Positions 1 through 64,000 of a stretch of DNA of 64,000 bases are shown here, one piece after another. Below the pieces are notes generated by a model that saw nothing but the letters and a program-made list of their open reading frames with translations, did no database searches and was not told where the DNA came from. Source of the DNA: Lytechinus variegatus (taxonomy: Eukaryota > Echinodermata > Echinoidea > Temnopleuroida > Toxopneustidae); assembly GCF_018143015.1 (NCBI RefSeq), contig NC_054758.1:13682001-13746000 (forward strand), written 5' to 3'. The first letter of the stretch is position 1; each line of letters opens with the position of its first letter. The translations under genes and the position numbers were made by a program.

Positions 1-118
1 TTTTGGTTAAAATTTTTATTAATTAATTTCGGAGTTTTGTCATTATCTTCAATTTTATTACCAATATTATTATACATTATATCATATCATTACATATTTT
101 CAGTATGATAAAATTATT

Positions 119-146
119 GAAGTAGTTGTGGTATATAGTAGTAGTA

Positions 147-180
<34 letters not shown>

Positions 181-308
181 TGTAGTAGTAGTAGTAGTAG
201 TAGTAGTATAGTAATAGTAGTAGTAATAGTAGTAGTAGTAGTAGTAGTATAGTAGTAGTAGTAGTAGTGTTAGTATAGTAGTAGTAGTAGTTGTTGTTGT
301 TGTAGAAG
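119..308. repeat. (TAG)n microsatellite in phnX intron
   Basis: About 190 bases of TAG/TAGT repeats with a TTG-rich end. It lies in the intron upstream of the first visible phnX exon. The apparent poly-Thr and poly-Tyr reading frames on the minus strand come only from this repeat. Confidence 0.95.
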
Positions 309-447
309 TAGTATAGCCTATACAGTTGTCATCATCCTCATCATCATATTCATCGATCGTCATCAATTATCATTTATTTATATTTCGACAGGCCCTTACC
401 ATGCTTACGATTGAGACAAAAACAAATCTCCTTATTTTTCACAATAG

Positions 448-3400
448 GTTCACATATCCCGCATGGTTCAAATGGATCGCATCGCTGCTACTTGGAAGGC
501 GAAGAAAGGGGAAGCCCCTAATGAGGATGATGTTGAAAGAATGTATCGAAACTTTCTACCTGAACAGATCAAAGCTTTGGAATCACACGCCAATATGATA
601 ACAGGTTTTCTTCATTTATTTCCATCAGACGAAAATAATGTTCAGTAACGAGATCGATTAGAAGATAACTGGAGGAGGTATCGGTATCTTTAACGTTCAG
701 TCCTCTTTCGCTCTTTTTCTGCTTTATTGCCGTTTGGCCCCGTTTCGTTTAAAATCAATAAAATGCCATAAGGTAGGCCTAATATTGTCCCAAAAGCAAC
801 TGATTCATAACGAGTTGTTACTCTACTCCAAGGAAACTAGATTGCAAGGATCTGAGTCGAGGCCGGTATAAAAGGCCGACCGAGCCTTTGGGTCGCTGGA
901 GAATGCCTTTTCGGCTTAATTCTCCTATAGACTTTGAACTCACGACTCGGGCCAATTAACGCCAAGGCCGGCAAAGTGTGACCTCGAGGCCGGTCGGCCA
1001 CGACTACATCCCTGCTATATTGATTGTATATCGTTTCCTTCCTTCCACCTATAACTCGAAGGCATCCCAGACACCATCCGTCAACTCCGGGAGGATTACG
1101 GGATCCGGATCGGGACATCGACAGGCTTTACCAGCGAGATCATGGAGCACCTCACCCCGAGGGCCGCCCAGCTGGGATTCGATCCCGAGTTCGTTGCCAC
1201 GTCCGACTTGGTCAAGGAAGCAAGGCCAACTCCCAGCCTCATCTTTCTGAACATGATCAATTTAAATGTGCATCCGGTACAAGCTGTGGTGAAGGTGAGA
1301 AGGCCATTTTCTAAAGGTCACTTTTGCAAAGGCAATTTTGTTTTTCATCATCCAACTATTTTTTTCTTCTATTTTTATTTAATTTGATATTTTAAGCATC
1401 TTTTCTCATCCATTCTGCTCATTCGATATTATGACTATGTTTAAATTGCTAATATTCTCAAAACATTTTGCTTGCAATGACGATCCGTCTTCCGCAATTG
1501 AATTTTCTGTTCGACTATGTATATTTCTGAGTTAGCACATATGTTTAGAGCCTATTGTCAAATTGTCTTTGTTATAATATAGCATATTGTCATGCAAAAG
1601 AAAAATATCACTAAATCAAATGAAAGATACATGTCGTCATAACGAATAAAGTATCTTGCAATCAACTTTTCTAAATTCACACGTCAACATTACTTTCTAT
1701 CAAAAGTCGACTTTGTAAGATAATTCAACAATGTTGCCACGTAAAACTTTTTAGATGTCGACGGTAGGACAGCACGTCGCCTAGCTACAATTTGAGAGGC
1801 ACTTACGTATACGGACGCTTTCAACATGTTCAAGGACATAAAAAATATATCGTCAATGCATGTCCTTCATTACAATGAGCAACCAAGCAGACTTTGTCGA
1901 AAATTTGTCAAACAAAACAACAGTTTTATGGGCTCTGATGGACAAACGACCGTTGCAAGTTTTCGTCATCTTCGAAACTTATGAAGAAACCGTTTTCGAC
2001 AAGATCTCCTTGCTGTTCATTGTCATTTGACAGGGATTTTTAATACATTTACTGTGAGTCTGCCGTGCATCGTGGAAACGAAAACTCTCTATCTTAATAA
2101 GATGGTTCTTTAAAGCTAATAAGCCAGTTCGTAGTTCCTTTCTGCGCATTATCAAAAGATTCTACGCATGATCAGAAGAAGGTCATTTGTACTAAAGTGA
2201 CACGGCGTTTTAAAATCTAATGAAATAAGCACCAACTTTGATGTCTTGATTATTCATATATTCTTTTGAATTGTCGTTTTCATTTACATCCACAAAAAAC
2301 GACAATACTTCCACGAACGACTGGTATTTCACAGTTTGCAAAGTACATTGTGCAACATGCTAAGATATGCATTCAAAGAAGTTCTGCAACAAATGCCTTC
2401 ATTTAGTGTTCATTAATTTTGTGTGCTATTCTAGTCAGGGGCGGATCCAGCTTTCGCCAATAGGGGGGGGGGGGGCCGAAAAATATTTTGATCAACATTT
2501 TCTCGATTGGCCGCTACAATCTGGCCTTTTTTGTTGGTTTTTCAGGGGGTAGTCCTAACTACTGAAGTTTTAAGTATATGTTAGTTTTTACTGCTATAAA
2601 CAATATAAGGTATCTCATGTGGTCTTAATATATAATGCGAGCGCGAAGCGCGAGCTAAAAATCTTTGATATTTTATGTCCTTAGAACTGAAGAATCAGAG
2701 TAGTTTTTTATAATCATGAACAAAGATAAGTATCTAACTAAACAATGCGAGCGCGAAGCGCGAGCCGAAATTTTATCATATAGTAACATGAAAAGTGACT
2801 CAATTAGGACTGTTTTTAGTGATTAATGAAGGGGATACAAGTATTACCAATCAGTGCGAAGCGCGAGTTCAAAATTTCTGATATCCCGACCTCAAAAAAA
2901 TGAACAGTCTTAAGCCCGTTTTTATTTAAATAAACAAGCTGTGTGTCTCAAACAATTAAATGTGAGCGCGAAGCATGACCATAATTTTTTGATATACTGA
3001 CATGATAAAGGAGCATTTTGACAAATGTTTGTAAGAATTTCCAAAGAACATAGGTTTCTCACAAATCAAACAATGCGCGCGCGCAGCGCGAGCTAAACAT
3101 TTTGATAATCATAACACATTGCGTGAATCAAACAAAGTAATGAAAGCTTGATGTGCGAGCTAAAAATTTGTGTGCAAATTGATATCAGAACTGGATATAT
3201 TATATTGGTTATATATTAGTGTCATTTAACCCTCTTGAATGGGATTCATTACACAGGCAATGCGAGCGCGAAGCGCGAGCGAAAATTTTTTATATAAAGT
3301 CTATTTTCCAATTCTTCCCCTCACCTTTTTTTTTTTGTTTCCTATCGGGGTCGGGCCGGTCGTTACGAGCCTGTAAATTACACATCATGGGTAAAATACC

Positions 3401-3982
3401 TCTTTCTTACTTTTCTTTCTGTTTTTCGTAGTTTCTATCAAAGTAAAGAGTACACTTTTTTCTGCAGGTTGTCAAAAAATAGGGGGGGGCGGGGCCGGCT
3501 CGGCCCCCTCCTGGATCCGCGCCTGCTAGTCACCTGGTCTATTCAATTTCTTCATCCTGCTATGTAAGGCAAGCTTACGTAATATCTTGCTTTGAAATCT
3601 GCCTATCATAATGAAAGAAATGAAAGGTCATTTAACTGAAATTGTCCATGAAGTAATTACGAACTGGTCTATTCAGTATAGGGTCTACCACACGGAAAGT
3701 AAAGTCGTAACCCCCGTATCTTATACCCTTATTCTTACATAATTCAGGTTGACGACACAATTACTGGAATCACTGCGGGACTTGCCGCCGGTTGCTGGAC
3801 AGTCGGCGTAGCCAGAACTGTACGTTATATGACAAATCCACCTATTTTCATGATGATGGTTATTATGCTTATGATGATGATGATGCTGATGATGACGATG
3901 GTGATGGTGACGTGACTATGATGATGATCATGATCATGAGGACGATAATGACAAGACAATGATGATGATGATGACGATGACA

Positions 3983-4015
<33 letters not shown>

Positions 4016-5264
4016 AATGATGAAGCTGGTGATGATGATAACGATGATGATGATGAGACTACGATGATAACGACGATGATAATGATAATGATCTAATTGA
4101 TATTCAAAAACTTTAACCATCTAATTTTTGTTTCCATTTCAGCATTTGTTTTCAAAATGTTAATGATACATCTTTTTTGATTTGCTTTAATGAAGATTAT
4201 CCTCTTTTTGATGGGAATATATTTAAAGCAATATATAATACATTTAATTATGATATAATGTTGATGCTAATAATCGTGACCTTCATGATGAACATACCCC
4301 CCCCCAAAAAAAAAAGAGAGAGAGAGAGAGAGATAAACACGCGAACTCAAGTCTATCCACCATTTCCTTCCCCTAAATGTAGCTCTCCTGCGGCACCCCC
4401 CCCTTCTCTCTCCTCTCGCTTTATCTATCCACTTGCACCAAGGGCACCGAGGCTGGTTTGAGCTTAGTGGGGGGGTGCACATCCTGGGGAGATGGAACTA
4501 AAGTGATATGGGGAGGGAATGCACAACTTGCATAGGGTGGAAATGATTATTTTGGAAAATCAGCTGTTGAAAACAGAAGAAGGGGCGTAAATTTCGTTTT
4601 GTTTGCCAGTGTCGCCTCTGCCTCATGAGCGTGCATCGACAGTGTATCCTCATGGGAGGAAATCCCATGCAGGGGGGATGCGTCCCCGGCCCTACCCAAA
4701 ATAGCAGGGGGGCACAATATCACATGTCCCCCTTCTATTTTTGGTCTTTTGTGATGACGAGATGAGTTTTTGTTTGGGGGTGAGAACCTTTTGCTTGCTT
4801 GTCAAATTTTCCAGCCCATGTTCCCCCTATCTTTTGGGAGAGATTTCCTGCCTTGTGCACTCCCTTTAGTCTACGCCCTTGTGCACCCTTTCTCTCTCCC
4901 CCTGTCACCCCCCCCCCCCCCCCCCCCCCCCCCCCTCTCCTCTCTCTCGTTCGCACACAAAACCTCTGACAAACGCACACTCTACAAGCAAAAATGATTT
5001 TCACACCTGATTTAACATCATGATTAAAAAGGTTTATTCTTATATTATCAAAATCATTATCGGACCTCTTTTTAGGGCAACTACATGAGTGCTACCGAAG
5101 ATGAATTATCCAACATGGACAAAGGCATCCACGACGAAAGACTGAAGAAAGCTTACAAAATTCTCATCGACAGCGGAGCCCATTACGTCATCGATTCCGT
5201 CAATGACATCGTGCCGGTGATCAATGACATCAACCGGCGTTTGGCGCTAGGTGAAAAACCATGA
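448..5264 (+). CDS. phnX: Phosphonoacetaldehyde hydrolase (phosphonatase), last four exons
   Basis: Coding exons 448-604, 1062-1294, 3748-3819 and 5076-5264 join without frame loss into 216 residues and a TGA stop. Seen: the core reads HIxRM...DRIAATW, GIRIGTSTGFTSEIM, a conserved Arg in EARPTP, VVKVDDTITG, AGCWTVGVARTGNYM and SGAHYVIDSVNDI. These follow bacterial PhnX in order and spacing. Family knowledge: PhnX is a HAD-superfamily enzyme that splits phosphonoacetaldehyde into acetaldehyde and phosphate, using an Asp nucleophile and a Schiff-base Lys. Both residues would sit in exons left of the window; about 50-60 residues are missing. The Mg-binding Asp (second D of VDDT) and phosphate-site STG are present. 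The acidic residue four positions further on in Bacillus PhnX is Gly here. Splice sites are good (AAG|GTGAGA, TTTTTAG|GG). The first donor (ACAG|GTTTTC) is weak, but it alone keeps the frame. Confidence 0.93.
2120..3673. mobile_element. Foldback MITE, interrupted by a hAT-like insertion
   Basis: The ends read AGCCAGTTCGTAGTTCCTT and, at the right, the inverse of AGACCAGTTCGTAATTACTT, so the element has terminal inverted repeats. It lies in phnX intron 2. A second, uninterrupted copy is at 25141-25592. Comparison shows that 2436-3525 is a later insertion. Confidence 0.85.
2436..3525. mobile_element. Non-autonomous hAT-like element with GCGAAGCGCGAGC repeats
   Basis: The ends are CAGGGGCGGATCCAG and the inverse of CAGGCGCGGATCCAG. 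The flanks repeat CTAGT (or CTAGTCA if CA is counted as flank). The target before insertion is seen intact at 25441-25460. Inside are about seven diverged units of roughly 110 bp, each beginning with a form of TGCGAGCGCGAAGCGCGAGC followed by A/T-rich DNA (near 2637, 2745, 2852, 2961, 3072 and 3258). No transposase is visible. The TIR type suggests hAT, although the duplication is shorter than the usual 8 bp. Confidence 0.75.
3850..4093. repeat. (GAT)n microsatellite in phnX intron 3
   Basis: Imperfect GAT/GAC trinucleotide repeat of about 240 bases. It gives spurious poly-Asp and poly-Ile frames on both strands. Confidence 0.95.
4908..4935. repeat. Run of 28 C inside a pyrimidine-rich tract
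   Basis: An uninterrupted cytosine run within a C/T-rich stretch (about 4830-4960), 140 bases upstream of the last phnX exon. It could form i-motif or G-quadruplex structure. Runs of this length are also prone to assembly length error. Confidence 0.9.
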
Positions 5265-5362
5265 TTGAGTCGACGTCGGAATCGTAAATTTCATTGGCAT
5301 GCTGTCGATGCCCGCCTCTTTATCATTAAATATCGAGGTTGCTGACAAATACCCCCCCCCCC

Positions 5363-5469
5363 CGTGGCGGACCGTGACCCGGAGGAGACAAAGCATTGGG
5401 GGCACAGTATTGTTTACAGACAATGCAGTGCCCCCCATGTTTTGTCTCCGCCGGATCACGGTCCGCTAC
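5363..5469. repeat. Foldback hairpin in phnX 3'UTR region
   Basis: The left arm, starting GTGGCGGACCGTGACCCGG, pairs with the right arm, ending CCGGATCACGGTCCGCTAC. It continues through GGAGACAAAGCAT...GGGGGCAC against GTGCCCCCCATG...TTGTCTCC, with about 45-base arms and a short loop. It starts about 100 bases past the phnX stop and would form a strong hairpin in the transcript. It is probably a tiny foldback transposon remnant. Confidence 0.7.
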
Positions 5470-5837
5470 TGCCCCCTCCCCCATCCCGGCCATCCTCTTG
5501 AGTGCATTTTCACTGGCTTTTGAAGTGACGACAATTATTGATCACTCGATTTGGACTCAAACAAAATAATGTTTTACAATAATTTCATTCTAAAAAGGGA
5601 AAATTCACTCAACACCTGCATAAAAGTTACCCTATATCTAGTGAAATTTTTGTCACCATTGAATTTATATACGAGTGAATATTATTCATTCGACGTTTTT
5701 AGAGAGTAAGCAATGATGTGCGTTGCAGTTATTTGTTGCTAAATTGCTTTCCGTTGAACGTCGTGCAAATTATGTTACTCAGAATCGGTAAAACAGCTGT
5801 GATTAAAGATATACCATTATAACTTGCCATGAATTTT

Positions 5838-6301
5838 AGGTTACACTTCGTAATTCCAAAGGTTCGTAATTCCGAATCACGTAAATTGCCTATACCTCGA
5901 TGTTCGTTAATCCGAAAACGTAAAAGGGTTCGTTAATCCGAACATTGTGGCGTTATTCCGAAGATTCGTTATTCCGAAGGTCCGATAATCCGAAAACGAA
6001 ATCAGGTTCGATGTTCCGAAGGTTCGTTAGTCCGAAAACGAAATAAAGTTCGTTGTTCCGAAGGTTCGTTAATCCGGAAACGAAATAAGGTTCGTTGTTC
6101 CGAAGGTTCGTTAGTCCGAATACGAAATAAGATTTGTTAATCATTACGTTTTCGGACTAACGAACCTTCGGAATTACGAACCTCCTTTCGTTTTCGGACT
6201 TACGAACCTTCGGAATTACGAACCTTCGGAATAAGGAACCTTCGGAATATCCGAACCTTCGGAATAACGAAGCTTCGGAATTACGAATGTATGCGGAATT
6301 T
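5838..6301. repeat. Array of TTCGTTATTCCGAAGG palindromic units
   Basis: About two dozen short units of TTCGTTAGTCCGAA or CGGAATTACGAA type. The orientation of the units switches near 6140-6150, so the left and right halves are inverted and the whole can fold back. No coding content; the periodic NLRNNEPYFVFGLT-like minus-strand frame is repeat-derived. Confidence 0.85.
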
Positions 6302-6893
6302 TAAACCGTCCAATAGGGTATAAACATCCAGGGGATATTCCTTAGTAGTTTAAGGTCAAATATTTAAAAGTTGACTAATGAAAGCATAAAAATAGAGGAA
6401 CCTTGATGAACATGAGAGTTTGACAAAAATCTTCAAACAGCAACTATATCCTTTGAAAGAATAAACAGTTGTGTTTTTTCATATATTTTCGTCATAAAGC
6501 GAGCAAATTCTCCACAATAATTACATTGATGATTGCATAAAGGGACGACGACGACACTTTAGAGGTAGAGGCGATTTCCCCTATTTTTCTTTCAAGTAGT
6601 GAAAAAAATGGGAAAGAGTATGAAAGGGACAAACATTTAAGGATTTTTAAAAATCTAAAAAGAAGGGAATTGGTCGTATAAATCTTTTGGGAAATTGAAA
6701 TATTCCTTTTACTCAGGAAGTTTTACTCAATGTAAAAACATGACGTCACATTCAGGCACCATCCCTGATTTAATACAATCATGACGTTTTTATCGCCATT
6801 TTCTTTCACAAACTGGGTGAATCTTTATATATAAGCTGTTTAATATTTGTTTTGAAAATGATTGTTGACTATATTGAACTGTTTGCACTTTTG

Positions 6894-6899
6894 AATAAA
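6894..6899 (+). terminator. Candidate poly(A) signal for phnX
   Basis: An AATAAA is followed by a T/GT-rich stretch (TTTTTCATTTTGTGC), the usual layout of a cleavage site. It is the first well-formed signal downstream of the phnX stop and would give a 1.6 kb 3'UTR containing the hairpin and the TTCGGAATT array. A CRE-like TGACGTCA at about 6742 and a TATATATAAG at about 6826 lie just upstream, so an unrelated short transcript is an alternative. Confidence 0.35.
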
Positions 6900-7311
6900 G
6901 TTTTTCATTTTGTGCACATGTAATTTCCAGTCATTATTTATTGTTATAATGCCACGATAGTCTTACCCCCCCCCCTCCCTGACTCCCTATCCCCAGCCCA
7001 CTCTCTCTCTCTTAAAATATTTTTTTCTGTTCTGATTTCTCGATTTTCTTTGACAATACCCGGGTTTTCACAATCGCAACGGGGACTGAATCTACAACAA
7101 ATATAGAAAACTCTGTTTAAAATGCCAGTCAATGAACAGCTGAGAGATCTTTGTCGAAAACTGGTGAATCAGGTCAAGCTGACAGTTTGTAAAGTTCTGA
7201 GTTTACGAAAAATTGCCAATAATTATATCGCTTGTCCAGAGTCCAGGACGAAACTGATGCTTTGATTCACCAATTTTCAACAAACACTGCTTTGTTGTTA
7301 AGACAAAAGAA

Positions 7312-7396
7312 AATATATACAACTTATCTTCATTCTGTATGCACATATAGGAGGATATTGCATTTCAAAATGAATTTTCCAAAAGAATGGAATATA
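7312..7396 (+). pseudogene. Decayed relative of the cystine-knot-like exon at 13009
   Basis: About 75 bases match 13016-13095: TACAACTTATCTTCATTC, then a diverged middle, then CAAAATGAATTT. In the homologous frame the first part reads YNLSSF and the later part QNEFSKR. An in-frame TAG lies between them, and the cysteines of the other copy are not kept. No splice sites are convincing, so this looks like a dead duplicate exon. The similarity is short and chance cannot be fully excluded. Confidence 0.35.
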
Positions 7397-8051
7397 GCAA
7401 TCCATAAACATATAAACATGATTTTCTTTCGTATTAGTCAGTTAACTATTTTGGTCCAATCAAGTACATAATTTGTAAGAAAACCCGGGTAGTTTGGGTT
7501 AGTATATACATAATTAGAGAAAACAATTCTATTTAATATTTAAACGAGGGCAAGAATAATTTTATTCTTATCGTTGTTTTCTATTAAAACCAAATAAACT
7601 GACTATTCTAGATTTCGATTTTCCGCTGTCTATTGAAGATCATTGTAAAGCATAATCCCTCTCTAGCATGTTATTATTGTTTTACCATTCTTTTTTCTTC
7701 TCTTTCTTTCACTTTTATTGCTGGTCATTTTATCTTCTTGGTCGCTTGACATATATTAGAGATTTGCATCGGCAGAAAGGCATTTTGGTTCATGAAATAC
7801 CAAAAAAAATATTAGATGCAGGTTACCATATGGTGTTCCGACAACGATAATGTCGAAAATAAAGTGGCATACCTTTTTTATCTTATGAGTTCATAAGTAA
7901 GAATAAAATCTTTGCACTTTGATGTAAACTGTTTTTGCTCTAAGCTAATCAATGTAAGTTATCTGTAGGCACTAGTACTAATTGACAAATGTAATCAATG
8001 TATCTTGGTTTCCTTTGTTTCGTTTTGTTCTTCAGTCATCTTGGGTTAAGT

Positions 8052-8651
8052 TTAAAGGGGAATCCAACCCAAATAAAAACTTGTTTTTATAAGGAAAAGA
8101 AAAATCAGACAAGTTGATAGGTGAAAGTTTGAACAATATTGGACAAACAACAAGAAAGTTATGAATTTTTTTAATTTGTAAATATTGGTAATCACTATAC
8201 CCATGGAGACTTCAATTGGCCGCAGATGGGATGTCATAGTGATGTAAGGCAAGGACTACTCTTCCATGTACTCTAATACATATTATGGCTAAAATGTCAT
8301 TTTTCCCAAAAGTTTTATTTCAAATTATATTTTTCTTTCAGAAGGACATACTACAATATACTACCTGGGTTATATTTAGATTACTGCCCCAGGGGAATGG
8401 GTACTTAGGACAAAACCACAAATCCCTGATAACAAAGTACATGGCCTATGGAAAGTTGTCCTTGCCCCTTGTCATAATTTACTTATACAGTTGCCAATTT
8501 GAAATCTACATAGTATTAGTGATCTCAATATTAAAGCAGCTATAACTTTCTCATTGCTTGTCCGATTTCTTTCAAACTTTCACCATTCTGTTTAATTTAT
8601 TTTTCTCCTTCCCAACATAATATTTATGGCCAAGGCTGGATTCCCCTTTAA
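8052..8651. mobile_element. TTAA-bounded foldback MITE, family A
   Basis: The left end TTAAAGGGGAATCCAACCC matches the inverse of the right end GGCTGGATTCCCCTTTAA. The arms continue inward (AGAAAAATCAGACAAG against CTTGTCCGATTTCTTT; GTGAAAGTTTGAAC against CTTTCAAACTTTCACC). There is no coding capacity. The TTAA at each end suggests piggyBac-type target use. Confidence 0.8.
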
Positions 8652-9022
8652 TTATCGACGTTATTGCAGACTTATGAGAGTACATGTACGTGGAAATTAC
8701 ATACAATAAAATCAGAAAGCATTCATCATCCACTAAAAAGATTAACACAAATGACTTATTAAGAAAAGGTAAAATGAGATTCATTTTCACCCTTGGGAAA
8801 AGTGTTAATGATCGAGACGTTAAGATTAATGAATGAATGGACAATAGCATGGTCTTAATTACGTTGTTATATGGTGTTTATTCTTTATTCTTCCTCTCCG
8901 GAGGGAATAAGACCAATTCATGATTTTAATGACGGGCGTACACAGATATTAGTTAATTAAAGATTCTGATTTGAGCGGGGTTGTTGGGACGTATCGGTAA
9001 AGATTATATTAATGCAGAAAAG

Positions 9023-9105
9023 TATATAAAGGATGGAAAGTATCATCATCGGTATATTATCTCAGATTGTTCAAGAGAGATTGCATCTATTCTACTCTAT
9101 CAGTG
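9023..9105 (+). promoter_or_regulatory. TATA promoter and 5'UTR exon of the peptide gene
   Basis: TATATAAA at 9023-9030 is followed about 35 bases later by an initiator-like TCAGATT (near 9064). A short leader follows, ending in CAGTG|GTGAGTA, a consensus donor (intron from 9106). The matching acceptor is TTCATTTTCAG at 9801-9811, 38 bases upstream of the peptide ATG. Inference: transcription starts near 9055-9064 and exon 1 is non-coding. A TATA box suits an inducible or tissue-restricted effector gene. Confidence 0.6.
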
Positions 9106-9849
9106 GTGAGTATATACTAGAGGTATATCTTAGTGTTGTAATGAGTTGCACAGGCCTAGTAGCAATACCAGCGGCTTGTGTCATTGGTTGACATATTTGA
9201 GAGATTTTATGATTCATGTATATGATTCATGTACAGCATGAATTCGTTTTCTTTGGGAAATATTATTCTGTGTGAGCGAATGAATCGAATAAAAAATGTA
9301 AGTTCTTGTTAGAATCGTGTCATTTTATTTTCAAGATAGCATAGAGATATTTTGACAGACCCGAATATCAATAGGCTTTGCGTCTACTAGAAACAACATT
9401 TTACATTAACTTGACCTCGAGCTTTCGATATTCTTTTGTTCAAATAGAGGTATGATTTTTGTTTGTGTTTAAAACACAATATGCGTTGATTACAAGGAAA
9501 TTCCCATGTATATGTGTATACTATTTCTCTTATTATAATGCATATCTTATCACATTGTTATATTTTCATGTATTTTATATAATTTGCAAAGTTTCAACAA
9601 TTAATGTTTGTTATACTGATTCGGGATATGCCTAGTATAGTTTACACTCTGCGAAAACTGGATCGTGAAGAAAAGTGTAGGCATCGGCCTCCAGCGAGAA
9701 AATAGAGCGCTTAACCGTATTCCGCGCTATGTTCACATTTTTATTTCGCTAAACAAAATGTTTATTTACCCATTGTGCAACACTTAACATAAAAATATCA
9801 TTCATTTTCAGATTTCATCCCATCATCATTTTGACCCTTACAACTAAAC

Positions 9850-11784
9850 ATGGCTTCCAAGATAGTGTTGTTGATCTTCACCGTTGTCATGGTAACTGCC
9901 TTGGTAGCTGCAGAAACTTTCGATGATCTCACCGATGATGATCTTAATGAGATGGAAGCTCTGATTTTCAAAAGAGCTGATTCAAATGAAGCTGACATCG
10001 GAATGGAGTTTGATGACGACGAAATGGAGAAACGAGGCCGTGGAAAGGGACGGGGAAAATTTTTCCGTGAGTATAGGCTCCTAATATTCATGATATTCTG
10101 ATATAAATCACCCTTATTTGATACATGGTTTGTTATTGATAATGATAACCAAGCCCTTTTTATAACCTCATCAAGGTGACCAAGACTGAAGTTAACTTCT
10201 TATGTTGTATATCAAGGTGAAAACTTGCCAGGAAAATGTTCTTCTATACATATAGTCATTAACTAATTTTGCCCTCTCGTATACGCTCTAAAACACAAAA
10301 AAGGTGAAAAGGGTGCAAATGGTCGGGGTAACAACTTTTTTTTAGCTTTGAATGCTGTCAGTACTCTGCCCTTATAAGGAGTAATCAACCCAGGAGGGTG
10401 CTTCGTAAAGCTATTCGTAAGGGAAGAGCGACTTTTAACAACGACTGGTGAATCTTTCTTACGCGCTAAATATTCACCAATGAACATTTAATGGTGAACA
10501 TCATATATCAAAAGAAAATGATCACTTTTTAAAGTCACTCTTAACTTACGAACAGCTTCATGAAACCGCGCTGGCCTTACTTTGGGAAGTCATTTTCCTC
10601 TTACTTTGGAAAGCAAACTATTATGGCATAAAGCCAAGCAAGAAAACATATTTGTTTTAAAATGCAAAATATTCTTCGTTAGGTTACAAAATGTGTATAT
10701 TATTTCGAAATACCATATTTCTTCAATGAAGTATGGCATATCTAATTTTTCGAAATAGAAAACTGAGCCAACACATCGCTTCTGTACTACCAGAAAAAGT
10801 TATTTTTCAATGGTCGTTTGGCTAGCATGCTTATGATATAAAAACAAGATAATTTTGTAAGTGATACCTGGTTCCCACTGCCACGATCTGTGCCATGATT
10901 CAAACGTCGTACTTAATCGTGGAGTACTCGTATTGATCGTATCAGATCAGTCGTGGCAATCGTATTGAACGTGGAAATTTTTTGAATGGTTCCAAAAATT
11001 TCTCGATCACTTGCGAAAGACCAACGTTGGCTTTCGTGCAGGATCGCACGACAGTGCACAGCAAAAACTGTGGTGTTAACCGGTGTACATAGAGGACCAC
11101 ACCAGTTGTTTTACACCGGTGTTAAATTGGTGGTGTTAGTTTTACACCCATAGGTGTTATTACAACACCTTTGGTTGTTATATTTACACTCTTTGGTGTT
11201 ATGTTAAATCTCTTGGGTGTAGTTTTAACACCACAGGGTGTGGTCCTTTAACACCAACTGGTGTCAGTTTTAACACCACAGTTTTTAGTATTAGAGCAAT
11301 AGGTCCAAACTATTTCATTTATGATTCTTGGTATATTCTTGGTTTCCAATGCGGGCTGGTTGGTTGATTATATCTAGTGGCGTAATGAGCCAACAATTTT
11401 GAGGGCGGGGGGGGGGGGCAAGATATGGCGCATCGATCGGGCAAAATTTATCGAGAGTTTTGTTCCTCTCATTTTACTCTTTCCCATAAGATTGCTTCTC
11501 TTCTTGGGTTTTGGTTTCCTTTAATAGAACATACACAAGAGAACACTCTCAATAGTAACGATTTCAGGCAAGAAGGAAAATAAATGCAATATCACTTTCT
11601 AATTACAGATACATATGTCATAAATGTGTGTGTATTTCTACCCATATAAATTTTAATTCTGACCATTGTATTTTTTTTCTTAAATACAGGCTGCACACAT
11701 CCATTAAATGGATTTTCATGTGTCTGTGATAGGCGATATCGCAAAAGTAATCCCAAATACTACCGGGTATGCGGACATCAGTGA
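9850..11784 (+). CDS. Secreted cationic four-cysteine peptide precursor (antimicrobial-like)
   Basis: Exons 9850-10066 and 11690-11784 (donor C|GTGAGT, acceptor AATACAG|GC) give 103 residues. Seen: start in good context (AACATGG); signal peptide residues 1-21 ending LVAA; acidic segment 22-62 rich in Asp/Glu, with Lys-Arg pairs at 41-42 and 61-62; then a 41-residue C-terminal peptide starting GRGKGRGKFFRC. It carries cysteines at 74, 83, 85 and 100 (C-x8-C-x-C-x14-C), 11 Lys/Arg and one Asp. Family knowledge: an acidic propiece plus a dibasic site before a cationic Cys-rich peptide is the layout of many sea-urchin antimicrobial precursors. Inference: furin-type cleavage at 61-62 frees a disulfide-stabilised defence peptide. 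The C-x8-C-x-C part also recalls the second half of an EGF domain. I do not recognise a named family, so a signalling peptide remains possible. Confidence 0.8.
10390..10563. mobile_element. Small foldback MITE in the peptide-gene intron
   Basis: GGGTGCTTCGTAAAGCTATTCGTAAG at the left pairs with CTTACGAACAGCTTCATGAAACC at the right. It resembles the element at 35996-36178 (GGGTGTTTCATAAAGCTGTT). Non-coding. Confidence 0.6.
11061..11290. mobile_element. Foldback element built of GGTGTTA/TAACACC motifs
   Basis: The left end CAAAAACTGTGGTGTTAA mirrors the right end TTAACACCACAGTTTTTAG. The interior repeats TTTACACC, GGTGTTAT and related words in both orientations, so many alternative hairpins are possible. 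It lies in the peptide-gene intron about 400 bases before the second coding exon. Confidence 0.7.
11459..11526. mobile_element. Truncated family-C MITE end
   Basis: Matches the right end of the element at 34225-34801, through TTCTCTTCTTGGGTTTTGG and TTTCCTTTAA. Only one arm remains. Confidence 0.65.
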
Positions 11785-11856
11785 GAAGCCGAATATCCGA
11801 CACTGGAATGGACCGGCGTGAAAATCGGATACGAGAATCCATGGACAGACAGCGAA

Positions 11857-12313
11857 AATAAATCAACTCCATTTATATTGAAGGTGCAACCCAAAAGTGG
11901 ATGGATTTTTACACTATTCTGCATGCCGTGATACCGTGACTATTGGTCGTAAATATTAAGTTGATATTGGAGGAATCGAGGATCGAGTTTTTATAAGCCT
12001 TTTGGAAGAGTAATTTGTGGAAAATGCAGGCTACATAGATGATCCTCTAGTCATATTGGAATATTGATGTATTCACAAACCTATGATCACAAATTGTTAA
12101 TTTTCAAGGGAGTTTAGATAATAGTTCCGAATGTGTTTTTATTTGTTAATAGTATACATAATGTTCGATCAGTGAATCACATTCAGTCATGAAGCCGACT
12201 CTCGGTCGGTATAGAGTTAGCAGTGAGATACCTGTATATAGGCAAGCTCTTTTGGCTTTCTTTTTAGATAGTAGTGCGCTCAGTGCGTGGTTAACACGCA
12301 CGAACAAAATAAA
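11857..12313 (+). terminator. Candidate poly(A) signals of the peptide gene
   Basis: AATAAA occurs at 11857-11862, 73 bases after the stop, and again at 12308-12313 within CAAAATAAAAATAGC. Either could end the mRNA. The sequence between shows no other gene. Confidence 0.35.
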
Positions 12314-13008
12314 AATAGCGATCCAATAATCAATTTGCGGCTTGTGTATGAAAGTTTCATTTTTTTTTCATTTATTGGTTTCTGCAACACTTTTTCATGA
12401 ATATATTAACAAAGAAAATACAATAATAATATACATATAACTGACAAGCAAAACATACGAAAAAATTGCATTTTCTATTAAAACATCGATTATTAGAAGG
12501 TTGCAGGGGTTGCCACTATAAGCTAAGCTTGACTGCGTGGCAACTGGGTTGCCACGCAGTTGCATGAAAGTCATTCTATTACGGTTGCATGAAAGTTTCT
12601 ATTACGGATTTACATGTAGCTCTCGTAATAATTATTTGAATAATGATTAATTGTTAAATATCCAAGACAATTGACATTCTTCCGAGAGCCAATTGCTTGT
12701 TTTATATCAATAAAATCTGGAAACTCATTACGCACAAAATATATCCCTCTATTGTTTTGATTTGTTTGTTAACTTGCTTTATTATTTGACTTGACAATGA
12801 ATTGTTATATGAATGAAGATTTACAATAGGAAAGGTAAAATTATTGACCTTCTTCCTTCTTATATTCTCTTTTTTATCACATTTTTTTAAAATACGATTT
12901 GAGATGCTTAACCATTTGATGCGGTTCTACATTTAAACCAGTACGAATGTTTGTGATTTTTTTTGAAAAATACTTTAGCATAATTTTTAAAGTCTTCTTT
13001 CAATGTAG

Positions 13009-13132
13009 ACACGCAAAATACAACTTATCTTCATTCAGTATAGAAATATACAAGGATGTTGGATGTCAAAATGAATTTCCCAATAGAACAGTATGTATAG
13101 GCTATTGTGAAGGCTACGTAGCAATCGAATAA
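13009..13132 (+). CDS. Candidate cystine-knot (DAN/gremlin/bursicon-like) exon
   Basis: A pyrimidine-rich acceptor (TCTTCTTTCAATGTAG) precedes a 40-residue open segment beginning HAKYNLSSF and ending GYCEGYVAIE before TAA at 13130. Seen: the pattern G-C-x9-C-x-G-x-C, with NRTVCIGYC. Family knowledge: G-C-x9-C-x-G-x-C followed by an aromatic residue is the signature start of C-terminal cystine-knot proteins (DAN, gremlin, bursicon, GPB5). Inference: this may be one exon of a secreted cystine-knot ligand, possibly spliced out at an internal donor such as ATT|GTGAAG before the TAA. No other exon with the remaining knot cysteines was found within several kb. It could therefore be an orphan duplicate or a pseudogene. 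Asn in NRT is a potential glycosylation site. Confidence 0.3.
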
Positions 13133-15128
13133 AATGTTGGGAGAAAATTCTTCAATAATTCGTAGTTTTATCAGCTTTTATAGTGTGATAAGTTAATAAT
13201 CCATAGGCTGATAAGATTCTGATATGAGTTCCATTATCAGTTATTACAATGAAGAAAATAAGTAGTGTATCTGATGCGGCGACATTCATGACATTGGCCA
13301 AGAGTGCTCTGAAAATACGTTCGTCCCCATAGTGGTCAAGAATTAAAGTTTAAAAACTGCAGTGAGATTTTCTATGTTGTATAATCAATCCCCGTCGAGA
13401 TAGCGAGAACTCCCTATTAATAAGTGATTATTGAAACGTTACTTTTAATAACAAATCTTTAACATAACAAATACGTTTTGTTTTTATTATCTCTCCGAAG
13501 GAAAAGTTACTTTGGAGGGAAACGTTTCTAATAGCTATGTAGGAATAGGCTTAATTGGTAACATAATGAGAGAATATTATTGTTCATAAGCTGCCCGATA
13601 AATTATCAAAATCTACTCTTCGAATTTATCCATCTGAGATTCTCATAGTCAGTGATCTGAGTCACATGTTTTTCAAACAGCCATGGCGATTTTTTCATTT
13701 TCTGTTCGACTTATTCCGGACCTTCACCATTCTGTGGGGTTTTTTCTCCTCGGATTAACAGCATTTTTGAACAGCGTCATCTTGAAATTTACAATTTACA
13801 TTGATGAATAATTCCGTTCCACAGTGAGCCTATATACCCAAATATCATGGATCCTGTTATCATATCCTATTATAAACTTGCTTTCTTTAACGAAACATTT
13901 TCTCTCCTGAAGATAATCAAAAATAAAATATAGCTTTTTGTTGTGTTTACTTTTTGCATAAAAAATAAAGTTTCATTGACAATTTATGGCGTCGTACAAT
14001 TAGGCCTATATGATGAGTAGGCATATTATGACGAATAGAATTAACTTGGGATTCATGGGAAAGCTTAATTAGTGAGGCCATATTGTTTATTATCCTTGCA
14101 AAATTAAAATCATATACAGTGGCAGCACCGTTTTTTTTTGTGGGGGGATCAATCTACAACTTCTTTTCTTCATATCTTTATATATCGGGAGAGGGATGAA
14201 CCCTGCCCCCTCTTGGTGCTGCCAATGTACCCTTGTAACCAGATGGCATGGAAGGTTTTTTTTTGCCCCAGCCATATTTCGGGAGAGGCCGGAGGGGTGG
14301 GGGTCGAGTGGGGCGTAATTTCTTTTTAATTTCGCTTGACCTTTAACAATATAATCTAATGCTACCCTATTGAAAGAAAATGGCATTGTCTAGTATAGTG
14401 GCAATTGATGACCCAATCCCCCCCCCCCCCCTCTCGATTGTTATTCCTTTTTACCCGAATTTAGGTGGATGTCGCAAAAGGAACTTTTATTGTAATACAA
14501 AATAAAGTCATGTAAAAACTGTATGATTCCTTGAACCTCCACAGTAATGCAACAATAGCAAAGGAGGAGAGGAAGAAGAAGTATGTGTTAACAGTTTTGG
14601 TGAGGGGGGGGGCTTAGGTATATAAAAAAAATAGCTTACTACTAGTAACTGCCTCCGCTCCACAGAAAGAAGAACGTTGAGGGCGTAAGTCGAAAAAAAT
14701 AGTTATAGTTTGTTTATCAACAAAATAGCATGGTGGATGGGCATCTGCTGAATTCCGGTAAATTATATCCTGTTTTGTGAATATATTCGCTATTTGTGCA
14801 CTTTTACACGAATGATTATTGATACTAAATTGCTCCTGAATTGTCGTCTGCAATTTCAATGTTTGGTAAGTAGCAATATGTTGTTAAATTGGCTTGGTGT
14901 GTGACTGAATTTGTCGATGAATGAACAACAGATTGCATTGCAGGAGTGTGGCAGATACGCCGGGCGGCCGGCCTCGCCGCGGCCGTGCCGCGCCGTACGG
15001 TCTGCACTGCACTTGCGCCCGACATATATACGGGGTGTTGGGAGAAAATGTTTGCGATCAAATGCAAATATTCTGTTCCAATTTACAGCCGATAGATCAA
15101 TGTTGGTTATAGAAAATCAGATTAAACT
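13133..15128. other. Intergenic, no gene seen
   Basis: AT-rich DNA with C-runs at about 14420 and a G-run at about 14605. Short frames here (for example 14090-14386 on the minus strand) have no domain, splice support or codon pattern. Confidence 0.6.
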
Positions 15129-16250
15129 TCGGTAATCCTCTGTTTTAGGGGTCCAAATTATTTTAGGTTGCTAACTTCAGGCAAAAGTCAAAAATGCAGT
15201 GACAATGAGAATAAGTCGTCCGCAAGCTACAAGGCCGTGAACGTACGAGCGCGCTCGATCGCCTATCGGCCTGGCTGGTCAATTGACTGCACTCCCGGGG
15301 AGTCAAGGCGAAAGGTGGGGGGTCCAATAGATACATATATATTATGCCTACTATATCACCTCCTCTGTTTGAGGGGATTTTATTAATTGTGGCATTGGGG
15401 GTACATTATAGGGCATAATGATGACATTGGTAGCAAGGAGAAGGGGTGGTGGCAAGAGGGGATGAACTGCTCCATTATTAAGGGGCGCAGGCACAAGGGG
15501 GGGTCCAATAGATACATATAATATATATTGCTATATATCACCTCCTCTGTTTGAGGGGATTTTATTAATTGTGGCATTGGGGGTACATTCATCATTATGC
15601 CCTATAATGTACCCCCAATGCCACAATTAATAAAATCCCCTCAAACAGAGGAGGTGTCATATAGCAACATTGAATATATTATATAAATAGTGTACAATCT
15701 ATTGTACAATATACTGGATTATATGTACGACAAATATAAAATTATCCCGAGTGCAGGTTTTTTTCACCGAGGCCGAAGGCCGAGGTGAAATAGGCTTGCA
15801 CGAGGGATAATTTTATATTTGGAGTTCATATAGTCCAGTAATATTGTATGATAGAACGTTCACTATTTATTATAGTAAATAGATCCCTTAATCTAAGCCC
15901 CCCATCATGGATTTTGCAATCCAAAAATCGAAAGTTATATTGTACATATGTACAATATAACTTTTTGAAGGGAGGTCACGTGGTACAAATCCAGCCAATC
16001 ACAGCTCGTATTTTACTACCACTATTTACTATATGTATCTATTGGACCCCCCCCCCCCCCCCACCTTTAGCCTTGACTCCCCGGAGAGAGCAGTCAATTG
16101 ACCAGCCAGGCCGATAGGCGATCGAGCGCGCTCGTACGTTCACGGCCTTGTAGCTTTCGGACGACTTATTCTCATTGTAAGTGCATTTGTGACTTTTGCC
16201 TGAAGTTAGCAACCTAAAATAATTTGGACCCCTAAAACAGAGGATTACCT
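15129..16250. mobile_element. 1.1 kb foldback element with about 190-bp arms
   Basis: The left end GTAATCCTCTGTTTTAGGGG is the exact inverse of the right end. The arms stay paired, with few differences, through TGCTAACTTCAGGCAAAAGTC, GGCCGTGAACGTACGAGCGC, GCTGGTCAATTGACTGCAC and GGTCCAATAGATACAT. The centre holds three copies of ATTAATTGTGGCATTGGGGG, one inverted, and a second hairpin near 15705-15848 around CACCGAGGCCGAAGGCCGAGGTG. The central part differs from the arms, so it may be a separate element caught inside. No transposase is visible. Confidence 0.8.
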
Positions 16251-17422
16251 AAATTTCTTGTTTCAAGGAGCAGATTAGCAATCAATCACTAATTTGCAAT
16301 TAACTGCCACTGACTGCACGAGTGAGACTTCGACTTTATTTATGACGGTCTTGGCTCTTGCTAGCCTGGCCTGGAGGCGTCTGGGAGTAAAAATCATAGT
16401 ACTATCCATGGGTTCAAAGCATCTCGCGTGCGAAGGAATATCAGTCGTATGCATGCGACACACACACATAGTTAAAGTTTGCTGGGCTTTTGCCCACATA
16501 AAATATGATTATGACTTAAAATTTTAGATATCACATTCTGCTATGACACTTACCAATTCATTTACATCCTCCGTGACTTCTCCTTGAAGTTTCTTTTAAA
16601 AAACCTATATTTTCTTGATCTAAAGTGAAGATTTTACAGAGATGAAATCTGCTCAGCGCTGATATCAATTTTCGCCTAAAGAGGGCGGGCGATATATATT
16701 CATATCAAAGACACGACAAGGGAAAGACTAGGCACCTACACTACTTCTACACACAAATCGACGCAAGGCATTACGCGAAGTTCGTGAAGTGTCCAATCTT
16801 TTCATTGTATAGACTTTGGGATACCGTATACGTATTATTGACGTTCGTTTAAGCTTGTACTGCTGGTTTCTTTCCAGGCACGTATATTATTTTCATTTTT
16901 TTATTAGTAGGATGGGCTATAAATGGGTGATTTTTGGTTTTACTGTGGGAACAGTTTTTTTGTGTTCCTTTTACCTTATATATAGCCCCTCCATTATTAG
17001 TCATCTTTTTAAATTATTGCAAATAAGTGTTATCATCACCAGTTAATTATGTTTTTGAAGGTATTTCATTCATTGATGCCCATAATTAGTAAATTAATTA
17101 TAAGGATTGCGCATTCAAAGAATTTAGATACAGTTTTAAAATTACCGAGGAGCTGTATCAAGGTTGTGAAATTATTAGCGCCACCAACGGGCTTCCTTGT
17201 ATTTCCGTGGAAGAGACAAGCGAAGTCACTTTCGAGGCCGAGGTAAGCGAAATTTGCTTTTTTTTAATGATTATGATTTTAAAATAATTTCCTATTTGTT
17301 GCCCCCATTGCTACTTACCGGCAAGAGCCCGGTGCGTAGCAAGAAGGAGTTTCTTCAAATATTACTTCAGCAACGAAGCGATGTTTGCCGACTACTTCAA
17401 AATCCAGGGTCAAACACGGTCT

Positions 17423-17458
17423 ATTGTACGAGGTTAGTACGTACTAACCTCGTACAAT
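17423..17458. repeat. Perfect 36-bp palindrome
   Basis: ATTGTACGAGGTTAGTAC is followed directly by its exact inverse, with no spacer and no mismatch. It could extrude as a cruciform or be a dyad binding site. Confidence 0.95.
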
Positions 17459-17755
17459 GTGTGAGTGAGTACTATCATACCTTTACTCCTTAACGCCTGG
17501 CGCTGGTCTATATACTTTCCCACACAGCGAGGGAAAAGGCAACTATACAAATGCATCAAACTGCTAGTTATGTTTAGAATCTGAGGTTAACACTTCTGTA
17601 CATGGGTAAAAATACATGTCGACATAGATTTTTGTTCCCGACAACAGCACTAGTAAAAATATCAGTTGGCAACGTTTGGCAAAAAAGGATGGTTATGGTT
17701 AAACAATATCGCACAAATGCGATGAAGAAATAAAAGTAGAAGAGAGTTTACTCAC

Positions 17756-17783
17756 ATTTGTTGTCATCGCCATCTTGATCCAT
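17756..17783 (-). CDS. Possible first coding exon, minus strand (MDQDGDDNK)
   Basis: On the minus strand ACAATGG opens a nine-codon frame that ends in AAAT|GTGAGT, a consensus donor. The start overlaps CAAGATGGCG, a YY1-type motif often found at the start of housekeeping genes. The next open segment on this strand (17319-17432, ending CCG|GTAAGT) does not join it in frame. No second exon is confirmed, so this is a weak call; it may instead mark a promoter. Confidence 0.15.
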
Positions 17784-18941
17784 TGTTATTGCAACCTAGT
17801 TACGTGACGCGTATAGAAGGCGGCAAAATCATGAGCGGTGCTAGATTAAAAAGTGCTAAAATGTCCCGCTTCATCCACTGAACTGAAAAATGCTCTAACA
17901 TTAACATACATGTAGATCCAGCTATTATAAAGCGCTTTTGATTAAAACTCATGATTTTTCTTCATGGCTCAAATTGAAATTTTGTTAGAGGTCTCTACTG
18001 TACATCCATGGTGTTTTTCAAAAGAAAAAAAACATGGCAGCAGTGTGTTTTATTTATTTCACCTTTGTACCTCACTGAACTCTATGACTTTGCTATTGCT
18101 GTTCAATGCATTCATGTACATGTATATGTATGTTCCTTTGGTACATTAATGTAAAATTATCTTTTTAAAATCCTGAAATCTTAGCTTAAAATTGATAATT
18201 CTGATGATCACTAAACACAGAAAAGCATATAATATTGTGTCGAAAAATACCTGACGTTTGATGGAATTCTGTGCTTATTTTGCTCATTTCTCAACAACTA
18301 CGTAATTTTCTTCCAGATTTATTTGGCACATATTTTTTATACACTTTGGTTGGAATTTCATTGGATTATGTTCGAACCCATTTTAAGATCGTTACCACAA
18401 CTGGTATCTTCAACTTTTAGTACTGCCATTACTTTTGAGGAGCCCACAAAGTACAAGAGCTTGCTTTGTTGGGCCTCTCTCCGTTTTGTACAGATTCATC
18501 TTTTAATTTCATACCCCCTTTAATAACAAATTCATTGTATTTTGTGTGTACATAGGGTAGTGATGGCATACATGTAAATTTACCTGTATTTTTTATTATC
18601 TTAGTGGGCCATGCATGTATTTCTCATGAATTCTGTAATCTGATTTTTCAATTTGTCTGTGTGAAAAACCTGTATTGTAATGTACCAATTTTAATTTAAA
18701 AGTCACAAAGATCAAACAGGTGCATGTATAAAAAAAATGAGCCTGTACCCAGTGCTAATCTTTATGTCCATGTAATGTGAGACCGTATTACGTGCGTATT
18801 CAAGCATTGCATCTGCTTACGTCTGCACATCATCTTTTTTGCTGTTATCATTGTAAAGTCATGAATGACTTCTTTTCAAAAATCACTCTCAAAATGCAGG
18901 GTTTTTCATATTTCATATCCCATACTCTACAGTAATACACT

Positions 18942-19563
18942 TTAAGGACAAGTCCACCCCAACAAAAAAGTTGATTTGAATAAAAGGAGAAAAATCTAAC
19001 AAGCAAAACACTGATTTCATCAAAATTGTATGTTTAATCAGAAAGTTATGACATTTTTTATTTTTGCTTAATTTCACAAAACAGTTATGTATGCACATCC
19101 CGGTCTGTATGCAAATGAGGGAACTGATAATATCACTCACTATTTCTTTTGTTACTATGAAACATTCTTATTTTCTCCTCATTGTCCTGTGAAACATACT
19201 GTAGTTTCATTTCTCTCTTAACATGTGGAATTACCATTGTTTGATATATTTACATGTATGGTTTAGTCAAGTTTGTCCTTATTGTCAAATCTGAAAAAAA
19301 ATGAAAAATTTGATAATTCAAACATGAAAAACAAAAGAAATAGTGAGTGAGGGAAATTGATTCTCTTTGCATGTGACAAAATTGTGCATACATGTACAAC
19401 TATTAAAGCGAAACTTTAAAATGTCATAACTTCCTTATTTTACAGTGTGTCCAATTTTTTCATGAAATTTTTACAGCATTATGCTTGTCTCATATGACTG
19501 ATTTGTCCGATTTGTTTCTATTGATTCAAATCAACATTTTTCTGAGGTGGACTTGATCTTTAA
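18942..19563. mobile_element. TTAA-bounded foldback MITE, family B
   Basis: TTAAGGACAAGTCCACCCC at the left matches the inverse of GAGGTGGACTTGATCTTTAA at the right. The inner arms pair through AAATCTAACAAGCAAAAC. A second pair of inverted segments (about 19254-19350 against 19587-19665) reaches past the right end and suggests a second, overlapping insertion. The other copy is at 36539-37153. Confidence 0.8.
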
Positions 19564-19876
19564 AGAGATGAACTTGCTTGTGCAATTTCCCTCACTATTT
19601 CTTTTGTTTTTCATGTTTGAATTATCCAATTTTTCATTTTTTTTTTTCAGATTTGACAATAAGGGCTAACTAGTGTGTCTTTTGATGAAAAAAATACATT
19701 CGCTTTTTTAATATCATTTCACTTCATTTAATAATTAAGTGAGGTGAAATGATATGTTTTGATTTAAGAATGCTATAAGTCCTGCTCTATATCTTTTGGT
19801 AAGCTGTGTACTACCTGTAGTCTAAACATTTCAAAATCATTTTGAGAGGGTTTTTAAATAATGTTGTAAGTTAGAG

Positions 19877-21350
19877 CAATTACGGGATCGGAGTTCGGTT
19901 CGGAAGTTTTGCTCCTAAAATCGGAATCGGTTCGGATATCGGATCGGAAGATATTCCAAAACAAAAAATACATTAAAATTTGTATGTGGCCGGCGCGTGG
20001 ACAAATGCGGCACGCTACACTGATGGCAGAATTTGTTTTGATCTCCGACAAAAGCGGAGGAAGAAGATGATGAGTTGTTTTGATCTCCGACATAATCGGA
20101 GGAAGGAAAATAAGATAATGATGTTCCAGCGCGCGACACTACCGCCGATCAACGATTGGCCTCTTCTCTACAACATCGTGGTGATGGCGGCGTCCGTCGT
20201 GAACTTTTAGAGGTCGCATTACTTACCGAAAAGGACGCACTACTATCCAAAGTTGTTTACCATGATATTCACCTTCTCTACAACATCGTAGTGATGGCGG
20301 AGGTAATCGTAAACTCTTAAAGGTCGCATGACCTCCCGAAAAAGACGCATTATTATCCAGAGTTGCTTACCATGATATTCACTTTCTCTACAACATCGTA
20401 GTGATGGCGGAGGTAATCGTAAACTCTTAAAGGTCGCATGACCTCCCGAAAAGACGCATTATTATCCAGAGTTGTTTACCATGATATTCACCTTCTCTAC
20501 AACATCGTAGTGATGGCGGAGGTAATCGTAATCTCATAAAGGTCGCATGACCTCCCGAAAAAGACGCATTATTATCCAGAGTTGTTTACCATGATATTCA
20601 CCTTCTCTACAACATCGTAGTGATGGCGGAGGTAATCGTAAACTCTTAGAGGTCGCATGACCTCCCGAAAAAGACGCATTATTATCCAAAGTTGTTTACC
20701 ATATTTACTTTCTCTACAACATCGTAGTGATGGCGGAGGTAATCGTAAACTCTTAAAGGTCGCATGACCTCCCGAAAAAGACGCACTATTATCCAAAGTT
20801 GTTAAAGATGATATTCACCTTCTCTACAACATCGTAGTGATGGCGGAGGTAATCGTAAACTCTTAGAGGACGTATAGTCAGATAGTCGTAAATATTACCG
20901 CGCATGTCATCGTGTTCAACTAAATCTTATTTGCCTCCGCTTAAGATCAAAACATATCGTCTTTTCGTTGTTTTTCTTCCTCCATTTTTGTCGGAGATCA
21001 AAACAAATTATCATCATCATCGTTTTGTTCTTCCCCGATTATGTCGGAGATCAAAGCAAATCATAATCTTCTTCTCCACCTGCCTTTCCGCTAATATCGG
21101 AGATAAAAACAAATCATAATTTTCTTCCCCTTTATCTTCTTTTCCTTCCACCGCTTTTGTCTGAGATCAAAACAAATCACCAGCGCATTTTGACGGCAAA
21201 CATGTCGCCACGTGTTTTTTTTGTCTTGTTATGTTTTGGTTTTTCCGATCCGATTTTTTCCCCACTGGTCCAAAATCGGAGTTCGGAAAAATGTAGAAAA
21301 AAGGGGAAAATCGGATCGGATCGGGAATTGGAATAAAAATCGGTTACAGC
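19877..21350. mobile_element. Composite foldback element around a 110-bp minisatellite
   Basis: The outer arms carry ATCGGAGTTCGG and GGATCGGAA-type words in inverted order (19877-19950 against 21240-21340). Inside these, TTTTGATCTCCGACA units at 20035-20100 are mirrored by TGTCGGAGATCAAAACAAAT units at 20985-21175. The centre is the tandem array at 20167-20880. No protein is encoded. Confidence 0.7.
20167..20880. repeat. 110-bp minisatellite, about seven units
   Basis: The word CTCTACAACATCGT recurs at 20167, 20276, 20386, 20495, 20605, 20712 and 20822, a period of 107-110 bases. Each unit also holds GTGATGGCGGAGGTAATCG and GGTCGCATGACCTCCCGAAA. The central units are nearly identical, so expansion was recent. 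Confidence 0.95.
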
Positions 21351-21802
21351 ATTATTTTTAAATTCTTTTTTTACAAAATCGAGACCCAAATTATCTATGG
21401 AATTATTACATGTAATTTAACTTTTGATGCATACGAACATGTGTACAGTACATGTATAAAAATGCTACATGTACATGTAGGCCAGTAATACTGGGGAAAA
21501 CCAGAAAGGGGAATAACCCTGGCAAGGGACCAATAAGGATGCACGTACATGTAGAAAGACACTTTATCTCATCCAAACACAGATGGAGGCTTGTACTGCA
21601 TTGTGATCAAAACAACATTTCATCCACTTCTCCTGTGTGCTACTATTATACATGTACATACATGTACAACCTTTTTTGTGCACTATCACTTTTAAAAGTT
21701 GGGTTTAATTTCTTCTGGATAATTGTCTCTTTATATTTGTCTGCAATGCAATGAATGCATCCACATGTTTTGAGCTGCATGATGATACTGATACATGTAT
21801 GT

Positions 21803-22060
21803 GGTGGTGGTGATGATGATGATGAAAATAATGATGATAATGATGATGATGATGATGATGGATGATGATGTTCATGATGATGATGACTACGACGATGACA
21901 ACGATGGTGTTGGTGATAACGATAATGGTGATATTGATGGTAATGATGATGGTGGTGGTGATGATGGTAGTGATGATGGTTATGATGATGATAATAAAGG
22001 TCATGTTTTAAAGGTTAATGTTAGTGATCATTGGTGATGATGGTGACGATGATGATACTG
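21803..22060. repeat. (GAT)n microsatellite
   Basis: Imperfect GAT/GGT repeat upstream of the 7TM gene. It gives spurious poly-Asp and poly-His frames. Confidence 0.95.
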
Positions 22061-22266
22061 TATTGATTACATCATATGTACTATACAAAAATGTATCAGG
22101 TAATGGCTAGTAATAATTGATGATAGGGTTTGAGAATGTGGATAATGATTTATAGCAAGAATGATACATGTACATGTATATAAATAGTTTTGATAATGGT
22201 GATATTGATAATTACGATGCTTCAAGAAATACATGTATATTGACAATCACTTCAGAAGAATATGTA

Positions 22267-22454
22267 CAGAGATGCCAAGTTCAAAGACCAGCTATGCGTG
22301 AGATTTTCTGTGAATCTGAGTGAGATCACAGACATTGTGTACAATGTATATGGGGATAGGCTGTGATAGTTGCGTGAGACAGAGATTTGAGGGGATGAAC
22401 AAGAGTTCAAAATGCTTGGGTCTCACGCATTATGCATGAGACTTGGTAGCTCTG
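22267..22454. mobile_element. 188-bp MITE with CAGAG..CCAAGT ends
   Basis: Ends CAGAGATGCCAAGT and the inverse of CAGAGCTACCAAGT. The copy at 39345-39532 has the same length and over 90 percent the same sequence by eye. Confidence 0.85.
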
Positions 22455-22526
22455 TATGTAAAATGTTGTTTTCATGTACATGTACTGTTGATTGTTTATA
22501 AACTCATCTTCCATTTTTCATTTCAG

Positions 22527-22633
22527 TTTCCAAGATGTGAAACTTCATCAGCCACCCGCCCTCTCTCTCAACCTCTTTGCATCAAGAACATCCGACATAT
22601 CCCAAGACAAGCCCCGCCCATGTTGATGTCGTC
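22527..22633 (+). other. 5'UTR part of the 7TM gene's first coding exon
   Basis: The acceptor TTTCATTTCAG precedes 107 bases that contain a stop in the coding frame. At least one upstream non-coding exon must exist, but it is not identified. Confidence 0.45.
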
Positions 22634-25600
22634 ATGGTACATGTAACTGATTCCCACTTGTTCCTTGCCGGTCACACCGATCCCGTGTCCTCCGTTACAG
22701 AGGATATCTTGGTTGCCGCGACAACGCATAACCACACCCCGCCGGTGGATGTTGTACTGCGAGGGTGTCTCTGTAATTTCGACCCTCTAGCTTGCATCAG
22801 GTGAGTTGAAATCAGACAAAAAATGATTTTTTTTATTTTTTTTGGGGGGAGCTTTTATACTTGCCAGGTAAATCTGCAATGAATGAGGATTTCCAAGGCT
22901 CTTTTGTTATTTTCTAGCACTCTATTTACAACCTACTGGAACAGGAAGAAAAGAACTAATCTTTGAAAATATTCAATTAGTATCCTTTAAAACTATTACA
23001 TGTACATTATAATTTCAAATTGCAATTGTACATTACATTGTAGTTTCAAATTATTTGATATCATATTTCCAGTGCAATATAGATAGTGAAAGTATATATG
23101 TCTCATTTGCATGTGTTGTGTAAACTCAAAGCGTAACATAACTGTTTTGTTTTTATACATAGCTGATTTGATGAAATATTTTCATTGATAAGCTTTTTAT
23201 TATAATCTTCTTGTTGAGATGGAAATGCCTTTAATATCGGAACTGCTGTGGTGATTTGTTTTTTTTTATGCAACATGTATTTTATTTTTTTTTTAAGTTT
23301 CCAAACAAAATTCTGAACTTTGAGCTTCAAACGGTTGTACAACTCAATACGTTGCATTTGATTACTTTTGCTATACATGTACATGTACATTTAAGACACA
23401 CACTATTCAATGCATCATACTTAGAGATTGAGAGAGGAAATGAAACATTCTTGACATTCAGGGAAGTTTTTAAACAAAAATCCCCCTAATCCTTTGTGCC
23501 TTTGAAGTGACCTAAAAATATATTTTTTCCCTCCCAATGCTGACAGGATATGGTTGTTTCCCAAACAAATTCCACTGTATATTCAATGATCAAAAGTTGT
23601 TAGTGAACCCTGGCAAGAAAATGAACGGGCAAGCCGGCCCGTGTCCCCCCCCCCCCTGAGAGGCACAATTAAATTTGTGATGTGAAAATTCTGTTAAATC
23701 TGAAGTGTGCCCCATGCCCTTTGAAAGGGAAGACTTTTTTTTTTGCTTGTCAAATTTTTTCATGGATGAAATGTGCTTAATTTTTGGTTAAAAAACTTTT
23801 TATCCTTTTATACTTTGTTCTTTCTTTCCTTCCTACTTTTACCTTCCTCTCTTCTTTTTCCTTTCCTTCAATTTTGAATTTCTTATTCTGCCTTTTCACC
23901 CTTGTTTCTTTCTCTCTTTCCTTCTTATTAATATTTCAATCCATCCCTGTCTATTAATCTTCTTTCATTATTTCTCCCTTTTACTCCTTCCCTCCCTCTC
24001 TCTACACTTCTTTCTTTTTTTGTTCTTTATTTTAATACAGAAATGGAATCCTTTCATTGTTTGTGGTTGTACTTGGTCTACTCTGTCTAGTAAGGGTAAG
24101 TACACATGTATGTTGTTTATGTTTCAAGGAATAATTTTGCCACAAATTCTTTTTTGGTCATGAGAGAAAAGCTCTCAACCAAGAAATATACAGTCCTACA
24201 TGTACATGTACATGTATGTAAAAATATGCTATACAAAAGACCTTGTGCATAGCAGTCTTTCAAAAATGTGGAGCAAATTGCAATGCGAATCCAGGAAAAT
24301 TCCCTGTGTTCATACACGAACAGTCTAACCCAGCATATGCAATTGTAGGATAAAATAGATGAATTAATGAAATAAATTAATTTTCAAAAAATGGTTATAA
24401 AAAACTTAAAGGAAAAAAATAAGATTGAATGAAGAAATTAAAACTATTCTAAGGTATAAAAATGAAAAAAAAAATAATGTTTTGTTTACCTGCTACCATA
24501 ACTACACTACAGAACACCCATTTGCATTGAATACATGTAGTTCATCTGAAACCTCACAAAGTTCATTTATCAGAAGTATATTAAACAAGTTGAAGGTTGA
24601 TAACTCCAGCTTATAATTGACTAAGTTATTGAAGCTGAATAATTCATGTTTACACATTGGGTAATGACCTTTGTGGATGTGTGTGTATTTGCTCAGTAAA
24701 TATATAAATTTATCTCTTTTATTATTATTTTTCTTTTATGTAGGTGAGAGTGCACTATCCTACAAGTGCTATTTTTCCTGGTGCATTTTTTTACAGATTA
24801 AATTTAGATCACAATAAACCTGCTAAAAGCTTTGAATAATGTACTAGAAACATGTCCTTTCCCTTTGCTTTGATAAATGAAAATATACATAGGATGTAGC
24901 GACTTTCCCATTCTGATTAAATGCTCAAGGCACTTTATAGAAAACAACAAAAACAAAGAGTAAAGATAAGTACAAGAAAAGCACATTACAATAGAGGGAA
25001 AATGTCTGTCTTCAAACCTAAGTGTACATGTAGTAAAAACTCGTGGTGAACTAATGCAATTTAACGTTGCACTCAAAGGATGGTGAAGAAATCTATCTCA
25101 TTTATTATTCCATGACAGTTTCAGGTATGAATGAATTGAATAAGCCAGTTCGTAGTTCCTTTCTGCGCATGATCAAAAGATTCTACGCATGATCAGAAGA
25201 AGGTAATTTGTACTAAAGTGACATGGCGCTTTAAAATCTAATGAGATAAGCACCAACTTTGATGTCTTGATTATTCATATATTCCTTTGAATTGTCATTT
25301 TCATTTACATCCACAAAAACAACAATACTTCCACGAACGACTGGTATTTCACCGTTTGCAAAGTACATTGTGCAACATGCTAAGATATGCATTCAAAGAA
25401 GGGATGCAACAAATGCCTTCATTAAGTGTTCATTTGTGTGCTATTCTAGTCACCTGGTCTATTCAATTTCTTTATCCTGCTATGTAAGGCAAGCTTACGT
25501 AATATCTTGCTTTGAAATCTGCCTATCATGATGAAAGAAGTGAAAGGTCATTTGACCAAAATTGTCCATGAAGTAACTACGAACTGGTCTATACCAAATG

Positions 25601-27584
25601 TGTTCACAATGTGACCCTCTACTCTTTGAAAAACATTTACGTGTAGGGCAAGATCATGGTACAATTGAAACCACCATTGTGAATTTTGATCTTTAGTTTT
25701 TTCGGTACATGTATGTCTGGATGCATCTAGATTTGCAATACTTTATTAGATTTATTCAGTTTTTTGTCACAGTACCTCACACACCCATCCCCCTAAAAAC
25801 AATACATCTGCATTCCCATGTATACTCATATACTAAATAGGTTCATTATTGCAGATTGAAATAATCGCTAGAGGGTATTCATTTGTCTCGCAATCTACTA
25901 TGGTCAACAAGGAAATTCGTGATCACTCTCGCAAAAAGTGTTCACTGGCTTTCTAGGAAATTCGTGATCACTCTCGCAAAAAGTGTTCACTAGCTATAGT
26001 TCTATACTCATATGAATTGAAGGATTGCTGTGCATAATAACAACTACACGACTCCATAAATTGTGTGAATTGTTTGGATAGTGGGCATATGTAGGTGAAA
26101 AATCATGCAGAATATAAAGTGAAACTTTATGAACAGATCGATGTAATAGTTGCATCCATGACTACCGAAAATGGAACGCCTTCAAACTTTGAGTCAGACT
26201 GAAAGTACTTTGTCCATTCAGAAAACCACCAAAAGTCAGTCAAGTCGAATGCCTGCATGGCATTGATTGAGGGTGCGTTTATACATAACCAATGGTGTGT
26301 TTATACACAATCAAGAGTGCTGTATAATCGAAAGTGCTTTTAGACATAATTAAGGATGCGTTTATACTCGTTTTGCCTCACTTTATTGAACAAAAAGCAA
26401 TAAAAGGATCAGTACATAAAAAAACATTTCAGATACATTCTATACGTGTGTAAATGTACCCTGACCTTGAATTAGAAATATACATGTAAGAAAAAAGAGC
26501 CCAGTACACTGTCGCAATACCGATACAGGCAGGGCATATTAAACAAAAAGTATTAAAAAGGAGTATGAAGTACCAGATGAGTTACTGAAAAGAAAATATA
26601 TTATAATCAACTTTTTTGTAACTCAAAATGGAAAATTCAGTGAAAATTTAAAATAATTGAATGGGCGAAATCTCTCTGGACAAAGCACATGGCTATGTTT
26701 TGAATTAGACATATTTCAAACTGCCTGTTTTGGCAAAAAACATTAAATGAAATCAGTGTTAACATGACCCATAAAGGGTCTCTCACCTCTTTCGAGGGAG
26801 TAACAACAAACTGGATTTAACACAAAAACTTCAGCCTTGCTTTGTCAACATTTCATATTCGTGTGAATAAACTGAAAATGGGAAGTGAAAACATCCTCTT
26901 TCGGTGGAAGTGAAGCAAGGAGACCGTCTCGTGAGTTGCATGAACACCGGTCGTGGAGAAACAGCAAAAAAATTTCCTTTGTCAAAAAAATACAAAGAAT
27001 TGATATTTTTCTAGTTTTCCTAATACCCTGGGAAATTCATTAGATATATTAGCCTATGATCCCAGACTCTGATAGAGTATTCATGGAATTTGAAATTGCC
27101 AAACATTTTTTGCAGAAGTTATGGAAAGCGAGTTAAGAATTGGAAAATTACTTTTAATAGGAGAAGAGAGGTCACATGGCCAGTTGTATTGTTAATTTCA
27201 ATGACCATGCAGCTTTGGGCATTTTGCCAAGGATATAGTTATTCAGGACAATGGGGAGTCACAATATACCAATCCATGTTTTCATACACATGTATAATTT
27301 CTGTATTATAGAGTCGTATATATATATATATATATATGTGTAAGGTTATACATGTACAACAGCTTTTGGCAACTCTTTTTTATTTAAATATTGTAAGAAA
27401 TGGACGAAGAGAACAATGGTAGGCGTAGCTTAAATCAAGGTTCCCCAGAGCTATCTACCCTTTGGAAAAATTGGTGATGCAGAGACATTTTTTCGGCATC
27501 ACCAATTTTTCCAAAGGGTAGATAGCTCTGGGGAACCTTGATTTAAGCTACGCCTACCATTGTTCTCTTCGTCCATTTCTTACA

Positions 27585-27615
<31 letters not shown>

Positions 27616-30600
27616 ACAAGTATACATATATTGGATTTTATTGCAAAATACAATCTCAAGCAGTCCAAAGACTGAAATATGCAACTGTTTACAAATAAAA
27701 TAGAGTAAACATAATAAATGAATATTCAAATACAATACACAAATTCATACATTTTGTTCTTTTTCTTTCTTTCTTTTCCCTCTTTTTCTTCCTTCCCTCC
27801 TTTATTTCTTTTCTTTCTGTCTGTCTTCCAATCTTTCTTTTATCCCTTTCTCACTTTCATTCTTTCTTTTCTTCCTTTCTTTCTGTTCTTTTCCCCCTTT
27901 CTTTATGTCTATCTTCCTTTTCTTTCTTCCCTTTCTTTCCCCCTCTTTCCTGTTAGTCTTCCCATCTTTCTTCTTTTCTTCCTTCTTTTCCTTTTTTTCT
28001 TTCCCTTTTCCTTTCTTTCTCCTTTCTCTCTGTCATTCTTCCTTTCATCCCTTGTCTTCCCCTCTTCTCTCTCTTTCTTCCCATTTTTTTGTCCTTCGTT
28101 TCCTTCCTCTTCTTTTCTTTTCTTTCCCCTTTCTTTTCTTTTACATTCATGCAGGTAACCAAATTGATTGATATTGGCAGGCGATACCACCAAGTGGCTG
28201 TCTTTACCCTCGCATCAATAGAATGCCTGCTAATGTAAGTTATCATTATTTTTTTATTCCATCATTACCCAAGTCTCTACAAATATGAAAGTTTATTAAT
28301 TCAAAATTTATAGATACAAAATGGTACACTAATGGGGTGTTGCAAGAAACTTGCGATCAATTGCTAATCTATTTTTAGTCCCTAAATCAATCATACATGT
28401 CTCGCAGTTCATTGCAAATCCGTGACTGATTGCTAATCTGCTCATTGAAGCAAGAAGTTTAATCTGATTTGCTACAGTTAACGTTGATTTCTAAGTTGTA
28501 AAATTGGAACAGAATATTTGCAATGGATCGCAAATATTTTCTTGCAACACCCCCTTAAAGTGAAAAGAGGAAAGGGCAGAAAAGGGCCAAGGAGCATCAT
28601 CTGCCATTTTATACATGTAAGGGGTGTTATTACTAGTGCCCTTTTTACACAGGATTTTCTTAACCCCGGACTATCGCTAACCCTGTACTATCCTTAACCC
28701 CGTACTATTTTTTTTTCCTTTTCACACATGCCAAATTGTTATTGCTAACCCCGGATAAGGAATGCTTGCTTTTCACACACGAAACTCGCTAACCCCGGAC
28801 TAGTGGTTTTTGTCGATCATTCGTAGTACAAGTACTTCACTCGTACACTTTTTACACACGCTACAATTTCCTTAACCCCGTACGATAGGTGGGGCCAAAT
28901 TGCCATTTAGCCCCACCTATAGTACGGGGTTAAGCTTAGCCCACTTTCGTTTTACACATGCGATCTTAACCCCGTACTATTGCTCTTAGCACCGCAATTG
29001 GTGGGATAACCCTGCTTTTTTGCAGGGCCAAATAATCCCGTACTATAAGTGGGGTTAGCCCACTTTGCAAAAATGCTGTGTAAAAAGAAAGTGGGCTAAG
29101 CTTAACCCTGTACTATAGGTGGGGCTAAATTGCCATTTAGCCCCACCTATAGTACAGGGTTAAGGAAATTTTAGCCTGTGTAAAAAGGGTATAGTATACC
29201 CATGGAACTACTACTCTGACTCTTCACCCTTTCTGTTCGGTACATCATGGACAGATCCATGGGTACATGTAGATCAAATAGCACACGCCCCCTGTCCAAC
29301 GAAAACCCTGTTTTTCTTCATTTTTTTTTACACCCGCATATACCCCTGCCTGACTGAATGGTGTGAAACCCGCATATACCCCTGCCTGACTGAATAGTGT
29401 GAAACTGGCATTAAATATTGTGTTGATGATTTCAGAAATAGTTTGCATTATTTTTATGATTTCAATGAGGGAATAATATGGATTTTCATCTTGGTACATT
29501 AGTCTGTGCATGGCATCTGCTTTCCAATGCTCCTTCCATTCCCTCTCAAACTTTCGGGATTGAATGCGAATCAAAATAATGCAGACTAGCAGAATTGTGT
29601 ACGTGAATGATGAAAATATCCTGCATTATTTTTTACGAGTGCTGCCTCCAAGAGAATAGTGCAGATTATCATCTTGGTAAATCTGTGCAGTTCTTGCATG
29701 TGGGAAAGGAGGCATTCAACTGCAGAATAAGCCAAATTATTTGAGAATTTTGATCATTCATTCTATTTAATGTGAGATTAAGTGTGGAAGGAGTCCTCAT
29801 AGCAGCTCTGAAATAATCTACATGTACATGTAGATTATTCTCGTCCTCTATCTTTCATGAATAGAAATAAGTTGATTCTGATCCACTACCACAAATTCAA
29901 CAAAGGGGTGCAAGTCTTCACAGAGTTTAAATTTTAATAGTGCATTAAGTGATATAATGTACACTCTATATAATACATGAGGGTGGAAAGGGCCAAGAAG
30001 GAGAAGGTAGGAACTCTCTTCTTTAAAAACGCTTTCACTCCTTGGCCCCTTTTAAGGAATGATTTTATTGTCCTTTCTGCCCTAGCTTGAATCTCACACT
30101 CCCCCTGATGATGATCTATGTATTTATGGTCAGGGAAAAACTTTACACGGGGGCTTACATGGGGACGATTGCACTCTTAAAATGACCAAACGACCCCTGG
30201 AAAATCCCCCTTTATTGCAATCTTAAAACCTAGAAAATGTTGAGGATTTGGGTAAATTACTTGTATTGTTAAAGTGATTGGTTAACATTGGTTTGACTTT
30301 TAAAAAATCTGAGCTAGAAGGTCACACTTGTCACCTGTGTCTGTGATATGTTCCAATAATGAAGCCCAGAAAAAATTGTGTTTGAAAATGATTATTTAGT
30401 GCTTCAAAAATTGAAATATATCCCATACACTTATGTGTACTATTTAGGTGTCTATAAGACGCCTGTTTACAAAATCGGGGTTTGCCTTGTAGTTTTAGCT
30501 TTTTATTCTCAATAATGGTTGTTTTCAGGGTTTATTAGTTCTAATACATGCACTTGTACACATGTTTCATCTTGGTTTGAGAATTTTTTAAATCGGCTGC

Positions 30601-33600
30601 TCACAATGTTAAACAATACCTTTAAGTTGTGTAAAGTAGCCCTAAATCTATAAAAAAAAATAATTTTGTGCATTGTTTATACATTTACTGTATACCATAC
30701 TCTACAAGAAATTGCCAAAATGTCACTTTAATCTTGGCTTGAGCATACAGGTGCATCATGGTCAAATGACGTGTGGAAATTCCCAGCCCAAAAATAACCC
30801 TCTTCTAAGAAATGTAGACGTGTAAAAATGTTATTGTTTGTTCATAATATTGATATTTGAGAGCTCTGCCATCTGGCAAACTTGAGTGTCTTGAAAGGGA
30901 ACTTCACTCAAAATTGATAACAAGAAATACTAGTACTTCTCTCTATAAACTTCCTTCATCGATTCAAAGTCAATAATACATGTAGATTGTGGTTAGGGAT
31001 TAGATTGAATACTGATATCTATTTGATTGAAAACTTCAATCCAACACTGAATTTGCCCCTGATCGTATTCTACAGTATTTCAATTTAAAGGAATTTAGAT
31101 AGTTGACTTTGTTACATTTGTGTTATGTAAGTGCCGTATTTTCACCAATAAAACAGTAGGCTATGGAGAAACCACAATAAAATGCACTTTATATGTGTAC
31201 ATACATGTACATGCAATTGCATTGAGAATATCTTTAATGAATAAAATGTAGGTGAGAGTTCCTGGCTACAGTAGGGTTGACTGCTTCAGTAGTCGTATTG
31301 TGTCGTGTTTTTGGTAGAATTCTTCGCCCCTCCCCTCCATTTTCAACAGGCACAATGCAAACATGTAAACTGACAGTGTAAATGTTTGTCAGAATCCCAC
31401 ACTAGAGACTACATGTATATTTGTATGACTTATGTATGTAGTATGTAAATTCACCTTTTATTGCTTTTAATAAGTAAATTCACGGTATTGCTGTGAAGCA
31501 GTCTTTATTTAATAGACTATTTCAATTCTTTATTATCCGATGGGATGTCTCAAAGGTTTACTTTGAAATTAAGCTTGATTTTTACAGTATTCTCTCTCTG
31601 TCTCTACATTTAAAAGAGAAAAATATTGTAAAATAGTTTTGAAATACAACTTCATAAAGTTTGAAAAGCCTTTCATATACTGTATTACAAGAAACTGTTC
31701 AGATTAAAAAAATTTTAAAAAATATATCATATTACAAACCAGATCTATTAAAAAGTTACTGAAAATACATCGAGTATTTTGTGCAGTAGTTAGAAAATCG
31801 ATTGATGTTTTCCACACTTGTACCGCCTCCCCCAATTAAACATCTAGAATGATTTTTCCCACGCCATTTTTTTCTACATACAAGGTTATACACAGAAACA
31901 TGTTCCAATTCAGACTGCATTTTTTAGAACATTATTTTGATGGACTTTGTTCTGAAGAGGCAGTTTATCAACCCACAAACTGGACCAGACCAGATTATTC
32001 TTTGATAGATCTTTTTCATTGTAGCATCCAAGTTTCACATGTAGGCAAGAGCAAATAACAGATGATAGGGTCGATTGTAGTATTAGCTTGATCAAATAGA
32101 GATTCTGATGTGAGGATGCAGTGTATACTGTATGTACAGAGCTTTGTTTATATCTTTTATTTTTTGTAAATTCAATTTAAAGAGCTATTCAAACAACAGC
32201 ATACCGAAACAACTATATCAAGCTACAAATTATCACCATTGATTATCACCGGCACCACCACACCCATCACTTTGACCACTGCTGCCGTACCACATTAGTC
32301 CACATCGTAATCACGATGATATCACCACCGTGCACTACCACGACAACCATTACCATCATCATCTTCATCATCATCATCTTTATCACCATCATCATCTTCA
32401 TCTCCGTCATCACCATCATCGTCATCATCATCAAATTATCATCACCATCATCATCATCATGTACATGTGTCCACTTCACCCACCAATACCATCACCACCA
32501 TCAACAGCAATAACATCAATATCATCATCTTCTTCATCACCATCATCATAATTGTTGTCAACTTCATCATCATCATCCTCTTTATCATCATAATTATAAT
32601 CATTATCATCACCATTGCCATAATCATCATCAGTCATTACTATCATCATTACCATCATGAACATCATCTTCATCATCATCATCATCATTTACCTCCACCA
32701 CCACAATCATCTCACATTACAGTCTCTTCGTAAAATACAATTTTCAAAAGCTTTTTTTGAAGGTCCCTATTTCTTTGTATCGCCACTCCCCACTAATACT
32801 ACCACCACCAGCAACAGCAATAACATCAATGTCATCATTATCTTCTTCATCACCATCATCATGATCGTTGGTGTCGTTGTCACCTTCATCATCTTCCTCC
32901 TCTTTATCATCATCATAATTATAATCATTATCATCATTATCATCACCATTACCATAATCATCATCATCATCAGTCATTACTATCATCACCATAACCATCA
33001 TCAACTTTCAACATCATTACCATCATCATAATCAACATTTACGCGTACCTCCACCACTGCAATCATTGTACATTACAGTCTATTCGTAAAATACAATTTT
33101 CTATATAGCTTTTTTTGAAGGTCCCAACTTCTTTGTATCACCACTCCTCTCCCACCCCACGCGGCCCCCTTTGTTATTGACATAATTTTTGTATAGTAGC
33201 TACCATTGACAGTCACACAGAACTGCTTTGTATACAAACTTTCAAACGCAAAGTCATGGAGCAAAGTACAGCAATTTCACAGTTGGAGGCACAGGTCTGG
33301 TATGCCAACGACCGTTAGTGAAGCGACACAATTGCACTAAAATTCTTTACAAATGATAGGAATTCAATTTAAGGTGTTCCTCACGTCTCTGGGAGAATCA
33401 CGAAGACCGCTAGATAAGATTATGCTCTTTGTTCATTGTAAATATTAACCTAAGTTTTATTGCTAGAATAATTAGGAATATCTGATTAGAATAGCAATGA
33501 TCTTTTTATTGGATGTTAAAACGACTGCTGCTTGTCAAAATAAAGCCAGGCATCATTAAAAAGCCTGTCTTCATTATAAACCCAAAGTTGGTGCATTCAT

Positions 33601-36600
33601 TTTGCTTACATTTTCTGAATTTTAGTGTTCTATTCTTCCTATTAAATAAAACTAAATGTATAGTGACTGTTGTCATCACTGGCACATTATTGGGGAGCCA
33701 TGGACCCCCCCAAAAAAAAAATGAAAGAAAGAAAGAAAGAAATAATACATGTACATGAATGCCCTATGAAAAAGGAGAAAAAAAAAGGAAATGAAAGGAA
33801 AAGGGTGAAACATGTTCTATTATCTGAATATTTTGTCAGAATATTTTTCTCCATATGCCATTTCTGCCCCCTCAAAATTTTTACTTGTTTCTTTCAACTG
33901 ATTCTTATGGAAAATTTAATTTCCTATTTTACCTTTTTTTCTGTATCAGCATTGTGGTTTGCCCTTAAATTTACGTGTACATGCTGCTAAATTGCTAGAT
34001 TTACATTTGAATGTGCTGATATTTTAGTACTTGTACAGGTATCAATTGATAACAAAGTACATTTTGATTACGTGGAAATGCTTATCAAAACATTATATTA
34101 CAAAGATTATGCGATAGAGAGTACATAACCTCAATGACCTATCAACGTGTACATGTATATTTTTGTCAGGCAGTAAACTGGTCCGTGCCAGAAATATAGA
34201 TGGCTGTTAGCTCGATAAACTCATTTAAAGGAAACCAAAACCCAAGAAGAGAAGTAATCTTGGTGGAAAGAGTAAAATGAGATGAACAAAAAGTTCATGA
34301 AAATCGGTTAAGAAATAAGCAAGTTATGGGAATTTGAAAACTTGTATTTTCTATGGGCATCCTCAAATTGTCAAAAGGGGTTCAAAATGGCTGATTTTGT
34401 GGACAACTCTCCATTGGTTTTGCACACAAATTTTCAGGTTTTCCTCATTATTATCTTTCAAATTGCATCTTGCCTCCTTCTGAGCACAAAATATGTCATG
34501 GGAAAATATAATCCACACTATATATGTCAAGGTCAGGAGGAGATAATGTGAAATATGTAAAATAAAAGGGGAAAATCTGAAAATATGTGTACAAAACAAA
34601 TGGAAAGTTGTCCACAAAATCAGCCATTTTGAAGCACGTTTGCCAATTAGAGGATCCACATAGTAAGTACAACAAGACTTTTTAATCGTCCATAACTTGC
34701 TTATTTCATAACCGATTTCGATGAAACTTTTTTTAATTGTTCCTCTCATTTTACTCTTTCCAATAAGATTGCTTCTCTTCTTGGGTTTTGGTTTCCTTTA
34801 ATTTATTTGTTTCCACTTCAAGATAAAAGCGTTTCATACATTCATATAATTATACAAACGAAACACAGTAATACAAATATCTATTGGTGGGAGGATCCTA
34901 AAAAGCACATGATGGCTTGTTGGAAATGATTCTCATAAACATGTAAAACAAAAACAGAATTAAACTAAAAATCCATTAAAATGGAAATCAAAAGATACCA
35001 AATGTTTAAAATATATAAACAAAATAAGGAAAAATATGCAGCAAACTAGAAAATACATTTGATGAATCATAAGATTTCATGAAAAAGATATTGCCTACAT
35101 GGTCTTTTGAATTGAGATAAATGTAAATATGGATAAGCAAAAAATGATTGTTTTGAAGTGGAAAAAGAGAATTTCTGTACTATTTCTGAAGTAAGAATGT
35201 GTTTCACTTTAGTAATCGGTCCATGCTTTACCATACGGTAGTCTAGGCTTTATTCTCCTTCAATAAAATATTGTCATAATGCATATTGTGATTCACTTGA
35301 CCCAAAATGATATTTTTTGTTATTCTCAAGGTACCAGAGTGAGAAGTAAAGGTTGTAATTGTTATTTCTGGACAATTCTGTTTTTGATTATCAACTCATT
35401 TCAGAGCGACATACCAAATTGTCTTTTAATAGATAAAAATAGTGAACCTTCATGATATTGATAATGCCACAAGCATGTAGAATAAGAAGATGTAGGATTA
35501 GGGTTGCAATAGGGTTTTATATTAAGTTTAGGGTCTTCTTTAATAGAGTACTAGGGTATAGGGTTAAACCCAGGGTTTAAGTTGGTCATTCCATTAGTGT
35601 GCAGAATTAAGAGCGGAGCAATTGTCGTCGGAGCAATTGTCCTGGAACCGGATAAAGAAACCCCCTTTATACAGGCTAACAAGTGTCTTCAATGTGGTAT
35701 TTGCTTGTTTCAGCACAAACCTTTAGAATAATGTATGCTTTATACCAATAATTACTGTAGTGTATATAGTAGTGTCAGTATTTAACATCAAATTTACAGT
35801 GCAGGTGTCAATCTTCAAGGTGTGTATTAAAGAGGATATATTGGAGACATGAATGACAAAGTAGTGTTGTGGAGAACGAATAAAGAAAGAAACGACCAAG
35901 AATGTAGGAAAACAACCATTTCCTTCCCAGCATTGAAGTCTCGTTTTGTGATGTGTCATTTTGTAGGAATTGGGCCTATTTCATTACTTTTTAGTGGGTG
36001 TTTCATAAAGCTGTTTGTAAGTTCAAGCCACTTTTTGAATGACTGGTGATCCTTTCTTGTGGTAAATGATATAGACCTACTTGTACACCATATTGGTGTT
36101 GATTTAGTAGCAATTATGAAAGGGTCGCCAGTCATTCGAAAAGTTGCCTGCAACTTACAAACGGCTTTATGAAACACTAGGGCCTGTCTTACAAAGAGTT
36201 ACGATTGATCCAATCAATCGTAACTCTATGGAAATCCATCAGTACCATAAATTTTTTTACAGGAAATTTGCTTAACGTCCTTTGTAAACAAAGAGAAGCA
36301 CAGTGAATTTTAAGAAATCAATTAATGCATGAATGTACATCATAGCTGGAAAATATTTTGAACAAACATGCATGATGGCTGTTGACGTTGCTGGCCGTCC
36401 ATAGTTGCGATTAATCCCAATCGCAACTTATTGTAAGATGGGGCCTTGGTAGGTGTTTCATACAGCTGTTTAAGTTGCAAGTGATTGGTGATAATTTCTT
36501 AGGAACTATAACAACAATGAGAATCTGGGGGCTGTTTCTTAAAGGTCAAGTCCACCTCGGAAAAATGTTGATTTGAATCAATAGAGAAAAATCAGACAAG

Positions 36601-39600
36601 CACAATGCTGAAAATTTCATCAAAATCGGATGTAAAATAAGAAAGTTATGACATTTCAAAGTTTCGCTTATTTTAAACAAAATAGTTATATGAACGAGCC
36701 AGTTACATCCAAATGAGAGAGTCGATGATGTCACTCACTCATTATTTCTTTTGTTTTTTATTGTTTGAAATATGAAATATTTTGATTTTCTTGTCATTTC
36801 ATGTGAAATGAAGTTTCTTTCCTCCCTGAACATGTGGAATTCCATTATTTTAACATTTTGTGCTTCAGGCAAGGAGGTCCTAATCATCAAATTCATAAAA
36901 ATTCAAATATTGTATAATTTAAACAATAAAAAAAAAAAGAAATAGTGAGTGAGTGAGTGAGTGACATCATCGACTCTCTCATTTGGATGTAACTGGCTCG
37001 TTCATATAACTATTTTGTTAAGAATAAGCGAAACTTTGAAATGTCATAAACTTATTTTACATCCGATTTTGATGAAATTTTCAGCGTTGTGCTTGTCTGA
37101 TTTTTCTCTATTGATTAAAATCAAGTTTTTGTTGGGGTGGACTTGTCCTTTAAAGAGTAAGGAGTGACTGTGAGTCGCATTTAATTTCTCTGTTGCATAC
37201 ATGTACATACATGTACAAAATATTACAAGGACACATGCTACTGCATATTGATCAATACAAGTGCAGTGTATAATAAGATTTCATGCTACATATCATGTGC
37301 ATGTTGCCATTTGGTCACGACTCTTAGGTGCAACCAATTCTTTGTCAACACCCCCCCCCCCCCCTGCTTAAATTTATTACAGTCATAAATTGTTGTGAAA
37401 CACCACCCTTTTGTTATTGCCTTCCATCTTTATTTTGTTTAATTTACAGAACGATACATTGGCTCTTTGCGCATCATCCAGCGTTGGAGTTATCAGTGCA
37501 ACTCATGAAGATGTTCCAGCTCATTATAGTGTGTCACTTCTACCTTGCAAGATCAGTGAGAATGCTCAAGAAAGAATATCTCAATAGATTGTAAGTATTT
37601 AGATGGTGGGATTTTGTTTTGCCCAAGTTCCCAGTTTCAGTGATTATAATGATGAGGATGATGGTGGTGATGCTGATGATGGTGATGATGATGATGGTGA
37701 TGATGATGATGGTGATGATGATGATGATAATGCTGATGATGATGATGATGATAATGATGATGGTGGGGGTGGTGATGATGATGATGGTGATGAGGGGGAT
37801 GCTGATGATGATGATGATGATGATGGTGATTGTGATGAGGGTGATGATAATGATGATGATGACAATGATGATGGTGGGGGTGGTGATGATGATAATGACA
37901 ATGATGATGATGTCTAATAATGATGATGAAGGTGATGAAGATGATGGTGGTGGTGGCGATGGTGATGATTATGATAATGATGATGGCTTTTGTAATACGG
38001 GCTCTGGTGATGATAATGATGATGTTGGTGATGTGTATGTTGATTACGATGATGATAATGATGATTATGGTGGTGATGCTGATGGTGGTGGTTTTGGTGG
38101 TGGTAGTGGTGGTGATGTAGTCTGAAATGAAAATAATATCTAAATAAAAAACAGCCATTTATCATACAAATTTGTATGAAAAAATGAAGCAATTATGATA
38201 TCATGCAACATAAATGTACATACATGTATGGGGGCATGATTATGATGTGCATAGGTGTAATAGCAACAAGGTTTATTGAATTTCAAACTTTCAAAATATT
38301 CTAAGACAATTATACTTGTATGCACATCGTTATGAATATTCAATAGATGGGATGATGATGTCATGCCCCCATATGTGCATTTACATGTATGTTGTACGAA
38401 ATCATAATTGCTTCATATATGTATTTTCATACAAATTTGTATGATACATGGCTGTCTCCCTCGTAACCAAATTGGGTAATTAAAGATCACTTTTCTTATC
38501 TTTGTCTTTTGCTTTCCAGTATTGTTCTCCCAGTACTAGTCCTGTTTTGTGCTTACTTCTCAGCCATCACCATCGTGGGTGCTGTTATCAGCATAATACA
38601 TGATCATCAGTTAGAATCATGTAAAGGTATTTAATGTCCGAAACCTCTTCTAGTACATAAACTTGGAATGTGTTCGATGTTGATTTTCAAATGCAAACAG
38701 CGGCATGAATCATGATTGAAAATGCAATTACAAAATGCGAATATAATAAGAAACAAAATGTGTGTTCAATGTCCCCTATTCCCATTCGTATAGTAAATGC
38801 CTTTCAGATAGCAATTGGGAGAAGTATTAAGACACCAAAAAGTTACATTTGGGAATGCGATCAGCTCAGCTTTTTATGACCTTCAGTAATGCGAATGCAA
38901 CATTAAAAAGGAACACAAAAAAAACTGTTGCCACAGTAAAACCAAATATCACCCATTTATAGCCAACTCCTGATGTAAGATGCAACATAGCAGGTGCAAA
39001 CAAAATGGGGTTAGACCGTGTGGCCATTCTCTCCAACTTTTCAGGATTTCTGTTTTCTCTTTTATTTTATAGATCCATTCTGGGTGATGTTTTCTGCGGC
39101 GGAATGTGCTTTGGTCCAGATGTTCTTGATGTGTGGACTCTACATCACAAAGAAACTCAATAACGTCACCATGCTACGCAGCCAAAAAAGAGCGCAAAAG
39201 AGAAATTTATGGAGGTAAGTTTTGTTTTTATTTTAACTCTATTGATATACCCCCTGACAACCTAAAATGTTCCCAACCCAAGTCCCCTTACCCTAAACCA
39301 GCACTTCTCAACCTTTTTTTACTTGAGGACCACTTTGACTCTCACAGAGATGCCAAGTTCAAAGACCAGCTATGCGTGAGATTTTCTGTGAATCTGAGTG
39401 AGATCACAGACATTGTGTACAATGTATAGGGGGATAGGCTGTGATAGTTGCGTGAGACAGAGATTTGAGGGGATGAACAAGAGTCCAAAATGCGTGAGTC
39501 TCACGTATAATGCGTGAGACTTGGTAGCTCTGCTCTCAGATGTTTTGTAGGCCCTCCTACCAAAATTTTAAGAAAACGTCCATTTCGATGAATAAAATAT

Positions 39601-42600
39601 TTCGTGAAATTTGAACACAATGCTCTTAATCACATTTGAAACAGTTTGGGAACTAATCTGCATTCCCAAATGTCCGGTAAATGGGCGACAATTGCATTTA
39701 AACCGTCAAAGTGGGCATGTGCATGCTTTGCAACATGCTACCCAAGCGTGCTTTAGTTTTTGACTGATCGGACATACCATGTTCGGACAGGTCTGTGAAA
39801 AATACTATAGTTTTTCTCCCCTGGAGCTTCTCGTGATCCACTGAGAGAGCTTCGCGGCCCACCGTTTGAAAGGCGCTGCACTAAACAATAAGGTGAAAAT
39901 AAATTTTATGTACTCGATGCTCTCTGTTTTAAGAGACCTGGGGCTAATGGCTTATATTATTTCAAAGTCGTGAAATTCTCTGTTAGTACACAGAACAAAA
40001 TCATACAAAAGTCTATTGACCATGTTGCGTGAGAAAAATTATCTATTTGCAAAAAAAGTAGTAACTTATCTGTGTTATCTTGAAATTGAATAGTGACTGA
40101 GGGAGGTTTGGGTAATATGTAAGTCAATATTTGTTTTGCTATTTAGACCCTTCAAACACTTTACATCACACATGCTGTAGGACTTTGGTATATAGACAGA
40201 CTTCAGTTCCAAAAGGCTCTAAATCCAACTTTTTTCTTTTTCTTGTTCTTTTTGTTTTTAGAAACATGCAGTTGTTTAATGCAAAAAAGGATGTTGAGTG
40301 GCTATTTTTTTATCCTGTGTATTGCTCTGAAAAGGGAGGTTCAAACTTTCTTGAAATGCTGAAGAAAATAAAATAGTGTGATATATATTTTTTTTTGTAA
40401 AGTTTGATCAAAAAGTCAATTTTCATTAAGGTGGATTTGATACCGTTTGGAGGTATTTTTTTTTATATTTGGCATAAACACATGTTCGTACATGTGATCA
40501 AACATGTTACATGTACATGGGTAACCGGCAATATTCATAGGAATCTTGACAGTGTACTGATACACCAGCAGTGACATTCAGAATCTAGGCAAAGAATGTT
40601 CCCCAGGGAGTAGAAAATGTGCACAGCATAGTGCAGTTTGAAATATTGTCCACTAATTTGGGTATCCATATTGATAGGAATACTGACTGACACTTTGGTG
40701 TATTGTTAGATTTACCAGCATTGGCATTTAGAAGCTAGACAAAGAATGTTCCCCAGGGAGTAGAAAATGTGCACAGCATAGTGCAATTTGAAATATTGGC
40801 CACTAATTTGGGTATCCATATTGATAGGAATACTGACTGACACTTTGGTGTATTGTTAGATTTACCAGCATTGGCATTTAGAAGCTAGACAAAGAATGTT
40901 CCCCAGGGAGTAGAAAATGTGCACAGCATAGTGCAATTTGAAATCGTTTTCGCTGATTTGGGTAAACAGTAATGTTGATGGGAATACTGTACTATGGTGG
41001 GTTTGCCTTCATTGGCATTCAGAAGCTAGGCAAGAATGTTCCCCAGGGAGTAGAAAATGTGCACAGCAAAGTGCAGTCAATTGTGACAAATGATTTGGGT
41101 ACATGTGTAAATATGGTTCCATGACATTTGCTCCTCTGGAAATTGCAGACAATTCAATTATCAACCCAAACCCAACCTTAAACCCTATGGCCCGTATTCT
41201 GAAGTCGGGTTTATTAAACTCAGGTTTAAAGTTGTGGTTTAAGTATGGAAAGCCAATTGCTACATAAATCACTAATAGTAAAGATATCATACTCAGCTCA
41301 TTTGGCTCTCAAATCATTCATAATTGTCTAGGAAGTATAAATAGATGATTGTCTTCACCATCAATGAATCAGGAAAGAGCACAGTGAAAAATTAGAAACA
41401 TACAACTTAATAAAAATTTTGACACTTTTGGCTTCCCATAATTTTAGCACAGAGTTAGACCATGGTCTAAGTTAAACCTGACTTCAGAATACGGGCCTAT
41501 GTGTACATATATATCTTCAGAGAAATTAGTGGAGGAGGAATTGTTGTAGGAGCAAATGTTGCGTTCCCATGAAACATTCATCTTCTTTGCAAAATTATTA
41601 TAAAGCACCAGCGAAAAACAGAAGTCTGTGTGGAACTTGCACCATACAGTGTTTACCTCTTATTTATTACAGTTAGTACTAAAACTTTTATTATCATTGT
41701 CATTAGCTGCCTAAAAGCTGCAGAGAATCAAATATAGGTCTTCAGGACGAATTTTGAACAATATGAGAGAACAAGGAATAGCTTGAAAGATTTGATGTAA
41801 ATTAAATATTGTCGTATAAAACCTAGATAGATCCTTGTCATTTGATTGGTTGTTTGATATCGATCTTTCAGCTCATTTTACAACCACGTCATCATCCGTG
41901 CAATTTTGGATCCATACGATATTGTTCATTGCACGTGCGCACTGAGACCGCAGGCACCATGCCCAAGTAAAAACAGTGTTTACAGCGCGCGAGTTGTATG
42001 TACAGTACATGTACGTGATAATCAACAAACCGAGCTCCCTCTGCATGAGTATGTTTTGCACCAAAATTCATAACTTTCAAATGAAAAAGGATCTATTTTT
42101 AGGCTCCATATAAATCAAATAATATTGTTCTCTTTATTCTCGCAATGGACAGAATACTTCATTCTGTGAAAGATGTAATTAATGATCCAGTCAACTCGGC
42201 TACACCTCGTTGAACAGGTCTTCTCATGAAGTGTTCTGTCCATAGCACTCATAAACATTCATTATTTGTATGTTGATTGTTGTTGTTATTGTTTTAACAT
42301 TTTCTTATGTCACAGATCAATCAAACACATATTTGTTTTGCTTTTTTCTTTCCTCATACAGTATTATTCTTGCCTTTGAATTGTCATCCATTGCAACACT
42401 CATCTATGACAGCTTTATGTTAGGAAGTAAGTATATAATTTTGGTGCCCTTGTCTGCAAGAAATAAGATATATTACATTCAATCGGAGCGGGTAGGGGGC
42501 CTTGGAAGTTTTTTGATAAATTTTTCACATACATGTAAGAACCTCTTTCAACAATAGTTCTTGCATTTGTTTTTTTCTTGTGAGTGTCGAATTGCATCTT

Positions 42601-45600
42601 CTGAGACAAATTTTACTGATGCCCAAGTGTATGGTTCTGAAGTAGCGCATGATTTTGTACCTACTTTACTAGATTTCGTTATTCTTGAGCAATTTTTGAT
42701 GAGGAATGCAGATATGAATAATCCAATATATATGAAATTTTAAGCTTAAATGCACAAATTATGATTATTTTTTTGCCAAAACCAATTTGTTTCAATCCTA
42801 TGTAGAGGTTATGTCCCAAAAATTAATGTCAAAACACACTAAAAATGAAAAGACTGAAAGAATACATTGTACAAATAAAAAAATAAAGTACATAAGAATG
42901 TTGAATAATATACCAACATGCTTATATAGCGCATATCACTGCCAAATGCGTCCCTATGCGCTCCTTTTTACCATTTACAGCTGGTGTTGACGATCTACAG
43001 TATTATTTTGCAATTTCACTAACCCTCAGGGATTGGGAAAATTGTGATTTCCAGTTCAGTGTTGGTGTTGATGTTGATGATCTGAAGCTCACAAACGTGC
43101 AGCAAACAGGACAAAATAGGATGCAATTTCTGTGCATGTATTATAAGATGGGGGAATTTGATCATTTATTGCATATTTGAATGAATATTGAAGGTTTCTT
43201 CAATCCACTGTTATTTCGAAGAATTTTGGGCTGTGTTTGCTCTCCATTCATTTTTTGGAGATCAAAAAGACATGATACATGTTGAAGCATGATATTTTTT
43301 TCGTCTCGTATACAGGTATGGATGGTCATACTAGATGCAGTGATGTATATGTAAGTAATCTTTCTTGTCAACTTCATGAATTGATTTTGATAGTACACAT
43401 ATTTATTTCCTAATTATATTATGCACAAATATCCCTCACTTGAGGTGTCAACATGAAGGTTTCGGAGATTATTTAGTCTTACCATTTCATTTGCAAGAAG
43501 TTATGGCGTAGTCACATTTTCCCCACGGTCGCCGTATGGCAGAGGCGTCGATTATGGGGGGGCAGGGGGCGATCGCCCCACCAATGAAAATATTGGGGGG
43601 CAAACATATCGTTTTGCCCCCCCAATAATTCCGCATGTGCTAAAAAAAATAAGATTGTAATGTTACACAGAAATCAGCAAGCGAGATTGAAATACACAAC
43701 TCGTTCTTCGTCTAAAATCGTGCTCAAAATGTCCTTTTTTCAGATTGGAATATCAAAAAATTTCAGCTTGCGCTTTGCGCTCGCATCATTTCTGTAACAA
43801 AAACCCATACTTTCCATGATTAAATAGGTGAATATGGTCCCGTATTCAGTTCTAAACCCCAAAAGAACTCCCACTTCGATTTGCAATAATCTTTTGTTGG
43901 ATATATATCTTGTTCTTTATTAAAAACGTCTATTAAACTCATTTTTTTTTCATAACGAAATATCAAAATTTTCAGCTCGCGCTTCGCGCTCGCATTAATC
44001 TGCTGGTAAGATATGAATATATATATATATATAAATATATATTAATGTGTGAGTGTGTGTATATATATATATATATGTACACATATATATAGGCATATGT
44101 GTGTGTACGTTTGTTTGTTTTGTGTGATCGAGCGCCTTTGGAAAATTGATTCCTGATTTTGCCCCCCCAATCTGAAATATGGATCAACGCCCCTGCCGTA
44201 TGGTGAGTTGAGAATAGCCGTTTTAACTTTCTTTGTACCAGCTACATATATGGGTGGTTTGAATAAAATTAGTTAAAATGGCTGTTTTCGACTCGCCAAA
44301 CGGCCACCGTAGGGTAAATGTAACTGCAGCATTAGTTAGTGGTATTGTCATCTATATTTAATTTTTGAGAACATATATGTACATTGTTATAATTTAAACT
44401 ATCATTTAAAATAGAAAATTAATGAAACTGCTTACGTTCAAATTCTATGAATACAGTACATGTCCACCATAATATGTTGTTACTGTGTAGATTAAAGAAA
44501 TGCACTACTTAAAATCTGTCTCTGTAAACTGATCAAAGTGTTGACTACATTCTGAATCATTAGAGGAGGTGCAATAGCTCAGTCGATGGAACGATGGTTT
44601 TGCAATTTGGGGACCTGGGTTTGATTTCTCCTTTGTGTGCTAGTGCCCTTTGGTAGGGCATTTATCATTGTTACCAGGTCCCTTGGAGAGGACGTTAAAC
44701 ATTTGTTCCTCTGGTTGCTAGCTTGCAATCATCCTGTAGCAATCAGCCTCATAAACCTCATGTTTGTTTTTTTTTCCTATACAGAACGACAATAATGTAT
44801 CCTATAGTGTGGTGTATCTACTATTAATGGTGAGTGTTTACAGTGGGTGTACTCTTTGATGATTAACATGTGTTTTATGTACTCTGTATATTGGATGGGA
44901 TTTCTCCTTTAAGGATGTTCAAAAGTTAAAGGTATTGTTTAACTTTGTGAGCAGCCAATTTAAAAAATTCTTAAACCAAGATGAAACATGTGTACAAGTG
45001 TATGTATTAGAACTAATAAACCCTGAAAACAACCATTATTGAGAATGAAAAGCTAAAACTACAAGGCAAACTCCGATTTGTAAATAGGCGTCTTTTAGAC
45101 ACCTAAATAGTACACATAAGTGTATGGGATGAAATTAAGATGGTGTTTCTGGTCACTTTGTATTTCAATTTTTGAAGCACTAAATAATTATTTTCGAATG
45201 CAATTTTTTCTGGGCTTCATTTTTGTAACATATCACAGACACAGGTGACAAGTGTGACCTTCTAGCTCATATTTTTTAAAAGTCAAACCAATGTTAACCA
45301 ATCACTTTAAAATGAAATCTGTGTCTTTTTCACTAAATTCTCTGCAGAATTACTTCTGTTTGCCAAATATGCAAAAAGTGATACAGGTTCAAGTGCTTGT
45401 TTTTCTTTTAAACTTGCAGTTCCCTAATTTGAAAATAGATAAAATTACACAATCAAGAGATTAAGATTAGGGGCACCTCTTAGATTTCAAGTGGTCTTAT
45501 CTTTGAGGTTAAAACCATATTTCTCTGTCAAAACACTTGCAAATTTCTTTGAATTTTTCTTTATTGTTCAGAAATGTATAGCAAAATGGAGAAAGTATTT

Positions 45601-47465
45601 ACACTGGGGCTAGTGTATTACTTTTTAAGTTTGCAAAGCTTTAATGTCTGAATCAGTGGTGTGAAATATTACAAAAAATATCCCCCTAAAATCAAAGTTC
45701 TCACTTTATTGCATTGCAGTTCTTCAAAATCATAGTGCCAATTTTAACACTACTCGTCGTGTTCCATCCCGTTGATCGAGTGGACCAGGAAGAAAGACTT
45801 ATATCCAGTGGCTCAGACAGTGATGTGAGTAGCAAAAGGACTTAGGCTCTTTCGTCAGGAAGCCCAATGATGATAATAGTTTATATTTCTATATTCATAG
45901 CTCTGTTATATCATAAAAAGCATCATAGATGTTTATTATAAGTAAATGTTTCAGATGATGTTTGAAGGCTTGCACGGTGGTATGAACAATCACGATAGTG
46001 GTTTACGCTAAACCTTGTTTAAAGTCCTGGGCTCCGTAACACAAAAGGTTTGCGATGAATTGCAAGTATGTAAGAACCACACTGATTGGTTCCCAGTCAG
46101 TATTTTAAACAGAGTGCGCATGCATGGATGATCTTGATTGGTCATTTGTATTTAGCGCTTGATTGCAAACCTTTGTGTAACGGAGTCCTGGAAAGAACTA
46201 AGAGAAGTGAATACAGGTGGAAGTGAAATGGAGAGGCGAGAAGGTGGAGGTTAGAAAGAAAGTATCTTTAAAAAAAATGAGTGTATCTTAAAAAGTACTT
46301 TAAGCCAGATACGGGTGGAAAAGCTTGAGCAGTAGGCAGGATGAGAGGCTTGAGCAGTAGGCAGGATGAGAGGCTTGAGTAGGAGGCTGAGGCTGGTTGG
46401 GTTGGAGAGGCAAGATACATGAAGGCTTGAGTAGGTGAGGAAGGCTGGCTTTAGTCGCTTGAGTCGACAAGTGGAGATGGAGAGCAGGGGCAGGAGAGAA
46501 GACTCAATGTTTCGGGCAGGTAGACTGGCTGTCTTTATTCAATAATCCTTTCCAGGGGGTGTTTCACAAAGATTTAAGTATGACTTAGGTCGCACTTAAA
46601 TGTCGACGCGTACATGATATGCAACGCGCAATCTTATTGATCAATAGGCAGTAGTGCGCGTCCTCTTGGCATGATCTGACCAATGCTGTCATGCCTTTTA
46701 TACTGTGCGCAACCAGACATTTAAGTGCGACTCTAAGTCATACTTAAATCTTTGTGAAACACCCCCCAGGACTTGTACACATGGTGTACCATAAACGGCT
46801 ATCCTGAAGCAAATCATTCTTGGTTTCTCATTCACATAGGTGATTTCTTTGATTTCTTATTGTTTTGTTTCTTTATTTTGTCTTGTTCATGCATGTCTAT
46901 TATACATATAATTACACCAGTGGAAAACAGCTCTCTTTGTAATCATCATGTTTATTATTTTTTTTTTTCATTTATTTTTATTTCCACATAAAAAACAAAA
47001 GAATTATGATACATGTTATAACAATCAGTATTAAACAAAGTGGGAGTCACTAATCTTGTCACTTGTCAAGAGACTCCTGTTAAAAGGAATAAAAAACAAT
47101 GCTTCTTGTAATATAAATGGTACACATCAAAATCGTACAAATTATTTGTTTGCAAAGACAAAATATCTTATATTTTGTATCTTGTATGAGATTTCACTAT
47201 TTCATTTCCTGTACCTAAAATTATATTTTTGATGATTTTTCTCAATTATCAAAGTTTTTTCCCTCTGTCTCTGTCCTGATTACAGGGTTACTATCACCAT
47301 CACAGGCGGCTATACTCCCCGGGGACATCGGGTCACGGTTTCACCCCTCCTCCCCCGCCGGTTCGTAGCCCCGCCAGACGTACCCAGTCTTTCCCACGGT
47401 TACCAATGATCACCGAAGAGGCGGAACCAACAAGTATAAACGCCTCCCTCCCCACCTCAGCGTAA
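22634..47465 (+). CDS. Seven-transmembrane protein, GPR137/TOM1 (THH1)-like
   Basis: Eleven exons join in frame: 22634-22800, 24041-24095, 28155-28234, 37450-37590, 38520-38626, 39073-39214, 42362-42426, 43316-43350, 44785-44829, 45720-45824 and 47286-47465. Together they encode 373 residues and TAA. Seen: residues 1-56 extracellular-like, with sequon N33-H-T; seven hydrophobic segments near 57-73, 84-105, 116-135, 148-172, 187-208, 232-251 and 271-296; basic loops (KLIDIGRRYH, RSVRMLKKEY, LRSQKRAQKR); sequon N268-V-S before TM7; a cytoplasmic tail with PPPPP and Arg/Ser. Family knowledge: GPR137 and plant TOM1 proteins share 7 TM of this spacing and a Y-x-VF-rich TM7 ending LLV-F. Inference: a membrane protein of that superfamily; identity is low and a lineage-specific 7TM is possible. 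The start is the first ATG after an in-frame TGA at 22538; exon one continues as 5'UTR to an acceptor at 22526. Confidence 0.7.
25141..25592. mobile_element. Uninterrupted copy of the phnX-intron foldback MITE
   Basis: Aligns end to end with 2120-2435 plus 3526-3673. It carries the empty site CTATTCTAGTCACCTGG and both inverted termini. Confidence 0.85.
27388..27588. repeat. Perfect inverted repeat, 93-bp arms, 15-nt loop
   Basis: The left arm 27388-27480 is the exact reverse complement of 27496-27588 over its whole length. The loop is AGAGACATTTTTTCG. It lies in a 7TM intron between (TA)n tracts. A transcript would form a fully paired hairpin. Confidence 0.95.
27745..28150. repeat. Polypyrimidine (TTTC/TTCC) tract before a 7TM exon
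   Basis: About 400 bases almost purely C and T on the plus strand, ending at the acceptor of the exon at 28155. It acts as an unusually long polypyrimidine tract and could form triplex DNA. The Phe/Ser/Leu frames on this stretch are artefacts. Confidence 0.9.
28639..29189. mobile_element. Palindromic MITE with CCCTTTTTACACAG ends
   Basis: Left CCCTTTTTACACAGGATTTT mirrors right AAATTTTAGCCTGTGTAAAAAGGG. The interior repeats TTAACCCCGTACTAT and AGTACGGGGTTA many times in both orientations, with a GGTGGGGC/GCCCCACC hairpin at two places. Confidence 0.85.
30269..30625. mobile_element. TTAA-bounded repeat, family E
   Basis: Starts TTAAAGTGATTGGTTAACAT and ends CAATACCTTTAA. A second copy lies at 44926-45310 in the opposite orientation, also in a 7TM intron. 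Confidence 0.75.
32311..33070. repeat. (CAT)n microsatellite with a 300-bp tandem duplication
   Basis: CAT/CAC repeat on the plus strand. The segment from ACAGCAATAACATCAAT to TTTGAAGGTCCC occurs twice (about 32500-32765 and 32815-33125), including its non-repetitive tail CAGTCTNTTCGTAAAATACA. Confidence 0.9.
34225..34801. mobile_element. TTAA-bounded foldback MITE, family C
   Basis: TTAAAGGAAACCAAAACCC mirrors GGGTTTTGGTTTCCTTTAA. The arms pair further through AAGAAGAGAAGTAATCTT and TAAGAAATAAGCAAGTTATGG. The centre is a second hairpin (GTGGACAACT..AGTTGTCCAC) with AAAATGGCTGATTTTGTGGA mirrored at 34607-34632. Confidence 0.85.
35996..36178. mobile_element. Foldback MITE, GGGTGTTTCATAAAGCTGTT type
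   Basis: Left GTGTTTCATAAAGCTGTTTG mirrors right AACGGCTTTATGAAACAC. The inner GACTGGTGATCCTTTC pairs with GAAAGGGTCGCCAGTC. Related to 10390-10563 and 53493-53746. Confidence 0.8.
36180..36446. mobile_element. Foldback MITE, TTACAAAGAGTTACGATT type
   Basis: GGGCCTGTCTTACAAAGAGTT at the left mirrors AACTTATTGTAAGATGGGGCC at the right. It also contains a short perfect palindrome, GAGTTACGATTGATC..GATCAATCGTAACTC type, near 36197-36226. It abuts the preceding element. Confidence 0.7.
36539..37153. mobile_element. TTAA-bounded foldback MITE, family B, second copy
   Basis: TTAAAGGTCAAGTCCACCTC mirrors GGGGTGGACTTGTCCTTTAA. Long arms continue through AAATCAGACAAGCACAATGC and ACGAGCCAGTTACATCCAAA. 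This is the best preserved of the TTAA families here, so likely the youngest. Confidence 0.88.
37638..38122. repeat. (GAT)n microsatellite in 7TM intron
   Basis: About 485 bases of GAT/GGT repeat starting 50 bases after the exon donor at 37591. It yields long spurious Met, Asp, His and Ser frames on both strands. Confidence 0.95.
38150..38456. mobile_element. Foldback element with ATACAAATTTGTAT arms
   Basis: AACAGCCATTTATCATACAA at the left mirrors TGTATGATACATGGCTGT at the right. The arms run on through GAAGCAATTATGAT and TACATACATGTATGGGGGCA for about 90 bases. Confidence 0.75.
39299..39878. mobile_element. Charlie-type hAT element, non-autonomous, with nested MITE
   Basis: Begins CAGCACTTCTCAACC and ends in the inverse of CAGCGCCTTTCAAAC, typical of hAT/Charlie termini. 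It is flanked by an 8-bp duplication, CCCTAAAC (39291-39298) and CACTAAAC (39879-39886), one mismatch. The MITE at 39345-39532 is inserted inside it between copies of CTCTCA. Confidence 0.8.
39345..39532. mobile_element. 188-bp MITE nested in a hAT element
   Basis: Second copy of the family at 22267-22454, with CTCTCA on both sides as target duplication. Confidence 0.85.
40540..41105. repeat. 150-bp tandem repeat, about four units
   Basis: AAGAATGTTCCCCAGGGAGT recurs near 40593, 40743, 40893 and 41032. Units two and three are almost identical. Each carries GAAAATGTGCACAGCA. It lies within a 7TM intron. Confidence 0.93.
41188..41508. mobile_element. Foldback MITE, GGCCCGTATTCTGAAGTC type
   Basis: GGCCCGTATTCTGAAGTC mirrors GACTTCAGAATACGGGCC at the right end, with inner TTAAACTCAGG/CCTGACTT similarity. 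A diverged relative is at 51478-51735. Confidence 0.85.
43505..44330. mobile_element. Foldback MITE split by a hAT insertion
   Basis: CATTTTCCCCACGGTCGCCG on the left of the hAT and AACGGCCACCGTAGGGTAAA on the right are inverted partners; GTGAGTTGAGAATAGCCG pairs with GGCTGTTTTCGACTCGCC. Removing 43540-44195 and one TSD restores a simple short foldback of about 160 bases. Confidence 0.7.
43540..44195. mobile_element. Non-autonomous hAT element with 8-bp TSD
   Basis: Ends CAGAGGCGTCGAT and the inverse of CAGGGGCGTTGAT; the 8-bp duplication CCGTATGG is perfect (43532-43539 and 44196-44203). The inside carries GCTCGCGCTTCGCGCTCGCA at 43976-43995 and a variant at 43770-43790. These are the inverse of the repeat word of the element at 2436-3525. 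A (TA)n/(GT)n tract is at 44020-44110. No transposase. Confidence 0.9.
44565..44745 (+). mobile_element. tRNA-derived SINE fragment
   Basis: GGTGCAATAGCTCAGTCGATGG resembles a pol III A box region and GGGTTTGATTTCT a diverged B box, at tRNA-like spacing. A non-tRNA body with GCCCTTTGGTAGGGC follows. It ends just before the exon at 44785. Confidence 0.55.
44926..45310. mobile_element. TTAA-bounded repeat, family E, inverted copy
   Basis: Reverse-complement copy of 30269-30625, bounded by TTAA at both ends, with short inserts relative to it. Confidence 0.75.
46028..46190. mobile_element. Foldback MITE, GGGCTCCGTAACACAAAG type
   Basis: GGGCTCCGTAACACAAAAGGTTTGC mirrors GCAAACCTTTGTGTAACGGAGTCC. 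Related element at 56718-56852. Confidence 0.75.
46320..46480. repeat. Short GGCTTGAGTAGGNGG repeat
   Basis: Units AGGCTTGAGCAGTAGGCAGG are repeated directly at 46323-46375, followed by looser GGCTTGAGTAGG units. Confidence 0.7.
46555..46767. mobile_element. 213-bp foldback MITE, GGGGGTGTTTCACAAAG type
   Basis: Ends GGGGGTGTTTCACAAAGATT and its inverse, with arms through TAAGTATGACTTAG and CGCACTTAAATG. The reverse-complement copy is at 60731-60944. Confidence 0.9.
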
Positions 47466-47594
47466 TTTCTGAGAGTGGTATTCCTTGTTGCTGCTACGTC
47501 CTTGAAGCTCTGCCCTAGGTACCCAAGGTTGCCAGTGATCACCAAAGAGGAGGAACCAACAAGTATAAACGCTTCTCTCCCCACCTCAGCGTAA
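47397..47594 (+). repeat. 129-bp in-frame duplication across the 7TM stop codon
   Basis: The last coding stretch (about 47397-47465, ending SINASLPTSA-stop) recurs 129 bases later (47526-47594), also ending SINASLPTSA-stop. The 43 codons between the two stops are open. Differences are partly synonymous (GCC TCC to GCT TCT, CGG to AGG, TTA to TTG). Confidence 0.9.
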
Positions 47595-48330
47595 ATTTAC
47601 CAAGATTTGTGAGAGGTATTCCTTGTTGCTGTGATGTGGTATAGGGAATATCTGAAAGAGCTTCAGCTACTACCATTTTAGATAGTATACCAGGAGCTAT
47701 TCTGTTGAAGTTGGTTTCATGAACGCCTTGAGGATTGTAGCATTCTCGCTGAGAGGTAATCCTTGTTGCCGCTATGTGTTGTAGGGAATACCAGAAAGAG
47801 CTTCAGCTACCATCGTTTCAGATAATATAAAAACAGGTATTCTGTTATTGATGGTTTCATGACTGCCTCGTAAATTCATCATAGTAACATACAGGTTTGT
47901 GAGAGGTATTCCTTGTTGCTGCTATGTGGTGTAGGAATTATCTGGAAGAGCTTCAAGTGCTACCATTCAAGAAAATGTACCAAAGGCTATTTTGTGGAAG
48001 ATGGTATCATGACTGCCTCAAGAATGCATTCATATTAGCTACATGTACATGTATGAAGCTTGTGAGAGGTATTCCTTGCTGTTGCTACAGTATCAGTTGG
48101 GAAATATCCTATTTTAAAGCAAGGTATCATAAACATAATGATCTAATAAGATGGAGGGATCCACTAAAAGGCAAATGTGCTACAACAGTTTCAATATGTT
48201 TGCCAAAGTTTATTTTGTGGCAGTTTTGACAGCCTTGAGTTAACGAAATATCTTGTCATTTTACCTTGTATACTAGAATAGCATTGTGAGAGGTAACCCT
48301 TTTTGTTGCTGTTATGTGAAAAACTGTACT
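47466..48330 (+). repeat. Diverged 140-165-bp tandem repeats in the 7TM 3'UTR
   Basis: GTGAGAGGTATTCCTTGTTGCTG-like words recur near 47470, 47609, 47750, 47899, 48062 and 48288, each followed by AAGAGCTTCAGCTACCAT-like and GGTTTCATGACTGCCT-like segments. These follow the stop directly and are probably transcribed as 3'UTR. Confidence 0.85.
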
Positions 48331-48370
48331 AAAAGTGATACTTCAGTTCTTCAGATGGCAGATTGTCCTA

Positions 48371-48708
48371 TTGGCCCGAATTCACAAAGATGGTTTTGAA
48401 AATCCACGGTTGAGTCCATGATTTATGTAGATTTCCTGTATGAATTATACTTAATTTTATCGGCGCGTGTATGAAAAATGCCCAATGCTGATGCACGCTT
48501 TTGTCACAGTGCACCAAATTGACGCCTGTAACCATGGTTAGATATGCTATTTTATTCATGAGTCCACTGTTTTAAGTAATGAGCCCACTCTTCAAACAGT
48601 AGACCATTTTGTAATGAACGCAGAAAAATAAGCATAATTTCAATAGGAAATCTGCATAAACCATGGACTCGAACTTTGGTTTTCAAAACCACCTGTTAAT
48701 TCGGGCCT
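48371..48708. mobile_element. Foldback MITE, GGCCCGAATTCACAAAGATGG type
   Basis: GGCCCGAATTCACAAAGATG and GGTTTTGAAAATCC at the left mirror GGTTTTCAAAACC and GTTAATTCGGGCC at the right. Confidence 0.75.
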
Positions 48709-49466
48709 TAACCCTAAATAGACTGGGCTATTTCAACGCCTAAAAAGACTGGGGGGGGGCTGATTCAGCCCCCCCTTATGATCTCGGCCGTCGATCGCGC
48801 GATCGCGACGAAAATTGGCACATGCGTTACCCATGGCATTATCTACAAAACTATAACATCAAATTCTGCAAAATATCTCATGTCTCATTAATTATGCTAA
48901 TTTATGCGTAAAATCATAAGTTTGCTCTAATTAATAAAATAATGCCCCTGAAATGCTAATTTTTGTTTCACATACTCTAGATAGGCATCTGATCAAATTG
49001 ATTTTTGAAAAATTTCAAAATCGCATTTATTTTCTTATGTATTCTATTGTTTTCTAAATTTCTTATGTATTTCTTTGTTTTTCGACTTTTTGTTTTTTAT
49101 TGTTTTTTCAATGGAAATTGTCGGGGACTTTATTTTGACCATAAACAAGATGAAATTAATTGATTTTAAGCAGTAAAAGGAAAAATAATGATACATTTAT
49201 GAATTTTGGCTAAGAACACTATTTGCATTGGATTTGTACACAAATTCACGTTTTTGAGTAATTTGGGGTCTGCATGCACTTACGAAATGTTGCGTAATTT
49301 TGGAACCGCGTACCCGGGGGTCACAATTTTGGTCTCAAAAGTTGCGCGAGACTTGAAAGTAAAAAGTCAGCGAGCGACGCGGTCAAAAAATTTCTCGCGG
49401 CGGATTTATCGTGAAAAATGTCAAGGGGGGGCTGAATCAGCCCCCCCCCCAGTCTTTTAGGGTTAA
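48709..49466. mobile_element. Foldback MITE with TTAACCCTAAAAGACTGGG ends
   Basis: TTAACCCTAAATAGACTGGG (with GGGGGGGCTGATTCAGCCCC inside) mirrors CCCAGTCTTTTAGGGTTAA. It directly abuts the preceding element. The interior has no coding capacity. Confidence 0.8.
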
Positions 49467-50319
49467 GAGTCTGCATATGTTATCAACTTATTCTCATACA
49501 TAATCATGATTTATTTACTTGTCAGAAGAATTCCTTGCTTTTGCTTCTTTGTAATGTGGGGGAAAACACAAGTTAAAAGGTTTTTATACATATAGTACAC
49601 CATCAATTCCTTTAGGAACTTCCATAACAGCTAGATTATTTAAAGTGAAATGGTTTACAACTGAATTCTAATTTGAAAACCTCAATATTTATTTGAAGTG
49701 AAAGTACAAAATTTAACATTCCTTGGCAAACATTGTGTCAGATGTGCTGGTGCAACAATTTTTCTTGTTTTATTTTTGTTTTTCATAGTCATTTGTGGTC
49801 CCATAGGCCTATGTGAGTCTTAAAAAATCATTGTACATGTATAAAGAATGAATGCAGAACCTATTTTGAAGATTAAATGCCTGCAGAATTGTGAGAAGCC
49901 TACTACAAAAGAAAAATATTTCTTGCTGTAATATGGGAATATTGGCATATGATAACAGAATACATTAATTATAAACCTTTATTTCGCTATGTTAAAAAGC
50001 TGCTTTAGAGAACGCTTTTCTATATCCCTGAATCTTTGGTTCATTAGAGCCTACTGCAACTGTAAATACTTTCTGACAAATATATGGACATTTTAAAAGT
50101 GTGTATCACACACAAAAAATGTTTTAAGCTGCAAAGGAACGAGTATTATCTGCTGATTTTGAAAATGATGTATTGTTATATCTTACTTTCTATGGCAGAT
50201 TGTTCAAGAAAATAGACAAAACTCAATGCTGCATTTTATTTTATTTTCCTATGCAATTGCAGGATACCACCTTCATGACCATTTGTTGCGTAACTGATGA
50301 GTTACAGGCCAATGTAATA

Positions 50320-51475
50320 AGGTTACTGGCATGAATATTCATTAGGTGGGCTGATGATGTCACATCTCCACTTTCCTTTTTCTTATATTACATGAAATCA
50401 TAAATGTTTCATTTTTTCATTCATGTGTATTATGATGTGTCTCCATCAGCGTTCTCGCCAGAAAAAAATTCACCCATGTCGGGGACTTGTGCTGCCACTC
50501 CTGGGGGGGGTGGGCGCGGAAGCGACGGCCTTTTCATCAAATAGCGACGCTAAGGAAGCCCCATTGTGGCGTATTTTTAAGCCCACACAAATGCACATAA
50601 ATGCACAGATACTTGCCGTTCAGTCCAAAGAAAGAGAAGTGCAGCTTTCCAGCTTATGAATTGTAAATATTTTCGAGAAAAAAAAAGAGTCGGGCCCTGG
50701 TCGGACCAGACATGAGAAGTCAAAGGGCTTTGTCGTGTTTCTAGATTTAGGCTGGATCTGCAAAACATGTCCGCCGCTCCGTCGATCGTCTATATAGCGC
50801 GCGCGTATCGTGCATGCACCTAGTTAGCGATCTGTGCATACATGTACAGTACAGTATACAAAATGCGCATCCAACGAGCGTCGGCGCTAGCTGGGGCCCT
50901 GCACTGATTTTCATTTGCAAGTGGTCTTAAGTTGGTGGGACTTCGGCGCAACCCGATAAATGAAGTTGATATCACTAAGAGGAGTTCATGGAGTGTATTA
51001 TTTTTTTCTGAATATTTCCATTTAATTTTTCCACGCATGTCGCTGAAATTTTACGCATGGTTCCACTTGGTCTCCATTTCCGCACGCATGGTGTTTGAAC
51101 CATGCGTATTATACACTGGCGAGAACGCTGGAGACTCTCCATTATGATGAAATACGTTGTGGCAATAAATAACTAATGCATTTATTCAGTTTTCAATCCA
51201 ATTGTTTCAGTTCTTGGTAGAAATTTTTTGATAAACCTAATTCTATATAATAAAATACAAAAGAACAAGTAGGGATATGACATCATCAGCCCATCTAATG
51301 AATATTCATAAAGACATGCCTAGAACTGTTTCACTGGAATAATGCTGTAAATCTTTAAATTTCAAATACTTTGTTATGTGTTATCCAATTTTGATCAAAT
51401 TTTCCGCATTTTGCTCTGTGAATTTTACTCTATTTATTGAGATATAAATATTTCCAGCCTGGACCATCCCTTTAA
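50320..51475. mobile_element. TTAA-type MITE, family D, interrupted
   Basis: ATGAATATTCATTAGGTGGG and TGATGTCACATCTCCACTT match 57645-57680. The right end CCAGCCTGGACCATCCCTTTAA matches family D. The left terminus is worn. It carries the insertion 50447-51135. Confidence 0.7.
50447..51135. mobile_element. Foldback element nested in a family-D MITE
   Basis: CAGCGTTCTCGCCAG at the left mirrors CTGGCGAGAACGCTG at the right. TCTCCAT flanks both sides (50440-50446 and 51136-51142) as target duplication. The inner arms pair around CACCCATG and GCATGG. Non-coding. Confidence 0.8.
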
Positions 51476-51847
51476 TTTAAACTGCTCTAAAGTTGGGATT
51501 AACTATTGATACCCAAGCTGGACACCAATCTGTAACAGTTTAGGATGAATTTATTAGCACATCTGTTACTCAGATCATTCGTAGCTTTCTAGGAATAATT
51601 AATAGTTTTCTTTGCCATTGTAGCATGGTAAAAGAGCACGGTATATGCTAACAAATATTTTCACATTTTCAGCTCACATTATTTTAGCACAGAGTTAGAC
51701 CATGGCCTATCAAGTAAAACCAGACTTCAAAATTTTTGTTTTCCATTATTTCATTTTGGATGTGAGGCATATAAAGAGCAATCCTTTGCAAAGAGCCATT
51801 TTTGGGGGTGATACTATTGAATAAAGGAAGAATTTGATACACATAGC

Positions 51848-52084
51848 CAGGGCTCGACATTAGCAGTGGCCCCGGGCAACCTAAATTGAGAGTTGGGCCA
51901 CCAAAATTCTGTGAAAGCCCACACTTGGCGACCAATTCTGGCTACAAAATTTTGGTAAATTATAGTGTTTTGTATCGTTTTAGGACCACCAAATTTGCTT
52001 CCCGGGCCACCAAAAAATATGAAATTGATGATTTGGTGGACTGATAGGGCCATCAAGAAAAAAAAACATTAGTGTGGAGCCTTG
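51848..52084. mobile_element. Short hAT-like element with CAGGGCTCGACATTA end
   Basis: CAGGGCTCGACATTAG at the left and TTAGTGTGGAGCCTTG at the right are diverged inverted ends. GGGCCACCAAAATT-type words recur inside in direct order. Confidence 0.6.
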
Positions 52085-52224
52085 TAGCTAAGGATTATTA
52101 TGCCCATCTTTATCACAAGTTCTGTTTAAATTTTTCGCATTTTTTTTTAAGCGAAGCAATAGGTGCTAAAGATATGCACATGTGGGGGTAAACATTTTTT
52201 ATCTTGGTTTATGATCTGGTGATG

Positions 52225-52470
52225 CATGTACATTGCTTAATTTCCTTCAGCAAGGAATTTATCCACAATGTGCTGCACTCGACCCAGGTGAGGTAAATGG
52301 GTAACTGGCAGAAAATCATTCGTCGAAACACAGTGCGTGTAACAGCTGCTCTGCTACAGCCAGGGTCAGCAGTTATGCTGCTTGACTAGAGCACTTAAGG
52401 GATTCTTGACGAAATAAAGTGTTGAGTGCTTTATTAGCATGTATAATTATTATTATTTGACTCTTTACTT
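52225..52470. mobile_element. SINE 3' part (TTCCTTCAGCAAGGAATTT type)
   Basis: Shares TTCCTTCAGCAAGAAATTTA, CCACACTGTGCTGCACTC and CCCAGGTGAGGTGAATGGGT with the SINE at 56330, but lacks the tRNA head. It ends near an ATTATTATT tail. Confidence 0.7.
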
Positions 52471-52859
52471 TGAACAAATAAGATGATAGGATCCAATGTT
52501 CATCATGGCACACAGAAAATGCATTTACAAGCTTTTCAAGTTTGGTTTGATGTATGGGCAATATGATTCTCGCATATAATGCATTTCAAACAACTGTTGT
52601 ATTAAAAATAAGAAGAAACTATCGACGGATGTGACTTTGAGCCGTACTTGTAAATAGAAAGAGAAATTATTTATATTGTAGAGTACCTGTGTATGTATGT
52701 TATCCCGTTTTTTATGTTATTGTGTGTATATAGATATATTTTTATCCTTTGATGCTTGGTTATATTCTTTATGTATGTCTTACATGTTCGTGCATTGCAC
52801 TGGGTGCAGTTGGATGGGAGGGGGGAGGGACTCAGATATTTTTTGAAAGACTGTGGCAC

Positions 52860-53200
52860 TTTAGCCTATATATCGTCGCACGCACCACGAACTGTCCTCT
52901 CTGCCCACTTCGATGCGAAAGTTACTTTTGCAGAAAACGCATTTAAAGAAAAGTTTTTTTTTTAAACCAGCAATAAGTGCACCTACAAGGAGAGCAAATT
53001 ATTTACCAGTGTCTTCGTTAAAAAGTTCAGGTTCCAAAGTTTCATCCTGTATCTTTATATTTTCTTGAAGTTAATTATTTACGCCACAGTGGGCAATGTA
53101 ACAGAGAGGATGGTTTGTGGAATAGATACAGTGCATTTAACTTTCGCATCGAAATGCGCAGAGAGGACGGTTCGTGGTGCATGTGACGATATGTAAAACC
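52860..53200. mobile_element. Foldback element, CACGAACTGTCCTCTCTGC type
   Basis: CACCACGAACTGTCCTCTCT and ATGCGAAAGTTA at 52880-52925 mirror TTAACTTTCGCATCGAAATG and GAGAGGACGGTTCGTGGTGC at 53136-53182. Confidence 0.75.
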
Positions 53201-53492
53201 TCTCAAACAAATTCTCAGAAAAATTGTAACCATGTTTAGGGCTTATTTGCGAACATACAGTAAGACCCATATTTGATGTGAGAAAGCAAGTTAGATTGAT
53301 GTCTGGAATTCAGTTTTGATGTTGGATTTAGATTTGGCTCCATAGTGTAATTTCTAAGGCAGACTCATGATTTTACTTTCCCACTACTTCATTAATTGGC
53401 ATGCTTTCTATCATATCTCAGGTTTTGTAGAATACACAAGTTAGTAGTACTGATTTTAATACATGTATATATTTCATCCAATGCGAATGTTT

Positions 53493-53746
53493 CATAAAGA
53501 TGTTTGTAAACTTAAGGAAACCAAAATGCAAGGAGAAAATCCATCTTATCGGAAAGAATGAAAGGAGGGGGGCAATCTAAAACTTGTTTTATAAAAAGAT
53601 TTTTGTTGAAGTGAACACCCTCCCACACAGAAAGCTTTTTTTAATTAAAAATGGAGAATCAGGTTCAAAACCCAATCATGCGTTTCAGTTGTTCTGAAAG
53701 TCATTTGTTACTTTGCAAACATCTTTGTGAAACAGTCCCCTTGAAT
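53493..53746. mobile_element. Foldback MITE, TTTCATAAAGATGTTTGTAAA type
   Basis: GTTTCATAAAGATGTTTGTAA at the left mirrors TTTGCAAACATCTTTGTGAAAC at the right. The arms are diverged. Confidence 0.6.
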
Positions 53747-55128
53747 CTGTAAAGAATACCTTGAGCCTGTGGGGGAATTTCAAAATGCTTTTACGTCTAA
53801 ACTTCTGTTGTCTCTAATACCTGGCAAAAAATGCACGTTTGCAACTTATTGTCAATTTTCTTCATGCTTAATATCCTGGTGGGCCACTCGACTATATTGC
53901 TGTACAGACAAATGACCCAAAAGACATGTAAAAGGTGCTTTCTGCCGATCGTGGCACATGATGTGGTAACATGTTGGTGTCAAAAAGGACAAAATCAGGC
54001 AAAAACGGTATGTTTGTTGGGTAAAACACTCATAATTCTTACTGGTTATTCTTTTTAGGGGGGAAATTGTAAAAAAATGCATGCAAAAATACTTAAATAC
54101 CTGTAGGTATAGATTTGACCAATGAATGAATAAAACTTGTTTAGGGTGGGTTTGTCAAAGCTGTTGTCGTGCATGTGTACAGCAATACATGTATATCTAA
54201 GTGGCCCCCCCCCTAGGCCCAAAATTACATGTAATTTATCTGTTCTAATTGTCTTCCTGGGCCCTTTTACACAGAGCTTTATGTTTGATTTTACAGTTTG
54301 AACTTTACAATCGATTGCATAGAACAATCAGTGTCAATCACTTGTTAAAACCCATTCTTTGATCAATCGCTATGTTTTGTGTCACAGGGCCTTGTATATA
54401 TTCAGTGCCAAAGTTATCTTGTGTGTTTATGGTCATTGGTGAAGGTTGAATCAGCATAATTTGACGGTAATTGTTATATCTTTCCGTAACATTGTCAAAT
54501 ATTATATTAATCACTTTATTGGTCGAAACTAGATTCAAGGCTGCATATACCTGCTAAAGAACAAAAGTGTGCACAGAACCTGAAGAGAAATGGGCAAACT
54601 GCCCTTCTTTAGCCTGTAGAAACAACTACCCTGTCCATACACTGCTGTCCCACTCAAATCATTATAGAAACAGTCCCCATCCCTCCCCCACACACACACC
54701 ATTATTTGACTACAGGTTTCATGTAAACAGATATTCAACAAATTGAAAATTATTTGTAGACTTGTATTTACACTAGCAGCATATTTGTAAACTATGCAAA
54801 GTAAGAATATATGTTTCCTTAAACTTGTAGTTTGAATACATGTATGTACATGTTCTCACTACTATATATTAAAGGCCAAATTAGATTTAAGTATTCTATT
54901 ACTTTGTAGAATATTGAAAATATATCTACTATAAAAAAAAAAGATAAAAGAAGAAGAAAAAAAAGGAAGAAAAGATAATGGCACAACGGAAATGCAACTT
55001 GTTTTATTAGGCAGCTATATTCAGGCAGCTTGTATGCAGATACATGTAGGGTACTATACAGTGTATATACATAATAGAGTCTATTTACCTTATAAGTTTA
55101 TGATATGCTTATATGTATATTTGTCTCC

Positions 55129-55134
55129 AATAAA
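55129..55134 (+). terminator. Candidate poly(A) signal of the 7TM gene
   Basis: CCAATAAACATTG is followed by TGTACTTGTGACACTTTCTG, a GT-rich stretch. It would imply a 3'UTR of about 7.7 kb. An alternative AATAAA is at 57034-57039. Neither can be chosen from sequence alone. Confidence 0.25.
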
Positions 55135-55849
55135 CATTGTACTTGTGACACTTTCTGTTAATAGGCAATGGGTGTTGACTTCAGCTTAAAGCCTGTCGAG
55201 AGTTTGGTAAATGTTCAATAGTAAGGGTATTATCATGACAGAAACAGTAACAGAAGAAGCAGAACATGTAGATACTTGTATCTAAAAGATATCACAAGAA
55301 ATTTTTGTAAGTTTTGATGGCCTATGCATTTCTGTGAGATTGTCATGTAAGATAACGGCCAAGAATAATTCACATTATTGACCATTTACCCAAGTTTCCT
55401 ATGGGCTTTAGGACTGGAGAGAATTTTTCCAGGAGTGTATTTTAGATTGTTCCCTTCAGATCGCCATCAGACGGAGTATCTCTTTGTGTGTGTTAACATT
55501 ATTATATCCCGTTTTTAGACACGTCAATTTGTACATCTCAGTACAATGTAAATATGCATAGACTTTACACATTGCCATGTATATATTATCACACTGCATT
55601 TTCTCTATACGTTTTATGTGATACAGAACATTATACATCTATTTTACTGGACAGGTATAAGAATGTGCTTGTATCAAATACATTCATGGACAATATTAAC
55701 GTATGAAAAGTTTTCTCGTATCGTTATACATTATTCAGAAACTGATAAAATGTAGAGGATTAAGCAATGCTCAAGATTGAAGTTTACTTCAAATGAGTAT
55801 CTAATTTGAAAATATATGATTTCAGTGCTTTACAGATCATCATATACAG

Positions 55850-56050
55850 TCAAGGTTGCCCTAGTACACTGTATTGCACTCTCTCCACTCCTTGGGGAGT
55901 GATTCAGGTGAGGTGGATGGGTACCCAGCAGGATTAATTCCTTGAATGCACTAAGTGCCGATGATGGTAGCTCAAGCTAAAGCCGTGGGTAATAATAGCA
56001 GTGCTTTGGATCCTCAGGCAAAAAGTGCTATATGAAAACCAGCTATTATT
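55850..56050. mobile_element. SINE fragment
   Basis: Shares GTGAGGTGGATGGGTACC, CAGCAGGATTAATTCCTTG and GCTCAAGCTAAAGCC with the SINE at 56330-56620. The head is missing. Confidence 0.7.
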
Positions 56051-56329
56051 CACCATCTTTCTTTTAGCTCTATGGGTACAGTAAGGCTTTGTCCATGGAT
56101 TGAAGTATTAAGTGCTATTTCCCACAATTGATGTGAGATTACATTTATTTTTTTTTCAATCCAAATGTCGAAGGATTCCAACCTCCAATATTCCAATTAT
56201 TGTTTTTGAAGTCATGTGCATAGTCCAGATTGAGCTTTGATGTATGGAAACTCACTTTCCCAAAGCTAACATAGAGAGCCTCCTGACTCCCAATCCCTTA
56301 CCCACTGCAATCCACTTGTCTCGCATCTG

Positions 56330-56620
56330 TGGAGATGGAGCATCGTGGCCCAGTGGGTTAGTCTTCTGACTTTGAAAACAGATGGTCGTGGGTTCGAATC
56401 CCAGCCATGGCGTGATTTCCTTCAGCAAGAAATTTATCCACACTGTGCTGCACTCAACCCAGGTGAGGTGAATGGGTACCTGGCAGGATTAATTCCTTGA
56501 ATGCATGAGCGCTGAAAGGCAGCTCGAGCTAAAGCCAGGGTGATAATGATAATAACAACACGCCTCGGAATACAATATTTCTAGATAGATGATGCTATGT
56601 AAATGCCTATTATTATTATC
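56330..56620 (+). mobile_element. tRNA-derived SINE with clear A and B boxes
   Basis: GTGGCCCAGTGGGTTAG matches a pol III A box and GGTTCGAATCCC is a perfect B box, 40 bases apart as in a tRNA. The body continues with TTCCTTCAGCAAGAAATT, GGTGAGGTGAATGGGTACC and GCTCGAGCTAAAGCC. The tail is a TATTATTATTATC microsatellite. It is the most complete of three related copies here. Confidence 0.85.
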
Positions 56621-56717
56621 ATCCGCATAAAAATGTGAGATGAGTGGATATCGGCACTTGGTTAGGGATTGGCTGTCAGGAAGCCCTCTATGTTACAGCT
56701 TCCATACATCAAAGTGT

Positions 56718-56852
56718 AATCTGGGCTTTGTAACACAAAGCTTAGCAATGATCGTAGAACATTTTTCTACAATTCCATTTACTACAATGTACATGTACAA
56801 TCAATCATGAAAATGAAGCGTACGATCAATCGCTAATCTTTGTGTTACGGAG
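56718..56852. mobile_element. Foldback MITE, TTTGTAACACAAAG type
   Basis: GGGCTTTGTAACACAAAGCTT mirrors AATCTTTGTGTTACGGAGCCC at the right. Related to 46028-46190. Confidence 0.7.
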
Positions 56853-57488
56853 CCCAGGATTTATACATGTACATTTGAAAAACCCAGCCTCTTACAGTAT
56901 AAGTAAAATCTAGACGAACACCTTTAGAGGACGATCCTCTGGATATTTGTATGTGCATTACAATGTGTGTGTATCTGTCTTATGTATGGCTGATGTAATA
57001 TCAGAAATGCATTTTATGTACTTTTATTTTATAAATAAAGGAGAGAGATAAAAATTTGATCGAGACGGGTCTTCATTTGAGTCATTTTTTCGAAACTTAC
57101 ATTCCTATTTAATGCTTTATTTAGACCTGGCGTGCACTACAAGGTCCGTTGTGATCCAATTTTTCAAAGAAATTGTAATAGCAGTTAATATAATGATATA
57201 AACATTTTAGTTATGAACATACCATCCTATAAAATCTTAATTATAAAAGTTCAAAAAAATGGCATGAATCCTACATGTACATATATAGTCGAAAATGCAC
57301 TCTATTTTGAACCTCCCTTCTGAGCCTTAGCTATGACTAGTTACTGATTTGGATCTTACTCCAACCTCAAGGCTTGCAGTAAAGGAGATTTCTGAGTTCA
57401 GTATTCCTAGCATTATACTGAACATCAAATGAAATTCACCCATTGGAACTTTCATATTTAATGCAGAATTGTGATTTGGTCAAAACTT

Positions 57489-58073
57489 AATAAAGGGATG
57501 GTCCGGGCTGAAAGTATTTATAGCTTAAAAACTAGAGTAGAATTCACTGAGAAAAATGGCGAAAATTTCATCAAAATTGGATAACAAATAACAAAGTCAT
57601 TGAATTTTAAAATTTAGCAATATTTTGTGAAAACAGTCGTCATGAATATTCATTAGGTTGGCTGATGATGTCACATCTCCACTTGTTCTTTTGTACTTTA
57701 TTATATGAAATTAGGTTTATTCAAATTTTTTCCTTCAAGAACTAGAAAAATCGGATCGACAACTGATTTAGTGCATTAGATATTTATTGCTGCAACTCAT
57801 TTCATTATAAGGGAGACATATTATTCACACAAGTATGAAATTATGAAAAAGATATGATTTTATGGTATAACATAAGAAAACAGAAAGTGGGGATGTGACA
57901 TCATCAGCCCCACCTAATGAATTTTCATTACGACTGTTTTCACGAAACATTGCTGAACTTCAATAACTTTATCATTTGTTATCTGATTTTGATGAAATTT
58001 GTGGCATTTTGTTCAGTGAATTCTACTCTATGTATTAAGATATAAATATTTTCAGCCCGAACCATCCCTTTAA
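57489..58073. mobile_element. TTAA-bounded foldback MITE, family D
   Basis: AAAGGGATGGTCCGGGCTGA mirrors CAGCCCGAACCATCCCTTTAA at the right. Long arms share CATGAATATTCATTAGG, GATGTCACATC and TTGTTATC words in inverted order. The left TTAA is altered. Confidence 0.8.
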
Positions 58074-58129
58074 TTGCGTCACGGTCGGATCGTGTGGTGT
58101 GTGCTGGCTTTGAAGCTGTCTAGCCAATG

Positions 58130-59000
58130 TTCTCTTTGTTGCCCTAGCTCCAACCCCCTTCTCCCTTCATCCCCTCCCCCCACTCTTCCTCTCCCCCCCC
58201 TCCCCGATCACCTCAAATTTCATTGGTCTTTCCCCTCTGTCTCTCTTCAAACACAAATGCCTTTATTTTTTATATCACTTTCTCCCCCTCTCCCTTTCCA
58301 AACCTTTAAGTCTTATAGTTATCTCTCTCTTGCCCCCCCCCCCCCCCTCTCCCAATCCCCTTTACTACCTCTCTTTCTTCTCTTTCACTTACTCTTATCT
58401 CAATCCCTTCTCTACCCTCCCATCCCCCTTTTTATCTCTCTTGCATCTCTTGCTCCCCCCCCCCTCTCTCCTCTCCCTACCCCTTTACTTACCCTCTCTT
58501 TCCTCTTTTTTCACTAACCTTTATCTCCCTTCTCTCCCCTCCCATCCCCCCCCCTTTATCTTTTTTGCCCCTCTTGCTTCCCCCCTCCCCTCTTCCAATT
58601 CCCTTTACTCACCTCTCTTTCGCTTACCTTTATCTCCCTCCCACCCCCTTTTTATCTCTCCCCCCCCCTCTTCTCTCTCCCCCCCCCCTCTTCTCTCTCT
58701 CTCTCCCCTCCCATCCCTTTTTTCTCTTGCTCCCCCCCTTCTCTCTCTCTCCCAATTCCCTTTACTCTCTCGCTTACCCTTATCTCCCCTCCCACCTCCT
58801 TTTTATCTCCCCCACTCTTCTCTCTCTCCCTCCCACCCCTTTTTATCTCTCTCTTGCCCCTCCTGCTATCCCCCTCCCCCTCCTCTCCCACTGTCTCATG
58901 CTTTGTACTCCCTCTCTCTCCTCACTTCCCCCCCCCCCTTTCCCTCCATTTCCCCCCCCCCCCCAATCTTTCCCTTTTTGTCCACCTCTCCTTTTGACAT
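58130..59000. repeat. 870-base polypyrimidine (C/T) block
   Basis: Nearly pure C and T on the plus strand, with CCCCCCC and CTCTCT runs, including degenerate tandem units such as CTTTATCTCCCTCCCACCCC. The Pro/Leu/Ser frames of 147-227 residues here reflect composition only. It may form triplex structure and block polymerases. Confidence 0.95.
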
Positions 59001-60730
59001 ACTATTCACATGAAGCTTACAAGTCAAATTATTCTACATGTAAATCTATCGTTAACAGTAACTACAAACAAACACAGACCAATGATCTTAAACGCTTCTG
59101 TTTTTATATTTCATTAATCATTATAATGCATATAATGCACAAAATATGATCTTATTTACAACATTACCATGTGAGATTATTAGCAAGAACATGTAAAGAC
59201 CTGTTAAAATGTGATAATGAATATATACAGAGATGTTAATATTTTTTTAGGAAGAAGTATTCTACATTTTTACTACACAAATACATGACCTCTTACAACA
59301 TAACAAAGTACACAATCTATCCATACATGAATAAAATATTGTGCAAACTATTATTATTACACATTTCTATAAAATATGCCAATACTCCAACATCTAAACT
59401 GCTGAATAATTCATTAATAACCCAGCTATAAAGCACAAAATCATTCAATATTTTTTATGCAAGCAACATACATGCAAACACTATTTCATTCAGATCCATT
59501 TCACTATCGTACTACTTTACTTCCTTGATTGCACTACATATACAACTCTCGGTTTTACTGAGAATTTATAATGAAAGCATGAACTATATGGTTTATACGA
59601 CAATGTAACAATTATATAATTCATAAGTATTGGTGTTTACCTTTGCTAATATATATCAGAAGTACATCGAATATGACCCAAGAAAAAACGAATCAGGCTA
59701 AAAATTACATACATGTTCACGTATATAAGTGCATAGAGAATTATATAATAATTCTCATACACTAAATCATTCTATATATTATCAAAAAATACATTTTAAG
59801 AGCTTCAATATTTTTATCATTACAACTTTAAGAATTTTCACTTCCATTTTCAATCTTGCCATCATCATCATCATCACCACCACTGTATTATCATATATTA
59901 TTATTTCTAATATAAATATCTTTAATAAAATTGTCAAAAATCAATTTAATATAAACTTTAAAATCAATGATTTGTGGATAATTTTTGCGATAAACATTTA
60001 AATCCCAAAGATAATTATAGATCATGATTTTCAAATAAAATACATGAAGTATATATTCTGTTGTATTATACGTTGAGAAGGCAATGTGAATTTTCTTTTT
60101 CAACTACAAAACATGTTTAAAAAAAATAATATTTAAATGGTCTGCAGTATGGAAATAGTCCAGCTATTCATTCACTTAAATAAAGTCCACGTATGAGTTT
60201 CATTTTCTTTACTCCTTTGAAATCAAAGCCTGCTTTCGCAAATCAAAGCAAGTAACTTATCAGCGTAAATTAGATTTATTGAGAACTTTAATTATTGTTG
60301 TTATTATTATTATTATAAAATATACAGTGCAAGCCCTCCACCAGGGAAACACTTTAAACAGATACTCTTATAGTTTAATTATGAGTTTGCTTGATGTAAT
60401 ATTACAGTAATAGTGCAGCAGGTTCCTATCCACGAATTAGTTTCAAAATATAAAGTTTCAAGCAGGAAGCAAATTAATTTTAAATACACTAACTCAAATT
60501 CACATAATTTTGTCATTATATAATAATTATACCAGAAAAATTTTAGAAAAATTTTTCAAATATTTTTTTCAGACACTGTAGCTAGTACGTAGGTAGCAAG
60601 TACATGCATTAAGACATGCATAAAGGGGTAATAAATGTTCTCCTAAAAATCGAAATTTCACCTTTGTCACTTGTCTCATTTTGCTTTTATTGGGGCATTA
60701 TTGTTTACATGTAGCCATCATGCTACACAA

Positions 60731-60944
60731 GGGGGGTGTTTCACAAAGATTTAAGTATGACTTAGAGTCGCACTTAAATGCCTAGTTGCGCGCAGTATAA
60801 AAGGCATGACAGCATTGGTCAGATCATGCCAAGAGGACGCGCACTACTGCGTATTGATCAATAAGATTGCGCGTTGCATATCACGTACGCGTCGACATTT
60901 AAGTGCGACCTAAGTCATACTTAAATCTTTGTGAAACACCCCCC
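60731..60944. mobile_element. 214-bp foldback MITE, GGGGGTGTTTCACAAAG type
   Basis: Reverse-complement copy of 46555-46767 over its full length, with only a few differences, so both are fairly young. Confidence 0.9.
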
Positions 60945-61419
60945 TGATGTACCTGGTACTGCGTCTTTCGTTTACACGACAAATGCCTTCAGTATTAGAG
61001 AGTTTACGCTTTCCATTGACACAATAACTTGTGGCTAAAATTATATGGTCTTGTCATTACTTTCAGCATAACGCTGATTCACTCCCGAAACACTCCGCAT
61101 GCGTACGTAGATGGTTCAATCGGGAACTTTATTGTCATAGAAGCAGACATTGTACAAGATGAAAGCTCCTTACAGTGATATAAAATACAAACCATATTCA
61201 CTAACATAATTAACTCAATTAAAGGACAGTCCCATATTCCCTTTTACATTTCATATATGTTAAACATCCTATTTTACAATTTATACAATCACACAATTAA
61301 GAAAAAATACCCTGTTGAATACACTTCTCCCTGGAAGGAGGGAAAAATAATTCATATCATGACTTGTGCATTGAAAACAAGTTATTTATACCAACATTCT
61401 TTGTCATGAATCCATTTGA

Positions 61420-61650
61420 TAAGAATTGGCCATTGAGCAGGGCAATAGTTTTTACTATTGGCCTGATTAAAAAATAATTGGTATATAGAATATATGGACT
61501 GCACTTTTGTTCAGTCAATAGTAAAAACCATTTCCCCTCAATGACCTTGAAACTATAGGCCTACTGTTTTCCTTCAGGAAAAAATAGTAGGCCTATAGTC
61601 GAGGGATTACTTTGGGGTAATAGTTGTTACTATTACCCTCATGAGCAGTC
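61420..61650. repeat. Inverted repeats of GGCAATAGTTTTTACTATTG type
   Basis: GGGCAATAGTTTTTACTATTG and GGGGTAATAGTTGTTACTATTACCC are self-complementary. CTATAGGCCTACTGTTTTCC pairs with ATAGTAGGCCTATAG between them. Confidence 0.65.
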
Positions 61651-63179
61651 AATATTTGTATAATTAACGCATGACTGAGTGATTTCAACTTCATATGATT
61701 CAAACATGAACACATTGCTACAGTTGATTATATCAGTCCTAGAAGTGAGCTCCCCGAAGTTCAATCTTCCTGGAGAAAAATTACTTGCCAAACAGCCACT
61801 CTAACAAAGAAAGTTTGCCAGTCAGACAAAGGGAACTGTAAAACCCAATTACCTAGCGAGCTCTTCTCCTTGGTTCAGTCTTATTCATCAACTCTCATCC
61901 TGCTATGTTAGGCAAAACATGATGGTACTGTTTTGCATTAACATCGCATTAATGACAGATTTAAGTTTTGCTCTTTTCGAGGACATTTTAAACCGTTCCC
62001 ATTCTTGTTGCTCACTCACTTCATTTCACCACTGTATGGCAAAGCAGGCCTAGCCCAGGTATTATTAAATATACAATCAATTCTACAATAAAGCACAATT
62101 ATAAGCCTACGGCAAATCATGTATAAAAGGTTAAAATTGATTGTAAACATCAATTGCTTCTCTTTATGAAACTGGGGCGAGGGGCTGTTGCAGATTGAGT
62201 TGCAATCGAACCCAATTTCACTTTCAACCAATGAGCAGTGTGCACTTTGACTAGCATTTGCTTTTGCTGAGAAGAATTTGAATGCAACTCTAACAATCTA
62301 CTTGGTTTCCAACCAACCAAAATCATGAATTTTGACTTGCATTCAAACGCGACTCTTTCTGCAATAAGCCCAAGGTCTAAGAAGAAAAAACATCAATGTA
62401 CTTTTAGCTCAAGAATAACTACCCCATCCTATGGTTCCAATGACACTGCAAGGTCACAGATTAATATTCTCATCCTGGCCCGACTCATGAAATTCCATTG
62501 TCAAAGGTAAAGAAAAGCTTGAGGACTGTTTGCTATCATCACCACGCATTTGCAGGATTAGATTGCTACTGAACAGGTGCTGTACATGGATGCTGCAGTT
62601 TAATGATAAGAGTAAATATTTTTTGTTCTTGCAAGTGATACTGCCTATATATGTAACTGTGCACATTTTCAAAGCAAATACAGTATCTAATTATAAATTG
62701 TACCTTAATTGATTCTCATAACGTCAATTACATCATACATACATGTCCAGAGTAAGGATAAAGAAGAAAAGCTATGTATTAATAGGAACGAACTTAATAA
62801 GCAAATAATTATAGAGGATTATGATTGCAATAATTGTCCAGTGTGCTCCTCATGAAGCAAGGCTGACCATCCCTAATACTAGTAATAGAACAGTCCATAC
62901 ATCTGCAGCCGAGACACGGTCCAGGCATGGACCTACTTGGTGTCCATGTTCCAAGCGAAGTAATGCTAGACTAAGATTTCTGCCAGGTGACATGAAGCAG
63001 GAGCATCACAGCCTGTTCACAGAGACCACCTCTGTATTGAGGCTATTGGTCAATACCGGTCAGCTGACTCAGCTGTTAGTCTATTACGAGGTCACTTCAT
63101 GCAGTGGTCACCTCGCCATACAATCTCCAGTTGACACTTCATTTCTTTAGCCTCCAGAAACCATCGGTCAATCGGAAAA

Positions 63180-63615
63180 GACTACAGGCCAATAGCATCT
63201 TTTATACACCGATTGGATAGAGTTCGGTACTCAATATGGAGCAATCATACTGTAAATTTTCAGGATTTTTGGTAAGAGTAGAGCAACGTTAGATGGAAGG
63301 TGAGAGCCTTTCTCCTGTTGACGACTAAATTTCTTTCTTTCGTCATTTCAATTAAATAGAGAATGACCCCCAGTCAGAGCGTCTATCATACATTGGTTGG
63401 ACTGCATTCGGTACTCAATTCAGAGCAATCATACACAATCAAATTTTTTTGGTACAAGCAAAGGCTATGAAAGGCTAGAACCTTCCTCCAGTTGACACCT
63501 CTACATGTAATTCTTTTACGAACAAAGAACTTTGCAATCGGTCCAATTGGAGAGAGATCACCGGTTAATAGCAGTTAATAGCATCTTTTATACACAGCGC
63601 AATGTTCCATGGAAG
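63180..63615. repeat. Diverged tandem duplication of about 190 bp
   Basis: ATAGCATCTTTTATACAC occurs at about 63190 and 63580. The segment GGTACTCAATATGGAGCAATCATAC (63228 on) has a relative at 63408 on. It lies just downstream of the carrier stop, in its presumed 3'UTR. Confidence 0.7.
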
Positions 63616-63667
63616 GATTACAGTCAAATCAAAGCAGCAGCGGCATCAATGAAGCAATGGGATGGTA

Positions 63668-63770
63668 TTAGCTATGTTGCGTGGACATGATGATGGCACG
63701 TTTAAGCTGCTCGTAGCATACAAACATCACAATATTCCAGGAGCCCAGTCGCAGAAACTGTGGCGTGAAT
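63668..63770 (-). CDS. UCP: Mitochondrial uncoupling-protein-type carrier, last coding exon
   Basis: On the minus strand the acceptor CTTTTTTTGTCTTTTCAG leads into 33 residues and TAA. The leading A completes a split codon that would be Gly in the family (GFTP). Seen: [12 protein letters not shown], then [13 protein letters not shown], then a short tail ending STQHS. Family knowledge: vertebrate UCP2 and UCP3 end in [22 protein letters not shown], the sixth transmembrane helix of an SLC25 inner-mitochondrial-membrane carrier. The SWN-VMFV-YEQLKRA match is diagnostic for the UCP branch rather than other SLC25 members. The tail is about four residues shorter than in human UCP2. The other exons lie to the right of the window. 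UCPs move protons or C4 metabolites across the inner membrane; which one applies here cannot be told from this exon. Confidence 0.88.
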
Positions 63771-64000
63771 CTGAAAAGACAAAAAAAGAGGAAAATTTGT
63801 TGATTAAGATAGGACACTTTGTTTTCACAGAATGATTAATGATTACAACTACAGTGTATAATAAATAGAGATGCTCGGCGGGTCGCGCGGCTGAGCACAT
63901 GTATCCCCAAAACCAACCATGTCATCCGTCATTGCGATATACCGGTATAGAGCTCACAAGCACAGAATAATAAATGATTACAACTACATGTACTAGTTCC

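Follow-up and report, generated by a model that had tools for sequence, protein, structure and literature searches.

A duplicated sea urchin gene for a predicted cationic four-cysteine peptide with an acidic propiece

Described echinoderm precursors of similar layout

Among described echinoderm peptides, the KARTESH (KASH1 and KASH2) and CHUPA (1-3) precursors, which come from a starfish, Asterias rubens, appear to be the closest kind to the gene reported here, a comparison made on published descriptions of their layout. In the accessible text of the paper describing them (PMC11891777), these precursors carry a signal peptide, an acidic stretch, a dibasic site and four cysteines, with mature lengths of 28 to 30 residues for KARTESH and 35 to 48 residues for CHUPA. 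The same text places the peptides in coelomic fluid, reports that they are up after injury, and lists homologues in other echinoderms and in no other phylum; for KASH2, its authors could retrieve none beyond A. rubens. KASH2 folds as a disulphide-directed beta-hairpin with C1-C3 and C2-C4 bonds (deposited as 8V2M/8V2U), and CHUPA3 gave no clean folding. In the reported assays KASH2 did not stimulate human fibroblasts, and no antimicrobial test of KASH2 is reported in the accessible part of the paper.

A gene of similar layout is present as copy A in the window (the whole stretch of 64,000 nucleotides, C19:13682001-13746000, from the sea urchin Lytechinus variegatus that was analysed), and two paralogues, B and C, were found outside it. 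As far as the accessible descriptions allow comparison, copy A has the KARTESH/CHUPA arrangement of a signal peptide (judged by hydrophobicity), an acidic stretch, a dibasic site and four cysteines. The predicted mature lengths, 41 residues in A and B and 37 in C, fall within the published CHUPA range.

Characterised echinoderm antimicrobial peptides are few, numbering 17 in five families and six species in the accessible text of a 2025 review (PMC11767717). Centrocins and strongylocins have an anionic propiece that is said, in the parts of the sources available, to neutralise the charge of the mature peptide (PMC10608444, PMC4805251). Strongylocins are built like copy A in having a leader, a propiece and a cationic, cysteine-rich mature peptide (PMC4805251, PMC11767717), but they are described with six cysteines and a brominated tryptophan, whereas the mature part of copy A has four cysteines and no tryptophan, and the propiece of EeStrongylocin 2 is 16 residues long against about 41 in copy A. 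Membership of the strongylocins was rejected on the number of cysteines and the lack of tryptophan. Centrocins share with the copy A type a leader (20 residues), a propiece (30 residues) and a cationic product (PMC4805251), but a centrocin as described is a heterodimer of disulphide-joined heavy and light chains; copy A would yield a single chain with four cysteines after KR62, and centrocin membership was rejected on that ground. PpCrAMP of Patiria pectinifera is presented in the accessible text of three reviews (PMC11767717, PMC12466427, PMC9656538) as a cysteine-rich antimicrobial peptide with a predicted beta hairpin, and by one review as the sole known sea star antimicrobial peptide. The likeness to the copy A product, that of a cysteine-rich peptide from an echinoderm, is one of description. 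PpCrAMP has four cysteines in 38 residues.

Gene structure and predicted precursor of copy A

Read from the window sequence, copy A (9023-11784) is a split gene on the plus strand for a 103-residue precursor, and we regard it as a gene with near certainty. A TATA box, a 5'UTR exon and two coding exons had been proposed in a first-pass annotation, and all are present in the sequence. The TATA box (TATATAA, 9023-9029) has the same seven bases at the aligned position in copies A, B and C. The putative start of 5'UTR exon 1 (9053-9105) was placed about 30 bases downstream of it. Intron 1 (706 bases, 9106-9811) opens with the donor GTGAGT at 9106 and closes with the acceptor TTTTCAG before 9812, after which the 5'UTR part of exon 2 (9812-9849) begins with ATTT. 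Coding exon 2 (9850-10066) starts at the ATG at 9850, encodes the leader, the acidic propiece, KR 61-62 and the GRGKGRGKFF arm, and ends after the first base of a codon. The phase 1 intron 2 that follows (1623 bases, 10067-11689) has the donor GTGAGT directly after 10066 and the acceptor AATACAG before 11690. Coding exon 3 (11690-11784), whose first codon is split with exon 2, encodes RCTHPLNGFSCVCDRRYRKSNPKYYRVCGHQ, the four-cysteine part, and ends in the stop TGA. An AATAAA at 11857-11862 on the plus strand, kept in all three copies, is the likely polyadenylation signal.

The leader is hydrophobic, the signal peptide being judged from this property, and by the -3/-1 rule we presume that it is cleaved after A21. 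The propiece, computed from residue 21, has a net charge of -13 and a pI of 4.05. The part after KR62 was recomputed as 41 residues with a net charge of +10 (K+R minus D+E), a pI of 10.4 and the pattern C-x8-C-x-C-x14-C; length, charge and pattern agree with the earlier figures. Its reduced average mass was computed as about 4836.5, and would be about 4 lower once two disulphides had formed. The proposal that an acidic propiece precedes a cationic four-cysteine part is thus well supported as sequence, with cleavage between the two predicted. A second KR in the propiece (residues 41-42, 9970-9975), also retained in A, B and C, could free an additional acidic peptide. An RR and an RK pair lie between the third and fourth cysteines of the mature part and may, on sequence alone, allow further cutting. 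The precursor terminates in CGHQ, and the GRGK arm may resemble histone tails.

Searches of family and structure collections gave matches that we took as chance or none at all. For the precursor, Pfam returned only FixH (E 0.25, taken as chance), with no antimicrobial, EGF or neuropeptide family at E<=10; the best NCBIfam match was a permease (E 0.17, taken as chance), with no antimicrobial family; and five PDB sequences matched, the best at E 0.33, again taken as chance. The mature part had no phmmer match among PDB sequences at E<=10. AlphaFold2, given the 30-residue cysteine part alone as three near-identical sequences, produced a low-confidence model (mean pLDDT 57) with strands at 8-12 and 25-29 and a helix at 14-18, for which Foldseek found 0 matches in the PDB at E<=10. 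A pattern scan picked out 46 stretches in viral contigs, none of them a relative, and 68 stretches in genome contigs, of which 1 passed, with an 11-residue Ruminococcaceae match that we took as chance. Five peptide strings occurred in 0 papers of an open literature library, which lacks most subscription journals and sequence databases. The earlier view that no family matches agrees with the Pfam, NCBIfam and PDB results, but a kind with the same layout is described, in the accessible text, for starfish KARTESH/CHUPA (PMC11891777).

A layout rule was used to assess how readily such an arrangement arises by chance. The rule called for a leader, an acidic propiece, a dibasic site, at most one GT-AG intron and a basic part in which the cysteines are four or more and even in number. 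On both strands of the window it selected 1 locus, and in 100 order-3 Markov windows of equal length it selected 0, a figure that flatters copy A because the rule was written after the gene had been seen. A looser version, run over two blocks that surround the copies and total 294 kb (170 kb plus 124 kb, the latter including the window), returned A, B and C only, with hits on B and C that used a later ATG or an alternative acceptor counted as the same loci. Apart from its own exons, the precursor matched the window by tblastn only at E 2.2 or worse.

Paralogues and their conservation

The DNA of 11600-11850 matches three places among the 869,567,369 bases in 33 contigs that were searched, namely itself and two others; all three first-look candidates were scored, and the match counts are lower bounds. 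The match in paralogue B lies at C19:23191217-23191455 (92%) and that in paralogue C at C19:23203339-23203546 on the minus strand (96%). Both are intact genes on the same contig as copy A and 9.5 Mb from it, so that the genome holds at least two further copies. A and B have in common a duplicated unit of about 4.9 kb, broken by insertions (7508-12361 on the plus strand, C19:23187631-23191977 on the B side), and a further matching stretch at 12586-12814.

The reading frame, splice sites, TATA box, first exon and AATAAA are all retained in B and C. Copy B has 312 coding bases and a mature part of GKGKGRGKFFRCTHPLYGFSCVCDRRYRKSNPNYYRVCGHQ; copy C has 300 and one GRGK unit fewer, giving arms of two units in A and B and one in C. 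Mature net charge is +10 in A, +9 in B and +7 in C (B and C counted by hand). None of the three proteins has lost a cysteine or either KR site, and every acidic residue except 57 and 58 is likewise retained.

Comparison of A with C separates the parts of the locus. Identity is 73/89 upstream (8931-9022), 71/80 (89%) over the TATA box and exon 1 (9023-9104), 51/65 over the 5'UTR and acceptor stretch at 9781-9849, 191/205 plus a 12-base gap in the coding part of exon 2, 94/95 in that of exon 3 and 122/135 (90%) in the 3'UTR (11785-11920), with the coding exons 93-99% identical. Intron 1 (9106-9780) has 395/638 identical bases with many gaps and intron 2 without its 3' end 374/872; a local alignment of intron 2 recovers only its last 47 bases. 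Conservation of the exons and transcript parts alongside diverged introns is the pattern predicted by selection on the transcript. The A/B comparison is uninformative on this point, because the start of intron 2 (841/891) is nearly as alike as the coding sequence (300/312); identity between these two copies is 76/82 over the TATA box and exon 1, 622/656 in intron 1 and 93/95 in the coding part of exon 3.

NG86 estimates, each drawn from a small number of differences, were dN 0.036 and dS 0.056 for A/B (12 differences), dN 0.026 and dS 0.123 for A/C (13 differences), and dN 0.026 and dS 0.086 for B/C (11 differences). The A/B ratio of 0.64, drawn from 12 differences, is not clearly below 1. Copy B is a mosaic, near C in its 5'UTR and acceptor (62/64) and near A in intron 1, and all three copies share 103 consecutive bases of exon 2 without a single difference, silent sites included. 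Both observations suggest that gene conversion has probably acted between the copies, A itself being 9.5 Mb distant from the other two, and the similarity of the exons could partly reflect it. Rapid evolution is typical of many defence peptides. Among A, B and C, conservation of the propiece roughly equals that of the mature part, and there is hardly any variation in the cysteine part, so no sign of such evolution was seen.

Possible function and neighbouring sequences

Since published echinoderm precursors have the same layout, we judge a secreted host-defence or injury peptide to be the most likely function and favour it with modest confidence; the host-defence reading draws on charge, on layout and on comparison with these precursors. 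If it is right, the intact, duplicated gene would be transcribed into a message for a secreted prepropeptide, with the leader directing it into the secretory route, and a prohormone-convertase or furin-type protease would cut after KR62. The acidic propiece (-13) would balance the mature charge (+10) until that cleavage and then be removed. The 41-residue cationic peptide so released, predicted to be held by two disulphides and to carry a flexible arm in which the number of GRGK units varies, might act in coelomic fluid or at epithelia on anionic microbial surfaces or other polyanions. Several observations count against this reading: no antimicrobial family matched in Pfam or NCBIfam, the copies give no sign of rapid evolution, the A/B ratio is not clearly below 1, gene conversion could explain part of the exon similarity, and KASH2 failed to stimulate human fibroblasts. 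A bolder proposal, which we put forward tentatively and consider rather doubtful, is that the copies form an undescribed echinoid host-defence family with its own C-x8-C-x-C-x14-C framework, in which the number of GRGK units tunes the charge (+7, +9 or +10). A natural paralogue that lacks one unit, combined with a small synthesisable peptide, offers a direct test of the arm's role, and copy A also tests whether the four-cysteine injury peptides of starfish extend to L. variegatus.

Alternatively, the gene could encode a neuropeptide or peptide hormone precursor, in which cuts at KR would free the four-cysteine peptide, and perhaps an acidic peptide, for signalling through a receptor. This would be consistent with the retention of two dibasic sites (41-42 and 61-62) in three copies and with the strong conservation of propiece and mature part alike. 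We nevertheless think it unlikely, as the C terminus (CGHQ) has no amidation signal (although not all neuropeptides are amidated), a charge of +10 with a GRGK arm of variable number seems unusual for a receptor ligand, and Pfam gave no neuropeptide match. Less probable again would be a secreted, polyanion-binding structural peptide of matrix, biomineral or egg coat, with the arm binding glycans or nucleic acid and no killing of microbes. The highly basic, glycine-rich arm of variable unit number would suit such a role, but structural proteins of this kind are usually longer and repetitive, and the four-cysteine layout is closer to the published injury and defence precursors.

The last four cysteines of an EGF module follow the order C-x(n)-C-x-C-x(n)-C, with a glycine usually third after C-x-C. 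The pattern of copy A fits C3 to C6 of such a module and the cysteine exon follows a phase 1 intron, as might be expected if the cysteine part corresponded to the latter half of the module, left over from an EGF-like or other growth factor. The first-pass annotation had named this half-fold as the nearest shape, a comparison that found no support: the first two cysteines are absent, arginine stands at the glycine position, neither Pfam nor the PDB sequences gave an EGF match, and Foldseek, working from a poor model, was without a match. Four cysteines and no tryptophan set the peptide apart from EGF modules and strongylocins alike; the EGF module was rejected on the cysteine count (four, not six) and the lack of a Pfam or PDB sequence match, and we hold a growth-factor remnant to be very improbable. 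A chance open frame in a repeat-rich region is almost certainly the wrong explanation and was rejected, given two more intact copies, whose exons are conserved while their introns have diverged, and a layout found in 0/100 simulated windows under a rule made after the fact.

Several other features of the region were recorded. An element with inverted ends (AGGGGAATCCA...TGGATTCCCCT) adjoining TTTAA lies at 8052-8652, and stretches similar to it occur at other places in the window and in the surroundings of the copies. The matching site in B is empty (GTTTAATTATC), which suggests that the element was probably inserted after the duplication. Intron 2 contains a palindromic GGTGTTA-rich stretch at about 11060-11290 that is missing at the same place in B. 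A phosphonoacetaldehyde hydrolase-like exon lies on the plus strand at 1055-1303 (phmmer against the PDB, E 1.5e-12; Pfam Hydrolase E 0.029, below the Pfam cut-off), and 448-645 on the same strand may, by eye, be another exon, where Pfam found nothing. At 20163-20869, a 110-base unit is repeated in tandem in 6.5 copies with 93% matches.
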